A stretch of DNA of 64,000 nt, from assembly GCF_000378605.1 (NCBI RefSeq), contig NZ_KB905155.1:124001-188000 (forward strand). The letters run 5' to 3'. The first letter of the stretch is position 1. Each line of letters begins with the position of its first letter. The translations under genes were made by a program, and so were the position numbers. Source of the DNA: Thioalkalivibrio sp. ALJ21. GTDB lineage: Bacteria; Pseudomonadota; Gammaproteobacteria; Ectothiorhodospirales; Ectothiorhodospiraceae. Of the stretch, positions 1 to 64,000 are shown in pieces. The notes under the pieces are model-generated. The model made no database searches. It was not told the origin of the DNA and worked only from the letters and a program-made list of their open reading frames with translations.

Positions 1-539
1 GCGTGGAGGTCGAGCGCCCCCCGCGGCCCGTGCAGATTCATGCCCTGTCCATCGAAGCCATCGCGCCCGACCGGCTGCGCATCGATGTCCACTGCAGCAA
101 AGGCACCTATGTGCGTTCCCTGGTGGCCGACATGGGGCGTGCGCTCGGCTGCGGGGCGGCGGTCGACAGCCTGCGGCGGATCGGGCACGGCCCGTTCGAG
201 GCCGCCGCGATGGTGACGATGGAGCAGGTGGAAGCCGCATTCGAGGCGGGGGGGGCGGCCGCGATCGAGGCCATGCTGCAGGCCCCGGAAACGGCACTGG
301 GGCACTGGCCTGCGGTTTCCCTCAATGCCCAGGCGAGCGCGGCCATGCGCCATGGTCACGCAGCGGGTCACGAGGCGATCGAATCCCGGACCCCGGGTGC
401 GGAAGGCGCGCCGGTCGAGGCCGAAACCGGCTGGCCGCTGGTGCGGGTGTATGACGCCGAGGGTGGTTTTCTCGCGGTCGGTGCGCGCGAACCGGACGGC
501 CGGGTGCGGCCCCGCCGGCTGTTTGTCCCGGCGCCCTGA
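1..539 (+). CDS. truB: tRNA pseudouridine(55) synthase TruB, 3' part
   Basis: This is the C-terminal 178 residues of TruB, which makes pseudouridine 55 in the T-loop of tRNAs; the gene starts before the window. The stretch reading CSKGTYVRSLVADMG followed by LGCGAAVDSLRRIGHGPF is the highly conserved TruB motif just after the catalytic domain. The remaining ~100 residues fit the variable C-terminal tail of TruB. The catalytic Asp lies upstream and cannot be seen. The position just before rpsO and pnp is the standard gammaproteobacterial order (infB-rbfA-truB-rpsO-pnp), which supports the call. Confidence 0.93.
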   Translation, partial: VEVERPPRPVQIHALSIEAIAPDRLRIDVHCSKGTYVRSLVADMGRALGCGAAVDSLRRIGHGPFEAAAMVTMEQVEAAFEAGGAAAIEAMLQAPETALGHWPAVSLNAQASAAMRHGHAAGHEAIESRTPGAEGAPVEAETGWPLVRVYDAEGGFLAVGAREPDGRVRPRRLFVPAP

Positions 540-650
540 AGGGGCCGGGATTCTTCCTATTCAATGCCTTTGTGTCGTGCTAACATTGCGCGCCTATCGC
601 CAGCGCCACTGGTCGATTAACGGTCAAGAAATCTCAGGAGTCAGGTTTTC

Positions 651-920
651 ATGTCGCTCACTACCGAAGAAAAATCGGCCATCGTCGAGAAGCACAAGCG
701 CGATGCCAACGATACCGGTTCGCCGGAAGTACAGGTCGCGCTGCTGACCGCCCGCATCCAGCATCTGATGGGGCATTTCGAAAAGCACAAGCAGGATCAC
801 CACTCGCGTCGCGGGCTGCTGAAGATGGTCAGTCAGCGGCGCAAGCTGCTGACCTATCTCAAGCGCAATGACCAGGACCGTTATCAGGCCCTGGTTCAGG
901 AGCTTGGCCTGCGCCGCTAA
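651..920 (+). CDS. rpsO: 30S ribosomal protein S15
   Basis: An 89-residue protein matching the usual S15 length. It contains the family hallmarks [17 protein letters not shown] near residue 20 and the H-x2[13 protein letters not shown] segment that contacts 16S rRNA helix 22. S15 is a primary-binding protein of the small subunit platform. A clear AGGAG ribosome binding site lies about 9 bases before the ATG. It sits between truB and pnp as expected. In E. coli S15 represses its own translation through a pseudoknot in the leader; I did not find that structure convincingly here. Confidence 0.98.
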
Positions 921-929
921 GGCAGGCAC

Positions 930-960
930 AACGGGCCCGCGCCACTGGTGCGGGCCCGTT
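930..960 (+). terminator. strong hairpin between rpsO and pnp
   Basis: An 11-base perfect inverted repeat, AACGGGCCCGC / GCGGGCCCGTT, with a 9-base loop lies 9 bases after the rpsO stop. It is followed only by CAGTTT, so the U-tract is poor. The position corresponds to the rpsO attenuator and RNase III processing region of E. coli, where partial termination and cleavage separate rpsO from pnp. I infer the same role. Confidence 0.7.
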
Positions 961-1045
961 CAGTTTCAGGGGCGGCCACGCAGGGGCGCTGACCGGCCCA
1001 TCGCAAGCAAGACCGATGCACGCATTACGGGAAACGGGATATAAC

Positions 1046-3133
1046 GTGGCACACAAGAAGTCGTTCCAGTACGGAAACCATACCGTCACCTTCGAGACCG
1101 GTGACATCGCCCGCCAGGCCAGTGGCGCCGTCCTCGTCAACATGGCCGAGACCGTGGTCCTGGTGACCGCCGTCGCGCGCAAGGAGGCCGAGCCCGGTCG
1201 CGACTTCTTCCCGCTGACCGTGAACTATCAGGAACGGACTTACGCCGCCGGCAAGATCCCGGGTGGATTCTTCAAGCGCGAAGGGCGTCCGAACGAGAAG
1301 GAAACGCTGACCTCGCGCCTGATCGATCGTCCGATCCGCCCGCTGTTCCCCGAGGGTTTCAAGAACGAGACCCAGATCGTGGCCACGGTCATGTCGATCA
1401 ACCCCGACGTCGATCCCGACATCCCCGCGCTGCTGGGCGCCTCCGCCGCACTGGCGCTGTCCGGTGTCCCGTTCGCGGGCCCGATCGGCGCCGCGCGCGT
1501 CGGCTATCGCGCCGGCGAGTACCTGCTGAACCCGACCTACAGCGCCCTGGAAGACTCCGATCTCGACCTGGTCGTGGCGGGCACCGAGCATGCCGTGCTG
1601 ATGGTCGAATCGGAGGCCAATGAGCTCTCCGAGGAGGCGATGCTGGGGGCGGTGATGTTCGGCCACGAGCAGATGCAGGCCGCGATCCAGGCGATCAAGG
1701 AACTGGCGGCCGAGGCCGGCAAGCCGGCCTGGGACTGGCAGGCGCCGCCGTCCGAGGCGTCGCTGGAAGACCGCGTCAAGGAGGCCGTGGGCAGCGACCT
1801 CGTCGAGGCCTACCAGATCGCCGAGAAGCAGGCGCGCACCCAGCGCATCAGCGAACTGCGCAGCCAGGCCGTCGAGGCGATCGCCAGCGAAGACGAGTCC
1901 GGGCCGAGCGCGGAAGACGTGAAGACGGCGTTCCACGATCTCGAGTACCGCCTGGTGCGCGACCGCATTCTGGATGGCAACCCGCGTATCGACGGGCGCG
2001 ACAACAAGACCGTACGTCCGATCAGCGTCCAGACCAGCGTGCTTCCGCGCACGCACGGCTCGGCGGTGTTTACCCGTGGCGAGACCCAGGCGCTGGTCGT
2101 GGCTACCCTGGGTACGGATCGCGATGCTCAGGTGATCGACGCGATCGAGGGTGAGCGCCGTGACCGGTTCATGCTGCACTACAACTTCCCGCCTTACTGC
2201 ACCGGCGAGACCGGCTTCGTCGGCTCGCCCAAGCGCCGCGAGATCGGGCACGGGCGCCTGGCCAAGCGTGGCGTGGCGGCCGTGATGCCGAAGGCCGAAG
2301 AGTTCCCCTATGTGGTGCGCGTGGTCTCCGAGATCACCGAGTCCAATGGGTCCAGCTCCATGGCGTCCGTCTGCGGGACCTCGCTCGCGCTGATGGATGC
2401 GGGCGTGCCGCTGAAGGCCCCGGTCGCGGGGATCGCAATGGGCCTGATCAAGGAAGGCGAGCGTTTCGCCGTGCTGTCGGACATCCTGGGCGACGAGGAT
2501 CACCTCGGCGACATGGACTTCAAGGTGGCCGGCACCACCAATGGCGTGACCGCGCTGCAGATGGACATCAAGATCGACGGGATCACCCGCGAGATCATGG
2601 AGCAGGCGCTGGCGCAGGCACGCGAGGGCCGGATGCATATCCTCGGCTGCATGAACGAGGTGCTGCCGAGCCACCGCGAGGAGATGTCTTCGCACGCGCC
2701 GCGCTTTATCACCATGAAGATCAACCCGGACAAGATCCGCGACGTGATCGGCAAGGGCGGGGCGACGATTCGTGCCCTGACCGAGGAGACCGGCGCGACG
2801 ATCGACATCCAGGACGATGGCACGGTGAAGGTCGCCTCCACTGACCAGGCCGCAGGCCTCGAGGCCAAGCGCCGTATCGAGGAGCTGACTGCCGACATCG
2901 AGGTCGGCCGTCAGTACACCGGCAAGGTCGCGAAGATCATGGACTTTGGGGCGTTCGTCTCGATCCTGCCGGGTCGTGATGGCCTGGTGCACATCTCGCA
3001 GATCTCCGACGAGCGGGTGGAGAACGTGGCGGACTTCCTGTCCGAGGGCGACTCGGTCACCGTGAAGGTGCTGGAAGTAGACAAGCAGGGGCGCATCCGC
3101 CTGAGCATGAAAGCGGTCGAGTCCGAGGCCTGA
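1046..3133 (+). CDS. pnp: polyribonucleotide nucleotidyltransferase (PNPase)
   Basis: PNPase degrades RNA 3'-5' phosphorolytically and is a core subunit of the RNA degradosome. Visible domains in order: first RNase PH core starting at [13 protein letters not shown], an alpha-helical linker, second RNase PH core (residues ~310-540), a KH domain with the GxxG loop in IGKGGATIR, and a C-terminal S1 domain ([18 protein letters not shown]). I chose the GTG at 1046 ([10 protein letters not shown]), which gives 695 residues and matches usual PNPase N-termini; an ATG at 1016 in the same frame is the alternative. The long antisense ORF on the other strand is a GC-driven shadow. Confidence 0.96.
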
Positions 3134-3198
3134 TCTGGGCTCCGTCACGCAGCGGGCACCCTCGGGTGCCCGGCTATCGGTATCCGGGACGTAACGGC

Positions 3199-3822
3199 AT
3201 GGATCTGGTCAGTATCCGCAAGAGCTACAAGCGCTACGCCCGCCACTACGACGCCACCTTTGGGCGGGTATTCGCGACCGGTCGCGAGCGCGCGCAGGAG
3301 ACCCTGGCGCCGCTGTCCGGCAAGCGCATACTCGAGGTGGGTGTAGGCACCGGGCTCTCGCTGCCGGACTATCCGGACGACTGCGAGATCGTCGGGATCG
3401 ATGTCTCGCGCGAGATGCTGGATGTCGCACGGGGCCGCCTGAATGGCGGCCTGCCCGCGGTCTCCGGCCTGTGCGAGATGGACGCCGAGCAGCTGGCGTT
3501 TGCCGACGGCAGCTTTGATGCGGTGGTGGCGATGTATGTCGCCACCGTGGTGCCCAACCCCGATCGGCTGTTTGCCGAGATGTGGCGCGTTTGCCGTCCG
3601 GGCGGGCAGATCCTGGTGATCAACCACTTTGCTTCAAGGCAGTGGCTGCTGCGCGGGTTCGAGCGCTGCCTGCGGCCGTTGTCGCGCGCGGTCGGCTTTC
3701 GACCGGACATGGAGTTCGAGGACTTCGTGAATGTGACCGGACAGGAACCGGCGATGGTGGCCCCGGCCAGCCTGTTCGGATACTGGAAGCAGGTGGAGTT
3801 CCGCAAGCCCGCGCACATCTGA
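3199..3822 (+). CDS. class I SAM methyltransferase, PmtA-like (phosphatidylethanolamine N-methyltransferase family)
   Basis: A 207-residue soluble methyltransferase. The SAM-binding glycine motif [15 protein letters not shown] is at residues ~48-62, followed by the acidic [10 protein letters not shown]. The N-terminal pattern [14 protein letters not shown] resembles Rhodobacter-type PmtA, which methylates phosphatidylethanolamine towards phosphatidylcholine. The substrate is inferred from that resemblance and not proved; other small lipid or quinone methyltransferases share the fold. The ATG at 3199 is preferred over an upstream GTG because family members begin with this segment. It follows pnp by 65 bases and may be read from the same transcript. 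Confidence 0.75.
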
Positions 3823-3974
3823 TACGGGCGGTCCGGCCCGCGTGCATGCGGGCGCGAGTTTGCCTACACTACGCGCCGCACGCTGTGCCTGCCCGAAGCC
3901 CGCCGTCTGGCGGGTTCTCGCGTTTGCGACGCAGGATAACCCCCGTTTATTCAACCTTAGTCAGGAGAGCCAAC

Positions 3975-4406
3975 ATGGCCGCAGAACGTACCCTGTCCAT
4001 TATCAAGCCGGATGCCGTTGCCAAGAATGTGATCGGCGAGATCTACAGCCGCTTCGAAAAAGCCGGCCTGCAGATCGTGGCCGCGCGCATGATGCAGCTG
4101 AGCCGCGAACAGGCCGAAGGCTTCTACGACGTGCACAAGGAGCGCCCGTTCTTTAACGATTTGGTGGAATTCATGATCTCCGGTCCGGTGATGGTGCAGG
4201 TGCTCGAAGGCGAGGGCGCGATCGCCAAGAACCGCGAAATCATGGGTGCGACCAACCCGAAGGAAGCGGCCCCCGGCACGATCCGTGCGGACTTCGCGAC
4301 CTCCATCGACGAGAACGCCGTCCACGGCTCGGACGCCGCGGAAACCGCCGCGCGCGAGATCGAGTTCTTCTTCGGCAACGACGGCGTCTGCCCGCGTACC
4401 CGCTAA
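3975..4406 (+). CDS. ndk: nucleoside diphosphate kinase
   Basis: A 143-residue protein of exactly the usual Ndk length. It transfers the gamma phosphate of ATP to NDPs through a phospho-histidine. Seen: the N-terminal [12 protein letters not shown], the central [14 protein letters not shown], the nucleotide-binding [15 protein letters not shown], and the catalytic histidine in [17 protein letters not shown] ribosome binding site stands before the ATG. It lies directly upstream of rlmN, a common gammaproteobacterial neighbourhood. Confidence 0.98.
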
Positions 4407-4548
4407 GCACCGGTCGGGGAAGGGCGCGGTCCGTTGCGGCGGCGTCCTTTCTTCCTGCTACGGGGTCTTTCGCGGGTCTCGCCGGGCCCCGTAGGCAGGC
4501 ATCCCCCCGGCACAGTACACTAGGGGGTATTTTCAACCGGTCGCGAGC

Positions 4549-5682
4549 ATGGCAGCGGAAACCTCTACACCTCTGAATCTGCTGGGTTACAGCCGCAGTC
4601 AGCTCACCGAGCTGCTGGCGCAGTGGGGTGAGCCGCGTTTTCGTGCCACTCAGCTCGTCAAGTGGATGCATCAGCGCGGCGTCACCGACTTCGACGCGAT
4701 GACGGATGTTTCGCGCACACTGCGCGAGCGCCTGGCGCGCGAAACCGAGATTGCCCTGCCCGAGATCGCGCTGGAGAAGGCCTCCGGTGACGGCACCGTG
4801 AAATGGGTGCTGCGCCTGGCGGATGGCAACGCGATCGAGACCGTCTTCATTCCCGAATCCGGACGCGGCACCCTGTGCATCTCTTCGCAGGTCGGCTGTG
4901 CGCTGGACTGTACCTTCTGTTCGACTGCCCAGCAGGGCTTTAATCGCAACCTGACGGCCGCCGAAATCATCGGCCAGGTCTGGCTGGCGATGCAGCGTCT
5001 GCCGGCACCGGAGGGCCGCCAGCGCGCGGTCAGCAATGTGGTGTTGATGGGCATGGGCGAGCCCCTGGCCAACTACGATGCCGTGGTCGCGGCCTGCCAG
5101 TTGATGACCGACGACAACGCCTACGGCCTGAGTCGTCGGCGAGTGACGCTGTCGACCTCCGGGCTGGTGCCGGCGCTGGATCGCCTCAGCGAGCACACCG
5201 ATGTGGCCCTGGCGGTGAGCCTGCATGCCCCGAACGACGAGCTGCGCGACCGTCTGGTCCCGATCAACCGCAAGTATCCAATCGCGCGCCTGATGGAGAG
5301 CTGCCGGCGCTATGTCGAGGCGACGGGAGCCCACAGCGGTGTCACTTTCGAGTACGTGCTGCTGGCCGGCGTGAATGACCGCCCCGAACATGCCAATCAG
5401 CTGGCCGGCGTGCTGCGGGGCATCCCGGGCAAGATCAATCTGATCCCGTTCAATCCGTTTCCCGGGGCGCCCTTCGACCGCCCTGCGGAAGGGGATATCG
5501 AGCGTTTCGAACGTCAGCTGCAGAAAGCGGGTTACGTGACCACCGTGCGGCGTACGCGCGGCGATGACATCGACGCGGCCTGCGGACAGCTGGTGGGGCA
5601 GGTGGAAGACCGTACCAACCGGGGGATGCGCATGATTCGTCTGCACGCCGAACTGCCTGAGCGGCCGCGGAGAGCCTCTTGA
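4549..5682 (+). CDS. rlmN: 23S rRNA (adenine2503-C2)/tRNA(A37) methyltransferase RlmN
   Basis: A 377-residue radical SAM enzyme that methylates C2 of A2503 in 23S rRNA and A37 in some tRNAs. The [4Fe-4S] binding motif CALDCTFC falls at residues 117-124 (C117, C121, C124). The [10 protein letters not shown] motif and the C-terminal ACGQL segment with the second catalytic cysteine are also present. The stop codon overlaps the next ATG (TGATG), so the TPR lipoprotein gene is translationally coupled. The order rlmN-pilW-rodZ-hisS-yfgM-bamB-der is conserved. Confidence 0.97.
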
Positions 5683-6452
5683 TGGGGCTTCGCTGGGGGC
5701 GCCCGGCCGTCGTGATACTGCTGGGGCTGGCCCTGGGAGGATGCGCGGCGATGGCCGAGCGCGAGGTAACCGGAGAACGCGCAGAGGCCGCGGAGGTCAA
5801 CGCCGAGCTGGGTATCGGTTATCTGCGCGAGGGAGAGGTCGACCAGGCCGAGCGCAATCTGAAGCGGGCGCTGGAGTTCGATCCGAACCATCCGCTCGCC
5901 AATCTGGGTATGGCCAATGTCTACGAGCGCCGGGGTGCGCATGACCGGGCGGAAGATCACTACCGCCGGGCACTGCGTCGGGACGATGGCAACCCCTATG
6001 TGCAGACCAGCCTCGGGGCCCTGCTGTGCCGGCGCGAGGCCTTCGACGAGGCGCAGGAGCTGTTTGCCAAGGCGATCGACAACCCCGATTACGACCAGCG
6101 CGAGATTGCGTTGATGAACTCCGGTGTCTGCTTTGCCGATGCCGGACAGACGGAACGCGCCGAGGAGAAGCTGCGCGAGGCGCTGCGGCTCAACCCGCAG
6201 TACCCGCGTGCCCTCCTGGAAATGGCAAGTCTGACCTACGACGACGACCGCCCGATGCAGACAAGGGCGTTCCTGCAACGCCTGGAAGGACTGGGTGTGG
6301 AAAGTTCCGAGACGCTGTTCCTCTGCTATCGGGCGGAATTGGCGCTCGGGAACCGGCGTGCGGCGAACGACTGCGCGGAACGCCTGCGGCGTCAGTACCC
6401 GGACAGCATGGAGCTGGTCCGCCTGGAAGACATGGAGCGCAATGGTGGCTGA
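5682..6452 (+). CDS. pilW: type IV pilus biogenesis TPR lipoprotein PilW/PilF-like
   Basis: A 256-residue protein with a lipoprotein signal peptide (LGLALGGC, lipobox cysteine near residue 20) followed by about six tetratricopeptide repeats, for example LGIGYLREGEVDQAERNLKR. PilW/PilF is an outer-membrane lipoprotein needed for assembly or stability of the PilQ secretin. The position between rlmN and rodZ is diagnostic. I start it at the ATG overlapping the rlmN stop. It overlaps rodZ by 11 bases. No other pilus gene lies in the window, so the function rests on family and synteny. Confidence 0.85.
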   Translation: MGLRWGRPAVVILLGLALGGCAAMAEREVTGERAEAAEVNAELGIGYLREGEVDQAERNLKRALEFDPNHPLANLGMANVYERRGAHDRAEDHYRRALRRDDGNPYVQTSLGALLCRREAFDEAQELFAKAIDNPDYDQREIALMNSGVCFADAGQTERAEEKLREALRLNPQYPRALLEMASLTYDDDRPMQTRAFLQRLEGLGVESSETLFLCYRAELALGNRRAANDCAERLRRQYPDSMELVRLEDMERNGG

Positions 6453-7662
6453 GCCGCGTGATGACAAGGAACCGGGCCTGGGCCGGGTGGAGGAAGTCGA
6501 CGATTCCGTCTCCGAGATGGAACCGTTACGAACCACGGACGATGACCCCCATGCGACCCCGGAGTTTCCCGCTGCGAGTGGGCTGACGACTCGGGATCAG
6601 CCCCCGCCTCCCGACCCCGAGGGCGGGGAGGGCGAGCCCGGCAACAGCTTGCGCCGCGCGCGCGAGGCCGCCGGTCTGGATACCGCTACGCTGGCACACC
6701 GGATCCACCTGGGTCGCGGGACGCTGGAAGACCTGGAGGCGAACCGGTTCGACCATATGGCCCCGGCGTATGTACGGGGCTATCTGCGGGCCTGCGCACG
6801 CGAGTTGGGGGTGAACGCCGACCCCTGGCTCCGCGCCTTCGAAGGCCATGGCCTGACCGACCCGGAGCTGCGGGCGGTGGCTACGGCCTCGGCGCGGAGC
6901 AAGAGACGACGGCGTTCCAGTGCGCCGTACTGGCTGGCTTTCTTGCTGGTGCTGGCGTTGCTCGGGTTGGGCGTTTACGCGTGGACAGAGCGCGGCGGCG
7001 GTACGCCGTCATTCCCGTCACTGGGCTGGCTGGAAGATGATCGCAGTGCCCCGTCCGAGGATGTCGCTGCCCGCGCGACGGATGATGAATTGAGTGCGCC
7101 GCCGGCGTTGATCGAGGAAGCCCAACCCGAGCCCGTTCCCGAGACCTCGGTGGCTGCGGAGACCGATGCCGAGGCCAGCGAGACCGAGACGGAACGGGAT
7201 TCGGCACCCGCGATGGATACGCTGACCGAGCCAATGCCCACAGAAGACACGGCGGCCGACGAGACCGCCCCCGAGGGTACGGCCTCGGAGGATACGACCG
7301 CGTCGTCGACTTCCGGACCCGTGTCGGAGATGGCGCTACTGACCGGTGGTGCCCGCGCGGCGCCGGACTCGGAAGAAGATGGCGTCGAGTCGAATGGTGG
7401 AGAGGCCGGTCGCGATGGCGTGTACCGACTGGTGCTGGACGTCACCGAGACGTCCTGGGTCGAGATTCGCAATGCCGACGACGAGGTCGTGTTCACCGGC
7501 GTGCTGAGCAGCGGCGACCGTGAGGAACTGGAGCTCACGCTTCCCGGACGTGTGGTCCTTGGGAATGCCCGGGGCGTCGAATTGACCCTGGATGGCGAGT
7601 CCTTCGATTTCGAGCCCCATGTCCGGAGTGACCGCACCGCACGCTTCGACCTCGAACCCTGA
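6442..7662 (+). CDS. rodZ: cytoskeleton protein RodZ
   Basis: A 406-residue bitopic membrane protein. A Cro/CI-type helix-turn-helix domain begins at LRRAREAAGLDTATLAHRIH (about residues 70-140). One membrane span, YWLAFLLVLALLGLGVYAW, follows near 165-185. Next comes a long Glu/Thr/Ala-rich periplasmic linker, then a DUF4115 beta domain (LVLDVTETSWVEIRNADDEV). RodZ links MreB to the cell-wall elongation machinery through the HTH domain. The N-terminal ~65 residues are an acidic extension not present in short homologues. Unusually, ispG does not follow; hisS begins only 57 bases later. Confidence 0.9.
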   Translation: MVAEPRDDKEPGLGRVEEVDDSVSEMEPLRTTDDDPHATPEFPAASGLTTRDQPPPPDPEGGEGEPGNSLRRAREAAGLDTATLAHRIHLGRGTLEDLEANRFDHMAPAYVRGYLRACARELGVNADPWLRAFEGHGLTDPELRAVATASARSKRRRRSSAPYWLAFLLVLALLGLGVYAWTERGGGTPSFPSLGWLEDDRSAPSEDVAARATDDELSAPPALIEEAQPEPVPETSVAAETDAEASETETERDSAPAMDTLTEPMPTEDTAADETAPEGTASEDTTASSTSGPVSEMALLTGGARAAPDSEEDGVESNGGEAGRDGVYRLVLDVTETSWVEIRNADDEVVFTGVLSSGDREELELTLPGRVVLGNARGVELTLDGESFDFEPHVRSDRTARFDLEP

Positions 7663-7719
7663 TCTTTCGACGCCGGCCATGCGCCCTGGGCAGGCCGGTC
7701 CCGAGTCCACAAAGGCAAC

Positions 7720-9003
7720 ATGAAAGCGATCAAATCCATCCGCGGGATGCACGACATCCTGCCCGAGTCGATCCACGTCTGGCAGCATCTGGAAGACCGC
7801 CTGCGCGGCCTTCTGGATGGCTATGGCTATCAGGAAATCCGGATGCCGGTGGTCGAGGCGACGGAACTGTTCAAGCGCTCCATCGGCGACGTGACGGACA
7901 TCGTCGAAAAGGAGATGTACACCTTCGAGGACCGCAATGGCGACAGCCTGAGCCTGCGGCCCGAGGGCACCGCCTCCTGCGTGCGTGCCGGGATCCAGCA
8001 CGGCCTGCTGCACAACCAGGTCCAGCGGCTCTGGTATCTGGGCCCGATGTTCCGGCACGAGCGCCCGCAGAAGGGTCGCTACCGGCAGTTTCACCAGGTC
8101 GGTGTGGAGGTGTTCGGGTTGCCGGGCCCCGATGTGGACGCCGAGATGATTGCCATGACCGCCCGGCTCTGGAAGCTGCTGGGCCTGGAGAATGTGCGTC
8201 TCGAACTGAACACGCTGGGCACGCCGGCCAGCCGCGCCCGGTACCGGGACCAGCTGATCGCCTATTTTGAGCAGCATCGGGATTCGCTGGACGAAGAGGC
8301 GCTGCGGCGGCTGCACGACAACCCCATGCGCATCCTGGACAGCAAGCACCCGGAGACGCGTGCCGTGGTGGCGAACGCGCCGAGCCTGATGGACCACCTG
8401 GATGCCGAGTCGCGCACGCATTTTGACAGCCTGCGCGCGCACCTGGATGCACTGGGTATTGAATACGTCCATAACCCGCGGCTGGTGCGCGGTCTGGACT
8501 ACTATACGCACACCGTGTTCGAGTGGATTACCGACGACCTCGGGGCTCAGGGCACGGTCTGCGCCGGCGGGCGCTATGACGGCCTGGTGGAACAGCTGGG
8601 GGGGCGTGGGACCCCGGCCATTGGCATGGCCATGGGGCTGGAGCGCCTGGTCGCGCTGCTGGAGGCCCGGGAAGACGCACCGCAGCCGCCGGGGCCGGAT
8701 GCCTACCTGGTCGTGGGCGGTGACGAGCTGGTGGGTCCCGCGCTGGAGCTGGCCGAGCGGCTGCGCAGCGAACTGCCCGGGCTGCGGCTGGTCCAGCACT
8801 GCGGGGGCGGCAGCTTCAAGTCGCAGATGAAACGGGCGGATCGGCTGGGCGCCCATTTTGCCCTCGTGCTCGGAACTGACGAACATGCCGCGGGCACCGT
8901 GACGGTGAAGCCGTTAAGATCGCCCGGAGCCGAACAAAGTGCCGTACCGCGCGAGGAACTCGCGCGCCATCTGGAACAGGCCCTGCACGCCTCCGCCGCC
9001 TGA
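7720..9003 (+). CDS. hisS: histidine--tRNA ligase
   Basis: A 427-residue class II aminoacyl-tRNA synthetase. It starts with [14 protein letters not shown] and has class II motif 2 in [20 protein letters not shown]. The two histidine-specific motifs are [15 protein letters not shown] and [14 protein letters not shown], and motif 3 is GMAMGLERL. The C-terminal anticodon-binding domain covers the last ~100 residues. Length and all key motifs are normal. It lies in the rodZ-yfgM interval as in E. coli, apart from the missing ispG. Confidence 0.98.
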
Positions 9004-9046
9004 CGAACGTCAAGGCGCGTACCGCAACCGAAGGATCAAGAGGACG

Positions 9047-9661
9047 ATGAGCTACCTCACCGACGAAGAAAAAGCCGAGCGCATCAAACAATGGTGGTCG
9101 GATAATGCCGTTGCCATCATTGCCGGTCTGGTGCTGGGCATTGGCGGCCTGATCGGCTGGAACTGGTGGAGTGGCCACCAGGAGGAGCGTGCGGCCGGCG
9201 CCTCCGACATGTATATCGCCATGCAGGGCGCGGCGCAGACTGGCAACAATGCCCGTGCGATGGAGCTGGCCGACCAGCTGATCGAGCAGGGAAGGGGTAC
9301 GCCGTATCGCTCGCTGGCCTGGATCTTCCGTGCGGATCTGGCGGTCTCCGAGGGCGACCACGAGGCGGCGATCGAGGCCCTGCGCTCGGCGCGTGATGCC
9401 GCACCGGATCGGGGTTACCGCGAACTGCTCACCCTGCGCATGGCGCGGCAGATGATCCTGGCGGAGCAGTATGACGATGCCGAATCGGCCCTTGGCGACG
9501 TGCGCCGCGATGCGTTTCGTGGCCTGCGCCTGGAGCTGGAAGGCGACCTCGCGCGGGCGCGCGGGGATCGCGACCTGGCCCGCGAGCGCTATCGCGAAGC
9601 GCTTGATCATGGCCATACACCTGAATACCTGAGCCTGAAGTACGAAGAGCTCTCCGCCTAA
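9047..9661 (+). CDS. yfgM: YfgM family tetratricopeptide protein (ancillary SecYEG translocon subunit)
   Basis: A 204-residue protein with a short cytoplasmic N-terminus (YLTDEEKAERIKQWW), one transmembrane helix (VAIIAGLVLGIGGLIGW, ~residues 20-38) and a periplasmic TPR region. In E. coli YfgM associates with SecYEG and the chaperone PpiD. The start is the ATG at 9047, preceded by an AAGGA-type site; an upstream in-frame extension overlapping hisS is not credible. The next gene, bamB, begins 15 bases after its stop. Confidence 0.92.
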   Translation: MSYLTDEEKAERIKQWWSDNAVAIIAGLVLGIGGLIGWNWWSGHQEERAAGASDMYIAMQGAAQTGNNARAMELADQLIEQGRGTPYRSLAWIFRADLAVSEGDHEAAIEALRSARDAAPDRGYRELLTLRMARQMILAEQYDDAESALGDVRRDAFRGLRLELEGDLARARGDRDLARERYREALDHGHTPEYLSLKYEELSA

Positions 9662-9676
9662 AGGATCGATATCCCC

Positions 9677-10867
9677 ATGTCCGTGCCTGTCCCGACGAAG
9701 ACTGCCGTGCGCCTGCTGATTGCTGGCGCGCTCATGCTGTCGCTGAGTGCCTGTGGCCTGTGGCAACGCGATACCACGGAGCCTCCGGCCGACCTGCCCG
9801 AATTCGAGGCGGAGGCGCAGCCGGAACAGCTGTGGTCGCGCTCGGTCGGGAGCGGTGGTGAACGCTTCCTCTGGCAGGTCTATCCGGGGGTGGCCGACGA
9901 CATGCTGGTGGTGGTCGATGCCGACGGCCGCGTCTCCGGGCTGAATCCGGAAACCGGGAGCCAGCGCTGGCGCGTGCGCCTGGACGATGCCCGCGTGTCG
10001 GCGGGTGTTGGTGTGGGCGACGAGATCGCGGTGGTCGGCACTCTGGATGGCGAGGCCATCGCGGTGGACCTGCAGGGTGATGGCGAGCGCTGGCGCTCGC
10101 GTCTGTCCAGCGAGGTCGTGGCGATCTCGGACGTCGCTTCGGGCGTCGTGATTGCGCGCACCAACGATGGTCGCGTGCATGCCCTCGATGCGGCGTCCGG
10201 TGCCACGCAGTGGACCGCCCTGCGGACCACCCCCTCGCTGAGCCTGCGCGGCGCGCATCGGCCCCAGATGACGGCCGGGCGCGTACTGACCGGCTTCGAT
10301 AACGGGCGTGTGGTAATGCTTGGGCTGGAACGCGGCAACGTGCTGTGGGAGACGACGCTCGGCATCCCGACCGGCCGGTCGGAGGTGGAGCGCATGGTCG
10401 ATGTCGACGGCTATATGCCGATCTATCAGGGCGCGGCGATCGCATCCGGCTATCAGGGCCGTCTGGCGGCCATCGACCTGAATTCCGGCGAGATCTTCTG
10501 GGCCCGCGACTTTTCGTCCTATCAGGGCGGGGATGTGACGAATGAGGCGAACGTCCTCGCGGTCACCGATGCCGAGAGCCACCTGTGGGGGCTGGATCCG
10601 CGCAATGGCGCCGATCTCTGGCAAAGCGACCAGTTGCGTCTGCGCGGCGTCACGGCCCCGGTCGTGGTGGGTGATTACGCCATCGTCGGCGACTACGAAG
10701 GCTACCTGCACTGGTTCCACCTCGAGGACGGCCGCATCGTGGCACGTCTGCGGGCGAGTTCCGGCGCGGTCGTGACCCGCCCCGTGCTGGTGGACGACAT
10801 CCTCTACGTGGTGACCGACAACGGTCGGCTCACCGCGGTCAATCCGCGTCTGGACTCCGGGGAATGA
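9677..10867 (+). CDS. bamB: outer membrane protein assembly factor BamB
   Basis: A 396-residue lipoprotein with signal peptide and lipobox LSAC near residue 27, then an eight-bladed beta-propeller of PQQ-like repeats such as GLNPETGSQRWRVRLDD and AIDLNSGEIFWARDF. BamB is the periplasmic lipoprotein of the BAM complex that helps deliver outer membrane proteins to BamA. It lies between yfgM and der, exactly the conserved location. No anomalies seen. Confidence 0.96.
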   Translation: MSVPVPTKTAVRLLIAGALMLSLSACGLWQRDTTEPPADLPEFEAEAQPEQLWSRSVGSGGERFLWQVYPGVADDMLVVVDADGRVSGLNPETGSQRWRVRLDDARVSAGVGVGDEIAVVGTLDGEAIAVDLQGDGERWRSRLSSEVVAISDVASGVVIARTNDGRVHALDAASGATQWTALRTTPSLSLRGAHRPQMTAGRVLTGFDNGRVVMLGLERGNVLWETTLGIPTGRSEVERMVDVDGYMPIYQGAAIASGYQGRLAAIDLNSGEIFWARDFSSYQGGDVTNEANVLAVTDAESHLWGLDPRNGADLWQSDQLRLRGVTAPVVVGDYAIVGDYEGYLHWFHLEDGRIVARLRASSGAVVTRPVLVDDILYVVTDNGRLTAVNPRLDSGE

Positions 10868-10917
10868 GCGTCGCTGGCACGTACCCCCGGATCCTGCTGT
10901 TGCGGTAGCGTTGCCTC

Positions 10918-12372
10918 ATGATCCCTGTCATTGCCCTGGTCGGCCGACCCAACGTCGGCAAGTCGACCCTGTTCAATCAGCTCACGCGCTCGCGTGATGC
11001 GCTGGTGGCCGATGTCGCCGGCCTGACCCGCGATCGCCAGTACGGCATCGGCAAGGTGGGGGACTTCCCCTACCTGGTGGTGGATACCGGTGGTCTGTCG
11101 GGCGAGGGCGCCGAGATGGATCGGGCGATGGCCGAGCAGACCCAGCGGGCCGTTGCGGAGGCGGACCATGTCCTGTTCCTGGTGGATGCGCGCGATGGTT
11201 TGACGCCGCAGGACCAGGCGATCGCCGACCAGTTGCGTTCGGCCGGGGTCAAGGCCCGGGTCGTGGTGAACAAGACCGACGGCCTGGATGCCGACGCCGT
11301 GAGCGCCGAGTTCTATACCCTGGGCATGGGCGAGATCACGTCGATCGCCGCGGCCCATGGTCGCGGCATCAAGGGCCTGATGCAGAAGGTCCGGCGGGCC
11401 GTGGCCGCGGAGCGGCGCGAGGCCGAAGCGGCCGAGGGTGCAGCGGAGGAGGTCGCGGAGGACGGACTGGACGAGGCCTCGCAGCAGGCCGCGCTGGACG
11501 ACTGGCCGGGCATCCGCGTGGCCATTGTCGGGCGCCCGAATGTCGGCAAGTCCACGCTGGTCAATCGCATCCTCGGCGACGAGCGCGTGGTGGCCACGGA
11601 TGTCGCCGGCACCACTCGTGATTCCATCTTTGTCCCATTCTCGCGTGATGGACAGGATTACACCCTGATCGACACTGCGGGGGTGCGGCGCCGGGCGCGT
11701 GTACACGAGGTCATCGAGAAGTTCAGCGTGATCAAGACGCTGCAGGCGATCGAGGCCGCGCATGTCGTGATCCTAGTGATGGATGCCCAGGCTGGGCTGT
11801 CGGAACAGGATGCCCACCTGCTGGGCCTGGTGATCGACTCCGGCCGCGCGCTGGTGCTCGCGGTGAACAAGTGGGACGGTATGGCGCCGGAGGAACGCGA
11901 GCGCGTGCGTGACGACCTGGACCGGCGTCTTGGCTTCGTCAACTTTGCCCGGCTGCGGCTGATCTCTGCCCTGCATGGCACCAATGTGGGCCACCTGCTC
12001 GAAGACGTGCAGGAGGCCCATACCAGTGCGTTTGCCAAGGTCTCGACCCCCGAGCTGACCCGCCTGCTCGAGAGTGCCGTCGCCGAGCATGCGCCACCCC
12101 TGGTCAGCGGTCGCCGGATCAAACTGCGCTATGCCCATCAGGGCGGGCAGAATCCCCCGGTCATCGTGATCCATGGGAACCAGACGGATGCCCTGCCGGG
12201 GAGCTACAAGCGCTATCTGGAAAACTTCTTCCGCAAGCACCTCGGGCTGGTCGGAACACCGTTGCGTATGGAGTTTCGCTCCGGACGCAACCCGTACGCC
12301 GGCCGGCGCAATATCCTCACCCCCCGCCAGCAGCGCAAGCGCAAGCGCATGATGCGCCATGTCCGGCGCTGA
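10918..12372 (+). CDS. der: ribosome biogenesis GTPase Der (EngA)
   Basis: A 484-residue tandem GTPase. Two complete G domains are visible: GRPNVGKST near residues 8-16 and again near 202-210, with the G4 motifs NKTD and NKWD. A C-terminal KH-like domain ends in a basic tail ([15 protein letters not shown]). Der acts in late 50S subunit maturation. The acidic Ala/Glu-rich linker between the two G domains is typical. Its last 14 bases overlap the next gene. Confidence 0.97.
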
Positions 12373-13561
12373 TCCGACCCCGTCCCCGTCGATTGCGACG
12401 CACGCCCCCGAGTTGTCCGCATTCGGCCAGGCGGTCGAGCCCTTCCGGGTGATGGACATCCTGGCACGGGCCCAGGCGGCCGAGCGTGCCGGGCGCGACA
12501 TCATCCACCTGGAGGTGGGTGAGCCGGACTTTCCCACGCCCCCAGCCGTGCTGCGTGCCGGGGAACTGGCGCTGGCGGCCGGGGATACCCGCTACACCCC
12601 CGCGCACGGCACCCGCGAACTGCGCGAGGCGATCGCGGCCGACTACCGGCGCCGTCATCAGGCCGACATCGATCCCGAGCGCATCGTGATCACGGCGGGG
12701 GCCTCAGCCGCGATCCTGCTCGCGCTGGCCGCCGGAGTGAACCCCGGCGAGGAAGTGCTCCTTCCGGACCCGGGCTATGCCTGCAACCGTCAGTTTGTCG
12801 CTGCACGCGGGGCCGTCCCGGTCGGGCTGCCGGTGGCGGCCGAGCGCGCCTTTCAGCCGACGGCCGAGGCGGTAGCGCAGGCCTGGGGCGAGCGGACCCG
12901 TGCCATCCTGCTCGGCTCGCCGGCGAATCCCACCGGCACCCGGCTGTCCGCCGATCGTCTCGCGGCCATCGTGGACGTCGTGCGTGCGCGGGGCGGTCTG
13001 GTAATCGTGGACGAGATCTACGGCCAGATCCTGTTCGACGAGCCGCAGCGCAGTGCTGCGGCTTTCCATCCCGATGTCATCGTGATCAACAGCTTTTCCA
13101 AGTACTTCGCGATGACCGGCTGGCGGCTGGGGTGGATGGTGGTCCCGCAGGCGTGGATCGACCCGGTTCGCCGGATTGCCCAGAACCTGTTCGTGGCGCC
13201 GGCCAGCATGGCGCAGACGGCCGCGGTCGAGGCCTTCGCCCCCGAGACCGAGGAGATCCTGCAGCGCCAGGTGCGCGAACTGCAGACGCGGCGTGACGTG
13301 CTGCTGGAGACGCTGCCGGCGCTGGGCCTCGAGGTCCAGGCCCGCCCCGATGGGGCGTTCTACATCTATGCCGCCTGCACGGCGCACGGGGACGACTCCG
13401 AGGCGCTTTGTGCGCGCATCCTCGACGAGGCGGGCGTGGCCCTGACACCCGGCACGGACTTCAGCCCCAGCGCAGGCCACCGCTACCTGCGCATCGCCTA
13501 CACCCAGCGCGAGTCACGCCTGCGCGAAGCACTGGACCGCCTCTCCGCTATCCTGGTCTGA
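12359..13561 (+). CDS. PLP-dependent class I/II aminotransferase
   Basis: A 400-residue fold-type I aminotransferase. The N-terminal substrate loop ([13 protein letters not shown]), the Asn/Tyr pair in SPANPTGT and [10 protein letters not shown], and the PLP lysine in [16 protein letters not shown] (K about residue 248) are all present. Members with this architecture include alanine and aspartate transaminases and N-succinyl-diaminopimelate aminotransferase-like enzymes; the sequence alone does not fix the substrate. It overlaps der by 14 bases and is likely cotranscribed. Confidence 0.85.
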
Positions 13562-13574
13562 CACCGTTCGAGGC

Positions 13575-14394
13575 GGGCCTGGTTCGTCCTCTGGAGTCTA
13601 CGGTGGCTTCGGCCGGCCGCCTGCCTTGCGCTGTTTCGCCAGCGCGCCCCGAGGTACTTTCTTGCTTGCCCAAGAAAGTACCCGTCGAGGCGCACCCGGA
13701 TTCCGCCCGGGGACCTTGCTCCAGGGCCCTCGGGCCGGCGGCGCTGAAACTCGCTGCGCTACGCTCCGCTCAGACAGTCAGCGCCTCTTTTCCGTCCCGA
13801 GGACCCTTCCGCAAGGGGCTTCATACGGGGGATGAAGGTCAAAACAAAAGTATCCCCACGCCTGCAGCAAACTCCAGCGCCGTAGGGTGCGGTTGAGCGA
13901 AGCGAAACGCACCGTTCCGACGTTGGGGCAACCCTGATGCGATTCGCTGCGCTCATCAGCATCCTACCCGCCCCCTGGCGCCCGCTCGCGGGCGCGGCAC
14001 GCCAGGGCCGAAGGCCGCGCCGTGCCGAAGATGTCCGAAGACCCAGCCTCCATCCATGTGCTACGCCGCCGGGACAGCTGTTGTCTTGACCTTCACCCCC
14101 GTTGTCGTCGCGCCGAGCGGAGAGGATTTTCGCGGGAAGAGAGGTGCTGACTGTCTGAGCGAAGCCGAAGGCGCAGCGAGTTTCAGCGCCGCCCGCGAAA
14201 ACCCTCGGAGCGAGGGAAACCCCGGCCCGCGCAGCGGGCCGGGGTCGCGGCAGTCGGGCGTGTTTCTTGGGTACTTCTTTGCACGAGCAAAGAAGCCCGT
14301 TTTTGACTAACAACTGGCGCGGCGCGCTGGCGAAACAGCGCATGGCAGGCGGCTGGACGCAGGCACCATGAACACCGGATGACGAACCGGGCCT
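13575..14394. repeat. large imperfect palindrome of two inverted composite repeats
   Basis: Two arms of roughly 300 bases face each other around a ~190-base centre, filling the 878-base gene-free gap. Matched pairs include: 13575-13600 with 14370-14394; 13616-13648 with 14321-14353 (33 bases, one mismatch); the GTACTTTCTT-type hairpin at 13652-13683 with 14266-14296; and 13738-13790 with 14135-14192, containing GGCGCTGAAACTCGCTGCGC and GCTCAGACAGTCAGC. Small ORFs here exist on both strands because of the symmetry and carry no recognisable protein. I see no transposase. It looks like two oppositely inserted copies of a dispersed non-coding repeat. Confidence 0.8.
13882..13967. repeat. inner hairpin repeat (GTAGGGTGC...GCATCCTAC)
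   Basis: An 86-base segment in the centre of the large palindrome, bounded by GTAGGGTGC and GCATCCTAC, itself an inverted repeat. It contains two sub-hairpins, GGTGCG...CGCACC and GATGCG...CAGCATC, each holding a GAGCGAAGCGAA-like or complementary motif. Such sequences are widespread extragenic palindromic repeats in proteobacteria. I assign no function. Confidence 0.6.
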
Positions 14395-14439
14395 AGCCTT
14401 ACCGTGGCAACGAGCTTCGCCGTGAGAGCGGAACAGAGG

Positions 14440-16110
14440 CTACGGCTTGGTGGGGGCGGTGGCGGGGTCGGCTTCGTAGGACGCCCCCTCCGGCGGCGTT
14501 AGCAGCAGCGCATAGCGGCGCAAGACCCAGATACCGCGCTCAAACAGGCTGGTCGCGCCGAACACGGCGTCGCGTACGCTGCCGTCGAGGTCGCTGGAGG
14601 CGAGCAGACGGCGGCGGATCGAGTCCATCAGCTCCGAGCGGTCATGGGTTAGGGACTGCAGCAGGGCGATGTCGTCGGCATCCCCGCTGCGCGCCGCGTC
14701 GGTCAGGGTCAGCAGCATCATGTGCAGGGTCTCGACCAGGTTGTGGGTCAGGGCACGGGCCTCGGCGGAGGCGTCCGTATTGAGGGAACGCTCAATCTCC
14801 GTGGCCAGGTCGTTCAGCGTGTCTTCCAGCTGTAGCAGCAGCTGATTGCGGTTCTTCAGCACGATCGCATGATCGAGGGTCGCGCCACTGAGCGCGCCGG
14901 AGAGGATTTCGTCGAGAAACTGCTCGACGGCCTCGGTGACCTGCAGGTTGCCACGGTGCAGGGCCAGGCGTTCGTGACGGGCGCCGTCGCTGTCATCGCG
15001 CACGCTGTCGAGATAGTCGGGCAGTCGCTTGAGCAGGCGCAGCTGTTCCTTTTCGACCAGCACCAGTGCGGACCCGGCATCGTTCTGCGCCCCGGCGTAG
15101 ATGAAATGCGGCTTGCCCAGGGCCTCTTCCTCGGTCGGCGGCGCGGTGCGCTCCAGGAAACGGGCGACGGGACCGTGGACCGGGTGCATCGCCAGGTCGC
15201 AGACGACCTGATAGAGGATGTAGGCAAGCGCGATCTGCAGGCTGATACCGATCGCGAGCGCTTCCAGGCCCGAGGCGATCAACGGGACACCGCCGTAGAA
15301 CTCGATCCAGAACAGGGGCAGCAGCAGAATCAGGCCCAGGCCCTTGAGGATGAACTGATAAAGCGCTAGCTGGCGGCCCAGCCCCTTGTGCGAGGCGGCG
15401 AGGATCAGGGTCGACACACCCGTGCCGAAGCTCGCCCCGTAGACGACCATCAGGCCGTATTCGAGATCGATCACGCCGCTGGCGGCCAGGGCCATTGTGA
15501 CGATGGTGATACTGGAGGCCGAATGCGCGATCACCGCAAACACCAGCCCGGTGGCGAATGCGATCAGCAAGGACTGCGCCGACAGCGACATCAGGCCGGT
15601 CATCCAGGTCAGCTCGCTGAGCGGCTTGGCGCCTTCCTTGATAAACATCAGGCCGAGGAACAGCAGGCCGATGCCGAGCATGGCGCGGATCAGGTGGCGC
15701 AGGCGGGCGGACTGGTCGCGGTCGAAGTAGAACAGCAGCCCGGTGACCCCGACCAGGATGAAGACCATCAGGGTCAGGTCGAGTGCGGCGATCAGGACCA
15801 GCAGTGAGGTCCCGAGGTTGGCGTAGTTGATCACGGGCTGGGCACGGCGGGCGTCGAGTACGCCGGCGGTGACCAGCGAGATCAGCACAAAGATGACCGC
15901 GTGGATGCTCTGGGTGATCGCCCCGCCGACCAGGCCGAGGAACGCGGCCGCCCGGTTGGAGCCCGTGGCGCGCCCCACCAGTGCACGCAGGCGCTGGTCC
16001 GCGAGCTGGCGCAGGTGCTCGCTGATCAGGCGAATGCCGACGAAGAACAGCCCGAGCCCGGCAAACAGCGTCGCCGCGATCTCGAAGGTGATCATCCACT
16101 CGCCATTCAT
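14440..16110 (-). CDS. Na/Pi cotransporter family protein (YjbB/NptA-like)
   Basis: A 556-residue inner membrane protein. The N-terminal ~320 residues hold two inverted Na_Pi_cotrans units with the QS/SS-type motifs GGAITQSIHAVIFV and AHSASSITIVTMA, characteristic of SLC34-like sodium-phosphate transporters. The C-terminal ~220 residues form a PhoU-like helical domain. Family members export or import phosphate with Na+. It lies downstream of an NSS transporter on the same strand, with a 123-base gap. The direction and true substrate cannot be read from sequence. The Na+ coupling suits a saline habitat. Confidence 0.85.
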   Translation of the reverse strand: MNGEWMITFEIAATLFAGLGLFFVGIRLISEHLRQLADQRLRALVGRATGSNRAAAFLGLVGGAITQSIHAVIFVLISLVTAGVLDARRAQPVINYANLGTSLLVLIAALDLTLMVFILVGVTGLLFYFDRDQSARLRHLIRAMLGIGLLFLGLMFIKEGAKPLSELTWMTGLMSLSAQSLLIAFATGLVFAVIAHSASSITIVTMALAASGVIDLEYGLMVVYGASFGTGVSTLILAASHKGLGRQLALYQFILKGLGLILLLPLFWIEFYGGVPLIASGLEALAIGISLQIALAYILYQVVCDLAMHPVHGPVARFLERTAPPTEEEALGKPHFIYAGAQNDAGSALVLVEKEQLRLLKRLPDYLDSVRDDSDGARHERLALHRGNLQVTEAVEQFLDEILSGALSGATLDHAIVLKNRNQLLLQLEDTLNDLATEIERSLNTDASAEARALTHNLVETLHMMLLTLTDAARSGDADDIALLQSLTHDRSELMDSIRRRLLASSDLDGSVRDAVFGATSLFERGIWVLRRYALLLTPPEGASYEADPATAPTKP

Positions 16111-16233
16111 CCGCGCATTCTAACGGGGCTTTCCCCCGGGTGCGCCCACGGACGTGAGGTCGTCGTTACAGGGTATGGTCTGCGCACCCGCACATGGGCA
16201 GGGCGGTCGCGCGGGTCGTCGGAGCGTTGCGCG

Positions 16234-17625
16234 TCAGTTCATTGGCAGATGGCTGCTGAATGTAGAGAGCTGCCAGAACAGGGTCAGCAGGGCGATCGGT
16301 GCGATATAGCGCAGGATCAGGCGCCAAATATGGAAGGCGGCCGTGGGCCGTCCCAGCTCGTCGCGGGTGATCGCCATCGGCAGGACCCAGCCGGCAAACA
16401 GTGCGATCAGCAGCCCGCTGACCGGCAACAGGATGTTGATGGCCGTGTGTTCCAGCAGGTGGTAGAGCGTCGGCAGTTCGCGCCCCAGCACGACCAGGTC
16501 GATCTGGGCCCAGCCAGCCCCCGTGAACGAGAATATGGTGATCAGGCTGAAACCCCAGATGGCCAGCGCGCTCCCCAGGGCGGCCTGCAGGTTCGAGATC
16601 CCGAAGTGTTCGTGCAGCAGGTGCACGAATACCTGGACGTTCGCGATCATGGTGCTGAACGCCGCGAGGCTTAGCGCCGCGAAAAACAGCGTGGTGAGCA
16701 TCACCCCCGCCGGGATCGCGGACAGCGCCAGCGGCAGGGCCTCGAACATCAGGCCGGGCCCGGCGGCCGGATCCAGGCCATAGCCGAACACCACCGGGAA
16801 GATCGCAACCCCTGCGATCAGTGCGATCACGGTGTCGGCGATCGCAACGCCGATCGCGGTGCCGGCGATGGAGGTCTTCCTGGGAAGATAGGCGCCGAAC
16901 ATCATCAGCACGCCGGCAGCCAGGGTCATGGTGAAGAACGCGTGCCCGACCGCGATCAGCAGGCTGTGTCGGTCCAGGGCGGAGAAGTCCGGGCGGAACA
17001 TGAAGTCCAGGGCGGCTTCGATATCGCCGACCCAGAGACCGCCGGCCATGGCGGCCAGCAGCAGGACGAACAGCAGCGGCATGACCAGCGCTACACCGCG
17101 CTCCAGCCCGTTGCGCAACCCCAGGGCCACGATCGCGAAGGTCGCCGCAAGGCCCAGCGTGGTCCACAGCAGCATCCCCGAAAGCGATGTCTGGACCCCT
17201 TGGAAGATCGCGGTAACCTCGGGCGCGTCGACGCCCGCGAAGGCCCCGCTGGCGGCCCGTGGCACATAAGAGAAGACCCAGCCGGTGACCACGGCGTAGA
17301 AGGTCATGATCACGAACAGGGCGATGATCCCGATCCAGCCGACCATCTGCCAGGCGTCGCGGACACGGGCCTCGCGGGCGACGGCAAGTGCCGCGTACCC
17401 CGGAGAACGGCGGCCCCGCCGTCCGATCATCACTTCGGCCATCATGATCGGGATGCCGATCAGCGCGATGGTCAGCAGGTACACGGCCAGAAAGGCGCCG
17501 CCGCCGTTCTGGCCGAGGATGTAGGGGAACTTCCAGATGTTGCCGAGTCCGACCGCCGAGGCGGTGGCGGCCAGCACGAACGCATAGCCATGCGTCCAGC
17601 GCTGCCGGGTGGCGACGATGTCCAT
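16234..17625 (-). CDS. sodium-dependent neurotransmitter-symporter (NSS/SLC6) family transporter
   Basis: A 463-residue polytopic membrane protein with the NSS signature ASAVGLGNIWKFPYI at TM1 and continuing GQNGGGAFLAVYLL. Around 11-12 hydrophobic spans are visible. Bacterial members such as LeuT and TnaT take up amino acids driven by Na+. The substrate is not determined. The stop of the upstream phosphoglucomutase gene lies 21 bases before its start, so the two may be cotranscribed. Confidence 0.92.
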   Translation of the reverse strand: MDIVATRQRWTHGYAFVLAATASAVGLGNIWKFPYILGQNGGGAFLAVYLLTIALIGIPIMMAEVMIGRRGRRSPGYAALAVAREARVRDAWQMVGWIGIIALFVIMTFYAVVTGWVFSYVPRAASGAFAGVDAPEVTAIFQGVQTSLSGMLLWTTLGLAATFAIVALGLRNGLERGVALVMPLLFVLLLAAMAGGLWVGDIEAALDFMFRPDFSALDRHSLLIAVGHAFFTMTLAAGVLMMFGAYLPRKTSIAGTAIGVAIADTVIALIAGVAIFPVVFGYGLDPAAGPGLMFEALPLALSAIPAGVMLTTLFFAALSLAAFSTMIANVQVFVHLLHEHFGISNLQAALGSALAIWGFSLITIFSFTGAGWAQIDLVVLGRELPTLYHLLEHTAINILLPVSGLLIALFAGWVLPMAITRDELGRPTAAFHIWRLILRYIAPIALLTLFWQLSTFSSHLPMN

Positions 17626-17646
17626 CAGCGGTGGACCGGGAGCGGG

Positions 17647-19284
17647 TCAGGTAATCACATCGGGTTGGTCGCGCCCGGCCAGGCCCGGCAGGTCACCCAG
17701 CCGCACGGCGGCCTCGATCAACGGGCGCAACAGCTCCTGCGGCTCGCGGTCCAGGTGCTCCGGGTGAGTCTCGTACTGCTCGATGTAGATGCGCAGGGTC
17801 GCGCCTTCGGTGCCGGTCCCGGAGAGTCGGAACACGATGCGCGCGCCGCCCTCGAACAGGACCCGCAGACCCTGGTGCTCGGTCACGCTGCCGTCCACCG
17901 GGTCGCGGTAGGCGAAGTCGTCCGTCTCCGCGACTCGCATGCCGGCGAGCGACTGCCCCGGGAGACTCGAGAGCTGTTCGCCGATGCGCGCCATCACCTG
18001 TTCGGCGCGGGCGGTGTCCAGCCCTTCGTAGTCGTGCCGGGTGTAGTAGTGGCGGCCGTAGTCGCGCCAGTGGTCGCGCACGATCTCTTCCACCGACTGG
18101 CGGCGGGCGGCCAGCAGATTCAGCCAGAACAGCACGGCCCACAGGCCATCCTTCTCGCGCACATGATCGGAGCTGGTGCCAAAGCTCTCTTCCCCGCACA
18201 GGCGGATGCGGCCGTCGTCCAGCAGGTTGCCGAAGAATTTCCAGCCAGTGGGGGTCTCGAAGCAGGGGATGCCGAGCGCCTCGGCGACCACGTCCACCGC
18301 CTGGCTGGTCGGCATGCTGCGTGCCACACCCTTGAGCCCATCGGAGAACGCGGGGATCAGATGGGCGTTGGCCGCCATGATGGCCAGGCTGTCGGAGGGC
18401 GTGACGAAAAAATGCGGGCCCAGAATCAGGTTGCGGTCGCCGTCGCCGTCGGAGGCCGCGCCAAAGTCCGGCGGGTTGCGCCCGTACAGGGCCTCGCACA
18501 GCTCGCGGGTGTGGGCCAGGTTCGGGTCCGGATGGCGGCCGCCAAAATCGGCCAGCGGCTCCGCGCGCAGCAGGGTTTCGGCGGGGGCGCCCAGGCGATT
18601 GATCAGGATCTCCTCGGCATAAGGCCCCGTGACCGCATGCATTGCGTCGAAGCGCATACGGAAGAAGTCCGAGCGCAGGAGCTCGCCGATGCGTTCCAGA
18701 TCGAACAGTGTCGCCATGTGGTCGGCATAGGCGCCCACGGGGTCGATGACCTCGATCGACATCTCGCCGAGGTGGGTGGTGTGCAGGTGGTCGATGTCGA
18801 CGTGCGGCGTGCCGCTCGCGATGCGGTAATGGGTGAGCGACTTGCTGTGTTCGAAGATCGCATCGGTGACGCCGGGCGGCGCGGGTCCGCCGTTGGCCGT
18901 GTTCAGCTTGACGCCGAAGTCTCCCTCCGGCCCTCCGGCGTTATGAGAGGCCGAAAGAATGATGGCGCCGGTGGCACCGCGCGAGCGGATCAGGTGGCTG
19001 GCGGCCGGGGTCGACAGCAGTCCGGCATGGCCGATCGCGACCTTCTTGACGTCGTTGGCCGCGGCCATGCGCAGGATGGTCTGGATCGCCTCGCGGTTGT
19101 GGAAGCGGCCATCCCCGCCGAGGATCAGCTCGCCTTCGCAAAGGCTCGGGTGTGCCTCGAAGATGCTCTGGATGAAGTTCTCCAGATAGTGAGGCTGCCG
19201 GAACTGCCGTACCCGCTTGCGCAGGCCCGAGGTGCCGGGCTTCTGGTCGGTGAATGGCCGGGTCGTGACGACACTGATATCCAT
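17647..19284 (-). CDS. pgm: phosphoglucomutase (alpha-D-glucose phosphate-specific)
   Basis: A 545-residue enzyme of the usual Pgm length that interconverts glucose 1- and 6-phosphate, feeding glycogen, sucrose and envelope sugar synthesis. The phosphoserine loop ILSASHNAGGPEGDFG (about residues 110-125), the Mg2+ loop SDGDGDRN (about 287-294), the sugar-binding GEESFG and the C-terminal phosphate-binding RLSGTGTEG are all present. The start is the ATG at 19284, preceded by AAGGA. A much longer reading frame on the opposite strand is a shadow. Confidence 0.95.
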   Translation of the reverse strand: MDISVVTTRPFTDQKPGTSGLRKRVRQFRQPHYLENFIQSIFEAHPSLCEGELILGGDGRFHNREAIQTILRMAAANDVKKVAIGHAGLLSTPAASHLIRSRGATGAIILSASHNAGGPEGDFGVKLNTANGGPAPPGVTDAIFEHSKSLTHYRIASGTPHVDIDHLHTTHLGEMSIEVIDPVGAYADHMATLFDLERIGELLRSDFFRMRFDAMHAVTGPYAEEILINRLGAPAETLLRAEPLADFGGRHPDPNLAHTRELCEALYGRNPPDFGAASDGDGDRNLILGPHFFVTPSDSLAIMAANAHLIPAFSDGLKGVARSMPTSQAVDVVAEALGIPCFETPTGWKFFGNLLDDGRIRLCGEESFGTSSDHVREKDGLWAVLFWLNLLAARRQSVEEIVRDHWRDYGRHYYTRHDYEGLDTARAEQVMARIGEQLSSLPGQSLAGMRVAETDDFAYRDPVDGSVTEHQGLRVLFEGGARIVFRLSGTGTEGATLRIYIEQYETHPEHLDREPQELLRPLIEAAVRLGDLPGLAGRDQPDVIT

Positions 19285-19534
19285 GAAGTCGTGAGTCCTT
19301 TTTCGATTGCACGCCGGAGGTTCCCGTCTGGTTTGACGGTACCAAAAAGGGCGGGGGGTGTCCCGTGCCGGGCGGAGGGTTTGCGTATGGTTTTCGGCAG
19401 CCGCTGCGCTGTTCGGTTCGGCATGGTCCGCGTTGGCCAGGCGATGATGCGAGCGGCGAAACAGGGATAACGGGACACTAGTGGCAGCGGGTGCATTGGC
19501 CAGTGTCTGCCCGGGGGCTGTTAGACTGCGCGGC

Positions 19535-20017
19535 ATGTTGCTGGATACTCGCACCCCCGCCCATCTCGAGCCGCGCCCGGTGACTTTCGCGGCGCTGATG
19601 GAGATGTACGAGGAGAACTACCTGTCCGTCCGGCGTCTGTGCCCCGAGTTGCACCGCCAGCCGGTGCGCGCGGTCTCGCGGGTCAAGGGGGCGCTGGATC
19701 TGCATCTGGAGGTGCTGGAGCGCACGCGGTACACGACCACGCTGCGACTGACCTATGCCTTTGCCGGGCACGACGAACCGCGCCTGCAGCCGGATGCCCG
19801 GGTGCGTCTGTTCCACGACGCGCGGCAGGCCGAGGTGCTGGGGCGCCACTGCCGGCGCAGCGGTGAGGACCTGGTGATCGACACGATCGCGGGACACCCG
19901 GGGCTGGGTTGCCGCTGGCGGCATAACCGCTTTCTGTTCAAGTGGCTGCGTTACTGCCTGCGCCAGGGCCACCGCTTTCGCCCGGACGCTATGCCCGCGC
20001 CGCTGGTGACGGACTAG
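19535..20017 (+). CDS. DUF1249 family protein
   Basis: A 160-residue soluble protein with the family pattern TFAALMEMYEENYLSVRRLCPEL near the N-terminus and a C-terminal HNRFLFKWLRYCLRQGH segment. DUF1249 (YqiB in E. coli) is widespread in Gammaproteobacteria; in E. coli it lies near cpdA and nudF, and it has no settled function. It is transcribed away from pgm and convergently with fabA. I infer nothing more. Confidence 0.8.
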   Translation: MLLDTRTPAHLEPRPVTFAALMEMYEENYLSVRRLCPELHRQPVRAVSRVKGALDLHLEVLERTRYTTTLRLTYAFAGHDEPRLQPDARVRLFHDARQAEVLGRHCRRSGEDLVIDTIAGHPGLGCRWRHNRFLFKWLRYCLRQGHRFRPDAMPAPLVTD

Positions 20018-20047
20018 CGTCCTGCCGGAGCAGGCTCGCTGTTCAGG

Positions 20048-20560
20048 TCAGAAATTTTCGGTGGAGGTGAACAGGCCCACACGCAGGTCGTGGGCCTCGT
20101 AGATCGGCCGGCCGTCGACCTCGACGATGCCGTCGCCAATACCCAGCACCAGCTTGCGCGAGATCACCCGCTTCATGTCGATGCGATAGGTGACCTTCTT
20201 CGCGGTGGGCAGGACCTGACCGGTGAACTTCACTTCGCCCACCCCCAGGGCGCGGCCGCGGCCGGGGTTACCCAGCCAGGCGAGGTAAAAGCCCACCAGT
20301 TGCCACATCGCGTCCAGCCCCAGGCAGCCGGGCATCACGGGATCACCGGGGAAGTGGCAGGCGAAAAACCACAGATCCGGGTTGATATCCAGCTCGGCGA
20401 TCATCTGGCCCTTGCCATGCTCGCCGCCATCGCTGTTGATCTCCAGGATGCGATCCATCATCAGCATGTTGGGGACCGGCAACTGGGCGTTGCCCGGGCC
20501 AAACATGTCGCCGTAGCCGCAGGCCAGGAGTTCGTCGCGATCGTACTGATTTTTCTGCAT
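20048..20560 (-). CDS. fabA: 3-hydroxyacyl-[acyl-carrier-protein] dehydratase/isomerase FabA
   Basis: A 170-residue hot-dog-fold enzyme very close to E. coli FabA. It dehydrates 3-hydroxydecanoyl-ACP and isomerises trans-2 to cis-3-decenoyl-ACP, the branch point for unsaturated fatty acids. The catalytic pair is His69 in [14 protein letters not shown] and Asp83 in LGLDAMWQL. The [11 protein letters not shown] segment is also conserved. I start it at the ATG at 20560. The usual partner fabB is not in this window. Together with cfa at 58636, it indicates a membrane with cis-unsaturated and cyclopropane acyl chains. Confidence 0.96.
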
Positions 20561-20631
20561 GGGGGCGCCGCTCGGGGAAAAGCCCGGTATTGGACCGAAA
20601 CCCGCGCCTAAAAGCAATTGTGCCGGTCGAG

Positions 20632-20654
20632 GGCGCGGCCCGACGGGCCGCGCC
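20632..20654. terminator. perfect 10-bp-arm hairpin upstream of fabA
   Basis: GGCGCGGCCC and GGGCCGCGCC separated by GAC form a perfect hairpin 13 bases past the stop of the small minus-strand gene at 20668. It has no U-tract, so it may be a transcript-stabilising or insulating structure and not a true intrinsic terminator. Confidence 0.5.
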
Positions 20655-20667
20655 AGGGAAACACGAA

Positions 20668-20982
20668 TCAGGCGTCGGACGGGTAGCGCAGCAGATCGGC
20701 CAGGGTGTAGAAGCGCGACCCGCGCAGGTAGCCGGCCTGGATGTCGGCGACCAGGGCGCCGGGGCGGCCCTCGGCGTCGCGCTCGGCGATCCAGGCCGCG
20801 GGCAGGGTGTCGAGGATATGCGTGCAGGCCAGGCGACCGTCTTCCAGATGGCTGGCGTGCACCTCTCCCGTACTGCGATTGCGAAACGCAGGCAGCCAGC
20901 CGGCGGTGAAACCGGCGTCCAGCCAGCCGGGTTGTTCCATGCGTTCAGGGCCGGCGATCGGAAGCAGGTCGGTCTGCAGCAT
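20668..20982 (-). CDS. small protein of unknown function
   Basis: A 104-residue soluble protein ([20 protein letters not shown]...) that I do not recognise. It has no signal peptide, membrane span or obvious metal motif. The segment [18 protein letters not shown] is the only notable conserved-looking stretch. Its coding bias fits the neighbours. It lies upstream of fabA on the same strand but is separated by the strong hairpin at 20632. The stop is followed by TTCGTGTTTCCC, resembling half of the palindromes found at other gene ends in this window. Confidence 0.6.
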
Positions 20983-21178
20983 TGGGATTCTCCGGAGATT
21001 TACCCTCCCTATCGGCGCGCTTGCCGCAAACTTGAGCCAGGGAGCCGCGCGCACCGGATGGCCGGATCGGCCATAATCGCGGCGGGGAGAACCGGTGACA
21101 GGTGAGTGCCGGTTGCAAACAGGGTAGGTGTGGGGCCCGGTGCGTCCGGGCGACAGGCAGGACCGACGAGGGGGTGGC

Positions 21179-22567
21179 GTGGCGATCACAATCCTGATGG
21201 TGACTCTGGCGATCATGGTCGCCATCGTGCTGCTGGACTGGGCGCGGAATCCGGTGCGCACGGTGCTGCTTGCGATCACGGGCGGTCTGGTCCACCTGCT
21301 ATGCGCGCTGCGCCGGCATCTCGTACATGTGCGGGATGCCGTGACCGGCTGGCATCGGCGGTATCTGGCACGACTGGAGGCCGATCGCATCCACGGGGCG
21401 GTGGAGGCCCTGGAACGCCGTTATGCCCACCTGGTGGGGCATGACCTGGCGCAGATGCCGCAGCTTCGCCAGGAGTCCACCGAGACCTTGCGCGCCCTGC
21501 GCGAGGCCTACGAACGGGACGAGACCCGCCTGCTCGAGGAACCCGCCTGGGTGAGTCGTCTCGAGGCGCTGGCCAGCACCCCGGTCAGCGATACTCCGCA
21601 GAGCCAGCGTCTCGCACAGGATCTCCAGGAGACGATCCTGCGTATCGCGCGGTTGGGCATGGAGGAGCACCGGCAACTGGCGCAGGGCATGCTGGCCGCC
21701 CGGCGGCGGCTGGAGAGCCCGGTGGATCAGCTGGTCGACCGCCTGGAGGGCCTGCAAAGGCGTCTGGGTGACCTGCAGCGTCAGGGGGATCGCCTGGACC
21801 GCGCCCTGACGCGCTGCGAGCAGACCGAACCTTCGATCCGCCATCAGATGCCTTCGTATTTCCAGGCCGTTAGCCAGGGCTTGCTCGGGCTGCTGGGGCT
21901 TGCACTCACGGTGCTGGCGGTCGCCGTGTACCACCAGCTCTTCGGGCCGCCGTTTGACGGGCAGTTTCCGGGGGTGGAGGACGCGGGCCCCGGGACGCTC
22001 TCGGATCGGATCATCGCACTGCTGCTGGGGATCGCGCTGGTAAGCGGGTGGCTGCTGGCCGAGAGCCGCGGGGCGGTCCGGTTGCTGCCGCAGGCGGTGA
22101 TGGAGCGCGACAACTGGGCCCGTATGGGGCTGGTGGTTACGGCATTGCTGGTGCTGGCCGCTGTGGTGGTGCTGTCGGGCCTGGCCGGTTATCACCTTGA
22201 GTGGGTCCGCTATCGCAACGATCTGCTGGAGACCCTGATGGCCGGGGAGGTGGCACCACCGCCCACGTTGTACTGGACCGAGCAGATGGTCGGTGCGGCC
22301 GTCGGGCTGGTGGTGCCGCTGGTGGTGGCGCTGGCGTCGCTATGGCTGGTCTCCCTGCTGCAGGCGACACGGGTGCTGATCGGGGGGCTGCTCGGTATTC
22401 TGTTGGCACTGCTGACGGGTGTGCTGCACCTGCTTGCCGTGATTGCGCTGCAGCTGCGCCGGCTGCTGCCGGCTCTGTTCGAGCTGGTCACGTTCCCGGC
22501 GCGCGCGGTGCGCGAACGCCTCGCGGGTCGCGCGACGTCGGCCCGGGATGCGGACGCCGGAATGTGA
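21179..22567 (+). CDS. polytopic membrane protein with coiled-coil region, unknown function
   Basis: A ~462-residue protein starting at a GTG preceded by GAGGGG. An N-terminal hydrophobic segment (ITILMVTLAIMVAIVLL) is followed by ~200 residues rich in Arg/Glu/Leu heptads, then several membrane spans (for example LLGLLGLALTVLAVAVYHQLF and LLVLAAVVVLSGLAGYHL). I do not recognise the family. The layout, with membrane spans on both sides of a long helical cytoplasmic part, could suit a scaffold or mechanosensitive-type protein, but this is speculation. Confidence 0.6.
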   Translation: MAITILMVTLAIMVAIVLLDWARNPVRTVLLAITGGLVHLLCALRRHLVHVRDAVTGWHRRYLARLEADRIHGAVEALERRYAHLVGHDLAQMPQLRQESTETLRALREAYERDETRLLEEPAWVSRLEALASTPVSDTPQSQRLAQDLQETILRIARLGMEEHRQLAQGMLAARRRLESPVDQLVDRLEGLQRRLGDLQRQGDRLDRALTRCEQTEPSIRHQMPSYFQAVSQGLLGLLGLALTVLAVAVYHQLFGPPFDGQFPGVEDAGPGTLSDRIIALLLGIALVSGWLLAESRGAVRLLPQAVMERDNWARMGLVVTALLVLAAVVVLSGLAGYHLEWVRYRNDLLETLMAGEVAPPPTLYWTEQMVGAAVGLVVPLVVALASLWLVSLLQATRVLIGGLLGILLALLTGVLHLLAVIALQLRRLLPALFELVTFPARAVRERLAGRATSARDADAGM

Positions 22568-22690
22568 TGCGGATCACCCCGCAGGCGGTGCGTTGCCGCG
22601 AGCCACGAATGCCGCTGTAGAATGCGCCCCCGGTCATGCAGGCGACGTTGACTCCATGGCTGGATCAGGCAACCAGGCGAGAGGCAGGAC

Positions 22691-23386
22691 ATGGGCATGC
22701 AGATGCAGCGGGTGATGCGCGGACTCACGGTATCCGGGATTCTGATCCTGGGCGGCTTGACTGCCACGGCGGCGATGGCCGAGACCACGCGTTTCGTCAG
22801 CGAGGAGCTGGAGGTCGGGGTGCGCAATGGCACTGGGCCGAACAGCCGCATTATCAGTGCAGTGCGCTCGGGGCAGGAGGTCACGGTGCTCGAGGAGAGC
22901 GGCGATGGCCACACCCGTATTCGCCTGCCCAGCGGCACCGAGGCCTGGATCCTGACCCGTTACCTGCAGGACGAGCCGCATTCCCGTGAGCGCCTGGAAG
23001 AGGTCGAGGCCGAGCTGGCCGAGATTCGCTCGGGCGCGGACGACCAGGAGGGTCGGATTGCCGAGCTGCTGGATACTCGCCGCGAACTCGAAGCCGAGCG
23101 TGAAGGCCTGGAGACGCAGGTGGCCGACATGGAGTCCGAGCTTGAGGAGCTGCGTGACGTCGCGGCACGGCCGCAGGAGATCCAGCGCGAAAATCGGCGC
23201 TTGGAAAGCGAGCTTGTAGAGGCCCGTGATTCCGCGGACGAGTATCGCCGCCAGGTGGAGGTGATGCAGGCCGACAGCCAGCGGCGCTGGTTCATGACCG
23301 GCGCGGCGGTGACCGTCGGCAGCCTGATCCTCGGCATCATCCTGACGCGCATTCCGTTGCGCCGCCGCCGCAGCGACTGGTACTGA
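22691..23386 (+). CDS. TIGR04211/YgiM-type SH3 domain protein
   Basis: A 231-residue envelope protein: cleavable signal peptide (ending AAMAET), a bacterial SH3 domain (residues ~34-95, LEVGVRNGTGPNSRIISAVRSG), a long coiled coil (~100-195, many ELEAEREGLE-type heptads) and a C-terminal membrane span (TGAAVTVGSLILGIILTRI) with a basic tail. This architecture matches YgiM of E. coli and the TIGR04211 family; its role is not settled. It lies upstream of the mrp operon but is separated from it by a hairpin and a new promoter. Confidence 0.85.
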   Translation: MGMQMQRVMRGLTVSGILILGGLTATAAMAETTRFVSEELEVGVRNGTGPNSRIISAVRSGQEVTVLEESGDGHTRIRLPSGTEAWILTRYLQDEPHSRERLEEVEAELAEIRSGADDQEGRIAELLDTRRELEAEREGLETQVADMESELEELRDVAARPQEIQRENRRLESELVEARDSADEYRRQVEVMQADSQRRWFMTGAAVTVGSLILGIILTRIPLRRRRSDWY

Positions 23387-23398
23387 TCCCCCTTCCGT

Positions 23399-23415
23399 CC
23401 CCGGATTTGCCGGGG
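23399..23415 (+). terminator. hairpin after the SH3 protein gene
   Basis: CCCCGG-ATTTG-CCGGGG lies 12 bases after the stop codon. There is no T-run after it, so it is a weak candidate terminator. Confidence 0.35.
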
Positions 23416-23448
23416 GCGCCTGCGGAAACGTGTCCCGATTCGCGTTTC

Positions 23449-23477
23449 TTGCGCCTCGGCGATCGAGCCATTAGGCT
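23449..23477 (+). promoter_or_regulatory. candidate sigma-70 promoter of the mrp operon
   Basis: TTGCGC (23449-23454), a 17-base spacer and TAGGCT (23472-23477). A start near 23485 would give a leader of about 120 nucleotides that covers the structured region before mrpA. The boxes are partial matches to consensus. Confidence 0.45.
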
Positions 23478-23494
23478 TTCGCAGCTGTTTTGAA

Positions 23495-23600
23495 GCCGTC
23501 GCCGGTGGTCCTTGGTGACGGACGCAACTCCAGGAGCGTGATTCCGGGCAGGTCGTACGGGTCACGCGGATAACGCCCGACGCATAAGGACTCAGCTGGC
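23495..23600 (+). promoter_or_regulatory. structured leader of mrpA; candidate cation-responsive riboswitch
   Basis: Two hairpins lie directly before mrpA. The first has stem CCGTC (23496-23500) / GACGG (23517-23521); its loop carries GGTCCTT (23507-23513), complementary to AAGGAC (23586-23591), which contains the mrpA ribosome binding site. The second has stem GCGTGA (23536-23541) / TCACGC (23562-23567) with an inner CCG/CGG pair and a purine-rich loop. Loop-to-SD pairing would hide the start of a Na+/H+ antiporter operon, which is how a translational riboswitch works. Na+- and Li+-sensing riboswitches (DUF1646/Na+-I, nhaA-I, nhaA-II) are known before such genes. I cannot run covariance models, so the class is unproved. 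Confidence 0.5.
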
Positions 23601-23603
23601 CGG

Positions 23604-25907
23604 ATGCTCTACGCAATTCTGTCAACATTCCTGGTGGCCGCGATCGCACCCGCGGTCCATCGTGTCACCGGTCGCGCCAGCGGCTGGGTGCTGGGGCTCC
23701 TCCCGGCGGCGCTGTTCCTCTATTTCCTGAGTTTTCTCCCCGCGGTTTCCGCGGGCGAGTCCATCGTGCTCAGCTGGCCCTGGCTGCCGGGGCTGGATAT
23801 CCACCTGTCGTTCCTGGTGGACGGCCTGTCGCTGCTGTTCGCGCTGCTGATCTCGGGTATCGGGTTCTTTATCGTTACCTATGCCGGGCGCTACCTCGAA
23901 GGGCACCGCGACCTCGGACGTTTCTACGTGATCATCCTCGCCTTCATGGGCTCCATGCTGGGGCTGGTGCTGGCGGACAACCTGATCGCGATGTTCGTGT
24001 TCTGGGAGCTGACGAGCATCACGTCCTATCTGCTGATCGGCTATAACCACGAGAACGCTGACGCCCGGAAGTACGCACTGCAGGGGCTGATCGTCACGGT
24101 CGGTGGCGGCCTGGCGCTGCTCGCCGGGATCATCATGCTGGCGATGGCCGGCGGCTCGTACGAGCTCTCCGAGATCCTGGCCAACGGCGATCTCGTCCGC
24201 GAGCACGCGCTCTACCTGCCATTACTGATTTTGATACTGATCGGGGCCTTTACCAAGTCGGCCCAGGTCCCGTTCCACTTCTGGCTTCCGCGTGCGATGG
24301 CCGCGCCGACGCCGGTCTCCGCATACCTGCACTCGGCCACCATGGTGAAGGCCGGGGTGTACCTGATGGCGCGCCTGAATCCTTCGCTGGGTGGGACCGA
24401 TATCTGGTTCACCACGCTGGCGCTGTTCGGCGCGATCACCATGTTCACGGGCGTCTTCCTGGCCTTCCGCAGCACGGGCGTGAAGCAGGTCCTGGCCTAT
24501 TCCACCGTGATGGCGCTGGGCACGCTGACCATGCTGATTGGTATCGGCACCGAGACCGCGCTGATGGCCGCGATGGCCTTCCTGCTGGCGCACTCGCTGT
24601 ACAAGGGCGCGCTGTTCATGGTCGCGGGTATCCTCGACCACGAGGCCGGAGCCAAGGACTTCCTGCAAACCGGGGGGCTGCGCACCGCGCTGCCGATCAC
24701 GGCCGCCTTTGCGATTCTTGCGGCGTTGTCGCTGGGTGGGGTGATCCCGCTGTTCGGATTTGTTGCCAAGGAACTGATGCTGGAGTCGGTGCTCGAGGCC
24801 CCGGGTCTGGTGGGTATCCTGACGCTGTTGGCAGTACTGACCGCGATCCTCGGCGTGGCGGTCGCCGCCATCGTCGGTATCCGGCCGTGGTTCGGGGCTC
24901 GGGTGGAAACACCCAAGACCCCGCACCACGAGGCACCGCCGGCGATGCTGGCCGGCCCGGTCGTGCTGGCGAGCCTGGGCCTGATCTTCGGTCTCGGGCC
25001 GGGGCTGGCGGACGAAGGGCTGGTCAACGCCGCGGCGGCGAGCGTGCAGGGCGCGCCGGTGGATGGCTACCTGGCGCTGTGGCACGGCATTAACTGGCCG
25101 CTGGCGATCTCCGCCTTCAGCCTGGTCGCGGGTGGTTTGCTCTACTGGCGCTGGGAGCAGGCGCGTCGGGCCCTGGGCTGGGTCGACCGGGCCGCCGAGT
25201 ACGGACCGGAGAAGGGCTATTTCAAGATGATGGATGGCCTGGTCTGGATCTCCGAATGGCAGACCCGGGTGCTGCAGAACGGCTATCTGCGCTACTACGT
25301 GATCGTGATCGTGGCAATGACGGCGGGGCTGGTCGGCGTGACCGCCCAGCTGTTCGACGTGAGTGTCGGCACGGTGCACTTCGAGCGCCTGCAGATCCAC
25401 GAAATGGCCATCATCGCGATCCTGGTGGCGTCGATGCTGTTCGCGGTGCTGACGCGCTCGCGTCTGGGCGCCGTGGCAGCGCTGGGCTCTCTGGGCTTTA
25501 CGGTCGCCCTGGTGTACGTGCTGTACAGCGCGGCGGATGTGGGGATCACCCAGGTGCTGGTGGAGACTCTGACGGTGATCCTGCTGGTGCTGGTGCTGTT
25601 CCGTCTGCCGGGTTTCCTGAATCTGTCGTCTACCGCGCTGCGGCTGCGCGACGCCGGTATTGCGCTGGTCACCGGCGGCATGATCACGCTGCTGATGCTG
25701 AGCACCCTGGATGCCCGCCTGTTCGACTCGATCTCGCAGTACTTCATCGAGGAGTCGGAGCCCTCGGGCTATGGCCGTAATATCGTGAACGTGGTGCTGG
25801 TGGACTTCCGGGCCCTGGATACGCTGGGCGAGATCTTCGTGCTCGCCCTGGCGGCGATCGGGGTGTACGCGATGATTCGCTTCCGCGCGGAGGACCACCG
25901 CCGATGA
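23604..25907 (+). CDS. mrpA: Mrp Na+/H+ antiporter subunit A
   Basis: A 767-residue membrane protein with about 20 spans. The NuoL/ND5-like proton channel core includes [53 protein letters not shown] (Lys and Glu channel residues) and [15 protein letters not shown]. The C-terminal part carries an MrpA-specific domain related to NuoJ ([19 protein letters not shown]). Mrp antiporters exchange cytoplasmic Na+ for external H+ and are central to pH homeostasis at high pH. It is the first gene of the seven-gene operon; its stop overlaps mrpB (ATGA). Confidence 0.95.
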
Positions 25908-26329
25908 ACATGCACTCGCTGATCCTGCGCACGGCCGGGCACTTCCTGCTGCCGTTGCTGCTGCTGTTCTCCGTGTTTCTGCTGCTGCGCGGCCATGACG
26001 AGCCGGGTGGCGGCTTTATCGGTGGCCTGGTCGCGGCGGCGGCGATCGTGTTGTACCTGTTTTCCATGGATATCCGCTCTGCGCGAAAGGTGCTGCGCGT
26101 GGACCCGCGCGACCTGCTGGGTGCCGGCATGGTGCTGGCGGTCGTGAGCGCACTGCCCGCGGCCTTTCTGGGACAGGCGTTCTTCACGGCCCAGTGGTGG
26201 GAGTTCACGGCCCCGGTCTTCGGCGAGATCAAGCTCTCCACCGTGCTGATCTTCGACATCGGCGTTTATCTCGTCGTGATCGGGTCGGTGCTGACGATCA
26301 TGCTCAACCTGGCGGAGGCAGAAGACTGA
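25904..26329 (+). CDS. mrpB: Mrp Na+/H+ antiporter subunit B
   Basis: A 141-residue protein with four membrane spans. Typical MrpB features are [25 protein letters not shown] in the second helix and the C-terminal [22 protein letters not shown]. It overlaps mrpA by 4 bases and mrpC by 1 base, so it is translationally coupled. MrpB is required for a functional Mrp complex. Here it is a separate gene and is not fused to MrpA as in Group 2 operons. Confidence 0.95.
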
Positions 26330-26676
26330 TGGAAGTCGTCATGGCCTTCGTGGTCGGCGGTATGTACGCCGCGGCCATCTACATGATGCTCCGGCGTTCG
26401 ATCGTCAAGCTGGTGATCGGACTGGTGCTGCTGTCGAACGCGGCCAACCTGCTGATCTTTACGCTGGCCGGCATGCTGCCGGGCGCGCCGCCGCTGATCC
26501 CGCCGGGTGCCACGGTTCCCGAAGGGCTGTCGGCCGATCCGCTGGCGCAGGCCGTGGTGCTGACCGCGATCGTGATCGGCTTTGGCGTGCTGGCCTTCGC
26601 CGTGGTGTTGATCCATCGCGCCTACGAGGTCGTGAAGGCCGATGACATGGACCAGATGAAGGACACGGATCGATGA
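26329..26676 (+). CDS. mrpC: Mrp Na+/H+ antiporter subunit C
   Basis: A 115-residue, three-helix protein homologous to NuoK. Seen: [32 protein letters not shown], the long Pro/Gly loop [32 protein letters not shown], and the third helix with VVLIHRAYE. The start codon shares its A with the mrpB stop (TGATG). The stop overlaps mrpD by 4 bases. Confidence 0.95.
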
Positions 26677-28178
26677 ATATGTCCGTTGCCCTTCCGGTCA
26701 TCATCCCGCTGCTCGCCGGCGCGCTGTCGGTGATGTTCTGGCGCTCGCATTTTGCCCAGCGCGCGCTGGGCGTGCTCGGCACTGGCGCCATGCTGGCGGC
26801 CACCGTCTGGCTGCTGATGGAGACTTGGGAGCACGGCCATGTCGTGATGGAGATGGGCTCCTGGCCGGCACCGTTCGGTATCGTGCTGGTCTCCGACATG
26901 CTGGCGGCGATCATGGTGGTGCTGACCGGCATCATCGGCTTCGCGACCGCGCTCTATTCGCTATCGGGCATCGGCAAGATGTCGGAGAAGTTCGGCTACT
27001 ACCCGCTGCTGCATCTGTTGCTGGCGGGGGTGAACGGCGCCTTCCTGACCGGCGACATCTTCAACCTCTATGTCTGGTTCGAGGTGATGCTGGTCGCGTC
27101 GTTTGCGCTGCTGATCCTGGGGGGCGAGCGCTCGCAGATGGAGGGGGCAATCAAGTACGTCACCCTGAACCTGCTGTCGTCGATGATCTTCCTGACCGCG
27201 ATCGGTCTGACCTACGGTCTGACCGGCACGCTGAACATGGCGGACATCGGCGACAAGCTCTCCACGGTCGAGGACACCGGGCTGATCACCGTGATCGCGA
27301 TGCTGTATCTGGTCGCGTTCGGGGTGAAGGCGGCGGCATTTCCGTTTTTCTTCTGGCTGCCGGCGTCCTATCACACGCCGAAGGTCGCGGTCTCCGCGCT
27401 GTTCGCGGGCCTGCTGACCAAGGTCGGGGTGTACGCGCTGTTCCGCGTGTTCACGCTGATCTTCAACCAGGATGTGGACTACACCCACGAGATCCTGCTG
27501 TGGGTGGCCGCGGCCACGATGCTGACCGGCGTGCTCGGGGCGGCCGCCCACTACGAGTTCCGGCGCATCCTGTCGTTCCACATCATCAGCCAGATCGGCT
27601 ACATGATCATGGGGCTGGCGTTGTTTACACCGCTGGCACTGGTCGGTGGGGTGTTCTACATCATGCACCACATCATCGTGAAGGCGAATCTGTTCCTGAT
27701 CAGCGGGATCACCTTCGTGATGAAGGGCACCCACGAGCTCAAGCACATGGGTGGCATCTACCGCACGAACCCGATGCTGGGGGTGCTGTTCCTGATCCCG
27801 GCGCTGTCGCTGGCGGGTCTGCCACCGCTGTCCGGGTTCTTCGCCAAGTTCATCATCATCCGCGCTGGCATCGAGGCCGAGGCTTACTGGGTCGTGGCCG
27901 TGGCACTGGTGGTGGGCCTGCTGACGCTCTATTCGATGATCAAGATCTGGGCCGAGGTGTTCTGGAAGGCGCAGCCGGAAGGGGTCGAGGGCGAGCTCCG
28001 GGATGTCAGCTCGGGCCCGATGATCTGGATGTGGGTGCCGGTGATCATGCTGGCGCTGATGACCGTGGCCATCGGCCTGTACGGCGAGCCGATCTACCAG
28101 ATGGCGGCGATGTCCGCCGAGCAGCTCCTGGATCCGTCGCAGTATATTGAAGCCGTGCTGGGAGATTCACGGCAATGA
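26673..28178 (+). CDS. mrpD: Mrp Na+/H+ antiporter subunit D
   Basis: A 501-residue protein with about 14 spans, homologous to NuoN/NuoM. Landmarks: [19 protein letters not shown] with the conserved Glu of helix 5, [38 protein letters not shown] with Lys/His channel residues, and the [16 protein letters not shown] region. MrpD forms a second proton-translocating module beside MrpA. Overlaps of 4 bases at both ends point to one transcript. Confidence 0.95.
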
Positions 28179-28648
28179 TCGCGCTGACCTGGAATATCGC
28201 GCTGGCCCTGATCTGGGTGTTCCTGACCGGGAACTTCACCGGGGGCAACCTGCTGATCGGGTTCTTCCTCGGCTATGTCCTGCTGGCGTTCGCGCTGCGT
28301 GACAAGCCGGCCTTCGCGAGCTACGCGCGACGGGTGCCCAAGTTCATCGCCTTCATTGGGTTCTTCCTGTGGGAACTGTTCCTGTCGAACCTGAAGGTCG
28401 CCTACGATGTGATGACGCCGACGCACCACATGGTGCCGGGCGTGATTGCCTTTCCGCTGGATGCGCAGACCGATGGCGAGATCACGATCGTCGCGAACCT
28501 GATCTCGCTGACGCCGGGCACCCTGAGCCTGGACGTATCGACCGACCGGAAGGTGCTTTACATCCACGTGATGTATCTGGAAGACCGCGACGCGGTGATC
28601 CGCTCGATCAAGTATCTGGAACACCGGGCCCTGGAGGTCCTGCGTTAG
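28175..28648 (+). CDS. mrpE: Mrp Na+/H+ antiporter subunit E
   Basis: A 157-residue protein with N-terminal membrane helices (NIALALIWVFLTGNFTGGNLLIGFFLGYVLL) and a soluble C-terminal half beginning FPLDAQTDGEITIVANLISLTPGTLSLDVS, the MrpE/MnhE signature. It overlaps mrpD by 4 bases. MrpE is thought to help assembly of the complex at the membrane. Confidence 0.95.
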   Translation: MIALTWNIALALIWVFLTGNFTGGNLLIGFFLGYVLLAFALRDKPAFASYARRVPKFIAFIGFFLWELFLSNLKVAYDVMTPTHHMVPGVIAFPLDAQTDGEITIVANLISLTPGTLSLDVSTDRKVLYIHVMYLEDRDAVIRSIKYLEHRALEVLR

Positions 28649-28663
28649 GCGCGGGGGACACAG

Positions 28664-28939
28664 ATGTTCGAAATCGCCATCATCGTGGCCAATGTCCTGC
28701 TCAGCATCTCCCTGGTGCTGGGGTTCTGGCGTCTCTACCTTGGGCCGACGCTGCCCGATCGCGTGGTGGCGCTGGAGCTGATCGCGTCCCTGACCATTGG
28801 CTTTATCGCGGTGTACGTGATCTCCAGTGGCCGGACCCCGTTTATCGACGTGGCAATGGTGCTGGCCCTGACCGCCTTCCTCGCCGCGGTCGGATTTGCC
28901 CGCTATCTCGAGAAAGGGGGGCATCGCGAAGATGATTGA
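28664..28939 (+). CDS. mrpF: Mrp Na+/H+ antiporter subunit F
   Basis: A 91-residue, three-span protein with the MrpF pattern FWRLYLGPTLPDRVVALELIASL and the functionally important region around FIDVAMVLALTAFL. The gene lies 15 bases after mrpE and overlaps mrpG by 8 bases. Confidence 0.94.
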   Translation: MFEIAIIVANVLLSISLVLGFWRLYLGPTLPDRVVALELIASLTIGFIAVYVISSGRTPFIDVAMVLALTAFLAAVGFARYLEKGGHREDD

Positions 28940-29327
28940 GCTACTGACGGCGTTGTTCCTGGTGTCCGGTGCCGCGTTCATGGTGGTAGCCGCGCTGGGG
29001 CTCGTCCGCATGCCGGACCTGCCGATGCGACTGCACGCGACGACCAAGGCAGGTGTGCTTGGGGCTGGTCTCATGATGGTGGGGGTCGCCGTCTATTTCG
29101 GTGACGGAGGCGTGACCACCCGAGCCGTGGCGGTGATCGGCTTCCTGCTGCTGACGGCCCCGGTGGCCGCGCATGCGATTGGCCGCGCCGGCTACTTCGT
29201 CGGGGTGCCATTGTGGGAGCACACGCGCGCGGACGAGTTGAAGGGCCGCTATGACGACAAGACCCACACGCTGGCCTCGCCCCCGGAGATGAACGAGTCC
29301 TCGTCGGACGACGAGCCCCGGCGCTGA
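28932..29327 (+). CDS. mrpG: Mrp Na+/H+ antiporter subunit G
   Basis: A 131-residue protein with three membrane spans and the MrpG motif ALGLVRMPDLPMRLHATTKAGVLGAGLMMVGV. The second half, LLTAPVAAHAIGRAGYFVGVPLWEH, is also typical. The last ~30 residues form a hydrophilic acidic tail. It closes the mrpABCDEFG operon. Confidence 0.94.
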   Translation: MIELLTALFLVSGAAFMVVAALGLVRMPDLPMRLHATTKAGVLGAGLMMVGVAVYFGDGGVTTRAVAVIGFLLLTAPVAAHAIGRAGYFVGVPLWEHTRADELKGRYDDKTHTLASPPEMNESSSDDEPRR

Positions 29328-29362
29328 GTCCGAGCAGGCTGGCGCCTTGGTCGGTTAGCCAT

Positions 29363-29389
29363 AAAAAAGCCGGGACGCAAGGTCCCGGC
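29363..29389 (-). terminator. intrinsic terminator of the minus-strand gene at 29449
   Basis: Read on the minus strand: GCCGGGAC, loop CTTGC, GTCCCGGC, then TTTTTT. This is a textbook rho-independent terminator 60 bases past the stop of the minus-strand gene. The hairpin could also serve the convergent mrp transcript, but there the U-tract is missing. Confidence 0.85.
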
Positions 29390-29448
29390 AATGGGCACAG
29401 TCGCAGGAGAGAAATACGACTGGAGGTCACTCAGCCATCAATGCGGGT

Positions 29449-29901
29449 TCAGGCCGCCTGATGGGTTTCCTTCGCCTCGCGAGCGGCCTTGGCCTCGTCC
29501 GGCGAATAGGCCGCGCCAGACCAGAGCATCTCGTAGGCAATCTCTTCGTTACCGTTTTCGCACAGCTCCAGGACCTCCTGGAACAGCGGCTGGAAGGTCT
29601 CGCTGCGGTGCGAGGCCTCGTGTTCCTCGAAGCTGCGCCAGAAGGTGATGATCAGCGCCTCCTTGTCCTTCATCGGGCTCTCCACGGCCTGGCCGATGGT
29701 GGAGCCCTCGTTGGAGACGGCGCCGGAGTTCAGTGCGACAAAGCCGCCAACGAAGCCGGTGTCCGAGTGATAGGTCTTTACGTTTTCGCACAGCATGGCG
29801 ACGCGCTCCTGCAGGTCATCGATGCTGTACTCCGGCTTCAGGATCACGCGGTTGATGGTGACGACGCCGTCGGCCGGGAAGTTGTGGATCAGCTGGCTCA
29901 T
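29449..29901 (-). CDS. antibiotic-biosynthesis-monooxygenase-like (ferredoxin-fold) protein, unknown function
   Basis: A 150-residue soluble acidic protein. The stretch ALIITFWRSFEEHEASHRSETFQPLFQEV resembles the dimeric alpha+beta barrel (ABM) family, which includes heme-degrading and stress-related oxygenases, but the match is by eye and the N-terminal half is unusual. A strong AGGAGG ribosome binding site precedes the ATG at 29901. It has its own terminator and a promoter-like region, so it is monocistronic. It lies beside persulfide-related genes; a role in sulfur or redox stress is only a guess. Confidence 0.6.
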   Translation of the reverse strand: MSQLIHNFPADGVVTINRVILKPEYSIDDLQERVAMLCENVKTYHSDTGFVGGFVALNSGAVSNEGSTIGQAVESPMKDKEALIITFWRSFEEHEASHRSETFQPLFQEVLELCENGNEEIAYEMLWSGAAYSPDEAKAAREAKETHQAA

Positions 29902-29949
29902 GGTTGTCCTCCTTTCGGGAACGGGTGCCCCTGGGTCGGGGCACGGCTT

Positions 29950-30003
29950 GTTGGTTAGTTTGTTACCAACTGCTGATGAATAGTTCCTGAGTAATTTAGT
30001 CAA
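29950..30003 (-). promoter_or_regulatory. putative promoter and operator for the gene at 29449
   Basis: On the minus strand TTGACT (30003-29998) is followed after 17 bases by TTCATC, or after 15 bases by TATTCA. Just downstream, GTTGGT (29950-29955) and ACCAAC (29965-29970) form a 6-base-arm inverted repeat, a possible operator. AT content is clearly higher than in the surroundings. Confidence 0.35.
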
Positions 30004-30100
30004 GAAAGAATTCGGCGCAACAAACCCTCGCTCCCGCTCGGGCCTTGCGCGTCGGGTCGGGGCGGTCTACCTTGCCGACTTCCCCATCTGGAATGCGTTC

Positions 30101-30769
30101 ATGTCCGATCGCGAACTGAAAGATTTGCTCTATGACCAGGTCGCCCGGATTGGCAAGGCGGCGTCCAGCCCGAAGCGGCTGGAACTGATCGAGGTCCTGG
30201 TGCAGGGGGAGAAGAGCGTCGACCAGCTCGCGGCGGATGCCCAGATCAGCGTCAAGCTGGCCAGTGCCCATCTGAAGGAGCTGCGCCAGGCCCATCTGGT
30301 GGAGTCCCGGCGCGATGGACGGCGTATCTTCTACCGTCTGGCAGACCCGCGGGTGGCCGACTTCTGGGTTGTGCTGCGGGAGCTGGCCGAGAGCCGGTTG
30401 CTGGAGTTGCAGGGCGCTGTGCGCGACATGGCAGCCAGTGCCGGCGACATGGTCCCGCTGAGCGGCCATGAGCTTCTGGAGCAGGCACGCAAGGGCGAGG
30501 TCATCGTGCTGGACGTTCGCCCGGACACCGAGTACGCCACCGCGCATCTGCCGCACGCCCGCTCCATCCCGCTGCGCGAGTTGAAGCAGCGTCTGGACGA
30601 ATTGGCGCCGGATGTCCCGGTCGTTGCCTATTGCCGGGGACCGTACTGCCTGATGGCGCGCGATGCGGTCGCGATCCTGGGCGAGCACGGCTTCCGCGCC
30701 GTCCGGTTGGACCACGGTGTCGCCGAATGGCGCCATCAGGGTCTGCCCCTGGAACAAGGGAAACACTGA
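30101..30769 (+). CDS. ArsR-family regulator fused to a rhodanese domain
   Basis: A 222-residue protein. Residues ~5-95 form a winged helix-turn-helix of the ArsR/SmtB type (ASSPKRLELIEVL, DAQISVKLASAHLKELRQAHLVESRRDGRRIFYRL). Residues ~120-220 form a rhodanese domain with the loop YCRGPYCLMA, where C178 is in the active-site position and C183 follows. The DNA-binding domain has no cysteine, unlike the persulfide sensors BigR/SqrR, so any sulfur sensing would have to use the rhodanese cysteines. The neighbouring MBL and MFS genes and the operator at 30973 suggest it controls them. The last codons and the stop lie in a palindrome. Confidence 0.85.
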   Translation: MSDRELKDLLYDQVARIGKAASSPKRLELIEVLVQGEKSVDQLAADAQISVKLASAHLKELRQAHLVESRRDGRRIFYRLADPRVADFWVVLRELAESRLLELQGAVRDMAASAGDMVPLSGHELLEQARKGEVIVLDVRPDTEYATAHLPHARSIPLRELKQRLDELAPDVPVVAYCRGPYCLMARDAVAILGEHGFRAVRLDHGVAEWRHQGLPLEQGKH

Positions 30770-30781
30770 TCAGTCTTTCCC
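30758..30781. repeat. 24-bp palindrome of the GGGAAACACTGATC type at a gene end
   Basis: GGGAAACACTGA and TCAGTCTTTCCC form a near-perfect palindrome with one mismatched pair. It supplies the final codons (Gly-Lys-His) and the stop of the ArsR-rhodanese gene. Related copies lie at 43200, 44301 and 48459. It may also act as a transcript-end hairpin. Confidence 0.7.
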
Positions 30782-30940
30782 CGGGTCTCTCAGACCGCTG
30801 AGCCCACCTCGGCTGGCGGACCGCCCGCCAGTTCGTTTACTCCCACAACAGCGCCTCCAGCGGCGGCCTGTGGGCTATGTGCAATCGGACGTTCGTCCGT
30901 GTGCTGCGCTGGAGCCCCATCCGCATACGCCAGCACGTAT

Positions 30941-30969
30941 TTGACATCCCTTCGGTCGCGGACTAGGTT
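30941..30969 (+). promoter_or_regulatory. sigma-70 promoter of the MBL-MFS unit
   Basis: TTGACA (30941-30946), exactly 17 bases, TAGGTT (30964-30969). This is the best consensus promoter I found in the window. It lies in the 341-base gap between the ArsR-rhodanese gene and the MBL gene, with the operator-like repeat immediately after the -10 box. Another short inverted repeat, CGGACG-TT-CGTCCG (30886-30899), lies upstream. Confidence 0.75.
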
Positions 30970-30972
30970 ACG

Positions 30973-30990
30973 TTCTAACGAACGTTAGAA
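30973..30990. promoter_or_regulatory. inverted-repeat operator, TTCTAACG-AA-CGTTAGAA
   Basis: Perfect 8-base arms with a 2-base spacer begin 4 bases after the -10 box, so a bound dimer would cover the transcription start. Size and position fit an ArsR-family repressor. The adjacent ArsR-rhodanese protein is the obvious candidate. Confidence 0.65.
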
Positions 30991-31110
30991 TGAATGCTGT
31001 GTCAGGTGGATTCCGTTCGATTGTGGGGCGAGGTTCCCGGAACGGAACCACTCGATTCCCCATTCTCGGCGATCTCTGGCCGTCATCATGGATGATCCAG
31101 GAGGTGTCTC

Positions 31111-31845
31111 ATGTTTTTCCGTCAGTTACCGACTACAGAATCTTCATTGTCGTATCTGTTTGGATGCGGGTCGCTCGGCAAGGCGATTGCTGTGGACGTC
31201 GTCGAGGGTGACCAGGAGTGGTTCCTGGAGCAGGCACGCCAGATTGGCGTCGAGATCACGCACGTGATCGATACCCATGTCCATGCCGATCACTATTCCG
31301 GTGGTCGTGATCTTGCAGAGCGCGCCAGCGCGAAGTACTGCCTTCATGAATCGGATCGCGAGGTGGTCGAGTTTGATTTTCATCCCCTGCGCGATGGCGA
31401 CCGGATCGAGGCCGGTAATGTCGAAGTAGAGGTCCTCCACACGCCGGGCCATACGGAGGACAGCGTGTGTCTGCTGGTGACCGACAAACGTCGCGGCGGG
31501 CAGCCCTGGTTCGTGCTGACGGGGGACACGCTGTTTATCGGGAGCGTCGGGCGACCCGATCTGGCCGGGCAGGAGCGCGAGATGGCCGGGCGGCTCTACG
31601 ACAGCCTGCATCAGCGGCTGCTGGGGCTGCCGGATGAGCTCGAGATCTATCCGGGCCATTACGCTGGAAGCGCCTGCGGCGCGGGCCTGTCGGGCAAGCC
31701 GTCCTCCACCCTGGGTTTCGAGAAACGCTTTAATCCGGGGCTCGCATTCAGCGATCGCGATGCGTTCGTCGACTTCCTGACGAGTGATATCCCCCCGCGA
31801 CCGGCGGGCATGGACGCCTATGTAGCCGCCAATATCGCGGCCTGA
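31111..31845 (+). CDS. MBL-fold hydrolase, persulfide dioxygenase-like
   Basis: A 244-residue metallo-beta-lactamase-fold protein. It has the metal motif THVHADHYSGG, then LHTPGHTEDSV, TGDTLFIGSVGRPDL and YPGHYAGSACG. The order and the GRPD segment resemble ETHE1-type persulfide dioxygenases and the Blh protein of bigR operons more than glyoxalase II. Such enzymes oxidise glutathione persulfide to sulfite. An AGGAGG site precedes the ATG. It follows a regulated promoter and is followed 23 bases later by an MFS gene, so the two probably form an operon. Confidence 0.8.
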   Translation: MFFRQLPTTESSLSYLFGCGSLGKAIAVDVVEGDQEWFLEQARQIGVEITHVIDTHVHADHYSGGRDLAERASAKYCLHESDREVVEFDFHPLRDGDRIEAGNVEVEVLHTPGHTEDSVCLLVTDKRRGGQPWFVLTGDTLFIGSVGRPDLAGQEREMAGRLYDSLHQRLLGLPDELEIYPGHYAGSACGAGLSGKPSSTLGFEKRFNPGLAFSDRDAFVDFLTSDIPPRPAGMDAYVAANIAA

Positions 31846-31868
31846 GTGGCGCAAGACAAGGAACTCTG

Positions 31869-33188
31869 ATGAGCGATCCATCCAGGGCCGCCCAGGCCTA
31901 TGAACACCTGACCCACGGGATTCGCGAGAACCTCGGGCAGTTTGGGCAGCAACTGATCCAGGTCTTCTTCGTGGGCCTGACGATCGGGATGATGCGCACC
32001 GTCATCCCGGCGCTGGCCGAGGACGAGTTCGGCGTGGCCGAGGGCTCGTTCATGCTGCTGACCGCGTTCGTCGTCGCGTTCGGCGTGGTCAAGGGCGTGC
32101 TCAATTTCGTTGCCGGGCGGCTGTCCGAACGCATGGGGCGCAAGACCGTTCTGATGCTCGGCTGGATGGCGGCCATCCCGATCCCGTTCATGATCCTCTA
32201 CGCGCCATCCTGGAGCTGGATTGTGGCCGCGACCATCCTGTTAGGCGTGAATCAGGGGCTCGCCTGGTCGATGACCCAGACCGCGAAGATGGACATCACC
32301 CGGGGCGACGAACGCGGCTTCACGATGGGCATGAACGAGTTCTCCGGCTATGTCGGGGTGGCCGTGGCCGGGATCGTGACCGGCTATATGGCCGCTGCCC
32401 TCGGGCCGCGCATGGGGGTGTTCGTGTTCGGCGTAGTCGTGATCGCGATCGCGATCCTGATGACCGCACTGTGGGTGCGCGAGACCCTGGACTGGGCCAA
32501 GGCCGAGGGGGCCCGGCATGCGGCCGGGCAGTCCACCGGGCCGCAACCGCGGTACCCCAAATCGATCGCCGATACGCCGACCACCTGGGAGGTGTTCACG
32601 CTGATGTCCTGGCGTGACCGGCGCATGGCTGCGTTCAGCCAGGCGGGCCTGGTGGAGAAGTTCGTCGATGCCCTGGTCTGGGTGTTCTATCCGGTATTCC
32701 TGTATCAGCAGGGGCTGAGCCTGGCCGCGATCGGCTGGGTCGTCGGAATCTACGGCTTTGTCTGGGGTGGCTCGCAGTTCGCCACCGGCAAGCTCTCCGA
32801 CCATGTGGGGCGGTTGCAGCCCATCGTGTGGGGTATGTGGATCTGCGGCGCTGGCGTGGCCCTGACGCTGCTGGGCGAGGGGGTCATCTGGTGGTCGTTC
32901 GCGGCGGCCGTAACCGGCTTTGGCATGGCGCTTCTGTATCCCAATCTAAGCGCGGCGGTCGCCGATATTGCCCATCCGAACTGGCGCGGTTCCGCAATCG
33001 GGACCTACCGCTTCTGGCGCGATCTCGGCTACGGCATCGGTGCACTGGCCCTGGGGATCGTTGCCCACATCGGGGGTTCGGTGACCTGGGGGTTCTGGTT
33101 TGTGGCCATCGCCATGTTCCTGTCCGGTGCGCTGGTACTGCTGTGGGGGGAGGAGACCCACCCGCGGCTGAATCCCGAGAAGGATTAG
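31869..33188 (+). CDS. major facilitator superfamily transporter
   Basis: A 439-residue protein with about 12 spans in two halves. The loop 2-3 motif is GRLSERMGRKTVLMLG; its partner in the second half is GKLSDHVGRLQPIVWG. An AAGGAA site precedes the ATG. The substrate is unknown. Pairing with a persulfide-dioxygenase-like gene under an ArsR-type operator suggests export of a sulfur compound or other toxic anion, which is inference only. Confidence 0.85.
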   Translation: MSDPSRAAQAYEHLTHGIRENLGQFGQQLIQVFFVGLTIGMMRTVIPALAEDEFGVAEGSFMLLTAFVVAFGVVKGVLNFVAGRLSERMGRKTVLMLGWMAAIPIPFMILYAPSWSWIVAATILLGVNQGLAWSMTQTAKMDITRGDERGFTMGMNEFSGYVGVAVAGIVTGYMAAALGPRMGVFVFGVVVIAIAILMTALWVRETLDWAKAEGARHAAGQSTGPQPRYPKSIADTPTTWEVFTLMSWRDRRMAAFSQAGLVEKFVDALVWVFYPVFLYQQGLSLAAIGWVVGIYGFVWGGSQFATGKLSDHVGRLQPIVWGMWICGAGVALTLLGEGVIWWSFAAAVTGFGMALLYPNLSAAVADIAHPNWRGSAIGTYRFWRDLGYGIGALALGIVAHIGGSVTWGFWFVAIAMFLSGALVLLWGEETHPRLNPEKD

Positions 33189-33203
33189 GCACCCGCCGCG
33201 CGC

Positions 33204-33662
33204 CTACCAGCGCGCCTTGTCCCACATGTCCGGGTTGGCCCAGAAGCGGGCATTCAGCCAGTCCGGCGTCAGCTTGTAGTCGTACAGGCTGGTGCGGTAG
33301 ACCGCATGATCCGGCGCGGCCGATTCGGCGTCCGGGTCGCGGCGAAAACCCAGTGCCAGAAACTCATTCAGTCCCCAGCGTTCATCGTCCAGCCGATGCA
33401 GGATCAGCACCTCGTCGGCCCAGCGATCCCGCAGCCCGCCGAGCAGATGCTGGCCGATCGGGATATCCAGGGCGCTGAGGGTGTCCAGTAGCAGGACCAA
33501 TGGCACGCGGGATTCGGGTGGGTGTTCGAGAAAGGCCTCCACGGTGATCTGTTCCAGCCCCGGTGGGCTGTCCGGTGGCTGGGCCCCGGCCGCGAGCAGA
33601 AGGGCCCGACCTTCGCGCAGACGGCGCGGCAGATGTCGGCGCAGGGCATCAATGTCGATCAA
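33204..33662 (-). CDS. conserved protein, probably DUF6231 family
   Basis: A 152-residue soluble protein. Its central part, ESRVPLVLLLDTLSALDIPIGQHLLGGLRDRWADEVLIL, looks like an alternating beta/alpha core, as in a degenerate Rossmann or methyltransferase-like fold without the SAM glycine motif. The C-terminal LYDYKLTPDWLNARFWANPDMWDKARW is rich in aromatic residues. I associate it with DUF6231, with some doubt. It is divergent from the cNMP-binding gene. Confidence 0.6.
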   Translation of the reverse strand: MIDIDALRRHLPRRLREGRALLLAAGAQPPDSPPGLEQITVEAFLEHPPESRVPLVLLLDTLSALDIPIGQHLLGGLRDRWADEVLILHRLDDERWGLNEFLALGFRRDPDAESAAPDHAVYRTSLYDYKLTPDWLNARFWANPDMWDKARW

Positions 33663-33766
33663 CGCAGGCCTCCTTGGTGATTCCCGTCGCCTGTGCCGAC
33701 GGCGCGTTCGTTATACTCTAAATCACTCCCACTGCTACTGCGGACCCGTCAGAAGGAAGCCCCCTC

Positions 33767-34249
33767 ATGTCCAAGGAACTGCTGACCGAATTCCTCTCCA
33801 AGCACCCGATCTCCGCGTCCCTGACGCCTGCGGAGGTCGAAGTCCTGCTCGAATACCTGGAGGTGGTGGAGACCCACCACAAGCAGGTGATCGCGGATAT
33901 CGGCGAGGTCGGCGAGTCGCTGTTTTTCGTGGTGAGCGGGACGGCCGCGCTGTATCACGACGATGGCAGCCAGGAGATCGAGGTGGGCCGCATGCAGACC
34001 GGAGAGCTGGCGGGTTCGATGTCGTTCTTTGACCGCGTGCCGCGCGGCGTGCGCATGCGTGCGCTGAGCGACAAGACGCGGCTGCTGCGCCTGTCGCGCT
34101 CGATGTACGACCGCCTGCGCGTGGAAAACCCGTATATCGCGGTGAACCTGCTGGAGTTCGCGATCATCAGTCTGGATCACCTGATCCGCCGTGTCTCGGA
34201 GGACGTGGCGACCTACGCCCACTACCTCTACTCCCCGGGCAAGAAGTAA
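33767..34249 (+). CDS. cyclic-nucleotide-binding domain protein without DNA-binding domain
   Basis: A 160-residue protein consisting almost only of a cNMP-binding beta-barrel: GESLFFVVSGTAALYHDDG, then the cassette GELAGSMSFFDRVPRGVRMRA. No HTH follows, so it is not a Crp-like transcription factor; it may sense a nucleotide and act through a partner. The canonical phosphate-binding Glu-Leu-Ala and Arg positions are roughly kept. It ends 17 bases before the YdcF-like gene and may be cotranscribed. Confidence 0.75.
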   Translation: MSKELLTEFLSKHPISASLTPAEVEVLLEYLEVVETHHKQVIADIGEVGESLFFVVSGTAALYHDDGSQEIEVGRMQTGELAGSMSFFDRVPRGVRMRALSDKTRLLRLSRSMYDRLRVENPYIAVNLLEFAIISLDHLIRRVSEDVATYAHYLYSPGKK

Positions 34250-34266
34250 GCCCCCCGGGACCGCCC

Positions 34267-35055
34267 ATGCTCGCGTCCCTGCAAACCATCGCGGAACACC
34301 TGCTGTTGCCGCCGGGGCTGGGTATGACCCTTACGCTGCTGGGCGTGCTGTTGTGGCGGGCCGACTGGCGTGGTGGCCGGCCGCTCCTGGCGCTGGGGCT
34401 GGTCGCCCTGGTACTGCCCAGCCTGCAGGTCGTGGCACAGCCCCTGGCGGATACCCTCGAGCGCGAGGTGCGCGACAGCGTACTGGCGACCGGGCGGGCG
34501 GATGCGATCGTGATCCTGGGCGGCGGCCGCTGGGTGGGGCGCGCGGAGGACGCCGGCCACGATGCCCTGAACCCCCGCACCCACGAGCGTGTGCGCGAGG
34601 GCGCGCGGCTGCATCGTGCCACCGATCTCCCCATTGTGGTCTCGGGCGGTGTACCGAGGGCGCTGCCCGGGCGGCGTTCGGAGGCCGAACTGATGGCCGC
34701 GACCCTGCAGCAGGATCTCGGCGTCTCGGCACGCTGGCTCGAGAACACCTCGCGCAACACCTGCGAGAACGCTACGCATACACGCCAGCGCCTGCAGGGG
34801 CAGGGCGTGGATGCCGTTTTGGTCGTGACTCAGGCGATGCATCTGCCACGGGCCCTGGAGTGTTTTGAGCGCGCCGGGTTCGACGCCTACCCGGCGCCCG
34901 CTGGTTTCCGCGGTACCACCGTTGATCCGCGTGGCCTGCGGTACTTCCTGCCCACGACCGAGGCGATCGAGACCTCGCGCTTTGCCCTGCGCGAGTGGCT
35001 GGCGCGGGCGGCGTTGCCCCTGCGCGAGCGCCTGCGCGGCAGTTCGGGAGACTGA
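34267..35055 (+). CDS. YdcF/ElyC family membrane-associated protein (DUF218)
   Basis: A 262-residue protein with two N-terminal hydrophobic segments (TLTLLGVLLWR and LLALGLVALVLPSLQVV) and a DUF218 domain starting at DAIVILGGGRW, with PIVVSGGVPRALPG, ENTSRNTCENA and VVTQAMHLPRALECFERAG. ElyC in E. coli affects peptidoglycan and enterobacterial common antigen lipid carrier metabolism. The start is the ATG at 34267. It is followed after 5 bases by the YdbH-like gene, so both are probably on one transcript. Confidence 0.82.
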   Translation: MLASLQTIAEHLLLPPGLGMTLTLLGVLLWRADWRGGRPLLALGLVALVLPSLQVVAQPLADTLEREVRDSVLATGRADAIVILGGGRWVGRAEDAGHDALNPRTHERVREGARLHRATDLPIVVSGGVPRALPGRRSEAELMAATLQQDLGVSARWLENTSRNTCENATHTRQRLQGQGVDAVLVVTQAMHLPRALECFERAGFDAYPAPAGFRGTTVDPRGLRYFLPTTEAIETSRFALREWLARAALPLRERLRGSSGD

Positions 35056-35060
35056 GTCCC

Positions 35061-37118
35061 GTGCCCCGCCCGGTGCGCTGGATGCTGGCGGGGCTTTGTG
35101 CGTCAGGCCTCGTGGCCACATCGGTCTCGGCGCAGGCCGAGCCCGACGTCTCCCTCGGGGCCGAGCTCAATATCGAGTCGCTGGTGCACGAGGCCCTGAG
35201 CGCCGAGGGGATGAGTTCCCGCATCGGCTGGCGCGACGGGCGTCTGACCCTGGAGCTGCGTGCCGAGCGCATCGAGCTGCCGGAGCCGGTGGGCACGCTG
35301 ACGGCCGCGCGGGTGGAATGTACCGATCTGCGCCTGACCCGGCGCGAAGTGGCCTGTGACGACGCGCGCCTGTGGGGACGCTCGGGCGACCTGCGGCTGG
35401 ACGGGCACCGCCTGTCGCTGGCCTGGGGCCGCGACAGCGGCCATCTCCGGCTGGCCGGGGACTGGCCCGGCTGGTTTGGTGGGCGCGGAAGCCTGCGCGC
35501 GGATTTCGCCCCCGAACGCGGCTGGGATGTCGATGCCCGGTTGCGCGGGCTGGATCTCCAGGCGTTGGCGGCATTTGACCGCTTGCCGCTGGAACTCCCC
35601 GTCGCCGTCGACGGGGGACGGGCCGACCTCGATCTGCGGTTGCGCCCGGATGGCCGGCTCACCGCACGTCTGGGGTTGGAAGATGTTGCGTTCAGCGATC
35701 CGCTGGGCCTGCAGGCCGGCGAGGAACTGCGCGGCCAGGCGCAGTTGTCCGGGGACGGCACGCGCTGGGACTTGGACCTCGCACTGGAGGGTGGCGTGGT
35801 CTACATCGATCCGTGGTTCGTGGACCTGGACGACGAGGGGCCGGTGGAGCTCTCCCTGAACGGGCTGGAGGGGGACCCCGGGGCGCTGGCATTCCGGATG
35901 GATGCCCTGGATCTGCGTTACGGCGATGCGCTGGAGGCACGCGGCGAGGCGGTGGCCTATGACCAGGAGACGGGGCTGGATGGCGTCTTTCATGGGCGGG
36001 TCCATGCGCTCGCCCCGGTCTACGATTCCTTGCTGGCGCCCTGGCTGGCCGGGACGGTACTCGGCGATCTGGCCACCGGGGGGCAGATCGCAGGGCATGT
36101 GGAGCTGGCGGGCTCGCAGCCTCGGCGCGCGGATCTCGAGTGGGCGGAACTGGATGCCAGCGACCGGCGGGGGCGTTTCGGCCTGGCCGGTGCGCGCGGG
36201 GCGCTCGACTGGTCGGCGGACGAGGCGGGCAGCCCCGGGACCTTCGCGCTGGATGCCGCGCACCTGTACGGGCTGCCGTTCGATGCGTTCGAGGCGCAGG
36301 TCCGGGCCCTGCCGGCCGGAATGGAGCTGCTGGCCGAAACCGAGATCCCGATCTTCGATGGCGGGTTGCGGGTTGGGGCCTTCGAGTTGCGCCAGACGGA
36401 CTCGGGCCCGGATGTGCGCTTCGAGGGCGGCATCCGCGCGATCAGCCTGGAGCCGCTGACCGAGGTGCTGGGTTGGCCGCGATTCTCCGGGCGGCTGGCC
36501 GGCATGATCCCCCGGGTGCGCTACGAGCGGGGGGATCTGAACGTCGATGGCCGTTTGCTGGTCCAGGTGTTCAATGGCGAGGTGGTGCTGCGTGATGTGT
36601 ATATCCACAACCTGCTGGGCTATGCCCCGGAGCTGGGCCTGTCAGCCGAGATCCAGCGGCTGGACCTGGATCCGCTGACGCAGGCGTTCGACTTCGGTCG
36701 CGTGCAGGGCCGTATCTCCGGGCATGTGCGCGATCTGGTGATGGTGGACTGGTCGCCGGTGCACATGGATCTGGAGTTGATGACGCCGGAGCGTGATCGT
36801 GGGCGCCGGCGGATCAGCCAGCGCGCAGTGGAGAACATCACCGAGCTGGGCGGGGGACTGCAGGCCGCGGCCTCGTCGGTCTTCCTGCGGGTGTTCGAGA
36901 ACTTCAGCTACCGCCGTCTCGGGTTTCGCTGCGAGTTGCGTGGCGAGGTCTGCACCGCCTCCGGCGTGGCCGACCGCCCGGATGGTGGCTTCGTGCTGGT
37001 GCAGGGCGGGGGCATCCCGCAGATTCAGGTTATTGGCTACAACCGCCGGGTCGACTGGCCCGAACTGATCAACCGCCTGGCGACCATCCAGGCTGGTGAG
37101 GGCCCGGTGGTGCAATAA
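35061..37118 (+). CDS. YdbH-like AsmA-type envelope protein
   Basis: A 685-residue protein with a hydrophobic N-terminus (WMLAGLCASGLVATSVSAQ) and then ~650 residues of repeating beta-strand pattern typical of AsmA/TamB-like lipid-transport bridges. The C-terminal end, RRLGFRCELRGEVCTASGVADRPDGG then VQGGGIPQIQVIGYNRRVDW, resembles the end of YdbH-type proteins. YdbH in E. coli is one of three redundant AsmA-like proteins that support phospholipid flow to the outer membrane, working with YnbE and YdbL. The next gene combines YnbE-like and YdbL-like features, which strongly supports this reading. It starts at a GTG 5 bases after the YdcF-like gene. Confidence 0.75.
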   Translation: MPRPVRWMLAGLCASGLVATSVSAQAEPDVSLGAELNIESLVHEALSAEGMSSRIGWRDGRLTLELRAERIELPEPVGTLTAARVECTDLRLTRREVACDDARLWGRSGDLRLDGHRLSLAWGRDSGHLRLAGDWPGWFGGRGSLRADFAPERGWDVDARLRGLDLQALAAFDRLPLELPVAVDGGRADLDLRLRPDGRLTARLGLEDVAFSDPLGLQAGEELRGQAQLSGDGTRWDLDLALEGGVVYIDPWFVDLDDEGPVELSLNGLEGDPGALAFRMDALDLRYGDALEARGEAVAYDQETGLDGVFHGRVHALAPVYDSLLAPWLAGTVLGDLATGGQIAGHVELAGSQPRRADLEWAELDASDRRGRFGLAGARGALDWSADEAGSPGTFALDAAHLYGLPFDAFEAQVRALPAGMELLAETEIPIFDGGLRVGAFELRQTDSGPDVRFEGGIRAISLEPLTEVLGWPRFSGRLAGMIPRVRYERGDLNVDGRLLVQVFNGEVVLRDVYIHNLLGYAPELGLSAEIQRLDLDPLTQAFDFGRVQGRISGHVRDLVMVDWSPVHMDLELMTPERDRGRRRISQRAVENITELGGGLQAAASSVFLRVFENFSYRRLGFRCELRGEVCTASGVADRPDGGFVLVQGGGIPQIQVIGYNRRVDWPELINRLATIQAGEGPVVQ

Positions 37119-37204
37119 GCGGCCTGGCGTTTGGTTGCCGTTCAGGGTGTTGGTGTAGATTGGGCATCATGCGGGTTGAACCGCCTCGACAAGGGAAGTA
37201 CGGC

Positions 37205-37837
37205 ATGAAGGCTTTATGGAGTATTCCGGGACTGGCGTTGGTGTTCGCCCTGATGGCGGGCTGCGTGACCATCAATATCTATTTCCCGACGGCCGCGGCC
37301 GAGGAGGCGGCGCGCGCGATCGTACGCGACGCGCTGCAGGTCGAGGAAGGCACCCCGGAGTCGGAAGTGTCACCTGAGGCCGAGCCCGGTGCGATGCTGA
37401 TGCCGCGCAACACCCCGGCGAATGGCAACCTGCCAGTGCTGGCCTGGGTGCTGGATCGACTGGTGAGCCCGGCTGCCGCGCAGAGTCCGGACCTGCAGAT
37501 CCAGACACCGGCGATCAACCGTATCCGTGCCTCCATGCGCGAGCGGGCGCCACAGCTCGCGCCGCATTTTCGTAGCGGGGCGATCGGCTTCGGGCGTAAT
37601 GCCGATGTGGTGATCCGTGACCTGTCCGAGGTCCCGCTGCGCGATCGCAGTACCGTGCAGCGGCTGGTGAGCGAGGAAAACTCGGACCGCGACTCGCTCT
37701 ACCGCGAGATCGCGCGCGCGAACGATCGCCCGGACTGGGAAGACCGGATTCGCGAGACCTTCGCCCGGGTCTGGGTGGAGGAGGCGCCCTCCGGGTACTG
37801 GTACCAGGACCGCAGCGGCCAGTGGCAGCAAAAATAG
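37205..37837 (+). CDS. YdbL-family (DUF1318) protein with lipoprotein N-terminus, YnbE-YdbL-like
   Basis: A 210-residue lipoprotein: signal ending FALMAGC (lipobox Cys about residue 20) and TINIYFPTAAAEEAARAIV, then a variable linker, a second hydrophobic stretch ending SPAAAQS, and a C-terminal YdbL-like part (LYREIARANDRPDW...SGYWYQDRSGQWQQK). In E. coli the small lipoprotein YnbE and the periplasmic YdbL are separate products that partner YdbH. Here one polypeptide seems to carry both. The ATG at 37205 follows an AAGGGAAG site. The linker includes PEAEPGAMLMPRNTPA. Confidence 0.75.
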   Translation: MKALWSIPGLALVFALMAGCVTINIYFPTAAAEEAARAIVRDALQVEEGTPESEVSPEAEPGAMLMPRNTPANGNLPVLAWVLDRLVSPAAAQSPDLQIQTPAINRIRASMRERAPQLAPHFRSGAIGFGRNADVVIRDLSEVPLRDRSTVQRLVSEENSDRDSLYREIARANDRPDWEDRIRETFARVWVEEAPSGYWYQDRSGQWQQK

Positions 37838-37873
37838 CCCGCCGATGAGCCTGTCAGGCACAGGGAGTGGTCC

Positions 37874-39232
37874 GTGCCGGCGTTGACGCTGGCCGAACGC
37901 ATCGAGGCCCAGCGCCGACGGCTGGTATCGCTGGTGCAGGATACCGACCTGACGCGGCTGCCGCGCTGGAAGGCCCTGCTGCTCGGGATCGTGCGGGGTG
38001 CGGGCGCGATCGTGCACGAGGCCAAGGAGGGTCAGCTCACGCTGCGCGCGATGAGTCTGGTTTACACCACGCTGCTGTCGATCGTCCCGCTGATCGCGCT
38101 GTCGTTCTCCGTACTCAAGGCCTTCGGCGCGCACAACGCGGTCGAGCCGGTGGTGTTGGGGTTTCTCGAGCCCCTGGGGGAGCAGGGGGTCGAGATCGCG
38201 AACAACGTGATCGAGTTCGTCGACAACATGCGGGTCGGCGTACTCGGTTTTGTCGGTCTGCTGTTCCTCGTCTACACCGTGATCGCGCTGGTGCAGAAAA
38301 TCGAGCTGGCGTTCAACACCATCTGGCGGGTCGAGAACAGTCGCAATTTCGCCCAGCGCTTCTCCAACTACCTGTCGGTGATCCTGATTGGTCCGCTCCT
38401 GGTGGTCTCCGCCCTGGGGATCACCGCGACGGTAATGTCCACCACGGCCATGCAGACCCTGGCCGGGATCGAGCCGTTTGGCACGCTGATCACCGGCGCC
38501 TCGCGCATGGTTCCGTATCTGTTGATCATGGCGGCGTTCACCTTCATCTACGTGTTTGTGCCAAACACTCGAGTACGGTTGTTCCCGGCCCTGGTCGGGG
38601 CCGTCGTGGCCGGGTTGCTGTGGCAGAGCGTGGGCTGGGGCTTTGCGACCATGGTGGCCGGGTCTACGCGCTATGACGCGATCTATTCGGGCTTTGCGAT
38701 CATGATCCTGCTGCTGATCTGGATCTATCTGGCCTGGCTGATCCTGCTGATCGGGGCGAATGTGGCCTTCTACGTGCAGCACCCCGAGTACATGACGGTG
38801 CGCGGCCTGCGCCTGCGCCTGTCCGGCGCGGCGCGTGAACGCATGGGCCTGCACCTGATGCAGCAGGTGGGCCAGCGTTTCCTCGACGGCCGCTCGCCGC
38901 CAACACTGGATCATGTGGCGCATGACCTGTCAGTGCCGGGCAATGCACTGGGCGAGGTCGCGCAGGCGCTCGAGTCGGCGGGTCTGCTGGTGCGGGCCGG
39001 CACCGATGCCACCTGTTATGTGCCGGGGCGTGATCTGGAGCGGATTCGGGTGGACGAGATCCTGGAGGCCCTGCGCCAGGATGCGGATGCCCGCGCCCTG
39101 CGCCGTTTGCAGGGCGACCCGGCAGTCGAGGCCACGCTGGAGGAACTGGAGGTCGCACGCCGGGACCATCTGGACGGGCGTACGCTGCGCGACCTGCTGA
39201 AAAGCGAGGGGGCCGCGGCGGCGGCCACCTGA
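37874..39232 (+). CDS. YihY/virulence factor BrkB family membrane protein
   Basis: A 452-residue protein with about six membrane spans in the first 300 residues, beginning at LTLRAMSLVYTTLLSIVPLIALSFSVLKAFG, followed by YRYDAIYSGFAIMILLLIWIYLAWLILLIGANVAFY-type sequence and a ~150-residue cytoplasmic tail with a winged-helix look (LDHVAHDLSVPGNALGEVAQALESAGLLV). Formerly called RNase BN; no nuclease activity is expected. Role unknown. It starts at a GTG 36 bases after the YdbL-like gene. Confidence 0.88.
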   Translation: MPALTLAERIEAQRRRLVSLVQDTDLTRLPRWKALLLGIVRGAGAIVHEAKEGQLTLRAMSLVYTTLLSIVPLIALSFSVLKAFGAHNAVEPVVLGFLEPLGEQGVEIANNVIEFVDNMRVGVLGFVGLLFLVYTVIALVQKIELAFNTIWRVENSRNFAQRFSNYLSVILIGPLLVVSALGITATVMSTTAMQTLAGIEPFGTLITGASRMVPYLLIMAAFTFIYVFVPNTRVRLFPALVGAVVAGLLWQSVGWGFATMVAGSTRYDAIYSGFAIMILLLIWIYLAWLILLIGANVAFYVQHPEYMTVRGLRLRLSGAARERMGLHLMQQVGQRFLDGRSPPTLDHVAHDLSVPGNALGEVAQALESAGLLVRAGTDATCYVPGRDLERIRVDEILEALRQDADARALRRLQGDPAVEATLEELEVARRDHLDGRTLRDLLKSEGAAAAAT

Positions 39233-39247
39233 GTCCCGGCGCCGGGC

Positions 39248-39862
39248 TTACTGGCGCTGGGCCTCGAATTCGATGATCAGCTCGATCTCGTCACCCACGA
39301 TGTCGCGCGTCAGGCCATAGGTCATGCCGAAGTCCGAGCGGTCGAAGCTGCCGCGCATCGAGGCGCCCAGCACGTAGGGCCGTCCGAACACCCCACCGAG
39401 CGGAAACGGATAGCGACCGACCTTGTTGATCGTGACGTCCAGGGTCACCGGGCGGGTCTCGCCCAGCAGCTCCAGGTCGCCGGTCAGGCGTCCGGTGTCG
39501 TCGCCGGTGGGCTCGTACTGGGTCGCGGTGAAGCGCATCTCCGGGTATTCCGCGACATTCAGGAAGTCATCGCTGCGCAGGTGGTCGTCGCGCTCCTCGT
39601 GGTTGGTGAACACGCTGTCGGTCTGCACGACGAAATACCCTTCGCGCAGTTCCCGGGTCTGCGGGTCGAAGGTGAACTCGCCCTCGGCCTCCAGAAACAT
39701 GCCCAGCACCTTGGCGTAGCCGGCATGATCCACCAGAAAGCCGACTGCAAAGTGTTCCGGGTCGATCTCCCAGCGATCGGCCTGGGCCAGCGCGGAGACG
39801 GGGAGGGCCAGGGCCAGCAGACCGGCCAGGAGCAGGGAGCGTGGGGTGCGGGCGTGGATCAT
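39248..39862 (-). CDS. YceI family periplasmic protein
   Basis: A 204-residue protein with a clear signal peptide (LLLAGLLALALPVSALAQ) and the lipocalin-like YceI fold: WEIDPEHFAVGFLVDHAGYAKVLGMF, EMRFTATQYEP, GDLELLGETRPVTLDVTIN and FDRSDFGMTYG. YceI proteins bind isoprenoids or other long hydrophobic chains in the periplasm. Its start overlaps the stop of the CDP-alcohol phosphatidyltransferase gene by 4 bases, so the two are coupled. That links a lipid-binding protein to a lipid-headgroup enzyme. Confidence 0.9.
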   Translation of the reverse strand: MIHARTPRSLLLAGLLALALPVSALAQADRWEIDPEHFAVGFLVDHAGYAKVLGMFLEAEGEFTFDPQTRELREGYFVVQTDSVFTNHEERDDHLRSDDFLNVAEYPEMRFTATQYEPTGDDTGRLTGDLELLGETRPVTLDVTINKVGRYPFPLGGVFGRPYVLGASMRGSFDRSDFGMTYGLTRDIVGDEIELIIEFEAQRQ

Positions 39863-40635
39863 GTCGAACCTCCGGGACGATGACGGTGTAGCCAGTGGAT
39901 GTCGGTGGCGAACGAGCCGGTCAGGGCCGCAAGCCCCGCCAGGGCGACGGCGATCGCCGCCATCGGGGGCAGGCCCGGGAGCAGGGCGACCAGGAGTACG
40001 CCGGTCTGCAGCACGCAGACCGCCTGGCGCCGACGGCTCGGGGGCAGGTCCGCGCCCAGCCAGGGCCAGATGCGCTGCACACCCAGGAACAGATAGCGCA
40101 TGGCGCCGATCAGCACGACCCAGATCCCGACCGCGGTCATCCACCAGACCAGGATCGAGAGGGCGAGGATGATGGCCGCATCCAGCTCCATGTCGAAGCG
40201 GGCGCCGAAGGCCGTGCGGCTACCGGTGCGGCGGGCAACGGCACCGTCCACGCCGTCCAGGATCAGGGCCGCTGCGGCGAGTCCCAGGACCCACAGCAGT
40301 ACGACCGTCTCGGGGGCGGCAGCGGCCGCCAGAATGAGTGCCCCGAGCGGGGTCGCGATCGCGGCGCGGGCCAGGGTTACGCGGTTGGCGGGCCCGGGTC
40401 CGCGCTGCTGTTCTGTAAGCCCGGTCTGGGGTGTGTTCAGGACCAGTATCATACCTAGCAGGAGCCAGATCCCGACGTGCGCGATCAGCAGCGGGGTGAC
40501 AGTGCCGATCTGCCAGCCCAGCAGCGCGGACAGTGCGAGGCCGCCCGCGCCGGCCAGCGCCCAGTCCCGCGCCCAGGTGCGCAGGCCCGTGCGCGCGCGT
40601 TCCGGCCAGCGGTTGGAGGTCAGCGTGGAATCCAT
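39859..40635 (-). CDS. CDP-alcohol phosphatidyltransferase family protein
   Basis: A 258-residue polytopic membrane protein. The family signature D-G-x2-A-R-x8-G-x3-D-x3-D is seen as DGVDGAVARRTGSRTAFGA followed by RFDMELD. These enzymes move a phosphatidyl or similar group from a CDP-linked donor to an alcohol acceptor. The N-terminal ~60 residues add extra membrane spans. It is the first gene of a two-gene minus unit with yceI and faces the dehydrogenase-pterin-glycosyltransferase genes across a 112-base gap. The acceptor is unknown. Confidence 0.88.
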   Translation of the reverse strand: MDSTLTSNRWPERARTGLRTWARDWALAGAGGLALSALLGWQIGTVTPLLIAHVGIWLLLGMILVLNTPQTGLTEQQRGPGPANRVTLARAAIATPLGALILAAAAAPETVVLLWVLGLAAAALILDGVDGAVARRTGSRTAFGARFDMELDAAIILALSILVWWMTAVGIWVVLIGAMRYLFLGVQRIWPWLGADLPPSRRRQAVCVLQTGVLLVALLPGLPPMAAIAVALAGLAALTGSFATDIHWLHRHRPGGST

Positions 40636-40747
40636 GGCTCGAGTGTAGTCCTCACAGTGTTAAGGACCGAGGATACGCCCGCGAGTTGCCGGGAATCACG
40701 ACCATCGACCACACTGGCCCCATGCCGGACGATGATCGAACCGCTCC

Positions 40748-41734
40748 ATGAGCGCTCCCCGTGCCACCGCCTTCTGGGTCACCGGACCCGGCCGGGGCGA
40801 GTTGCGTGACGAGCCGCTGGAGGCGCCCGGTGCCGACGAGGTGCGGGTGCGCAGTCGCTATTCCGCGATCAGCCGCGGGACCGAGTCTCTGGTGTTTCAT
40901 GGCCGCGTCCCCCCCAGCCAGTACGCCGCGATGCGCGCGCCTTTTCAGACAGGCGACTTCCCGGCGCCGGTGAAATACGGCTATATCAGTGTCGGCGACG
41001 TCGTCGAGGGCCCCGGGGCGGGGCAGACGGTGTTCTGCCTGCACCCGCACCAGTCGGAGTATGTCGTGCCTGCCAGTGCGGTGGTGTCCATTCCCGAGGG
41101 TGTGCCCGCCGAACGTGCGGTACTGGCGGCCAACATGGAGACGGCGATCAACGCGGTCTGGGACAGCGCCGTCGGTCCCGGGGATCGTATCGCTGTGATC
41201 GGCGCGGGCGTGGTGGGCCTGCTCGCCGCCTGGTTGTTGCGAAGGATTCCCGGAACCGAGGTCTCCGTGGTCGACCCCAACCCTGCGCGCGAAGACATCT
41301 GTGCCGCACTCGACCTGAACCTTCTGACCCCGGAGCAGGCCGCCCAGGACGCCTTCTTGCAGGACCTGGACCTGGTGGTGCATGTCAGCGGCAACCCGGC
41401 CGGTCTGCGTCAGGCACTGAGCCTGGCGGGCGTCGAGGCGCGGGTGGTGGAGATGAGCTGGTACGGTGACCAGCCGGTGGATCTGCCGCTGGGCGAAGGC
41501 TTCCACGCACGCCGCCTGACCCTGCGCAGCTCGCAGGTCGGGCGTATCCCGCCCGAGCGGGCGCCGCGCTGGGATTACCGGCGACGGCTGGCGCTCGCAC
41601 TTGCACTGCTCGACGACCCGGCCCTGGACGGTCTCATTACCGGCGAGGATGCGTTTGTCGATCTCCCGGTCGTGATGCAACGGGTGACAGGGCCAGAGGC
41701 GGACCGTACGCTGTGCCACCGCATTCGCTACTGA
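40748..41734 (+). CDS. medium-chain dehydrogenase without catalytic zinc site, BchC-like
   Basis: A 328-residue MDR-family oxidoreductase. The NAD(P) fold shows as [17 protein letters not shown] and an acidic VVDPNPAR. Where zinc enzymes have Cys-Gly-x-Asp-x-His, this protein reads [13 protein letters not shown], as in BchC-type dehydrogenases, so catalytic zinc is probably absent. The structural-zinc cysteines are also missing. It is the first of four same-strand genes (dehydrogenase, pterin-synthase fold, GT4, methyltransferase) that seem to form a pathway. No photosynthesis genes are nearby. Confidence 0.8.
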
Positions 41735-41765
41735 TCCCGCCCGCACAATCACGCAAGGAAACCGC

Positions 41766-42164
41766 ATGTACAGCCTGAATGTCCGTGACCACTTCATGAT
41801 CGCCCACAGCTTCTCCGGCGAGACGTTCGGCCCGGCGCAGAACCTGCACGGCGCTACCTATGTGGTGGACGTGACCTTTCGTCGCGCGGCACTGGATGCC
41901 GATGGCCTGGTGGTGGATATCGGTCGGGCAAGCGAGGTCGTGCGGGCCATCCTGGGCGAGCTCAATTACCAGAACCTCGACGAGCGCGAAGACTTTCGCG
42001 GGCAGAACACGACCACCGAGTTTCTGGCCCACGCGATCCACCAGCGCGTGGCGCAGGCCATTGCCCAGGGGGAGCTCGGTGAGTCGGCCCGGGGGCTGGA
42101 TGCCGTCGCGGTGACCCTGCACGAGTCCCATGTGGCCTGGGCGAGCTACGAGGGCGCTCCCTGA
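41766..42164 (+). CDS. 6-pyruvoyl-tetrahydropterin synthase/QueD-fold protein, catalytic residues altered
   Basis: A 132-residue T-fold protein. In QueD/PTPS three His ligands bind zinc and a Cys lies in the K-C-x2-x-LHGH motif. Here H14 (MIAHSF) and H28 (NLHGATY) are kept, but the third ligand is Ala30 and the Cys position is Ala24. The catalytic Asp-His pair (LDHHYLN in QueD) reads LNYQNLDE. The glutamate of the final motif ([11 protein letters not shown]) is kept. It is therefore unlikely to be a normal QueD and may catalyse a different pterin step or bind one. It ends 3 bases before the GT4 gene. Confidence 0.82.
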
Positions 42165-42167
42165 GAT

Positions 42168-43211
42168 ATGCCCGAGCTTGGTTTCGTGGTCCCGGGGGCA
42201 CTGGACCAGCCCACCGGCGGGTACCGCTACGACGCGCGCATGATCGCCGGGCTGCGCGAGCAGGGCTGGCGGATCGAGCTGCGCGAGCTGCAGGGCCAGT
42301 TCCCCGGGCCTGATGGGCGCGCGGAACGAGCCCTCGAAGAGGTCCTGGCGGGCTTTCCCGATGGCATGCGGGTGCTGCTCGATGGACTGGCCGCGGGTGC
42401 GTATCCCGCCACCTTGCAGCGTCACGCAGCGCGCCTGCGGCTCGTCTACCTGATGCATCACCCGCTGGGCCTGGAGGCGGGGCTTGTGCCCACGCGCTCG
42501 CGCGAACTGCTCGCGTCCGAGCGTGCGGCCGTGGCCCTCGCCTCGCGGGTGGTCGTGACCAGTGACTATACGCGGGCGCAGGTGGCCGACTGGGGTGTGC
42601 CGTCCGAACGCCTTTGCAGCATCCCGCCTGGCGTGGAACCGGCGCCGCTAGCCCGTGGCCCGGAGGACGGGGTGCCGGTGCTGTTATGCGTGGCCGCCTG
42701 GGTGCCCCGCAAGGGACAGCTCGAGCTGGTGCGCGCGCTGACCGGCCTGCGCGATTGGTCCTGGCGGGCCGAGCTGGCCGGTGCCATGGATCGCGACCCG
42801 GACTACACGTCCGCTGTGCGTGCGACCATTGCCGAGAGTGGTCTGGGTTCGCGGATCTCGGCCCCGGGCGTGCTGACACGCAAGGGCTTGGCGGAGCGAT
42901 ATGACCAGGCCTCGATCTTCGTGCTGCCGAGCGCCTACGAGGGCTTTGGCATGGCCTTTACCGAGGCGATGATGCGCGGGCTCCCAGTGATCGGGACCAC
43001 CGGTGGGGCTATCCCCCGGACTGTGCCGGAGACCGCCGGCCTGCTGGTGCAGCCCGGCGACGTGGACGCCTTGCGCCGGGCGCTGGAAAGCCTGCTGTGC
43101 GACTCCGAACAGCGTCGGGGCATGGGCCGCGCGGGGCGCGCGCATGCCGAGTCGTTGCCGGGCTGGACGGAGGGTGCCCGTCGTCTGGCCCAGTGGCTAG
43201 GGAAACACTGA
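42168..43211 (+). CDS. GT4 family glycosyltransferase
   Basis: A 347-residue GT-B enzyme. N-terminal GALDQPTGGYRYDARMIAGL and the C-terminal nucleotide-sugar domain from VPVLLCVAAWVPRKGQLELVRAL to the E-x7-E motif in YEGFGMAFTEAMMRGLPVIGT are plain. It lacks a signal and membrane span, so it acts in the cytoplasm. It follows the pterin-fold gene by 3 bases, so its acceptor may be the product of that pathway. The final Gly-Lys-His-stop is encoded by the left end of an inserted MITE-like element, so the native C-terminus may have been changed. Confidence 0.87.
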   Translation: MPELGFVVPGALDQPTGGYRYDARMIAGLREQGWRIELRELQGQFPGPDGRAERALEEVLAGFPDGMRVLLDGLAAGAYPATLQRHAARLRLVYLMHHPLGLEAGLVPTRSRELLASERAAVALASRVVVTSDYTRAQVADWGVPSERLCSIPPGVEPAPLARGPEDGVPVLLCVAAWVPRKGQLELVRALTGLRDWSWRAELAGAMDRDPDYTSAVRATIAESGLGSRISAPGVLTRKGLAERYDQASIFVLPSAYEGFGMAFTEAMMRGLPVIGTTGGAIPRTVPETAGLLVQPGDVDALRRALESLLCDSEQRRGMGRAGRAHAESLPGWTEGARRLAQWLGKH

Positions 43212-43497
43212 TCCATGTACACGCTCGCGTGGGTACCCCAGGTTTTCCGAGACAAGGCGCGGTGCGCAGCCTGTAGTGCTTCTACCGGTCCGTTGTTGAT
43301 TGATTCGGGCCGCAACGCAGGATCAGGGAACCTGGGGTGCCAACCGCGAAGGGGCTCGGCCGCCCGTTGTTATCAAAAACGGGCATGCGCACGGCGTTGC
43401 GGCTCCCTTGTGCAGAATGACTGCACGGCAGTCGCCGCGCCTTGTTCGCACGCAAAAGCGACGAAGCAGCGAGCGTGTACATGGATCAGTGTTTCCA
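43200..43497. mobile_element. MITE-like element with 28-bp perfect terminal inverted repeats
   Basis: 43201-43228 and 43469-43496 are exact inverted copies of one another, starting GGAAACACTGATCCATG. Weaker inverted similarity continues inside (TTTTCC...ACAAGGCGCGG near 43242-43262 against CCGCGCCTTGTTCGCACGCAAAA near 43436-43458; GCCGCAACGC against GCGTTGCGGC). No protein is encoded. The ends match the short GGGAAACACTGATC palindromes elsewhere in the window, which may be internally deleted relatives. The element fills the whole 301-base gap between the GT4 and methyltransferase genes and overlaps the GT4 stop. Confidence 0.82.
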
Positions 43498-43512
43498 TGG
43501 AGGCGGCCTGAG

Positions 43513-44313
43513 ATGCCCGAACGCTTTGCCGGGGACTGGCTGGCCCTGCGCGAACCCGCGGATCATGCGGCCCGACCGGACTCTCTGCTCGGCCCCTTGA
43601 ACGACGCGCTTGCTCTATGCGAATGGCCTCTGCAGGTGATGGATCTGGGCAGCGGGGCCGGTTCCAACCTGCGTTACCTGGCGCCGCGCCTGACGGGGCC
43701 GCAGCACTGGACCCTGGTGGATCATGACGCCGATCTTCTGGCGACCATCGCGGCTCCGCACGAGGCCGTTACCATCACCCCGCAGGTGCTCGATTTCTCG
43801 GGTGGGCCACCCCCGATCCCGCCGGATGCAGGTCTGGTGACGGCCTCTGCCCTGCTGGATCTGGTTTCGGCGAACTGGCTCGACCGCCTGGTGATGACGC
43901 TGATCGAATCGCCGGTCCCGGCGCTGTTCGCGCTCAGCTACGATGGGCGCATCGAGTGGAGCCACCCGCATGCGGCCGACGAGCGCGTGCGTACCGCAGT
44001 GAATCGCCATCAGCGTACGGACAAGGGCTTTGGCCCGGCCCTGGGGCCCGATGCCGCGGCTTATTGTGCCCGTGCCTTGACCACCAACGGCCTTCGTGTG
44101 ATCACCGAGACCAGTGACTGGCGGCTGGGAAAGGGTCAGGCAGCGCTGGCGGCCGCGTTGATCGGAGGCTGGGCGGAGGCGGCCGCCGAGATGGAGCCGC
44201 AGGGTCGTCCATTGTTCCGGGACTGGGCGCGTTCCCGAGTCAGGGACATCGCGGACGGGCGGGTGCATCTGAGCGTTGGGCACTGCGATATGCTGGTGTT
44301 AGGGAAACGCTGA
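43513..44313 (+). CDS. class I SAM-dependent methyltransferase
   Basis: A 266-residue soluble methyltransferase: motif I is VMDLGSGAGSNLRYLAPRL (about residues 38-56), followed by the acidic TLVDHDADLL and ASALLDLVSANWLDRLV. It starts at the ATG at 43513, which is 16 bases after the MITE-like element, so its promoter or coupling to the GT4 gene may be altered by that insertion. Its stop lies inside another GGGAAAC palindrome. It probably modifies the product of the dehydrogenase-pterin-GT cluster. Confidence 0.82.
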   Translation: MPERFAGDWLALREPADHAARPDSLLGPLNDALALCEWPLQVMDLGSGAGSNLRYLAPRLTGPQHWTLVDHDADLLATIAAPHEAVTITPQVLDFSGGPPPIPPDAGLVTASALLDLVSANWLDRLVMTLIESPVPALFALSYDGRIEWSHPHAADERVRTAVNRHQRTDKGFGPALGPDAAAYCARALTTNGLRVITETSDWRLGKGQAALAAALIGGWAEAAAEMEPQGRPLFRDWARSRVRDIADGRVHLSVGHCDMLVLGKR

Positions 44314-44326
44314 TCAGTGTTTCCCT
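44301..44326. repeat. 26-bp palindrome at the end of the methyltransferase gene
   Basis: AGGGAAACGCTGA and TCAGTGTTTCCCT pair along their whole length if one G-U pair is allowed. It encodes the terminal Gly-Lys-Arg and the stop of the methyltransferase, and is the same repeat type as at 30758 and the ends of the 43200 element. Confidence 0.75.
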
Positions 44327-44447
44327 CGCGTAATTGGCGGGAGTAACTGCGGCGATTGTGTTGTCACATGCCTTGAGGAGAACGTGCAGTTCGCCAGAAT
44401 CCCGCATTGCGGTTGAATCTGGCGGCGCCTGGAGAAGGAGCCCGAAC

Positions 44448-45089
44448 ATGAAAAGACCACAACACTTTTTCAAGGGTGTTGCATGCGTTGCCGGCCTGCT
44501 ACTGGCGGGACCCGCGCTGGCCCAGGATGCAGATTCCGCGTCTGACAAGCCGGGCGCCATGCACGCGCCCACCATCCCCGGTCCTTATGGCTACCCGGGA
44601 ATGCACGGTCAGGGTGGACATCCTGGCGGGCCGGGCATGATGCACCGAGAAGCGGTCCCGGGGCCATATGGCCCAGGCCCCCGGGGGGCTGGCCATAGAG
44701 GCATGATGTACGGGCCCATGGGCCCGGGCCCCCATGGGCCCGGGCATGGTTACGGGCCTGGTTACGGCTACGGGTACGGACACGGGCACGGCTATGGTCC
44801 CGGTTACGGCCAGCGGCCTTATCACGGTCCCTATCACGGAGGGCCGATGCAGTACGGCATGCCGTACGGCCCCGGCGGGAAGGAGCGCATGCGCGACTTT
44901 GAACCGGACTTCGATCCCGAGGACCGCGAGGCGATGCGCGAGCACATGCGCGAACGCCAGGCCGAGCACGAAAAAATGCGCGAGGCACACCGCCAGGCCG
45001 CGGAGCGTGCGCGCGAGGTCTATCGCGAGGAAATGCGCCGTCACCGCGAGGCCATGCAAGAGCAGCAAACCGACGCCAACGGATCCTGA
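44448..45089 (+). CDS. exported Gly/His/Tyr-rich protein with charged C-terminal helix
   Basis: A 213-residue protein: signal peptide cleaved after LLLAGPALAQ, then ~120 residues of low complexity rich in Gly, Pro, Tyr, His and Met (GYGYGHGHGYGPGYG), then a strongly charged helix (REHMRERQAEHEKMREAH) with many Met, Arg and Glu. The His/Met content could bind metal ions and the tail recalls CpxP/ZraP-type periplasmic proteins, but neither is proven. A hairpin (CGCCAGA 44392-44398 / TCTGGCG 44418-44424) lies before the GGAG site. It is followed by another low-complexity exported protein. Confidence 0.7.
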   Translation: MKRPQHFFKGVACVAGLLLAGPALAQDADSASDKPGAMHAPTIPGPYGYPGMHGQGGHPGGPGMMHREAVPGPYGPGPRGAGHRGMMYGPMGPGPHGPGHGYGPGYGYGYGHGHGYGPGYGQRPYHGPYHGGPMQYGMPYGPGGKERMRDFEPDFDPEDREAMREHMRERQAEHEKMREAHRQAAERAREVYREEMRRHREAMQEQQTDANGS

Positions 45090-45166
45090 ATCCTGGCGCG
45101 ACCTACGGGGGCCGGATGTTCGTCCGGCCCCGAATTCACGCAGTCAGCTCCGACGGAGGTTTCGTC

Positions 45167-45856
45167 ATGAGCCAGTCACGCAGTCTTCTCAAGGCCGGGG
45201 TCTTTGGAGCCCTGATGGCCATCCCCTTTACCGTTTCCGCACAGTACGCTCCTGGCGACAATTCCGGTCTTGCGCCTTATTCCGGGCCTTCCGGTCTGGG
45301 TGAACGCCCCGCCTTTGAGAGCGAACGGGGCCACGGTCTGGATCAAGTCCAGGCACCAGGTGGCGGTCCGGGTGGCGACCCGGGTGGCCCGGCTGGCGGC
45401 GCCCCTCCGGGTGGCGCGCCGGGGGGGCCCCCAGGCGGAGCGCCTCCGGGCGGTACCCCGGGCGGTGCACCGCCGCCTGGGCAGGGCGAACCCCCGCAGC
45501 AACGAGACCCGCAACAACGCGATGTAGAGCCGGGCGAGCCCCCGGGCGCGCGTGATCCCCAAGGTCGCGACCCGCAGGGCGCTCCGCCGGGACAAGGGCC
45601 GCAGGGTCAGCCGCCTCAGGGCCAGCCGCCGCAAGGGCAACCGCCCCAGGGCCAGCCACCTCAGGGTCAGCCACCTCAGGGGCAACCGCCCCAGGGCCAG
45701 CCGCCGGGTGGTCAGGATATGCCCCCTCGTGATGCCGAACCCCCGGGTGGGACCAGCGGGGATGGCCCCGGCGATCCTCCCCCGACCGAGGGTGGTATGG
45801 GTGACGAACCGTCCTTTGACGACGACACCGACCTGACCCCGGAGATGAACGATTGA
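45167..45856 (+). CDS. exported collagen-like Gly/Pro/Gln-rich protein
   Basis: A 229-residue protein with signal peptide (GALMAIPFTVSAQ). The mature part is almost wholly Gly-, Pro- and Gln-rich: a GGAPPGGAPGGPPGGAPPGG block, then seven consecutive QPPQG-type pentads, then an acidic C-terminus (DDDTDLTPEMND). It is probably disordered or matrix-like. The GGAGGT site 6 bases before the ATG at 45167 fixes the start; an upstream in-frame ATG has no such site. No anchor is visible, so it is periplasmic or secreted. Confidence 0.75.
   Translation: MSQSRSLLKAGVFGALMAIPFTVSAQYAPGDNSGLAPYSGPSGLGERPAFESERGHGLDQVQAPGGGPGGDPGGPAGGAPPGGAPGGPPGGAPPGGTPGGAPPPGQGEPPQQRDPQQRDVEPGEPPGARDPQGRDPQGAPPGQGPQGQPPQGQPPQGQPPQGQPPQGQPPQGQPPQGQPPGGQDMPPRDAEPPGGTSGDGPGDPPPTEGGMGDEPSFDDDTDLTPEMND
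45608..45712 (+). repeat. seven 15-bp tandem repeats within a coding region
   Basis: Seven copies of a CAGCCGCCTCAGGGC-like unit encode six QPPQG pentapeptides and one QPPGG. Synonymous differences among copies (CCGCCT, CCGCCG, CCACCT) show that they are not a very recent expansion. Copy number could vary between strains by slippage. Confidence 0.9.
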
Positions 45857-45941
45857 CCGTTCCGGGCGAATAACGCGCGGTGCGGACCGTCTGCTACAGA
45901 GGATGTAGGATTGAACTGGAAGGTAAACCGAAAGGTGATGC

Positions 45942-46655
45942 ATGGATAACGCAGACAAGCCGCGCAGTTTTATCAACCGCTACTTCATCGTGATCGTGAT
46001 CGTGCTCTGGTTCATCGCCTGGTCGGCACGTGACGTGCTGGCCCCGAGTGCCGAGGCGATCCCCGAGGACGAGGCGGCCGAGCAGGCCGACGCAGTGCCG
46101 GCCGACGATGCCGATGCGCAGGACGAGGCCGCCGCGGAGGATGAAGCCGCGGAAGACGATGTCCGCCCTGGGCCTGCCCGTGACCTGGATGACGAGGGGG
46201 ATCCCGATCCCATGACCGGGGCCGCGCATGATCAGCCCTACGCTCAGGAAGACGCGGAGGATGAGGCGGCTGCTGACCTGGCTGCCGAGCGCGAGCCCGC
46301 GTTCGAAGGTGATGCAGCGGTCGAGGCGGACGCGGAGCGCGCCGCGCAGTTTGCCCAGGCGGCTCTGCAGGCTGGGCGTGATGCCTATTGGCGTGCGGGA
46401 CCCCGCGCGGCGGTGGGCGTGCTGCGCGAGGGTCTGGAGGCGCTGCCGAAGGATTCGGTGCAACGTGCGGATCTGTATGGCGAACTCGGCAACGCGTTGT
46501 TTGCCATGCGCGATTTCGAGGCCGCAATGGATGCCTGGGAGGGTGCCCTCAAGGTGCTGCCCGAGAGCGAGCGTCTGCGCATGATCGAGCGCCTCGCCCC
46601 GGTTTACGACCGTCATCATGAGGAGGGTGCGGCGCACCTGGATGAGTATCGATAG
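45942..46655 (+). CDS. membrane-anchored acidic TPR protein
   Basis: A 237-residue protein with an N-terminal uncleaved anchor (YFIVIVIVLWFIAWSA), about 90 residues very rich in Asp, Glu and Ala (acidic linker, typical of halophile envelope proteins), and a C-terminal TPR pair (LYGELGNALFAMRDFEAAMDAWEGALKVLP). It could serve as a periplasmic docking protein. It has the same orientation as the two low-complexity protein genes but is 85 bases from the last. Confidence 0.7.
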   Translation: MDNADKPRSFINRYFIVIVIVLWFIAWSARDVLAPSAEAIPEDEAAEQADAVPADDADAQDEAAAEDEAAEDDVRPGPARDLDDEGDPDPMTGAAHDQPYAQEDAEDEAAADLAAEREPAFEGDAAVEADAERAAQFAQAALQAGRDAYWRAGPRAAVGVLREGLEALPKDSVQRADLYGELGNALFAMRDFEAAMDAWEGALKVLPESERLRMIERLAPVYDRHHEEGAAHLDEYR

Positions 46656-46869
46656 AAGAACGCGAACCAGTACGCGTTTCTTTGACGTTTTCGAGCCTTT
46701 GTGAGGCAAACGCTGGATCGCCGGCGTTTGCCGGGGTCGTAACCCATATTGCGGGCCACACAGGCGTGGGCGCAGTGGGTATGATGAATGGAGCCAATTC
46801 ACATCGCGGAGGCATCCGGGCACCGAGGAGCTGTGTCTTCCGGATGGCCACCGCTGCAACGGAGTCCGC

Positions 46870-48459
46870 ATGTTTAATCGTCCTGGTCGCCGCGTGCGCA
46901 AGCAGCTCAAGCTGCTGAGCGATCGCCTCGCCGAAGAAAATCCGGTCCTCAAGGGGGTCGTCGATCCCTTCCGCGAACTGGACCGGGTCGGCTACGCCTC
47001 CGGGCTGCTGAATCCGCAGGACGACTCCTACGCCTTCACCATCTCCTGGTGGCCGATGATCGCGGTACTGGGGACGTTCTCCTCGGGCAAATCCACGTTT
47101 ATCAACGAATACGTCGGCACCACCGTTCAGCGCAGTGGGTCGCAGGCGGTGGACGACAAGTTCACGGTCATCAGCTACGGTGGCAGCGAGCGGGTGCAGG
47201 AGTTGCCGGGACTGGCACTGGACGGCGATCCGCGCTTCCCGTTCTACCGCGTATCCGACGAGATCGAGCGCATCACCGATGGCGGTGGTCGCACGGTGGA
47301 CCATTTTCTGGCGATGAAGACCGCCAACTCCGAGCGCCTGCGCGGGCGTATCCTGATCGACTCGCCCGGGTTCGATGCCGACGAGCAGCGTGCCACGATC
47401 CTGCAGCTGACCGACCACATCATCGATCTGTCCGACCTGGTGGTCGTCTTCTTCGATGCGCGGCACCCGGAACCGGGCGCGATGCGCGACACGCTGGAGC
47501 ACCTGGTCAATCGCGTCGCCGAGCGCAACGATTTCAACAAACTGGTTTTCGTGCTCAACCAGATCGATACCACCTGGCGCGAGGACAACCTGGAGGAGGT
47601 CGTCTCCGCCTGGCAACGCGCGGTCGTGCGTCAGGGGAATGCCACCGGCCGTTTCTACTGCATGTTCAACGAGAGCGCCGGGGTCGAGATCGGCGACGAG
47701 CAGGTGCGCGAACGCTACGAGGAAAAGTCGCAGCGCGACCGCGCGGAGATCCACGAGAAGATCCAGGAGATCAGCTCGTCACGCTCGTACCGCATCCTCG
47801 GGTCGCTGCAGGCGATCGCCGAATCCATCGAAATGGATGCGTTGCCCGCCCTGCGTCGGGCCCTGGAACGATGGCGCCGCCGGGTATTGCAAGTCGATGC
47901 GGCGATGTTCGCGGTGATTGCCGTGATCCTGGGCGTGATCGGCCACAACACGGCGGGCGGGTTTGGCCCGTGGTTTGATGGCTCGGCCTGGTCGTCCATG
48001 GGGGATCACCCGATCTGGACGTCCGCCGGCATCATCGGTTTGGTCCTCGTACTGGCCGGGCTCCACTTCTTCAACCGCCGCTGGGTCGCGCGGCGTATCG
48101 CGCGCACGCTGCCGACCGAATCTGCCGCCGGTAACTGGCGGGCGGCGTTTGAAAAAAACACGCGCCCGTGGCGATTGATGCTGGGGCGTGCCCCGCTGGG
48201 CCTGGGACGGCGCAAGGTTGGCCGCCTGCATGCGCTGCGTGACCGCGCCGAGGCGTATATCCAGCGTCTGAATAACCAGTTTGTGGATGCCCGGCCGGTG
48301 TCGCGCACAGGTGGGCGGGCCTCGGCCGCCGATGTGCATCGCTCGGCAGAACAGGCACAATCGGGTACTGTGTCGGAGTCGACCGGTGATGCCGTACAGC
48401 AGGCACCGGCCGTCGAGACGCCAGGGGATGCAACCGCGGAGCGCCCCGAAGCGCGTTAG
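46870..48459 (+). CDS. dynamin-like GTPase with C-terminal membrane segment
   Basis: A 529-residue protein. The GTPase domain shows G1 LGTFSSGKSTF (residues ~67-77), G3 LIDSPGFD (about 160-167) and G4 NQID (about 234-237). The G1 form GxxSSGKST is typical of the dynamin/EHD and bacterial dynamin-like groups. A helical region follows, then two membrane spans (AAMFAVIAVILGVIGHN and IIGLVLVLAGLHFFN) and a basic tail with a disordered end. Bacterial dynamins remodel or repair membranes. It is present alone, not as the usual tandem pair. Confidence 0.78.
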   Translation: MFNRPGRRVRKQLKLLSDRLAEENPVLKGVVDPFRELDRVGYASGLLNPQDDSYAFTISWWPMIAVLGTFSSGKSTFINEYVGTTVQRSGSQAVDDKFTVISYGGSERVQELPGLALDGDPRFPFYRVSDEIERITDGGGRTVDHFLAMKTANSERLRGRILIDSPGFDADEQRATILQLTDHIIDLSDLVVVFFDARHPEPGAMRDTLEHLVNRVAERNDFNKLVFVLNQIDTTWREDNLEEVVSAWQRAVVRQGNATGRFYCMFNESAGVEIGDEQVRERYEEKSQRDRAEIHEKIQEISSSRSYRILGSLQAIAESIEMDALPALRRALERWRRRVLQVDAAMFAVIAVILGVIGHNTAGGFGPWFDGSAWSSMGDHPIWTSAGIIGLVLVLAGLHFFNRRWVARRIARTLPTESAAGNWRAAFEKNTRPWRLMLGRAPLGLGRRKVGRLHALRDRAEAYIQRLNNQFVDARPVSRTGGRASAADVHRSAEQAQSGTVSESTGDAVQQAPAVETPGDATAERPEAR

Positions 48460-48482
48460 GGAAACGCCGAGCGGCGTTCCCC
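48459..48482 (+). repeat. hairpin GGGAAACGCCG / CGGCGTTCCCC at a stop codon
   Basis: The hairpin begins at the last base of the GTPase stop codon (TAG) and has one bulged A. It is GGGAAACGC-like and related to the palindromes at 30758 and 44301. It may serve as a transcript end. Confidence 0.6.
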
Positions 48483-48543
48483 TGGTTAGTCCGCGATGCA
48501 TGGTTTCCTCGTCGGGGGGCGAGGGCCATGACGGAGTATCACC

Positions 48544-48687
48544 ATGACGGTTATCGCCTGGATGCTCTTTGCGCTGGCCATGATTCTGGTCCCGATCTCG
48601 GTCTGGGCCAGCCTGGCAGCGCTTGGGGTGTGTGCGGGGTGTGCATTGATCCGGGACTGGCGCAAGGGGCGTCTGGCTTCCAGATAG
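48544..48687 (+). CDS. 47-residue single-span membrane peptide
   Basis: The small ORF MTVIAWMLFALAMILVPI... encodes one hydrophobic helix (residues ~3-33, with two cysteines CAGC) and a basic tail RDWRKGRLASR. A GGAG site lies 7-8 bases before the ATG. Length and charge follow the positive-inside rule. I do not recognise it. It lies between the GTPase and the DsrE2 gene. Confidence 0.55.
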   Translation: MTVIAWMLFALAMILVPISVWASLAALGVCAGCALIRDWRKGRLASR

Positions 48688-48817
48688 GCGGACCGGATAA
48701 CCGATGCTTTAGCGAGATCCAAGTATCGAGGTCGCACGGGGTGACCTCGGTCCACAGGGGGTGGGTTACGCGCAGGGGGCTGTGGCGAATCCATCCTCCA
48801 CCACCAAGGAGGAGTGA

Positions 48818-49288
48818 ATGAGCGATACCAAGAAGTTGGCCATCATTGCGACCAAGGGCAGTCTGGACTGGGGCTATCCCCCGTTCATCCTGGCCTCGAC
48901 CGCGGCCGCGCTCGGTTATGAAGTCGAAGTGTTCTTCACCTTTTACGGGCTGCAGCTGCTGCGCAAGAAGATGGACCTGCAGGTCACTTCACTGGGCAAC
49001 CCGGGGATGCCCATGCCCATGCCGATGCCGGTCATGCTGCAGGCCCTTCCGGGCATGCAGAAGATGATGACCATGATGATGAAGAACAAGATGAAGGCGA
49101 AGGGCGTCTCCGATCTCGCGGAGCTGCGCGAGCTTTGCCAGGAGGCCGAGGTGCGCATGATCGCCTGCCAGATGACCGTGGACCTGTTCGATATGGACAC
49201 CAGCGAGTTCATTGATGGCATCGAGTATGCTGGCGCGGCCGCGTTCTTCGAGTTCGCCGGCGAGTCCGATATCTGCCTGTTCATCTAG
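48818..49288 (+). CDS. dsrE2: DsrE2-family sulfur carrier-like protein
   Basis: A 156-residue protein with the DsrE/F fold: KLAIIATKGSLDWGYPPFILASTAAALGYEVEVFFTFYG, a hydrophobic Met-rich segment (GNPGMPMPMPMPVMLQALPGMQKMMTMMM), then RMIACQMTVDLFDM with the conserved Cys117. This membrane-associated form is called DsrE2. It is usually encoded with TusA and a rhodanese in sulfur oxidisers and takes part in cytoplasmic persulfide transfer. Here neither partner is adjacent. An excellent AAGGAGG site precedes the ATG. Confidence 0.85.
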   Translation: MSDTKKLAIIATKGSLDWGYPPFILASTAAALGYEVEVFFTFYGLQLLRKKMDLQVTSLGNPGMPMPMPMPVMLQALPGMQKMMTMMMKNKMKAKGVSDLAELRELCQEAEVRMIACQMTVDLFDMDTSEFIDGIEYAGAAAFFEFAGESDICLFI

Positions 49289-49442
49289 TCCGGCAGAAGT
49301 CCTGGGCGGCTCGTCCGCCCGTTACGGCCCCGAGGCGTATGCCCGGGGCCGTTTTCGTTCTGGCGGGCCGAAATCCTGCCGGTCTGGAACTTCCAGTGGC
49401 TCCGAGGGGACCACGTGAGTATGTTCCAAACGTAGCCACCGC

Positions 49443-50384
49443 ATGTCGAACCCCCCGAATCAGCGTTCGCGCCGTTCATTCCTCCAGTGGATGGCGGGCT
49501 CGGCCATCGCCGCCGGTACCGGCTGGCCGCTGGCAGGCGCGAGCGGCGACGAGCGCGAGCCGCACAGGAAGCCGATTCCCTCCTCGGGCGAGGAGATCCC
49601 GGTGATCGGTATGGGCACCTGGATTACCTTCAACGTCGCGGATGACCCCGACGCCCTCGCACTGCGCACTGAGATTGTCGATACCTTCTTCCGCCACGGT
49701 GGTGGAATGATCGATTCCTCGCCGATGTACGGGCGCGCGGAGGCGGTAGTGGGGCACTGCCTGCAGGAGCTGGGCCACCCCGAAGGCCTGATTTCGGCGA
49801 CCAAGATCTGGACGGGCAGTACCCGTACCGGGCGCAACCAGCATGCGAAGTCGCTGGACCTGTGGGGCGTGGGCACCCTGGATGTGCAGCAGGTACACAA
49901 CCTGCAGAACTGGGAGGCGCATCTGGAGACGATGCGCGAGAAGCGCGAGGCGGGCGAGATCCGCTATATCGGAGTGACGACCTCCCACGGGCGCCGCCAC
50001 GACCAGCTGGAGCGCATCCTGGAACGCGAGGATCTGGACTTCGTACAGCTCACCTACAACATCCTCGACCGCGAGGCAGAAGAACGCCTGCTGCCGCTGG
50101 CCCGAGAACGCGAGGCGGCGGTCATCGCCAACCGCCCGTTCCGCCGCAAGGAGCTGATCAACCGCTTCGAGAACGAACCACTGCCCGACTGGGCGGGGGA
50201 GATCGACTGCGAGAACTGGCCGCAGCTCCTGCTGAAGTTCATCGTCTCGCACCCGGATATCACTTGTGCGATCCCGGCGACCTCGGTCGTGGAACACATG
50301 CGGGAGAACATGGGTGCCCTCTACGGTCCGATGCCGGATGACGACATGCGCCAGCGCATGATCGAATACGTCGAAGCACTTTAA
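49443..50384 (+). CDS. Tat-exported aldo/keto reductase family protein
   Basis: A 313-residue protein with a twin-arginine signal (RRSFLQWMAGSAIAAGTGWPLAGA) followed by an AKR barrel. The catalytic residues are recognisable: Asp and Tyr in MIDSSPMYGRAEAVVG, Lys in ISATKIWTG and His in DVQQVHNLQNW. The Tat signal implies folding with cofactor in the cytoplasm before export. Tat-dependent AKRs occur in proteobacteria, but their substrates are unknown. It follows DsrE2 by ~150 bases. Confidence 0.85.
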   Translation: MSNPPNQRSRRSFLQWMAGSAIAAGTGWPLAGASGDEREPHRKPIPSSGEEIPVIGMGTWITFNVADDPDALALRTEIVDTFFRHGGGMIDSSPMYGRAEAVVGHCLQELGHPEGLISATKIWTGSTRTGRNQHAKSLDLWGVGTLDVQQVHNLQNWEAHLETMREKREAGEIRYIGVTTSHGRRHDQLERILEREDLDFVQLTYNILDREAEERLLPLAREREAAVIANRPFRRKELINRFENEPLPDWAGEIDCENWPQLLLKFIVSHPDITCAIPATSVVEHMRENMGALYGPMPDDDMRQRMIEYVEAL

Positions 50385-50410
50385 GTCTCTAAAGTTTACC
50401 GGGAGTGCGG

Positions 50411-51079
50411 ATGCTGCCATTTGCCGCCGAAACCCTGCTGTCGATCTTCGGGCAATACAATCGCGCCATCTGGCCGCTGCACGCGGTCGCGGTGTTAATG
50501 GTGCTCGTTACACTGGTGCTGGCCCTGGTGGGCGGCCGAGGGGGCGGGCGTGTTGTGGGCCTTTTGCTCGGTGTGCTGTGGATCTGGATCGGCGTCGTGT
50601 TCATCGGGGGCGCGCTGGCCGAATTCCACTTCTGGGCGACTCGTCTGGCGGGCGTGTTCGTCGCACAGGGCCTGATGCTCCTGTTCGCCCTCACGCTGCT
50701 GGGACGTCATGGCTTTGGCTGGCCGGGCGGTGTGGCCGGCCTTGTCGCGATCGTGGTGATGGCCTATGCCATGGTCGGTCATGCCCTGCTGGAGGTCCTG
50801 CTCCTGGGGGTGTCCTGGACCCAGGCGCAGTACGTGGGCGTGACGCCGGGACCCACCATGCTGTTCACTCTCGGCATCCTGCTGCTGGCCCAGCCGCGCC
50901 CGTCGCTGATCCTGGCGATCATTCCCTTCCTCTGGGCTCTGGTGACCGCCTACATCGCCTGGGAACTGCGCATCTGGCTGGAATATTTACCGGCCGCGCT
51001 GGGCGTGATCGCTTTCGTACTGCTGCTTGTTCGGCGGTTTCACTCGAGCGAGAGACAGTTGTTCCGCTCCGACGGATAG
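50411..51079 (+). CDS. membrane protein, probably DUF6064 family
   Basis: A 222-residue protein with about seven hydrophobic helices, starting LPFAAETLLSIFGQYNRAIWPLHAVAV, with FIGGALAEFHFWATRLAGVFVAQGLML and GVTPGPTMLFTLGILLLA. I associate this pattern with DUF6064, function unknown. It starts 26 bases after the AKR stop and may be cotranscribed with it. Confidence 0.65.
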   Translation: MLPFAAETLLSIFGQYNRAIWPLHAVAVLMVLVTLVLALVGGRGGGRVVGLLLGVLWIWIGVVFIGGALAEFHFWATRLAGVFVAQGLMLLFALTLLGRHGFGWPGGVAGLVAIVVMAYAMVGHALLEVLLLGVSWTQAQYVGVTPGPTMLFTLGILLLAQPRPSLILAIIPFLWALVTAYIAWELRIWLEYLPAALGVIAFVLLLVRRFHSSERQLFRSDG

Positions 51080-51145
51080 TGCGTTTTTGGCGTCCGGTCG
51101 CGGTCCCGTTAGGCTTGCCATTTTCCCCAGACAGAGGAGACCGTC

Positions 51146-51421
51146 ATGTCTATCGAAGTGATCCATCGGCCGGAGCAGGACCATCTGGAGCGCCTCGGCG
51201 TATTCGACTGGCCGGTGTGGGAGAAGGAGGTCTCGACCTTCCCCTGGCACTACGACGAGCGCGAGGTCTGCTACATCCTGGAAGGCCAGGTGACGGTCAC
51301 CCCGGACGGTGGTGGCGAGCCGGTGACGGTCGGCGAGGGCGACCTGGTGACCTTCCCCGAGGGCATGGGCTGCACCTGGGAGATCCACCGCGACATCCGC
51401 AAGCACTACCGCTTCGGCTGA
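51146..51421 (+). CDS. small cupin domain protein
   Basis: A 91-residue single cupin of the Cupin_3 (DUF861) type: VSTFPWHYDEREVCYILEGQVTV holds the first cupin motif (W-x-Y-D-E-R-E) and GEGDLVTFPEGMGCTWEI the second. A metal site may be partial, since the first motif has His but not the His-x-His pair. It has a GAGGAG site. Function unknown; relatives are ureidoglycolate-lyase-like or sugar-binding proteins. Confidence 0.8.
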   Translation: MSIEVIHRPEQDHLERLGVFDWPVWEKEVSTFPWHYDEREVCYILEGQVTVTPDGGGEPVTVGEGDLVTFPEGMGCTWEIHRDIRKHYRFG

Positions 51422-51427
51422 GTTTCT

Positions 51428-52105
51428 TTACCGGGCGAGCCACTGGGTGTCGAGGGCGGTGTTGAAGGTCTCCTCGACGCGACGGAGGTAGTAGAGCATG
51501 TCGACCGGCAGGTTGATGCCGTCGTGCATCTGCAGGGGGTAGAGGTCGGCGGCGATCACGCAGTCGGCGATGGAAGGGTGGCCGAGATAGAAGCGACTGG
51601 CGGCCAGGTGTTTCGCCAATTCCGGCAGCCGGCTCAGCTTCGCCAGCTGGTTGTAGCCGTCGTAGCGGTCGTTGGCGAGTTCTTCCAGCGACAGGCCGAA
51701 GCGGTGCTGCACCTGCGCCTTGTAGTCGGCCAGGGCCTCGGCGCTCTCGCCGATTCCGTGAAAGCCCGGCGCCAGCGGGGCATACAGTCGATCGAGCACC
51801 ACATCGACCTTGCCGCGCCATTCCATCAGGGCTTGCCAGGCATCCTCGGGGATCACGCCTTCCGACAGGGGTTCGCCGGTCGGAAACAGGTGGTCGATAT
51901 CGCGCAGCGCCGTGAGCGTGTCGGTGACGAGGGTGCCGTCATCGGTCTGCAGGATCGGCGACTGGCGGGCCACGCCCAGTTCGAAGAAGGTCTCGTCGTC
52001 GAACCAGTCCAGCGCGACGGTTTCCAGCTCCACACCCTTGTAGCCACAGGCCAGGCGCAGCCGGTCGGCCTTTGCATCGTGCGGGAAGTGGTAGAGCGTG
52101 GCCAC
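51428..52105 (-). CDS. glutathione S-transferase family protein
   Basis: A 225-residue protein with a thioredoxin-like N-terminal domain (TLYHFPHDAKADRLRLACGYKGVELE, then QSPILQTDDGTLVTDTLTALRDIDHLF) and an all-helical C-terminal domain (LGHPSIADCVIAADLYPL). The ligand-binding loop differs from classical GSTs, so the substrate is unclear. It is the last gene of the minus-strand unit 6S RNA-ygfA-EVE-GST, 4 bases after the EVE gene. Confidence 0.82.
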   Translation of the reverse strand: MATLYHFPHDAKADRLRLACGYKGVELETVALDWFDDETFFELGVARQSPILQTDDGTLVTDTLTALRDIDHLFPTGEPLSEGVIPEDAWQALMEWRGKVDVVLDRLYAPLAPGFHGIGESAEALADYKAQVQHRFGLSLEELANDRYDGYNQLAKLSRLPELAKHLAASRFYLGHPSIADCVIAADLYPLQMHDGINLPVDMLYYLRRVEETFNTALDTQWLAR

Positions 52106-52109
52106 GCGG

Positions 52110-52574
52110 CTACTTTCCGCGCTGGGCGTGACTCAGGATGAAGTCCCACTGCTCCTGGGTGATCGGCATGACCGACAGGCGGTTGCCGCGGCGCACCAGC
52201 GGGCAGTCCTCGAGCTGCGGCTGCTGCTTCAGCCAGTCGAGGGTGATGATGTCGCCGAATTTTTCCTCGAAGGCGACGTCCACCCGCAGCCAGCGCGGAT
52301 TGTCCGGGTCACTCTTCGGATCGTAGTGCGGATCCTCGGGGTCGAAGGCGCAGGAGTCCGGGTAGGCCTCCTTCTCGATGCGCAGGATGCCGACAATGCC
52401 CGGTGGCTTGGCGTTGGAGTGGTAGAAGAAGGCCAGATCCCCCTTCTTCATCTCGTCGCGCATCATGTTGCGCACCTGGTAGTTGCGGATGCCGTCCCAG
52501 GGCTCCACGCCCACGCGTTCCAGGTCGTCGATGCTGAACTCGTCGGGCTCGGATTTCATCAGCCAGTAGGCCAT
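52110..52574 (-). CDS. EVE domain-containing protein
   Basis: A 154-residue protein starting MAYWLMKSEPDEFSIDDL, with WDGIRNYQVRNMMRDEMKKGDLAFFYHSNAKPPGIVGI, the hallmark of EVE/thymocyte-nuclear-protein-1-like domains. These are PUA-like folds thought to bind modified bases in DNA or RNA. Length is standard. It lies 32 bases after ygfA and 4 bases before the GST gene. Confidence 0.92.
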   Translation of the reverse strand: MAYWLMKSEPDEFSIDDLERVGVEPWDGIRNYQVRNMMRDEMKKGDLAFFYHSNAKPPGIVGILRIEKEAYPDSCAFDPEDPHYDPKSDPDNPRWLRVDVAFEEKFGDIITLDWLKQQPQLEDCPLVRRGNRLSVMPITQEQWDFILSHAQRGK

Positions 52575-52606
52575 GCGGGCTCCTCGTGCCGGGTCGGGCG
52601 TGTGGG

Positions 52607-53242
52607 TCAGGTGTGCGTATTGTGCCGCGCGCGGCGGGGGAGCGCATGCCACCCGGCCTCGGTGACCACACCGTCCAGTGGGACATCCCATGGCTGGCTG
52701 GGGAGCGCCTCGACCCCCTGCAGGGCATGGGCCACGCCGATCAGCTTGGGTCGGCGGATGCCGAAGCGGCGGCGGGCGAAGTAGCGGTCGTAGTAGCCCG
52801 CGCCCATCCCCATGCGGTTGCCGGCGTGGTCGAACGCGACCAGCGGCAGTAGTACCACCTGCATCTCGCGGCGCCAGATGCGCGGCGCATCGGGACAGGG
52901 CTCGGCAATGCCGAAGCCGTTGTGGCAAAGCGGCGCGTCCGGCTCCCAGGCATGAAAATGCATGCGTCCGGGGCGTTTTGCATCCATCACCGGCAGGGCA
53001 ATGCGGGTGCCGCGTCGGGCCAGGGCCACGGTGAGGGGGGTCAGGTCCACCTCGCCGCGCAGGCCCCGGTAGGCGCCGATGCAATGCGGCTGCCAGCGCT
53101 GGAACCAGCGCAGCAGGTGATCGCAGATCAGGGCGGAATGAAGCTCGAGCCGCTCGTCGGACAGCGCGGCGCGTTCGCGGCGCAGGCGCAGCCGCAGCTG
53201 GCGCAGTTCGTCAGGCGTGAAGGAGGTCTCGTCCCTGGACAT
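52607..53242 (-). CDS. ygfA: 5-formyltetrahydrofolate cyclo-ligase
   Basis: A 211-residue enzyme that converts 5-formyl-THF to 5,10-methenyl-THF with ATP. Seen: the basic N-terminus LRQLRLRLRRERAALSD, the RGLRGEVDL segment, and the C-terminal MGMGAGYYDRYFARRRFG nucleotide loop. I start it at the ATG at 53242, which is 22 bases past the end of the 6S RNA. The ssrS-ygfA arrangement is conserved across Gammaproteobacteria, where both are read from one transcript. Confidence 0.93.
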   Translation of the reverse strand: MSRDETSFTPDELRQLRLRLRRERAALSDERLELHSALICDHLLRWFQRWQPHCIGAYRGLRGEVDLTPLTVALARRGTRIALPVMDAKRPGRMHFHAWEPDAPLCHNGFGIAEPCPDAPRIWRREMQVVLLPLVAFDHAGNRMGMGAGYYDRYFARRRFGIRRPKLIGVAHALQGVEALPSQPWDVPLDGVVTEAGWHALPRRARHNTHT

Positions 53243-53263
53243 ACGATCCGCAAAATAATGAGG

Positions 53264-53459
53264 TGGACGCGCCCCGCGGGCGCCGGAGTGACCATCGACC
53301 TTGAACCAACGGTTCAGGTGGGAGAAGCCTCCGAATCTTAAGGCTTTCCGCTCGAAGACGGACATGCGCAACGAAACGGAAGTGCTCGGTCCCGTGGTGA
53401 AGAATTAAGGCTCAAGGGTACCACCAGGCCACTTTCGCACGCCGCAGCGACGCGTCCGG
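53264..53459 (-). ncRNA. ssrS: 6S RNA
   Basis: Read on the minus strand, this ~195-base segment matches the E. coli 6S RNA plan. The closing stem is GGACGCG (5' end) with CGCGTCC (3' end). Conserved pieces include CCCTTGAGCC, CATGTCCG, AAGCCTTAA and CACCTGAACC then GGTTCAAGG, in the expected order. 6S RNA imitates an open promoter and sequesters sigma-70 RNA polymerase. A CATAAT -10 box lies 3 bases before the predicted 5' end. The position directly upstream of ygfA is diagnostic. The remaining 220 bases to the next gene at 53680 hold this promoter and nothing else I recognise. Confidence 0.92.
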
Positions 53460-53679
53460 CACCATTATGAACCAATCCCCCGGGGGCGTGCGCAACCATG
53501 ATCACATCAGGGTTGCACGATCCAGTCACAGCCAAATCCGGCCGCGCGGGAGACTCGCCGGTTTGGATGGGTTTTAGCAATCACGCTCGGGTGACGTAGG
53601 ATTCGCGTTTTCCGGATGGATGCGAGCGGGCGGTGCGCGATCGAGTACCGGCCTTCTCCGGACTGTGCAGAGGAGATCT

Positions 53680-54846
53680 ATGGAATCGCCGCAGAAACTG
53701 ATCCCGGGATACGCCAACGCCAAGGCGACGCGCCGGTATGCGGAGCACTACATCGCCGAGGGCAAGGCCGCCGAGGGCCACTACAGCGAGTTCTCGCGCG
53801 CCAAGATGCGCCTGTCCAGCCTGGGCATTGGCACCTTCGGCGGCGCCGCCACGGCCGAGGTGGATGCCGCGATCTCCGCGATCGTCGCCCGCGGGCTGAC
53901 CGAGGGTATCAATGTTGTCGACACCGGTGCCCACTACCGCTACGGGCGTTCGCTGGCGGCCGTAGGCGCAGGCGTGCGCACGGCCCTGGAGGCCGGGGTC
54001 CCGCGCGAGGCGATGTTCCTGATCTCCAAGGGTGGATTCCTGACGCTGCGCGGCGGGCCACCGGAGGACATGGACGCCTGGTTCCAGCGGGAGATCGTGT
54101 CCCAGGGCATGGGCACTCGGGACGATCTGGCCAAGGGCGCGCACCTGCTGACGCCGGAATACATCCACTATCAGATGGAGCTGTCGCGCTCGCTGATGGG
54201 GGTCGAGACGCTGGATGCCTTCGTCATCGACCAGCCCGAGGTCCATATCCACGAGATCGGCAAAGAGCCGACCAACCGTAAGCTGGAGCCGGTGTTCGAG
54301 ATGCTGGAGCGCGCGGCGCGGGACAAGAAGATCCGTGCCTATGGAATCTCCACGTTCGAGGGCTTCCGTGAGGAGACCGACGCCGCCGTGTTCCAGTCGC
54401 TGACCTCCATGCAGGGACTGGCCGAACGTGCGGCCCAGACCGTGACCGGCGATGACCACGCCCGGCACCACTTCAAGATCGGGATGCTCCCGTTCAACCA
54501 GGTGATGCTGGAAGGCTTTACCCGCTTCAACACCGCGACCGGGCAGGGCAATGTGGCCAGCCCGCTGCAGGCCGCACACCAGCTGGAGGTGTACATGTTC
54601 GCCTCCCACTCCATGTTGAAGGGACACCTCGCCCAGCAGTCGGTGGAGGTGGTCGAGCAGCAGCTGGCGAACCTGGCCAACCCGGCGCAGCGCGCGATGC
54701 AGTTCAACCGCTCCACGCCGGGGTTGGGCACCTCCCTGGTGGGCATGAGCACGCCGGAGCACCTGGACGACATGCTGGCGGTGATGCGCGAACCGCTGCT
54801 GGAGAAAAAGGCCTACCTCGGGATGTTCAAGAAGGCCGAGGAGTAA
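53680..54846 (+). CDS. aldo/keto reductase-fold protein with altered catalytic histidine
   Basis: A 388-residue protein. The AKR barrel shows LGIGTFGGAATAEVDAAISAIV, catalytic-type Asp and Tyr in NVVDTGAHYRYGRSLAAVG and Lys in FLISKGGFLT. The third-strand motif, LHNPE in relatives, reads VIDQPEVH, so the catalytic His is replaced by Asp. An unusual insert (MGTRDDLAKGAHLLTPEYIHYQ) precedes it. An AGGAGA site precedes the ATG at 53680; an in-frame upstream extension lacks a site. It is possibly not a classical reductase. Confidence 0.75.
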   Translation: MESPQKLIPGYANAKATRRYAEHYIAEGKAAEGHYSEFSRAKMRLSSLGIGTFGGAATAEVDAAISAIVARGLTEGINVVDTGAHYRYGRSLAAVGAGVRTALEAGVPREAMFLISKGGFLTLRGGPPEDMDAWFQREIVSQGMGTRDDLAKGAHLLTPEYIHYQMELSRSLMGVETLDAFVIDQPEVHIHEIGKEPTNRKLEPVFEMLERAARDKKIRAYGISTFEGFREETDAAVFQSLTSMQGLAERAAQTVTGDDHARHHFKIGMLPFNQVMLEGFTRFNTATGQGNVASPLQAAHQLEVYMFASHSMLKGHLAQQSVEVVEQQLANLANPAQRAMQFNRSTPGLGTSLVGMSTPEHLDDMLAVMREPLLEKKAYLGMFKKAEE

Positions 54847-54867
54847 GCCGGAGTCTGGTCTTCCCCT

Positions 54868-54946
54868 TGTGGGAGCGTGCTTGCACGCGAAGCCCCTGCC
54901 AAAGCCGGATGCAGGCAGGGGCTTCGCCGGCAAGCCGGCTCCCACA
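54868..54946. repeat. REP/BIME-like inverted pair
   Basis: GTGGGAGCGTGCTTGC...GAAGCCCCTGCC at 54869-54900 faces its complement at 54914-54945 with a 13-base spacer. The sequence closely resembles the Pseudomonas REP consensus (GTGGGAGCGGGCTTGCCCGCGAAG). It sits 22 bases after the stop of the AKR gene and may stabilise or end the transcript. REP copies are usually moved by TnpA-REP transposases; none is in the window. Confidence 0.85.
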
Positions 54947-54999
54947 CACAGGGTCCCGGGCTCCGGCTGCAATAGCGAATTCATGCACAAGGGTATGTC

Positions 55000-56589
55000 A
55001 TGCAGGTTGATCTGAAGGCCCTCGAATTCCCCGCGATCCAGCGTTTGCTGGAGCGCCTGACCGCGACACCCTACGGTGCGGACGCCGCGCGCGGGCTGGA
55101 GCCGGCACCGAATCTGGATGCCGCGCGCGCACTACAGACCGCGGTGACGGTCGCGCGTCAGCGTCTGGATGCTGGCACCCTGCCGCGTCTGGGGCAGCTG
55201 CCGGATGTGCGCGCGGCGCTGCGCCAGGCGTCCAACCCCGGGGCCGCGCTGCCGGTGCAGGCCCTGCACAACCTCCAGACAATCATGCGTCAGGCCCGCG
55301 AGCTGGCGGATCAACTGGCGGACACTCCCGAGATCTATCCGGCGGACCTGAACAAGCTGTATCCGCCGGAGGCGCTGGAAGAGCGCCTGTCGGCGTGCCT
55401 GAACCCCGGCGGGTCGCTGCGCGAGGACGCGAGCCCCGCGCTGGTCGAGGCCTTCGAGCAGCGCGGACGCCTGCGCGACGAGGTCGAGGCAGTGGTGAAA
55501 AAGCGTCTGGCGGCCTCCGATGTTGCGCAAAAGGGCGAGGACGCGCTGAAGGTGCAGTGGCACCAGGAGCGCGCGGTGATGGTGCTGCGTGGCGAGGCGG
55601 CCAACGCGGTCAAGGGCGTGCGTCGCGGCACCGCGATGGGCGGGCGCGACCAGATCGTCGAGCCGATCGAGGCGGTACCGCTGAACAATCAGCTGGATAC
55701 GGTCAATAGCCAGATCAACACCGAGCAGCAGCGCCTGTTGCGCGAGCTGACGGACGTGGTGCGCCAGTATGGAGAGCCGCTGGAACTGATGCTGACCGCG
55801 TTGACCTGGATCGACCTGGCATCCGCCGCCGCGCAGCTATCCGCACAGATGAATGCCCATGCCCCGCGGCTGGAGGCGGAGGCCGGGGTGGAACTGATCG
55901 AGGCCTACCACCCGCTGCTGCTGTTGCAGTTTGCCGAGGGCAACGGGCCGCAGCCGGTGCCGCTGTCGATTCGGCTGGATGGCGAGCAGCCGCTGTTGCT
56001 GATTACCGGGCCGAACACCGGCGGCAAGACGGTCGCGCTGAAGACGCTCGGGTTGCTGGTCACCATGGCCTGGTGCGGGCTGCATATCCCGGCCGAGCAG
56101 GATTGCCGCATCGGGCGCTTCGACCAGGTGATGGTCGATGTCGGCGACAACCAGAGCCTGTTCCACCACCTGTCGACGTTTGCCGGGCATGTGGAGGTCC
56201 TGAAGCGCATCCTCGACCATGCCGGGCCGGAGAGCCTGATCCTGCTGGACGAGCTGGGTACGGGCACCGACCCGGACGAGGGCGCGGCGCTGGCAATGGC
56301 GATGCTGGACGAACTGCGTGCGCGCGGCACGCGCGGGATTGTGAACACGCACCTCGCGCCCCTGAAGGACTACGCCGCCCAGCATGGGGGCATCGTGAAC
56401 GCCTCGATGCAGTTCGATGCCGAGACGCTGTCCCCGACCTACCGGTTGCTGATCGGCGAGCCGGGCGTCTCGTTCGGCCTTACGATTGCCGAGAAGAACG
56501 GGCTGCCGGCCCAGCTGGTTGCCCGCGCGCGCGAGCATTTCGCCGAACTCCCCACCGCCCAGGCCGGGGGCGATACCGGCAAGGCCTGA
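55000..56589 (+). CDS. MutS2-like ATPase without Smr domain
   Basis: A 529-residue protein. A helical MutS core domain leads to an ABC-type ATPase with Walker A GPNTGGKTVALKT (about residues 337-349), Q/signature region QSLFHHLSTFAGHVEVL and Walker B ESLILLDELGTGTDPDEGAALA, all in MutS2 form. Full MutS2 has ~780 residues with a KOW linker and a C-terminal Smr nuclease domain; both are missing. The stop is followed at once by a convergent gene, with no leftover Smr coding sequence, so this is a natural short form and not a frameshift. It may act in recombination or ribosome rescue without nuclease. Confidence 0.85.
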   Translation: MQVDLKALEFPAIQRLLERLTATPYGADAARGLEPAPNLDAARALQTAVTVARQRLDAGTLPRLGQLPDVRAALRQASNPGAALPVQALHNLQTIMRQARELADQLADTPEIYPADLNKLYPPEALEERLSACLNPGGSLREDASPALVEAFEQRGRLRDEVEAVVKKRLAASDVAQKGEDALKVQWHQERAVMVLRGEAANAVKGVRRGTAMGGRDQIVEPIEAVPLNNQLDTVNSQINTEQQRLLRELTDVVRQYGEPLELMLTALTWIDLASAAAQLSAQMNAHAPRLEAEAGVELIEAYHPLLLLQFAEGNGPQPVPLSIRLDGEQPLLLITGPNTGGKTVALKTLGLLVTMAWCGLHIPAEQDCRIGRFDQVMVDVGDNQSLFHHLSTFAGHVEVLKRILDHAGPESLILLDELGTGTDPDEGAALAMAMLDELRARGTRGIVNTHLAPLKDYAAQHGGIVNASMQFDAETLSPTYRLLIGEPGVSFGLTIAEKNGLPAQLVARAREHFAELPTAQAGGDTGKA

Positions 56590-56604
56590 GCCCCGAGCGA
56601 GGCG

Positions 56605-57174
56605 TTACCACATGAGGTCGTCGGGGACGACGTAGTCCTTGTACGGGTCGTCGGGATCGGGCTCGGAACTGCCGCTTTCCTCGGCCGGGATAACCAGCGG
56701 CCATTCGGCATCACGCTCGCGGATCTTGTCCGCGATGTCGCGCGGGATTACACGGAAACCCTTGCTCGGGTGCAGCTCCAGGCCGGCCAGCGCCGCGCGG
56801 CCGTCGACCAGGCGCTTGCGGGTGTCCTCGGTCACCGGCAGGTGGCGGACCTGCCCGTCGAACTGGAAGTGGTAGTCGATGGCGGCGTCGCCGGTGGGGA
56901 TCGGGGCCAGGTGCTGGTTCACCAGTTCGCGAATCTGCGCTCGGCGCGCGCGGCGTTCGGCCTTTTCCTGTCGTTCTTGGTTCTTCTCCCGCGAGCGCTG
57001 GGCCTGCTCGGCCTGGCGGGCCGCGGCGGCGCTGGCCTCGGCGTCGGCGGGCTTGCCCTTTTTCTTTTTCGGTTGAGTCTTCTGGGCCTTGTGCTTCTGG
57101 CTCTTGGCCTTGCGCACCTGTTTTTCGTCCACCAGCCCGGCCTTCAGGAGCTGGTTGCGCAGATCGTCCGACAT
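56605..57174 (-). CDS. DUF2058 family protein (YaiL-like)
   Basis: A 189-residue protein with a highly basic N-terminal half (LRNQLLKAGLVDEKQVRKAKSQKHK, then QPKKKKGKPAD) and a coiled-coil ER-rich stretch, followed by a compact domain (IDYHFQFDGQVRHLPVTED) and an acidic end. The family is called a nucleoprotein/polynucleotide-associated protein, and the N-terminus looks nucleic-acid-binding. It ends 16 bases from the convergent MutS2-like gene. Confidence 0.85.
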   Translation of the reverse strand: MSDDLRNQLLKAGLVDEKQVRKAKSQKHKAQKTQPKKKKGKPADAEASAAAARQAEQAQRSREKNQERQEKAERRARRAQIRELVNQHLAPIPTGDAAIDYHFQFDGQVRHLPVTEDTRKRLVDGRAALAGLELHPSKGFRVIPRDIADKIRERDAEWPLVIPAEESGSSEPDPDDPYKDYVVPDDLMW

Positions 57175-57221
57175 GCCACTTGCCTGTAGAAAATGTGCCG
57201 GGAGGATATCCCGAACACCGG

Positions 57222-57707
57222 CTATGTGCAGCCGGCTTGTGTGAGTTCGGGTATTCCGTCCCGGATCTCGGCCACCGGCAGGGCCGGGAACAGAAGCCGC
57301 AGACGCCGCGTGAGATCGGGGGGTGCAGCGGGATTGCCCAGCGTCCGGGCGTGCTGACACAGCCGCATCGCAGCCGTGCGCTCGCAGGCGATCTCCAGCC
57401 CTTTCACGGCGTCGTACAGCGCTTGACGTTGTCGCTCATCGGGACCGTTGGGCTTGAGTCGGCGGCGCAGGGCGCGCACGCGCGAGGTGGTTCGCGCGCG
57501 CCAGCTCGCGGTGGCCTGCATCAGCGCCTCCCAGTCGTGTGTGTGTACGCCCCCTGGGTACCACAGGGCGAACAGGGCGAGGATGACGTCGACGTCATGG
57601 CGGTCCTGCCAGTGCAGCAGGCGTTCCCGGCCAGGTGCACTGGCCCAGGTCCGCAGCGCGAAATCCCAGAAGCTGTCGAAGTCGTGTGGCCGGGCGGCCT
57701 CAGGCAC
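57222..57707 (-). CDS. TIGR02444 family protein
   Basis: A 161-residue, Arg- and Trp-rich helical protein (WDFALRTWASAPGRERLLHWQDRHDVDVILALFALW). This N-terminal pattern, including LLHWQD and DVNLLLFALW-like segments, is the TIGR02444 hallmark; function unknown. Its start overlaps the end of fnr by 8 bases, so the two are translationally coupled. Confidence 0.75.
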   Translation of the reverse strand: MPEAARPHDFDSFWDFALRTWASAPGRERLLHWQDRHDVDVILALFALWYPGGVHTHDWEALMQATASWRARTTSRVRALRRRLKPNGPDERQRQALYDAVKGLEIACERTAAMRLCQHARTLGNPAAPPDLTRRLRLLFPALPVAEIRDGIPELTQAGCT

Positions 57708-58431
57708 TGCTGGCGGCGGGCGTCAAGGTCACGCCGGCGGTACTGCGCAGGCTCGCCGGTTCGAGGATCTCGAGATCCCGGGTGTGCAGGCTGATCACGC
57801 CCTGGTTACGCAGCTGTGTGAACAGGCGGCTAATGGTCTCCTGGGTCAGCCCCAGGTGGTTCGCGATGTCGGCGCGCGACATCGGGAGGTAGAAGCGCTC
57901 GGGAGACAGGCCCCGTGCACGATGCCGCTCGGACAGGGTGACGAGGAACGTGGCCAGTCGCTGCTCCGCCGTGCGCTGCCCGAGCAGGGCATGCAGGCTT
58001 TCGTCCTGAGCCAGCCCCTGGCTCATCACGTTCATCATGTGCTGGCGGAATGTCGGAAGCCTGCCGGCGAGGTCGTCCACATGGGTGTACGGCACCGCGC
58101 AGACACTGGTGGACTCCAGGGCGACGGCGCTGACCGGATGTTTCCTGGAGTGGATTGCATCCAGCCCCAGGAGATCGCCGGCGAGGGCGAAGCCGGTGAT
58201 CTGCTCGGTACCGTCGTCACCGATCAGAACGGTCTTTAACGCCCCGGTGCGCACGGCAAACAGAGTGTCGAAGCGCTCGCCCATGCCGAACAGCAACGCC
58301 CCCTTTTCGATCGGACGGCGTTGCTGAACGATCTCGTCGAGTTGCCAGAGTTCGTTTTGTGGCAGCCCCATCGGCAGGCAGAGCTGGCGCAGGGTGCAGT
58401 GTTCGCAGGCTTGGGTCGGGCGCAGTGTCAT
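57700..58431 (-). CDS. fnr: FNR-type oxygen-sensing transcription regulator
   Basis: A 243-residue Crp/Fnr protein. Cys9, Cys12 and Cys18 (CEHCTLRQLC) plus Cys111 (TSVCAVPY) match the four [4Fe-4S] ligands of E. coli FNR; the distance from the first to the last (102 residues) is the same. The cNMP-like barrel is followed by the recognition helix in LGLTQETISRLFTQLRNQGVI, with the E-x2-S-R pattern that reads TTGAT-N4-ATCAA sites. It controls the switch to anaerobic or microaerobic life. It is coupled to the TIGR02444 gene. Confidence 0.93.
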   Translation of the reverse strand: MTLRPTQACEHCTLRQLCLPMGLPQNELWQLDEIVQQRRPIEKGALLFGMGERFDTLFAVRTGALKTVLIGDDGTEQITGFALAGDLLGLDAIHSRKHPVSAVALESTSVCAVPYTHVDDLAGRLPTFRQHMMNVMSQGLAQDESLHALLGQRTAEQRLATFLVTLSERHRARGLSPERFYLPMSRADIANHLGLTQETISRLFTQLRNQGVISLHTRDLEILEPASLRSTAGVTLTPAASSA

Positions 58432-58635
58432 GTGCTCAGGTTAGCGGTTTTGCCGTCGGTGAGGGAAGGCTTGTGCTTCCCTCGATGGAGGTTGCCCGTA
58501 TGAGGAATTCCGTTATTGTGAGTGTGGAACCTTTTGGGGTGGCAGGGATCAGCCAATTCAGAGGCTTGCGACGAAGCGAGTGCGATATTTAGACTCTGTT
58601 TAATATAGCAGAGGATTCGCAGGGGAAGGGACGCA

Positions 58636-59874
58636 ATGATCGAACGGATGCTGAACGAATACATGCGCCATGGCACGCTGATCCTGCGCGAGCCGGACGG
58701 CAGTGAGCGCCGTTTCGGGCAGGGGGCACCCGAGATTACGCTGCAGGTTCATGATCGGGCGGCTCTGAAGCGTATCGCGCGCGACCCCGGATTCCAGCTA
58801 GGCGAGACCTACATGGACGGGCTCTGGTCGCCGGGACCCGAGGGCATCCGGGTCTTTCTGGACGTGGCCATGCGCAACTTTGCGCCCAGGTTCCAGCGCC
58901 GAGTGCATCCGCTGGTGTGCATGTTTCGTGCGATCCTCGAGCAGGGCAACCGCATCGCGCGCAGCTACCAGAACATCTCGCATCATTACGACGTGGACGA
59001 GTGGCTGTTCCGCCGTTTTCTCGACGAGGGCATGTTCTACAGCTGCGCCTATTTCGAGCGACCGGACATGACCCTGGAGGAGGCCCAGCAGGCCAAGTGC
59101 GCGATGTTGCGCAAGAAGCTGGTGCTGGAGCCCGGCCAGCGGGTGCTGGATATCGGCTGCGGCTGGGGCGGGCTGGCCTTTCACCTGGCCGAGAACGCCG
59201 ATGTCCAGGTGGACGGAATTACCCTGTCGCGGGAGCAGCTGCGAGTGGCCCAGGCGGAGGCGAAGCGCCGCGGCCTGGACGATCGCGTGCGCTTTTTCTA
59301 TCAGGACTACCGCGAACACGACGACCAGTACGACCGGGTCGTCAGTGTCGGCATGTTCGAGCATGTCGGTGTGCCCAATTACGGCACCTTCTTCCAGCGC
59401 GTGAACGATCTGCTCAAGGACGATGGCGTGGCGGTCCTGCACACGATTGGCCGCCAGGGGCCTCCGGGCACCACCAACCCCTGGCTGAGCAAGTACATCT
59501 TCCCTGGCGGTTACACCCCGGCACTGTCCGAGGTGATGGAGGCACTGGAGCCGACTCCGCTGCATACCACCGATATCGAGTTCTGGAGGCTGCACTATGC
59601 GGAGACGCTCGCCGAGTGGTATCGGCGATTCCAGAACATCCGCGCCGAGGCGGTGGAACATTTCGATGAGCGCTTCTGCCGCATGTGGGAGTTCTATCTG
59701 GCCAGTTGTGAGGCGACCTTCCGCTGGTGGCGTCAGGTGGTCTTCCATATTCAGGTGGCCAAGCAGCAGGATGCCGTGCCGCTGACCCGCGACTATCTGT
59801 ATGCCGACGAGGTGCCCGAGGTGGTTTCGACGCCGCCGGGGGAGGCGGCAGCCCAGGGCCGCAGTGCCGCGTAG
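58636..59874 (+). CDS. cfa: cyclopropane-fatty-acyl-phospholipid synthase
   Basis: A 412-residue SAM enzyme that adds a methylene bridge to cis double bonds of membrane lipids. Seen: the N-terminal lipid-binding region (GETYMDGLWSP), the NISHHYDVDEWLFRRFLDEGMFYSCAYFE catalytic region, motif I VLDIGCGWGGLAFHLAE and the active-site SVGMFEHVGVPNYGTFF. The 204-base upstream region is AT-richer than average and contains a TTTAATATAG run, a plausible promoter that I could not place with certainty. Works on unsaturated chains made through FabA. Confidence 0.92.
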   Translation: MIERMLNEYMRHGTLILREPDGSERRFGQGAPEITLQVHDRAALKRIARDPGFQLGETYMDGLWSPGPEGIRVFLDVAMRNFAPRFQRRVHPLVCMFRAILEQGNRIARSYQNISHHYDVDEWLFRRFLDEGMFYSCAYFERPDMTLEEAQQAKCAMLRKKLVLEPGQRVLDIGCGWGGLAFHLAENADVQVDGITLSREQLRVAQAEAKRRGLDDRVRFFYQDYREHDDQYDRVVSVGMFEHVGVPNYGTFFQRVNDLLKDDGVAVLHTIGRQGPPGTTNPWLSKYIFPGGYTPALSEVMEALEPTPLHTTDIEFWRLHYAETLAEWYRRFQNIRAEAVEHFDERFCRMWEFYLASCEATFRWWRQVVFHIQVAKQQDAVPLTRDYLYADEVPEVVSTPPGEAAAQGRSAA

Positions 59875-59984
59875 GGATCGCGGACTACTTCCTGGTTTTC
59901 TGAGTATTTTTTCCTGACCGGGCACCCGCAACCTCTCTGTTTTCCCTACACTTCACGGAAACGCTGAAGGGGCAGGGACGACGG

Positions 59985-61883
59985 GTGTTTGGCAGGTTTC
60001 GCAAGCGGCAACAGCGGCAGGAGGCCCCCCAGGCCGCCAGTCCGAGCCAGGACCATGTACTGATCGAGGCCGCCGGACGCAGCCGGATCACCGAGGTCGC
60101 GGCGACTGCGCGCAAGGTGCCCTGGTCGCTGAACATGCTGCAGCTGTTGTGGGCGGCCGGCCCGGTGACCTTCCTCGCGATGCAGGGGGGCTACTTCCTG
60201 GGCTTTGGCCACGCCGCCCCGGCCCAGAATTTCATCTTCTTTGCGGTCTACACGCTGCTGTTCGGGGTGATTGGCCTGCTGGCGCGATTCATTGCCGATG
60301 CCACGCGGGGCAAGCGGCAGGAGCGCTCGCGCGATCAGCTGCGCAATACGATCGACCTGTTGCCGGACCTGCTGTTCGTGACGCGCGATTTGGCGATGGC
60401 CGAGATGGCACCGGACATGCGTCGGCGCAAGGCCGCAGAAGTCCTGCTGCACGAGGTGGATATCTCTCCGGAAGGCGTCGCGGTCGCGGTGCGCGAAATG
60501 ACGGGCGATACCAGCCTCGCGGCGGCGGCCGAGCAGATCGAGATCTACCGCCGACTGGGGCTGCGCTCGCGCGTGGCGGACTTGGTGGACGCCACGGCGG
60601 ATGCGCGTCTGGCCGCGCTGGAAAAGCTGCACCACGACGCCTCCGAGCTGGCGGACCCGCTGCGCGACCGGCTGCAGGGCGTCGCGCCGACGCGCGAGGA
60701 TGGCGTCCGGCGAATCGATCAGTTCCTGGACCGCCTGTTTTCGGCCGCCGACTCGGACGACCTGTCGCGCTGCACCCTGGATGATGCGCAGGCGATGTTC
60801 GTGCTGGCCTTCGAGATGGTCAACGGGCGGCAGATCCGGCGGCTGAGTTTCGAATGGTCAGGTGGCTGGCGGCTGGGGCATGCGCTGGACCGGCTCGAGT
60901 ATCAGGGCAACCGCTTCCGTGTCGCCCAGGCCGGCGTGGTCAGTCGCCTGCGCTCGCTCGCGATGTTGCTGGCACAAAGCCCGGCCAGTGGGCTGGATCC
61001 ACAGGTCCTGCGTTCGCCGACCCTGGGGATCGGGCGCGAGGTGCTGGATGCACTTTCCCGGCTGGAACAGTCCCGCCCCCCCGTGACCTCGCCGGAGGGC
61101 CGCTTGCTGGGGCGGGCGCTGCGTCAGGTCGAAGATCTGCGTGCGGCACGGGACCACCTCATGCAGGCCCAGAGCCGCTATACCGCCGCGGTCGAGCGCT
61201 GGGAGGCACTGCGACGCCGGGAGGTCGAGAAGAAGGGGCAGCAAAGCTGGTTCAAGCGCAGCGCGCGCGGTATCCGGGTGAGCGAGGAGGTGATCGAACT
61301 CACGGATGACCAGAAACTGCGCCTGGCCGACCGGTTCTGTGAGTACCTGTCCGAGCTCGGCATCCGGCGTGAAGGCGACCTGTTCTACTTTGGCGGACAC
61401 CTGCTGGATGCGGACACCGCCAAGCGCATCGGCATCCAGCTCGCACTGATTCTCGAGCCTCTGGTCGACCTGACCAACCCGAGTATCCAGCGTGCGATCT
61501 ATGCAAATCCGGCCGCCTATCTCGGGGGGCTGTACGTCGGCATGAATGCGGATGCCAAGGCGGGCCTGGGCTCGGCCATGGTGCGCATGGTGCGCCAGGA
61601 TCTCGGACGTATGGCGGAGTGGCTGGCGCTGCGCCTGACACGCATCTACCACCTGCCCCTGTCCGACTCCATGCGTGATTTCCTGGTACAGCAATATGGT
61701 GCCAATCAGGAGCGCTTGGAGATGCTGGCCGCGCACCCGGTGGAGGAGGGCGCGCAGACGGCACCGGTGGCTTTGCGTGCCGAGCGTTCGCCGGAATTCG
61801 ACGCCATGCTGCAGGACAAGTCCTGGGGTCGGCTGCTCAAGCGCGGTGTGCGTTATGTGCAGGCCGAGGCCCAGCGATCCTGA
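59985..61883 (+). CDS. large membrane-anchored protein of unknown function
   Basis: A 632-residue protein starting at a GTG. A basic, Gln-rich N-terminus leads to two membrane spans (LNMLQLLWAAGPVTFLAMQGGYFLGFG and FIFFAVYTLLFGVIGLLARFIADA), followed by ~530 residues of predicted soluble, largely helical sequence with no motif I recognise. A basic patch (KSWFKRSARGIRV-like, about residue 420) and GLYVGMNADAKAGLGSAMVRMVRQDLGRM stand out. It lies between cfa and the cobalamin riboswitch and has no obvious operon partner. Confidence 0.6.
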   Translation: MFGRFRKRQQRQEAPQAASPSQDHVLIEAAGRSRITEVAATARKVPWSLNMLQLLWAAGPVTFLAMQGGYFLGFGHAAPAQNFIFFAVYTLLFGVIGLLARFIADATRGKRQERSRDQLRNTIDLLPDLLFVTRDLAMAEMAPDMRRRKAAEVLLHEVDISPEGVAVAVREMTGDTSLAAAAEQIEIYRRLGLRSRVADLVDATADARLAALEKLHHDASELADPLRDRLQGVAPTREDGVRRIDQFLDRLFSAADSDDLSRCTLDDAQAMFVLAFEMVNGRQIRRLSFEWSGGWRLGHALDRLEYQGNRFRVAQAGVVSRLRSLAMLLAQSPASGLDPQVLRSPTLGIGREVLDALSRLEQSRPPVTSPEGRLLGRALRQVEDLRAARDHLMQAQSRYTAAVERWEALRRREVEKKGQQSWFKRSARGIRVSEEVIELTDDQKLRLADRFCEYLSELGIRREGDLFYFGGHLLDADTAKRIGIQLALILEPLVDLTNPSIQRAIYANPAAYLGGLYVGMNADAKAGLGSAMVRMVRQDLGRMAEWLALRLTRIYHLPLSDSMRDFLVQQYGANQERLEMLAAHPVEEGAQTAPVALRAERSPEFDAMLQDKSWGRLLKRGVRYVQAEAQRS

Positions 61884-61942
61884 GGCTGCGCGTTTCCGGG
61901 GCTGGTAATTTCTTGACCAACTGTGTAGGCTTTCGTGCGTTT

Positions 61943-62159
61943 TCTGGTGCCCGCTGGCGTGTCGCGTCGGGGGGGTAAACGGGAAGTTCGGTGAGCCCGC
62001 CAAAGGTATCTGGATGCCTGCGGACGAATCCGACGCTGCCCCCGCAACGGTAATCGAGCGAGAGGCCATGATGGCCTCTGATGGTCGCGGCACACGCCAC
62101 TGAACGGAATCGTTCGGGAAGGCGCCGCACCGGAACGCTCGTCAGCCCGGAGACCGGCC
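61943..62159 (+). promoter_or_regulatory. cobalamin (AdoCbl) riboswitch upstream of btuB
   Basis: The classic elements occur in order: GGGAAGTTCGGTG, CTGCCCCCGCAACGGTAATCG, the B12 box GCCACTG...CGGGAAGGC, and GTCAGCCCGGAGACCGGCC. The downstream region contains CGTGTCT (62242-62248) complementary to AGACACG (62305-62311), which overlaps the btuB ribosome binding site CGGGAG. That pairing would block translation when cobalamin is bound. A TTGACC box at 61913-61918 may be the -35 of its promoter. Confidence 0.95.
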
Positions 62160-62317
62160 AGGGAATGATCGCGCGGCATGCGGCGGGCATGCGAGGCGGA
62201 TGATCAGGCCTGGTCGCATAGCGGCTGTGCCGTGTCCCCCTCGTGTCTGTTTCCCCTGTCTGCGTGATCCCGACGAATCAACGGCGTGCGGGCGGCTCGC
62301 CGGGAGACACGGACGAC

Positions 62318-64000
62318 ATGAAACGCACAGCACTTTCCACGGCCATCCTGCTGGCCACCACCCCGGTTATCGCCGAGACACCGGACACCGATTCCGAAGC
62401 ACACACCCTCGATGTGGTCCAGGTCACGGCCGCGCGGGTCGCGCAGACCGTCGACGAGGCCCTGTCCTCGGTCACCGTGATTGACCGCGAAGAGATCGAG
62501 CGCCTGCAGCCGCAGCAGTTCACCGACCTGCTGGAGGGCCGCGCCGGGATCGAGACCTCCCAGAATAGTGCCTTTGGCAAGACCACCTCGGTCTACACGC
62601 GCGGCACCAGTTCCGACCACACCCTGCTCCTGATCGACGGCGTGCGCATGGGCTCGGCCACCAGTGGCGGGGCAAGCTGGCAGTTCCTGCCACCGGAGGA
62701 GATCGAGCGCGTCGAAGTGGTGCGCGGACCGCGTACCAGCATCTACGGCTCCGACGCCATTGGTGGCGTGGTGCAGGTCTTTACCCGCGAGGGCCAGAAG
62801 GGGCCGCCCAGGGTCAACGCATTTGTCGGGGGCGGCAGCTTCAACACCTGGGAAACGGGTGTGGGAGTGGCCGGCGGAACCGAGAACACGAACTACAGTT
62901 TCTCGCTCAGCCACTTCGAGACCGACGGCATCAATGTGCAGGATGACGTGGGCGACGATGACCGTGACGGCTACGACAACACCTCGCTTGCGACCAAGGT
63001 GACCCATCGTCTTGATAACGGTGCCGAGGTCTTCGGGAATGTCTTGTACTCCGAAGGCTCGACCGAATTCGATACTGATTCCCAGTTCTCGCCGGACGCC
63101 GCCGATTTTGTGCACGCGGCCTTGCGGGCTGGCCTTCGCATTCCGGTTACACGGCAGTGGGAGACTGAACTGTCCGTCGGCCACAGCCGTGACGAGTCGG
63201 AGAATTTTCTTGATGGAGAATTCTTTTCCCAGTTCGATACGCGTCGCGACATGTTGGACTGGCGCAACGATATCGACATCGGGGATCGGGTTTTTCTGAC
63301 CACCGGTATTGACGCCTACGAGGACCGCGTGGAGAGCGACACCGACTACGATGAGGACTCGCGCCACAACGTTGGCGCTTACTCCGTGGTGCAGGTGGAC
63401 CTCGGCCGCCACGATCTCGAAGGCAGCCTGCGCTATGACGACAACGAGCAGTTCGGGAACGAAACGACTGGCCAGGTTGCGTGGGGTATGCAAGCCACTG
63501 AAGCGGTGCGGTTGCGTGCGTCCTATGGCACTGCGTTCAAGGCGCCCACTTTCAACGATCTCTATTTCCCGGGGTTCGGGAATTCCGATCTCGAACCAGA
63601 GACATCGCGCACCTTCGAACTCGGTGCCCGTTATAGCAGTGGCCCGTATTATGCGGATGCGGCGGTGTTTCGCACCGAGCTGGATCAGATGATCAGCTAT
63701 GATCCGATTGCCTTCCAGGCTGAGAATATCGACGAGGCGCGGATCCATGGGGTCGAACTTGAAGGGGGCTATGCGACCGCCCGGTGGGTGTCCCGTGCCT
63801 CGTTGACGTTGCTGGATGCCGAGGATCGTGAAACAGGCAACGAGCTCCAGAGGCGTTCACCCGTGACGGCCCGTGTGGATCTCGATCGGAAGTTTCAGCG
63901 CTTCTCAATGGGCGGTTCGGTGATTGCGAAGAGCCGCTCGTATAACGACGCCAATAATGACGAGCGCCTTTCCGGCTACGGCTTGCTGAATCTGCGTGCG
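62318..64000 (+). CDS. btuB: TonB-dependent vitamin B12 receptor BtuB, 5' part
   Basis: The first 561 residues of an outer membrane transporter that runs past the window end. Signal peptide (ILLATTPVIAE), a TonB-box-like segment (TLDVVQVTAAR), plug domain (TVDEALSSVTVIDREEIERLQPQQFTDLLEGRAGIE, GPRTSIYGSDAIGGVVQVFTR) and the beginning of the beta-barrel with FKAPTFNDLYFPGFGNSDLEPETS. BtuB imports cobalamins with energy from TonB. The riboswitch directly upstream identifies the cargo with high confidence. Confidence 0.95.
   Translation, partial: MKRTALSTAILLATTPVIAETPDTDSEAHTLDVVQVTAARVAQTVDEALSSVTVIDREEIERLQPQQFTDLLEGRAGIETSQNSAFGKTTSVYTRGTSSDHTLLLIDGVRMGSATSGGASWQFLPPEEIERVEVVRGPRTSIYGSDAIGGVVQVFTREGQKGPPRVNAFVGGGSFNTWETGVGVAGGTENTNYSFSLSHFETDGINVQDDVGDDDRDGYDNTSLATKVTHRLDNGAEVFGNVLYSEGSTEFDTDSQFSPDAADFVHAALRAGLRIPVTRQWETELSVGHSRDESENFLDGEFFSQFDTRRDMLDWRNDIDIGDRVFLTTGIDAYEDRVESDTDYDEDSRHNVGAYSVVQVDLGRHDLEGSLRYDDNEQFGNETTGQVAWGMQATEAVRLRASYGTAFKAPTFNDLYFPGFGNSDLEPETSRTFELGARYSSGPYYADAAVFRTELDQMISYDPIAFQAENIDEARIHGVELEGGYATARWVSRASLTLLDAEDRETGNELQRRSPVTARVDLDRKFQRFSMGGSVIAKSRSYNDANNDERLSGYGLLNLRA

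Follow-up and report, generated by a model that had tools for sequence, protein, structure and literature searches.

A MITE copy that provides the stop codon of a glycosyltransferase gene in Thioalkalivibrio sp. ALJ21 and the orientation bias of its family

The junction of a GT4 glycosyltransferase gene and the methyltransferase-like gene downstream of it in Thioalkalivibrio sp. ALJ21 is occupied by a non-coding element with exact inverted ends. Very probably it belongs to a non-autonomous IS5-type MITE family restricted to the genus, one copy of which landed in the 3' end of the GT4 gene. The copy supplies the last codons of this gene (Gly-Lys-His) together with a new stop. The insertion is ordinary MITE biology, cleanly documented by an empty site, a new stop codon and an identified partner. 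What is out of the ordinary, and worth following, is how the copies between co-directional genes are oriented: among 109 distinct insertions the ratio is 62:14. The features of the junction are collected in Table 1, where positions refer to the window, i.e. the whole analysed stretch of 64,000 nucleotides; the genes were called with a custom codon-score caller and are not taken from an annotation.

Table 1. Features of the GT4/methyltransferase junction (window positions).
Feature	Position	Strand	Remark
GT4 glycosyltransferase gene, 347 aa	42168..43211	+	PF00534
Left copy of the 4-bp target, CTAG	43197..43200	.	CTGG in empty relatives
GT4 last codons Gly-Lys-His and TGA from the tip	43200..43211	+	codon GGG takes one flank base
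MITE copy, 296 bp	43201..43496	+	orientation "sense", that of its operon
Left terminal inverted repeat	43201..43228	+	ATG type over its first 16 bp, as is the left end of the autonomous IS
Helix P1, left side	43229..43244	+	
Helix P1, right side	43329..43344	+	
Right terminal inverted repeat	43469..43496	-	exact complement of the left repeat
Right copy of the 4-bp target, ATGG	43497..43500	.	CTGG in G004 and G040
Methyltransferase-like gene, 266 aa	43513..44313	+	weak sub-threshold PF13649 match only
22-bp mini-palindrome, two element tips joined	44303..44324	.	gives the methyltransferase gene its last codons and stop, GKR*

The two arms of the element are 28 nt long, 100% complementary and spaced by 240 nt. 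By arithmetic, the probability that arms of this kind would arise by chance no more than 300 bp apart in 64 kb is of the order of 1e-9 or less. Both the exact arms and a weaker symmetry continuing inside had been described in an earlier reading made from the sequence alone (hereafter the sequence-only reading), and both are real; the inner symmetry, with 88% pairing, is helix P1 of the MITE family. The same reading placed the element at 43200-43497. An element is indeed there, but the G at 43200 is part of the CTAG that flanks it, and the element proper spans 43201-43496. The ORF listing contains no transposase frame within these limits, as had been stated; the longest sense ORF of the copy has 98 aa and starts at an ATG within the left tip. 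The GT4 frame ends with QWLGKH*, with GGG AAA CAC TGA at the element tip, which agrees with the claim that the left end gives the gene its final Gly-Lys-His and stop, and the gap to the methyltransferase gene measures 301 bases as reported. The end of GT4 before the insertion can be seen in the relative G020, where it is WLEAV*; the insertion turned LEAV into LGKH. Downstream of the operon (window 44703-45856) there are two ORFs with strongly repetitive translations, rich in Gly/Pro/His/Tyr and in Gln/Pro.

The own genome (2.96 Mb, 5 contigs) contains many more copies. Forty of 89 candidates were scored, mostly full length and with 75-90% identity, and an interior 26-mer is found there in 50 copies with up to 3 mismatches. 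The 26-mer is present in 16 of the 30 genus genomes searched (5 to 69 copies per genome), the genus, Thioalkalivibrio, being taken from the names of database hits. Among the matches listed from GTDB contigs there are at least 80 loci (at least 106 stretches), all named Thioalkalivibrio. A 21-mer search with up to 2 mismatches, which covers close sequence only, hit 2 of 369 genomes of the class, both Thioalkalivibrio. The family was not seen outside Thioalkalivibrio in the searches done and by these sequence comparisons appears genus-restricted. No description of it was recognised in the literature searches, for which most subscription papers were out of reach.

Most copies measure 265-311 bp and nearly all 265-334 bp. 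Optional interior modules of ~14-16 bases give length steps of 266/281/296/310 and are freely combined between copies (set A1, 117 copies). As expected of a MITE, the elements are short, have no transposase gene, carry terminal inverted repeats and are dispersed in many copies; a target site duplication, empty sites at two loci and an autonomous element with the same ends were found as well. The named set of copies was picked by an exact interior 26-mer including part of helix P2; 32 of the 112 pattern matches were dropped for missing or edge ends and 79 distinct copies were kept. A length filter left out 3 of 120 copies. Two of the remaining 117 were dropped as mis-cut or rearranged from the arm, G-U/C-A and codon analyses, and the helix shuffle test kept all 117. 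The context analysis of the own genome spans 41 of its ~50 copies.

A 4-bp target duplication is exact in 43 of the 120 copies (26 CTAG, 12 TTAA) and has at most one mismatch in 77. The window copy is flanked by CTAG on the left and ATGG on the right, without an intact duplication, and its target is deduced from relatives. In G020 and G041 the GT4 junction carries no element and reads GTGGCTGGAGG without interruption, with CTGG at the place. The filled junctions read GTGGCTTG, element, CTGGAGG in G004; GTGGCTAA, element, CTGGAGG in G040; and GTGGCTAG, element, ATGGAGG in the window. Comparison of the empty flanks (G020, G041) with the filled ones (G004, G040, window) points to CTGG as the original target, which would have been duplicated and later changed; the flanks in the filled genomes would then be degraded CTGG copies. 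More distant relatives with a readable junction have no element between GT4 and the methyltransferase gene. A second locus (copy L034) is filled in the own genome and in G040 and empty in G041, G004 and G020; in the own genome this copy has CTAG on both sides and sits exactly on the stop codon of a gene.

Occupancy of the GT4 site does not match kinship. GT4 identity to the own gene is 96.3% in G040, 92.6% in G041 and 88.4% in G004, yet the closer G041 is empty and the farther G004 is filled. Because the GT4 of G041 is closer than that of G004, presence in the own genome, G040 and G004 with absence in G041 and G020 is at odds with one insertion event unless loss or transfer took place as well. 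The own element agrees with that of G004 at 94.3% without gaps and with that of G040 at 90.7%, a 15-base module being missing in G040. The simplest readings would be that the locus was lost or transferred and that sister copies rewrote elements where they stood.

Transposases with the PF05598 domain occur in 10 of the 30 genus genomes. In five MITE-bearing genomes (G010, G012, G021, G022 and G040) at least one of them lies in a 1.19-1.22-kb element with the MITE tips. The transposase of this element belongs to the IS5 family (NF033581, E 2e-95, 319 bits against a cut-off of 140; also PF05598 and PF01609). Autonomous ~1.2-kb elements of this family are found at loci L096, L097, L099, L100, L107, L108 and L110; in L107 the transposase gene occupies 910-1875 on the minus strand. 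The left end of the IS matches the tips of one MITE class (GGAAACRCTGATCAATG, 16/16), its right end matches those of a second class (GGARACRCTGATTTAATC, 15-16/16), and the MITEs look left/left or right/right ended. Past 16-17 bp MITE and IS have nothing clear in common, and for this reason the MITE is not a simple internal deletion of the IS. Target duplications of the 1.2-kb elements are exact as CTAG/CTAG (two copies), GTAG/GTAG, TAAG/TAAG and TTAA/TTAA and imperfect in G010 (CTAA/CTAC); the G021 element begins at the edge of the fetched stretch, which does not cover its left flank. A 4-bp YTAR duplication is usual for the IS5 group. The same end sequences in three IS copies of G040 suggest recent activity. 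In the own genome a profile search gave no matches to PF01609 or PF05598, and since no transposase of this type was found there, its MITE copies look like orphans.

The sequence-only reading had proposed a non-autonomous mobile element at the 3' end of the gene, and had suggested looking for further copies, for relatives with an empty site and for an autonomous element with the same ends. All three have been found and support the proposal. The outcome named as contrary to it, a single copy at the same locus in all relatives with no empty site, was not seen.

A probable course of events can be drawn from these sequences. An IS5 transposase would cut at the shared tips and insert the MITE at YTAR-like 4-mers, mobilisation in trans being predicted. 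Here the target would be CTGG in the last GT4 codons, and the tip, read in frame, gives GGG-AAA-CAC-TGA. GT4 lost its last residues only and gained a new stop, with the start of the methyltransferase gene downstream left intact. Without a transposase source in the own genome the copy probably evolves in place, its arms being kept alike and its interior modules swapped with sister copies, possibly by gene conversion or template switching. In 115 copies the 28-base arms differ by 1.6 mismatches within a copy vs 6.1 between copies. Between co-directional genes the element would be transcribed within the mRNA, where it is predicted to form a very stable hairpin. The simplest account of the mostly sense orientation would be that the opposite orientation harms the downstream gene more.

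The position of the element at a stop codon is common in the family. Of the 109 distinct insertions, 93 have one or more gene 3' ends facing them, and in 57 of these 93 the stop lies inside the element border. Among the 110 facing 3' ends, 30 stops are at position 0, 5 at +1, 14 at -11 and 8 at -15, which puts 35 stops within the duplicated target or at the base next to it and 22 within the tip; the window copy is a tip-stop case. Special targeting of stop codons was considered and rejected. A TAG or TAA stop is present at 35 of the 109 insertions (32%) and at 111 of 400 YTAR sites outside gene bodies (27.8%, 884 kb; Fisher p 0.40), and this share of sites predicts the observed number. No special targeting is needed because the target 4-mer itself contains TAG/TAA.

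The orientation of the copies is a different matter. Co-directional genes flank 29 of the 41 copies in the own genome, 22 of which have the orientation of the window copy and 7 the opposite one (p 0.008). The corresponding numbers are 49 v 8 in the named set of 79 (p 3e-8) and 62 v 14 among the 109 combined distinct insertions (p 2e-8), of which 16 are divergent and 17 convergent. The combined figures come from merging insertions by strict blastn joining on either flank. An initial tblastx clustering (either flank, E 1e-6) chained 53 copies into one group and was replaced by stricter blastn and tblastx runs; a bias is seen in both cases (31:7 and 62-63:14). A promoter or terminator motif does not account for it (the window copy and L019 gave neither a promoter nor an intrinsic terminator), nor does coding constraint or, in G040, replication direction.

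Purging alone, to which we give slightly less than an even chance, would remove antisense copies as polar on the downstream gene (e.g. via Rho, after an early stop of translation) and leave sense copies nearly neutral. In the sense direction, translation from the tip ATG covers all but 30 nt or less of the element in 69 of the 78 copies with this ATG, vs 9 of 79 in the antisense direction; such early stops in the antisense direction fit the polarity account and do not prove it. However, the bias is present with a tip ATG (55:12) and also without it (16:3), and antisense copies were not seen in more isolated positions. In the sense frame open from the tip ATG, stop-creating differences are not specially avoided (observed/expected 0.79) and the three codon positions vary alike (0.307/0.267/0.312 bits), which speaks against purging as well. 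A conserved peptide, also considered, was rejected on the same two observations.

It is less probable, and on balance unlikely, that the family has been co-opted as an intercistronic RNA element. The structure of the sense transcript would then stabilise, process or insulate the operon mRNA in the manner of ERIC or Correia/NEMIS, and copies would be kept for it. Besides the 62:14 orientation, the covariation of the helices argues for this. Pairing is seen in 96.9% of the cells of the named helices vs 91.4% in shuffles, and double-change cells number 530 vs 146, a value reached by none of 500 shuffles (117 copies; relatedness inflates the counts). The inner helices P1 and H1 are each above all 200 shuffles. 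The RNA fold of the window copy has -167 kcal/mol (z -9.5); however, the complement folds nearly as well (-152, z -8.4). The counts of G-U v C-A cells point in both directions: the inner helices are somewhat richer in G-U (51 v 35 in P1, 14 v 4 in H1), but the terminal helix is poorer (36 v 91), so that it is not on the sense RNA that its pairing is maintained. The counts suggest correction of the terminal helix in the DNA and a slight leaning of the inner helices towards the sense RNA. Helix P1 crosses P2 and P3, which hardly vary; the crossing is not read as a pseudoknot and may represent alternative folds. Further points against an RNA function are that the loci are not conserved, copies clustering at most in pairs across genomes, and that five loci gave no Rfam match above threshold; one sub-threshold chance match lies outside any element. 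In its full form the idea is speculative and doubtful: an IS5-type MITE family that now serves Thioalkalivibrio operons as an intercistronic RNA element, is kept just past stops in mainly one orientation, and has had its arms and modular hairpins homogenised in situ since the transposase was lost. If it were true, one selfish repeat would mark or tune many operon junctions at once.

A bias made at insertion, by the transposase or by replication direction and not by selection, is improbable. Replication-linked bias combined with gene co-orientation could mimic the pattern, but no two-arc strand pattern emerges from the 47 copies listed in G040 (best concordance 0.66 vs 0.65 in shuffles), CTAG and TTAA, the main targets, are palindromic and carry no direction, and the bias is also present in copies off stop codons.

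A 22-bp palindrome composed of two tips accompanies the family in all 16 MITE-bearing genomes and occurs in 1 of the 14 others (weakly, with 3 mismatches); some matches at 3 mismatches resemble single element ends. These mini-palindromes look like collapsed MITE copies. The one which ends the methyltransferase gene (LGKR*) is the same in G040, degraded in G004 and reduced to one half in G041. Another lies just past a gene at window 30759-30780, and the same site has altered-centre palindromes in G004, G020 and G040 and none in G041. The gene at 46870-48459 has the stop TAG followed immediately by a palindrome-like tip, GGAAACGCCGAGCGGCGTTCCCC (window 48457-48485). It is hardly credible that the family itself consists of palindromic repeats of the REP/REPIN type, mobilised by a RAYT transposase: GTAG-type REPs are reported in Thioalkalivibrio genomes (accessible part of PMC3733652) and the 22-bp palindromes are at hand, but the elements have 4-bp target duplications, share their ends with an IS5 element and nearly all measure 265-334 bp, not 20-40, and for the full-length element this class is refuted by size and ends.

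The window copy is thus best described as a member of the IS5-type MITE family. The stop-codon rule of the family, the orientation bias and the homogenisation of the arms are beyond the reach of the sequence-only reading. The new points seem to be the agreement of arms within a copy, far above that between copies, the apparent rewriting in place of copies at one locus, and the orientation bias. Sixteen genomes with dozens of insertions make a natural experiment, in which one can see how operons tolerate or use hairpins that are transcribed between their genes.

Among known systems, the IS5 family (NF033581), as represented by the 1.2-kb elements of the relatives, has the same 16-bp tips and 4-bp YTAR-like duplications; unlike it, the MITE has no clear common interior and no transposase. 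To the same family belongs ISAba12 of Acinetobacter. The nearest precedents, as far as the available portions of the sources extend, are MITEAba12, QMITE2, Chunjie and ERIC. MITEAba12 (PMC6382973) shares its tips with the resident ISAba12, has target duplications in a minority of copies (40%) and includes one copy fused to a gene 3' end, to which it gave the stop; it differs in length (111-114 bp), in its 9-bp duplications and weak fold, and in that its authors, in the part available, report no orientation preference. QMITE2 of Coxiella burnetii (PMC5896051, in part) is likewise a palindromic MITE with many copies in full and short forms, one insertion of which forms the C-terminus of enhC, whose stop follows shortly after, but its duplications are 7-9 bp, its sequence is different, and the part available gives no analysis of orientation in operons. 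New gene 3' ends made by a MITE are therefore not new, since MITEAba12 and QMITE2 already show them. The Chunjie MITE of Geobacter uraniireducens (from the accessible part of the review PMC10969869) has another sequence and another host and is alike by description only: ~38 copies of variable length (178-235 bp), and insertion in an operon whose structure is undisturbed, according to the title. ERIC (PMC2229807, partial text) is shorter (~127 bp), with other ends and another host; like the present family, it is a structured intergenic MITE found in mRNAs, and its effect depends on orientation.
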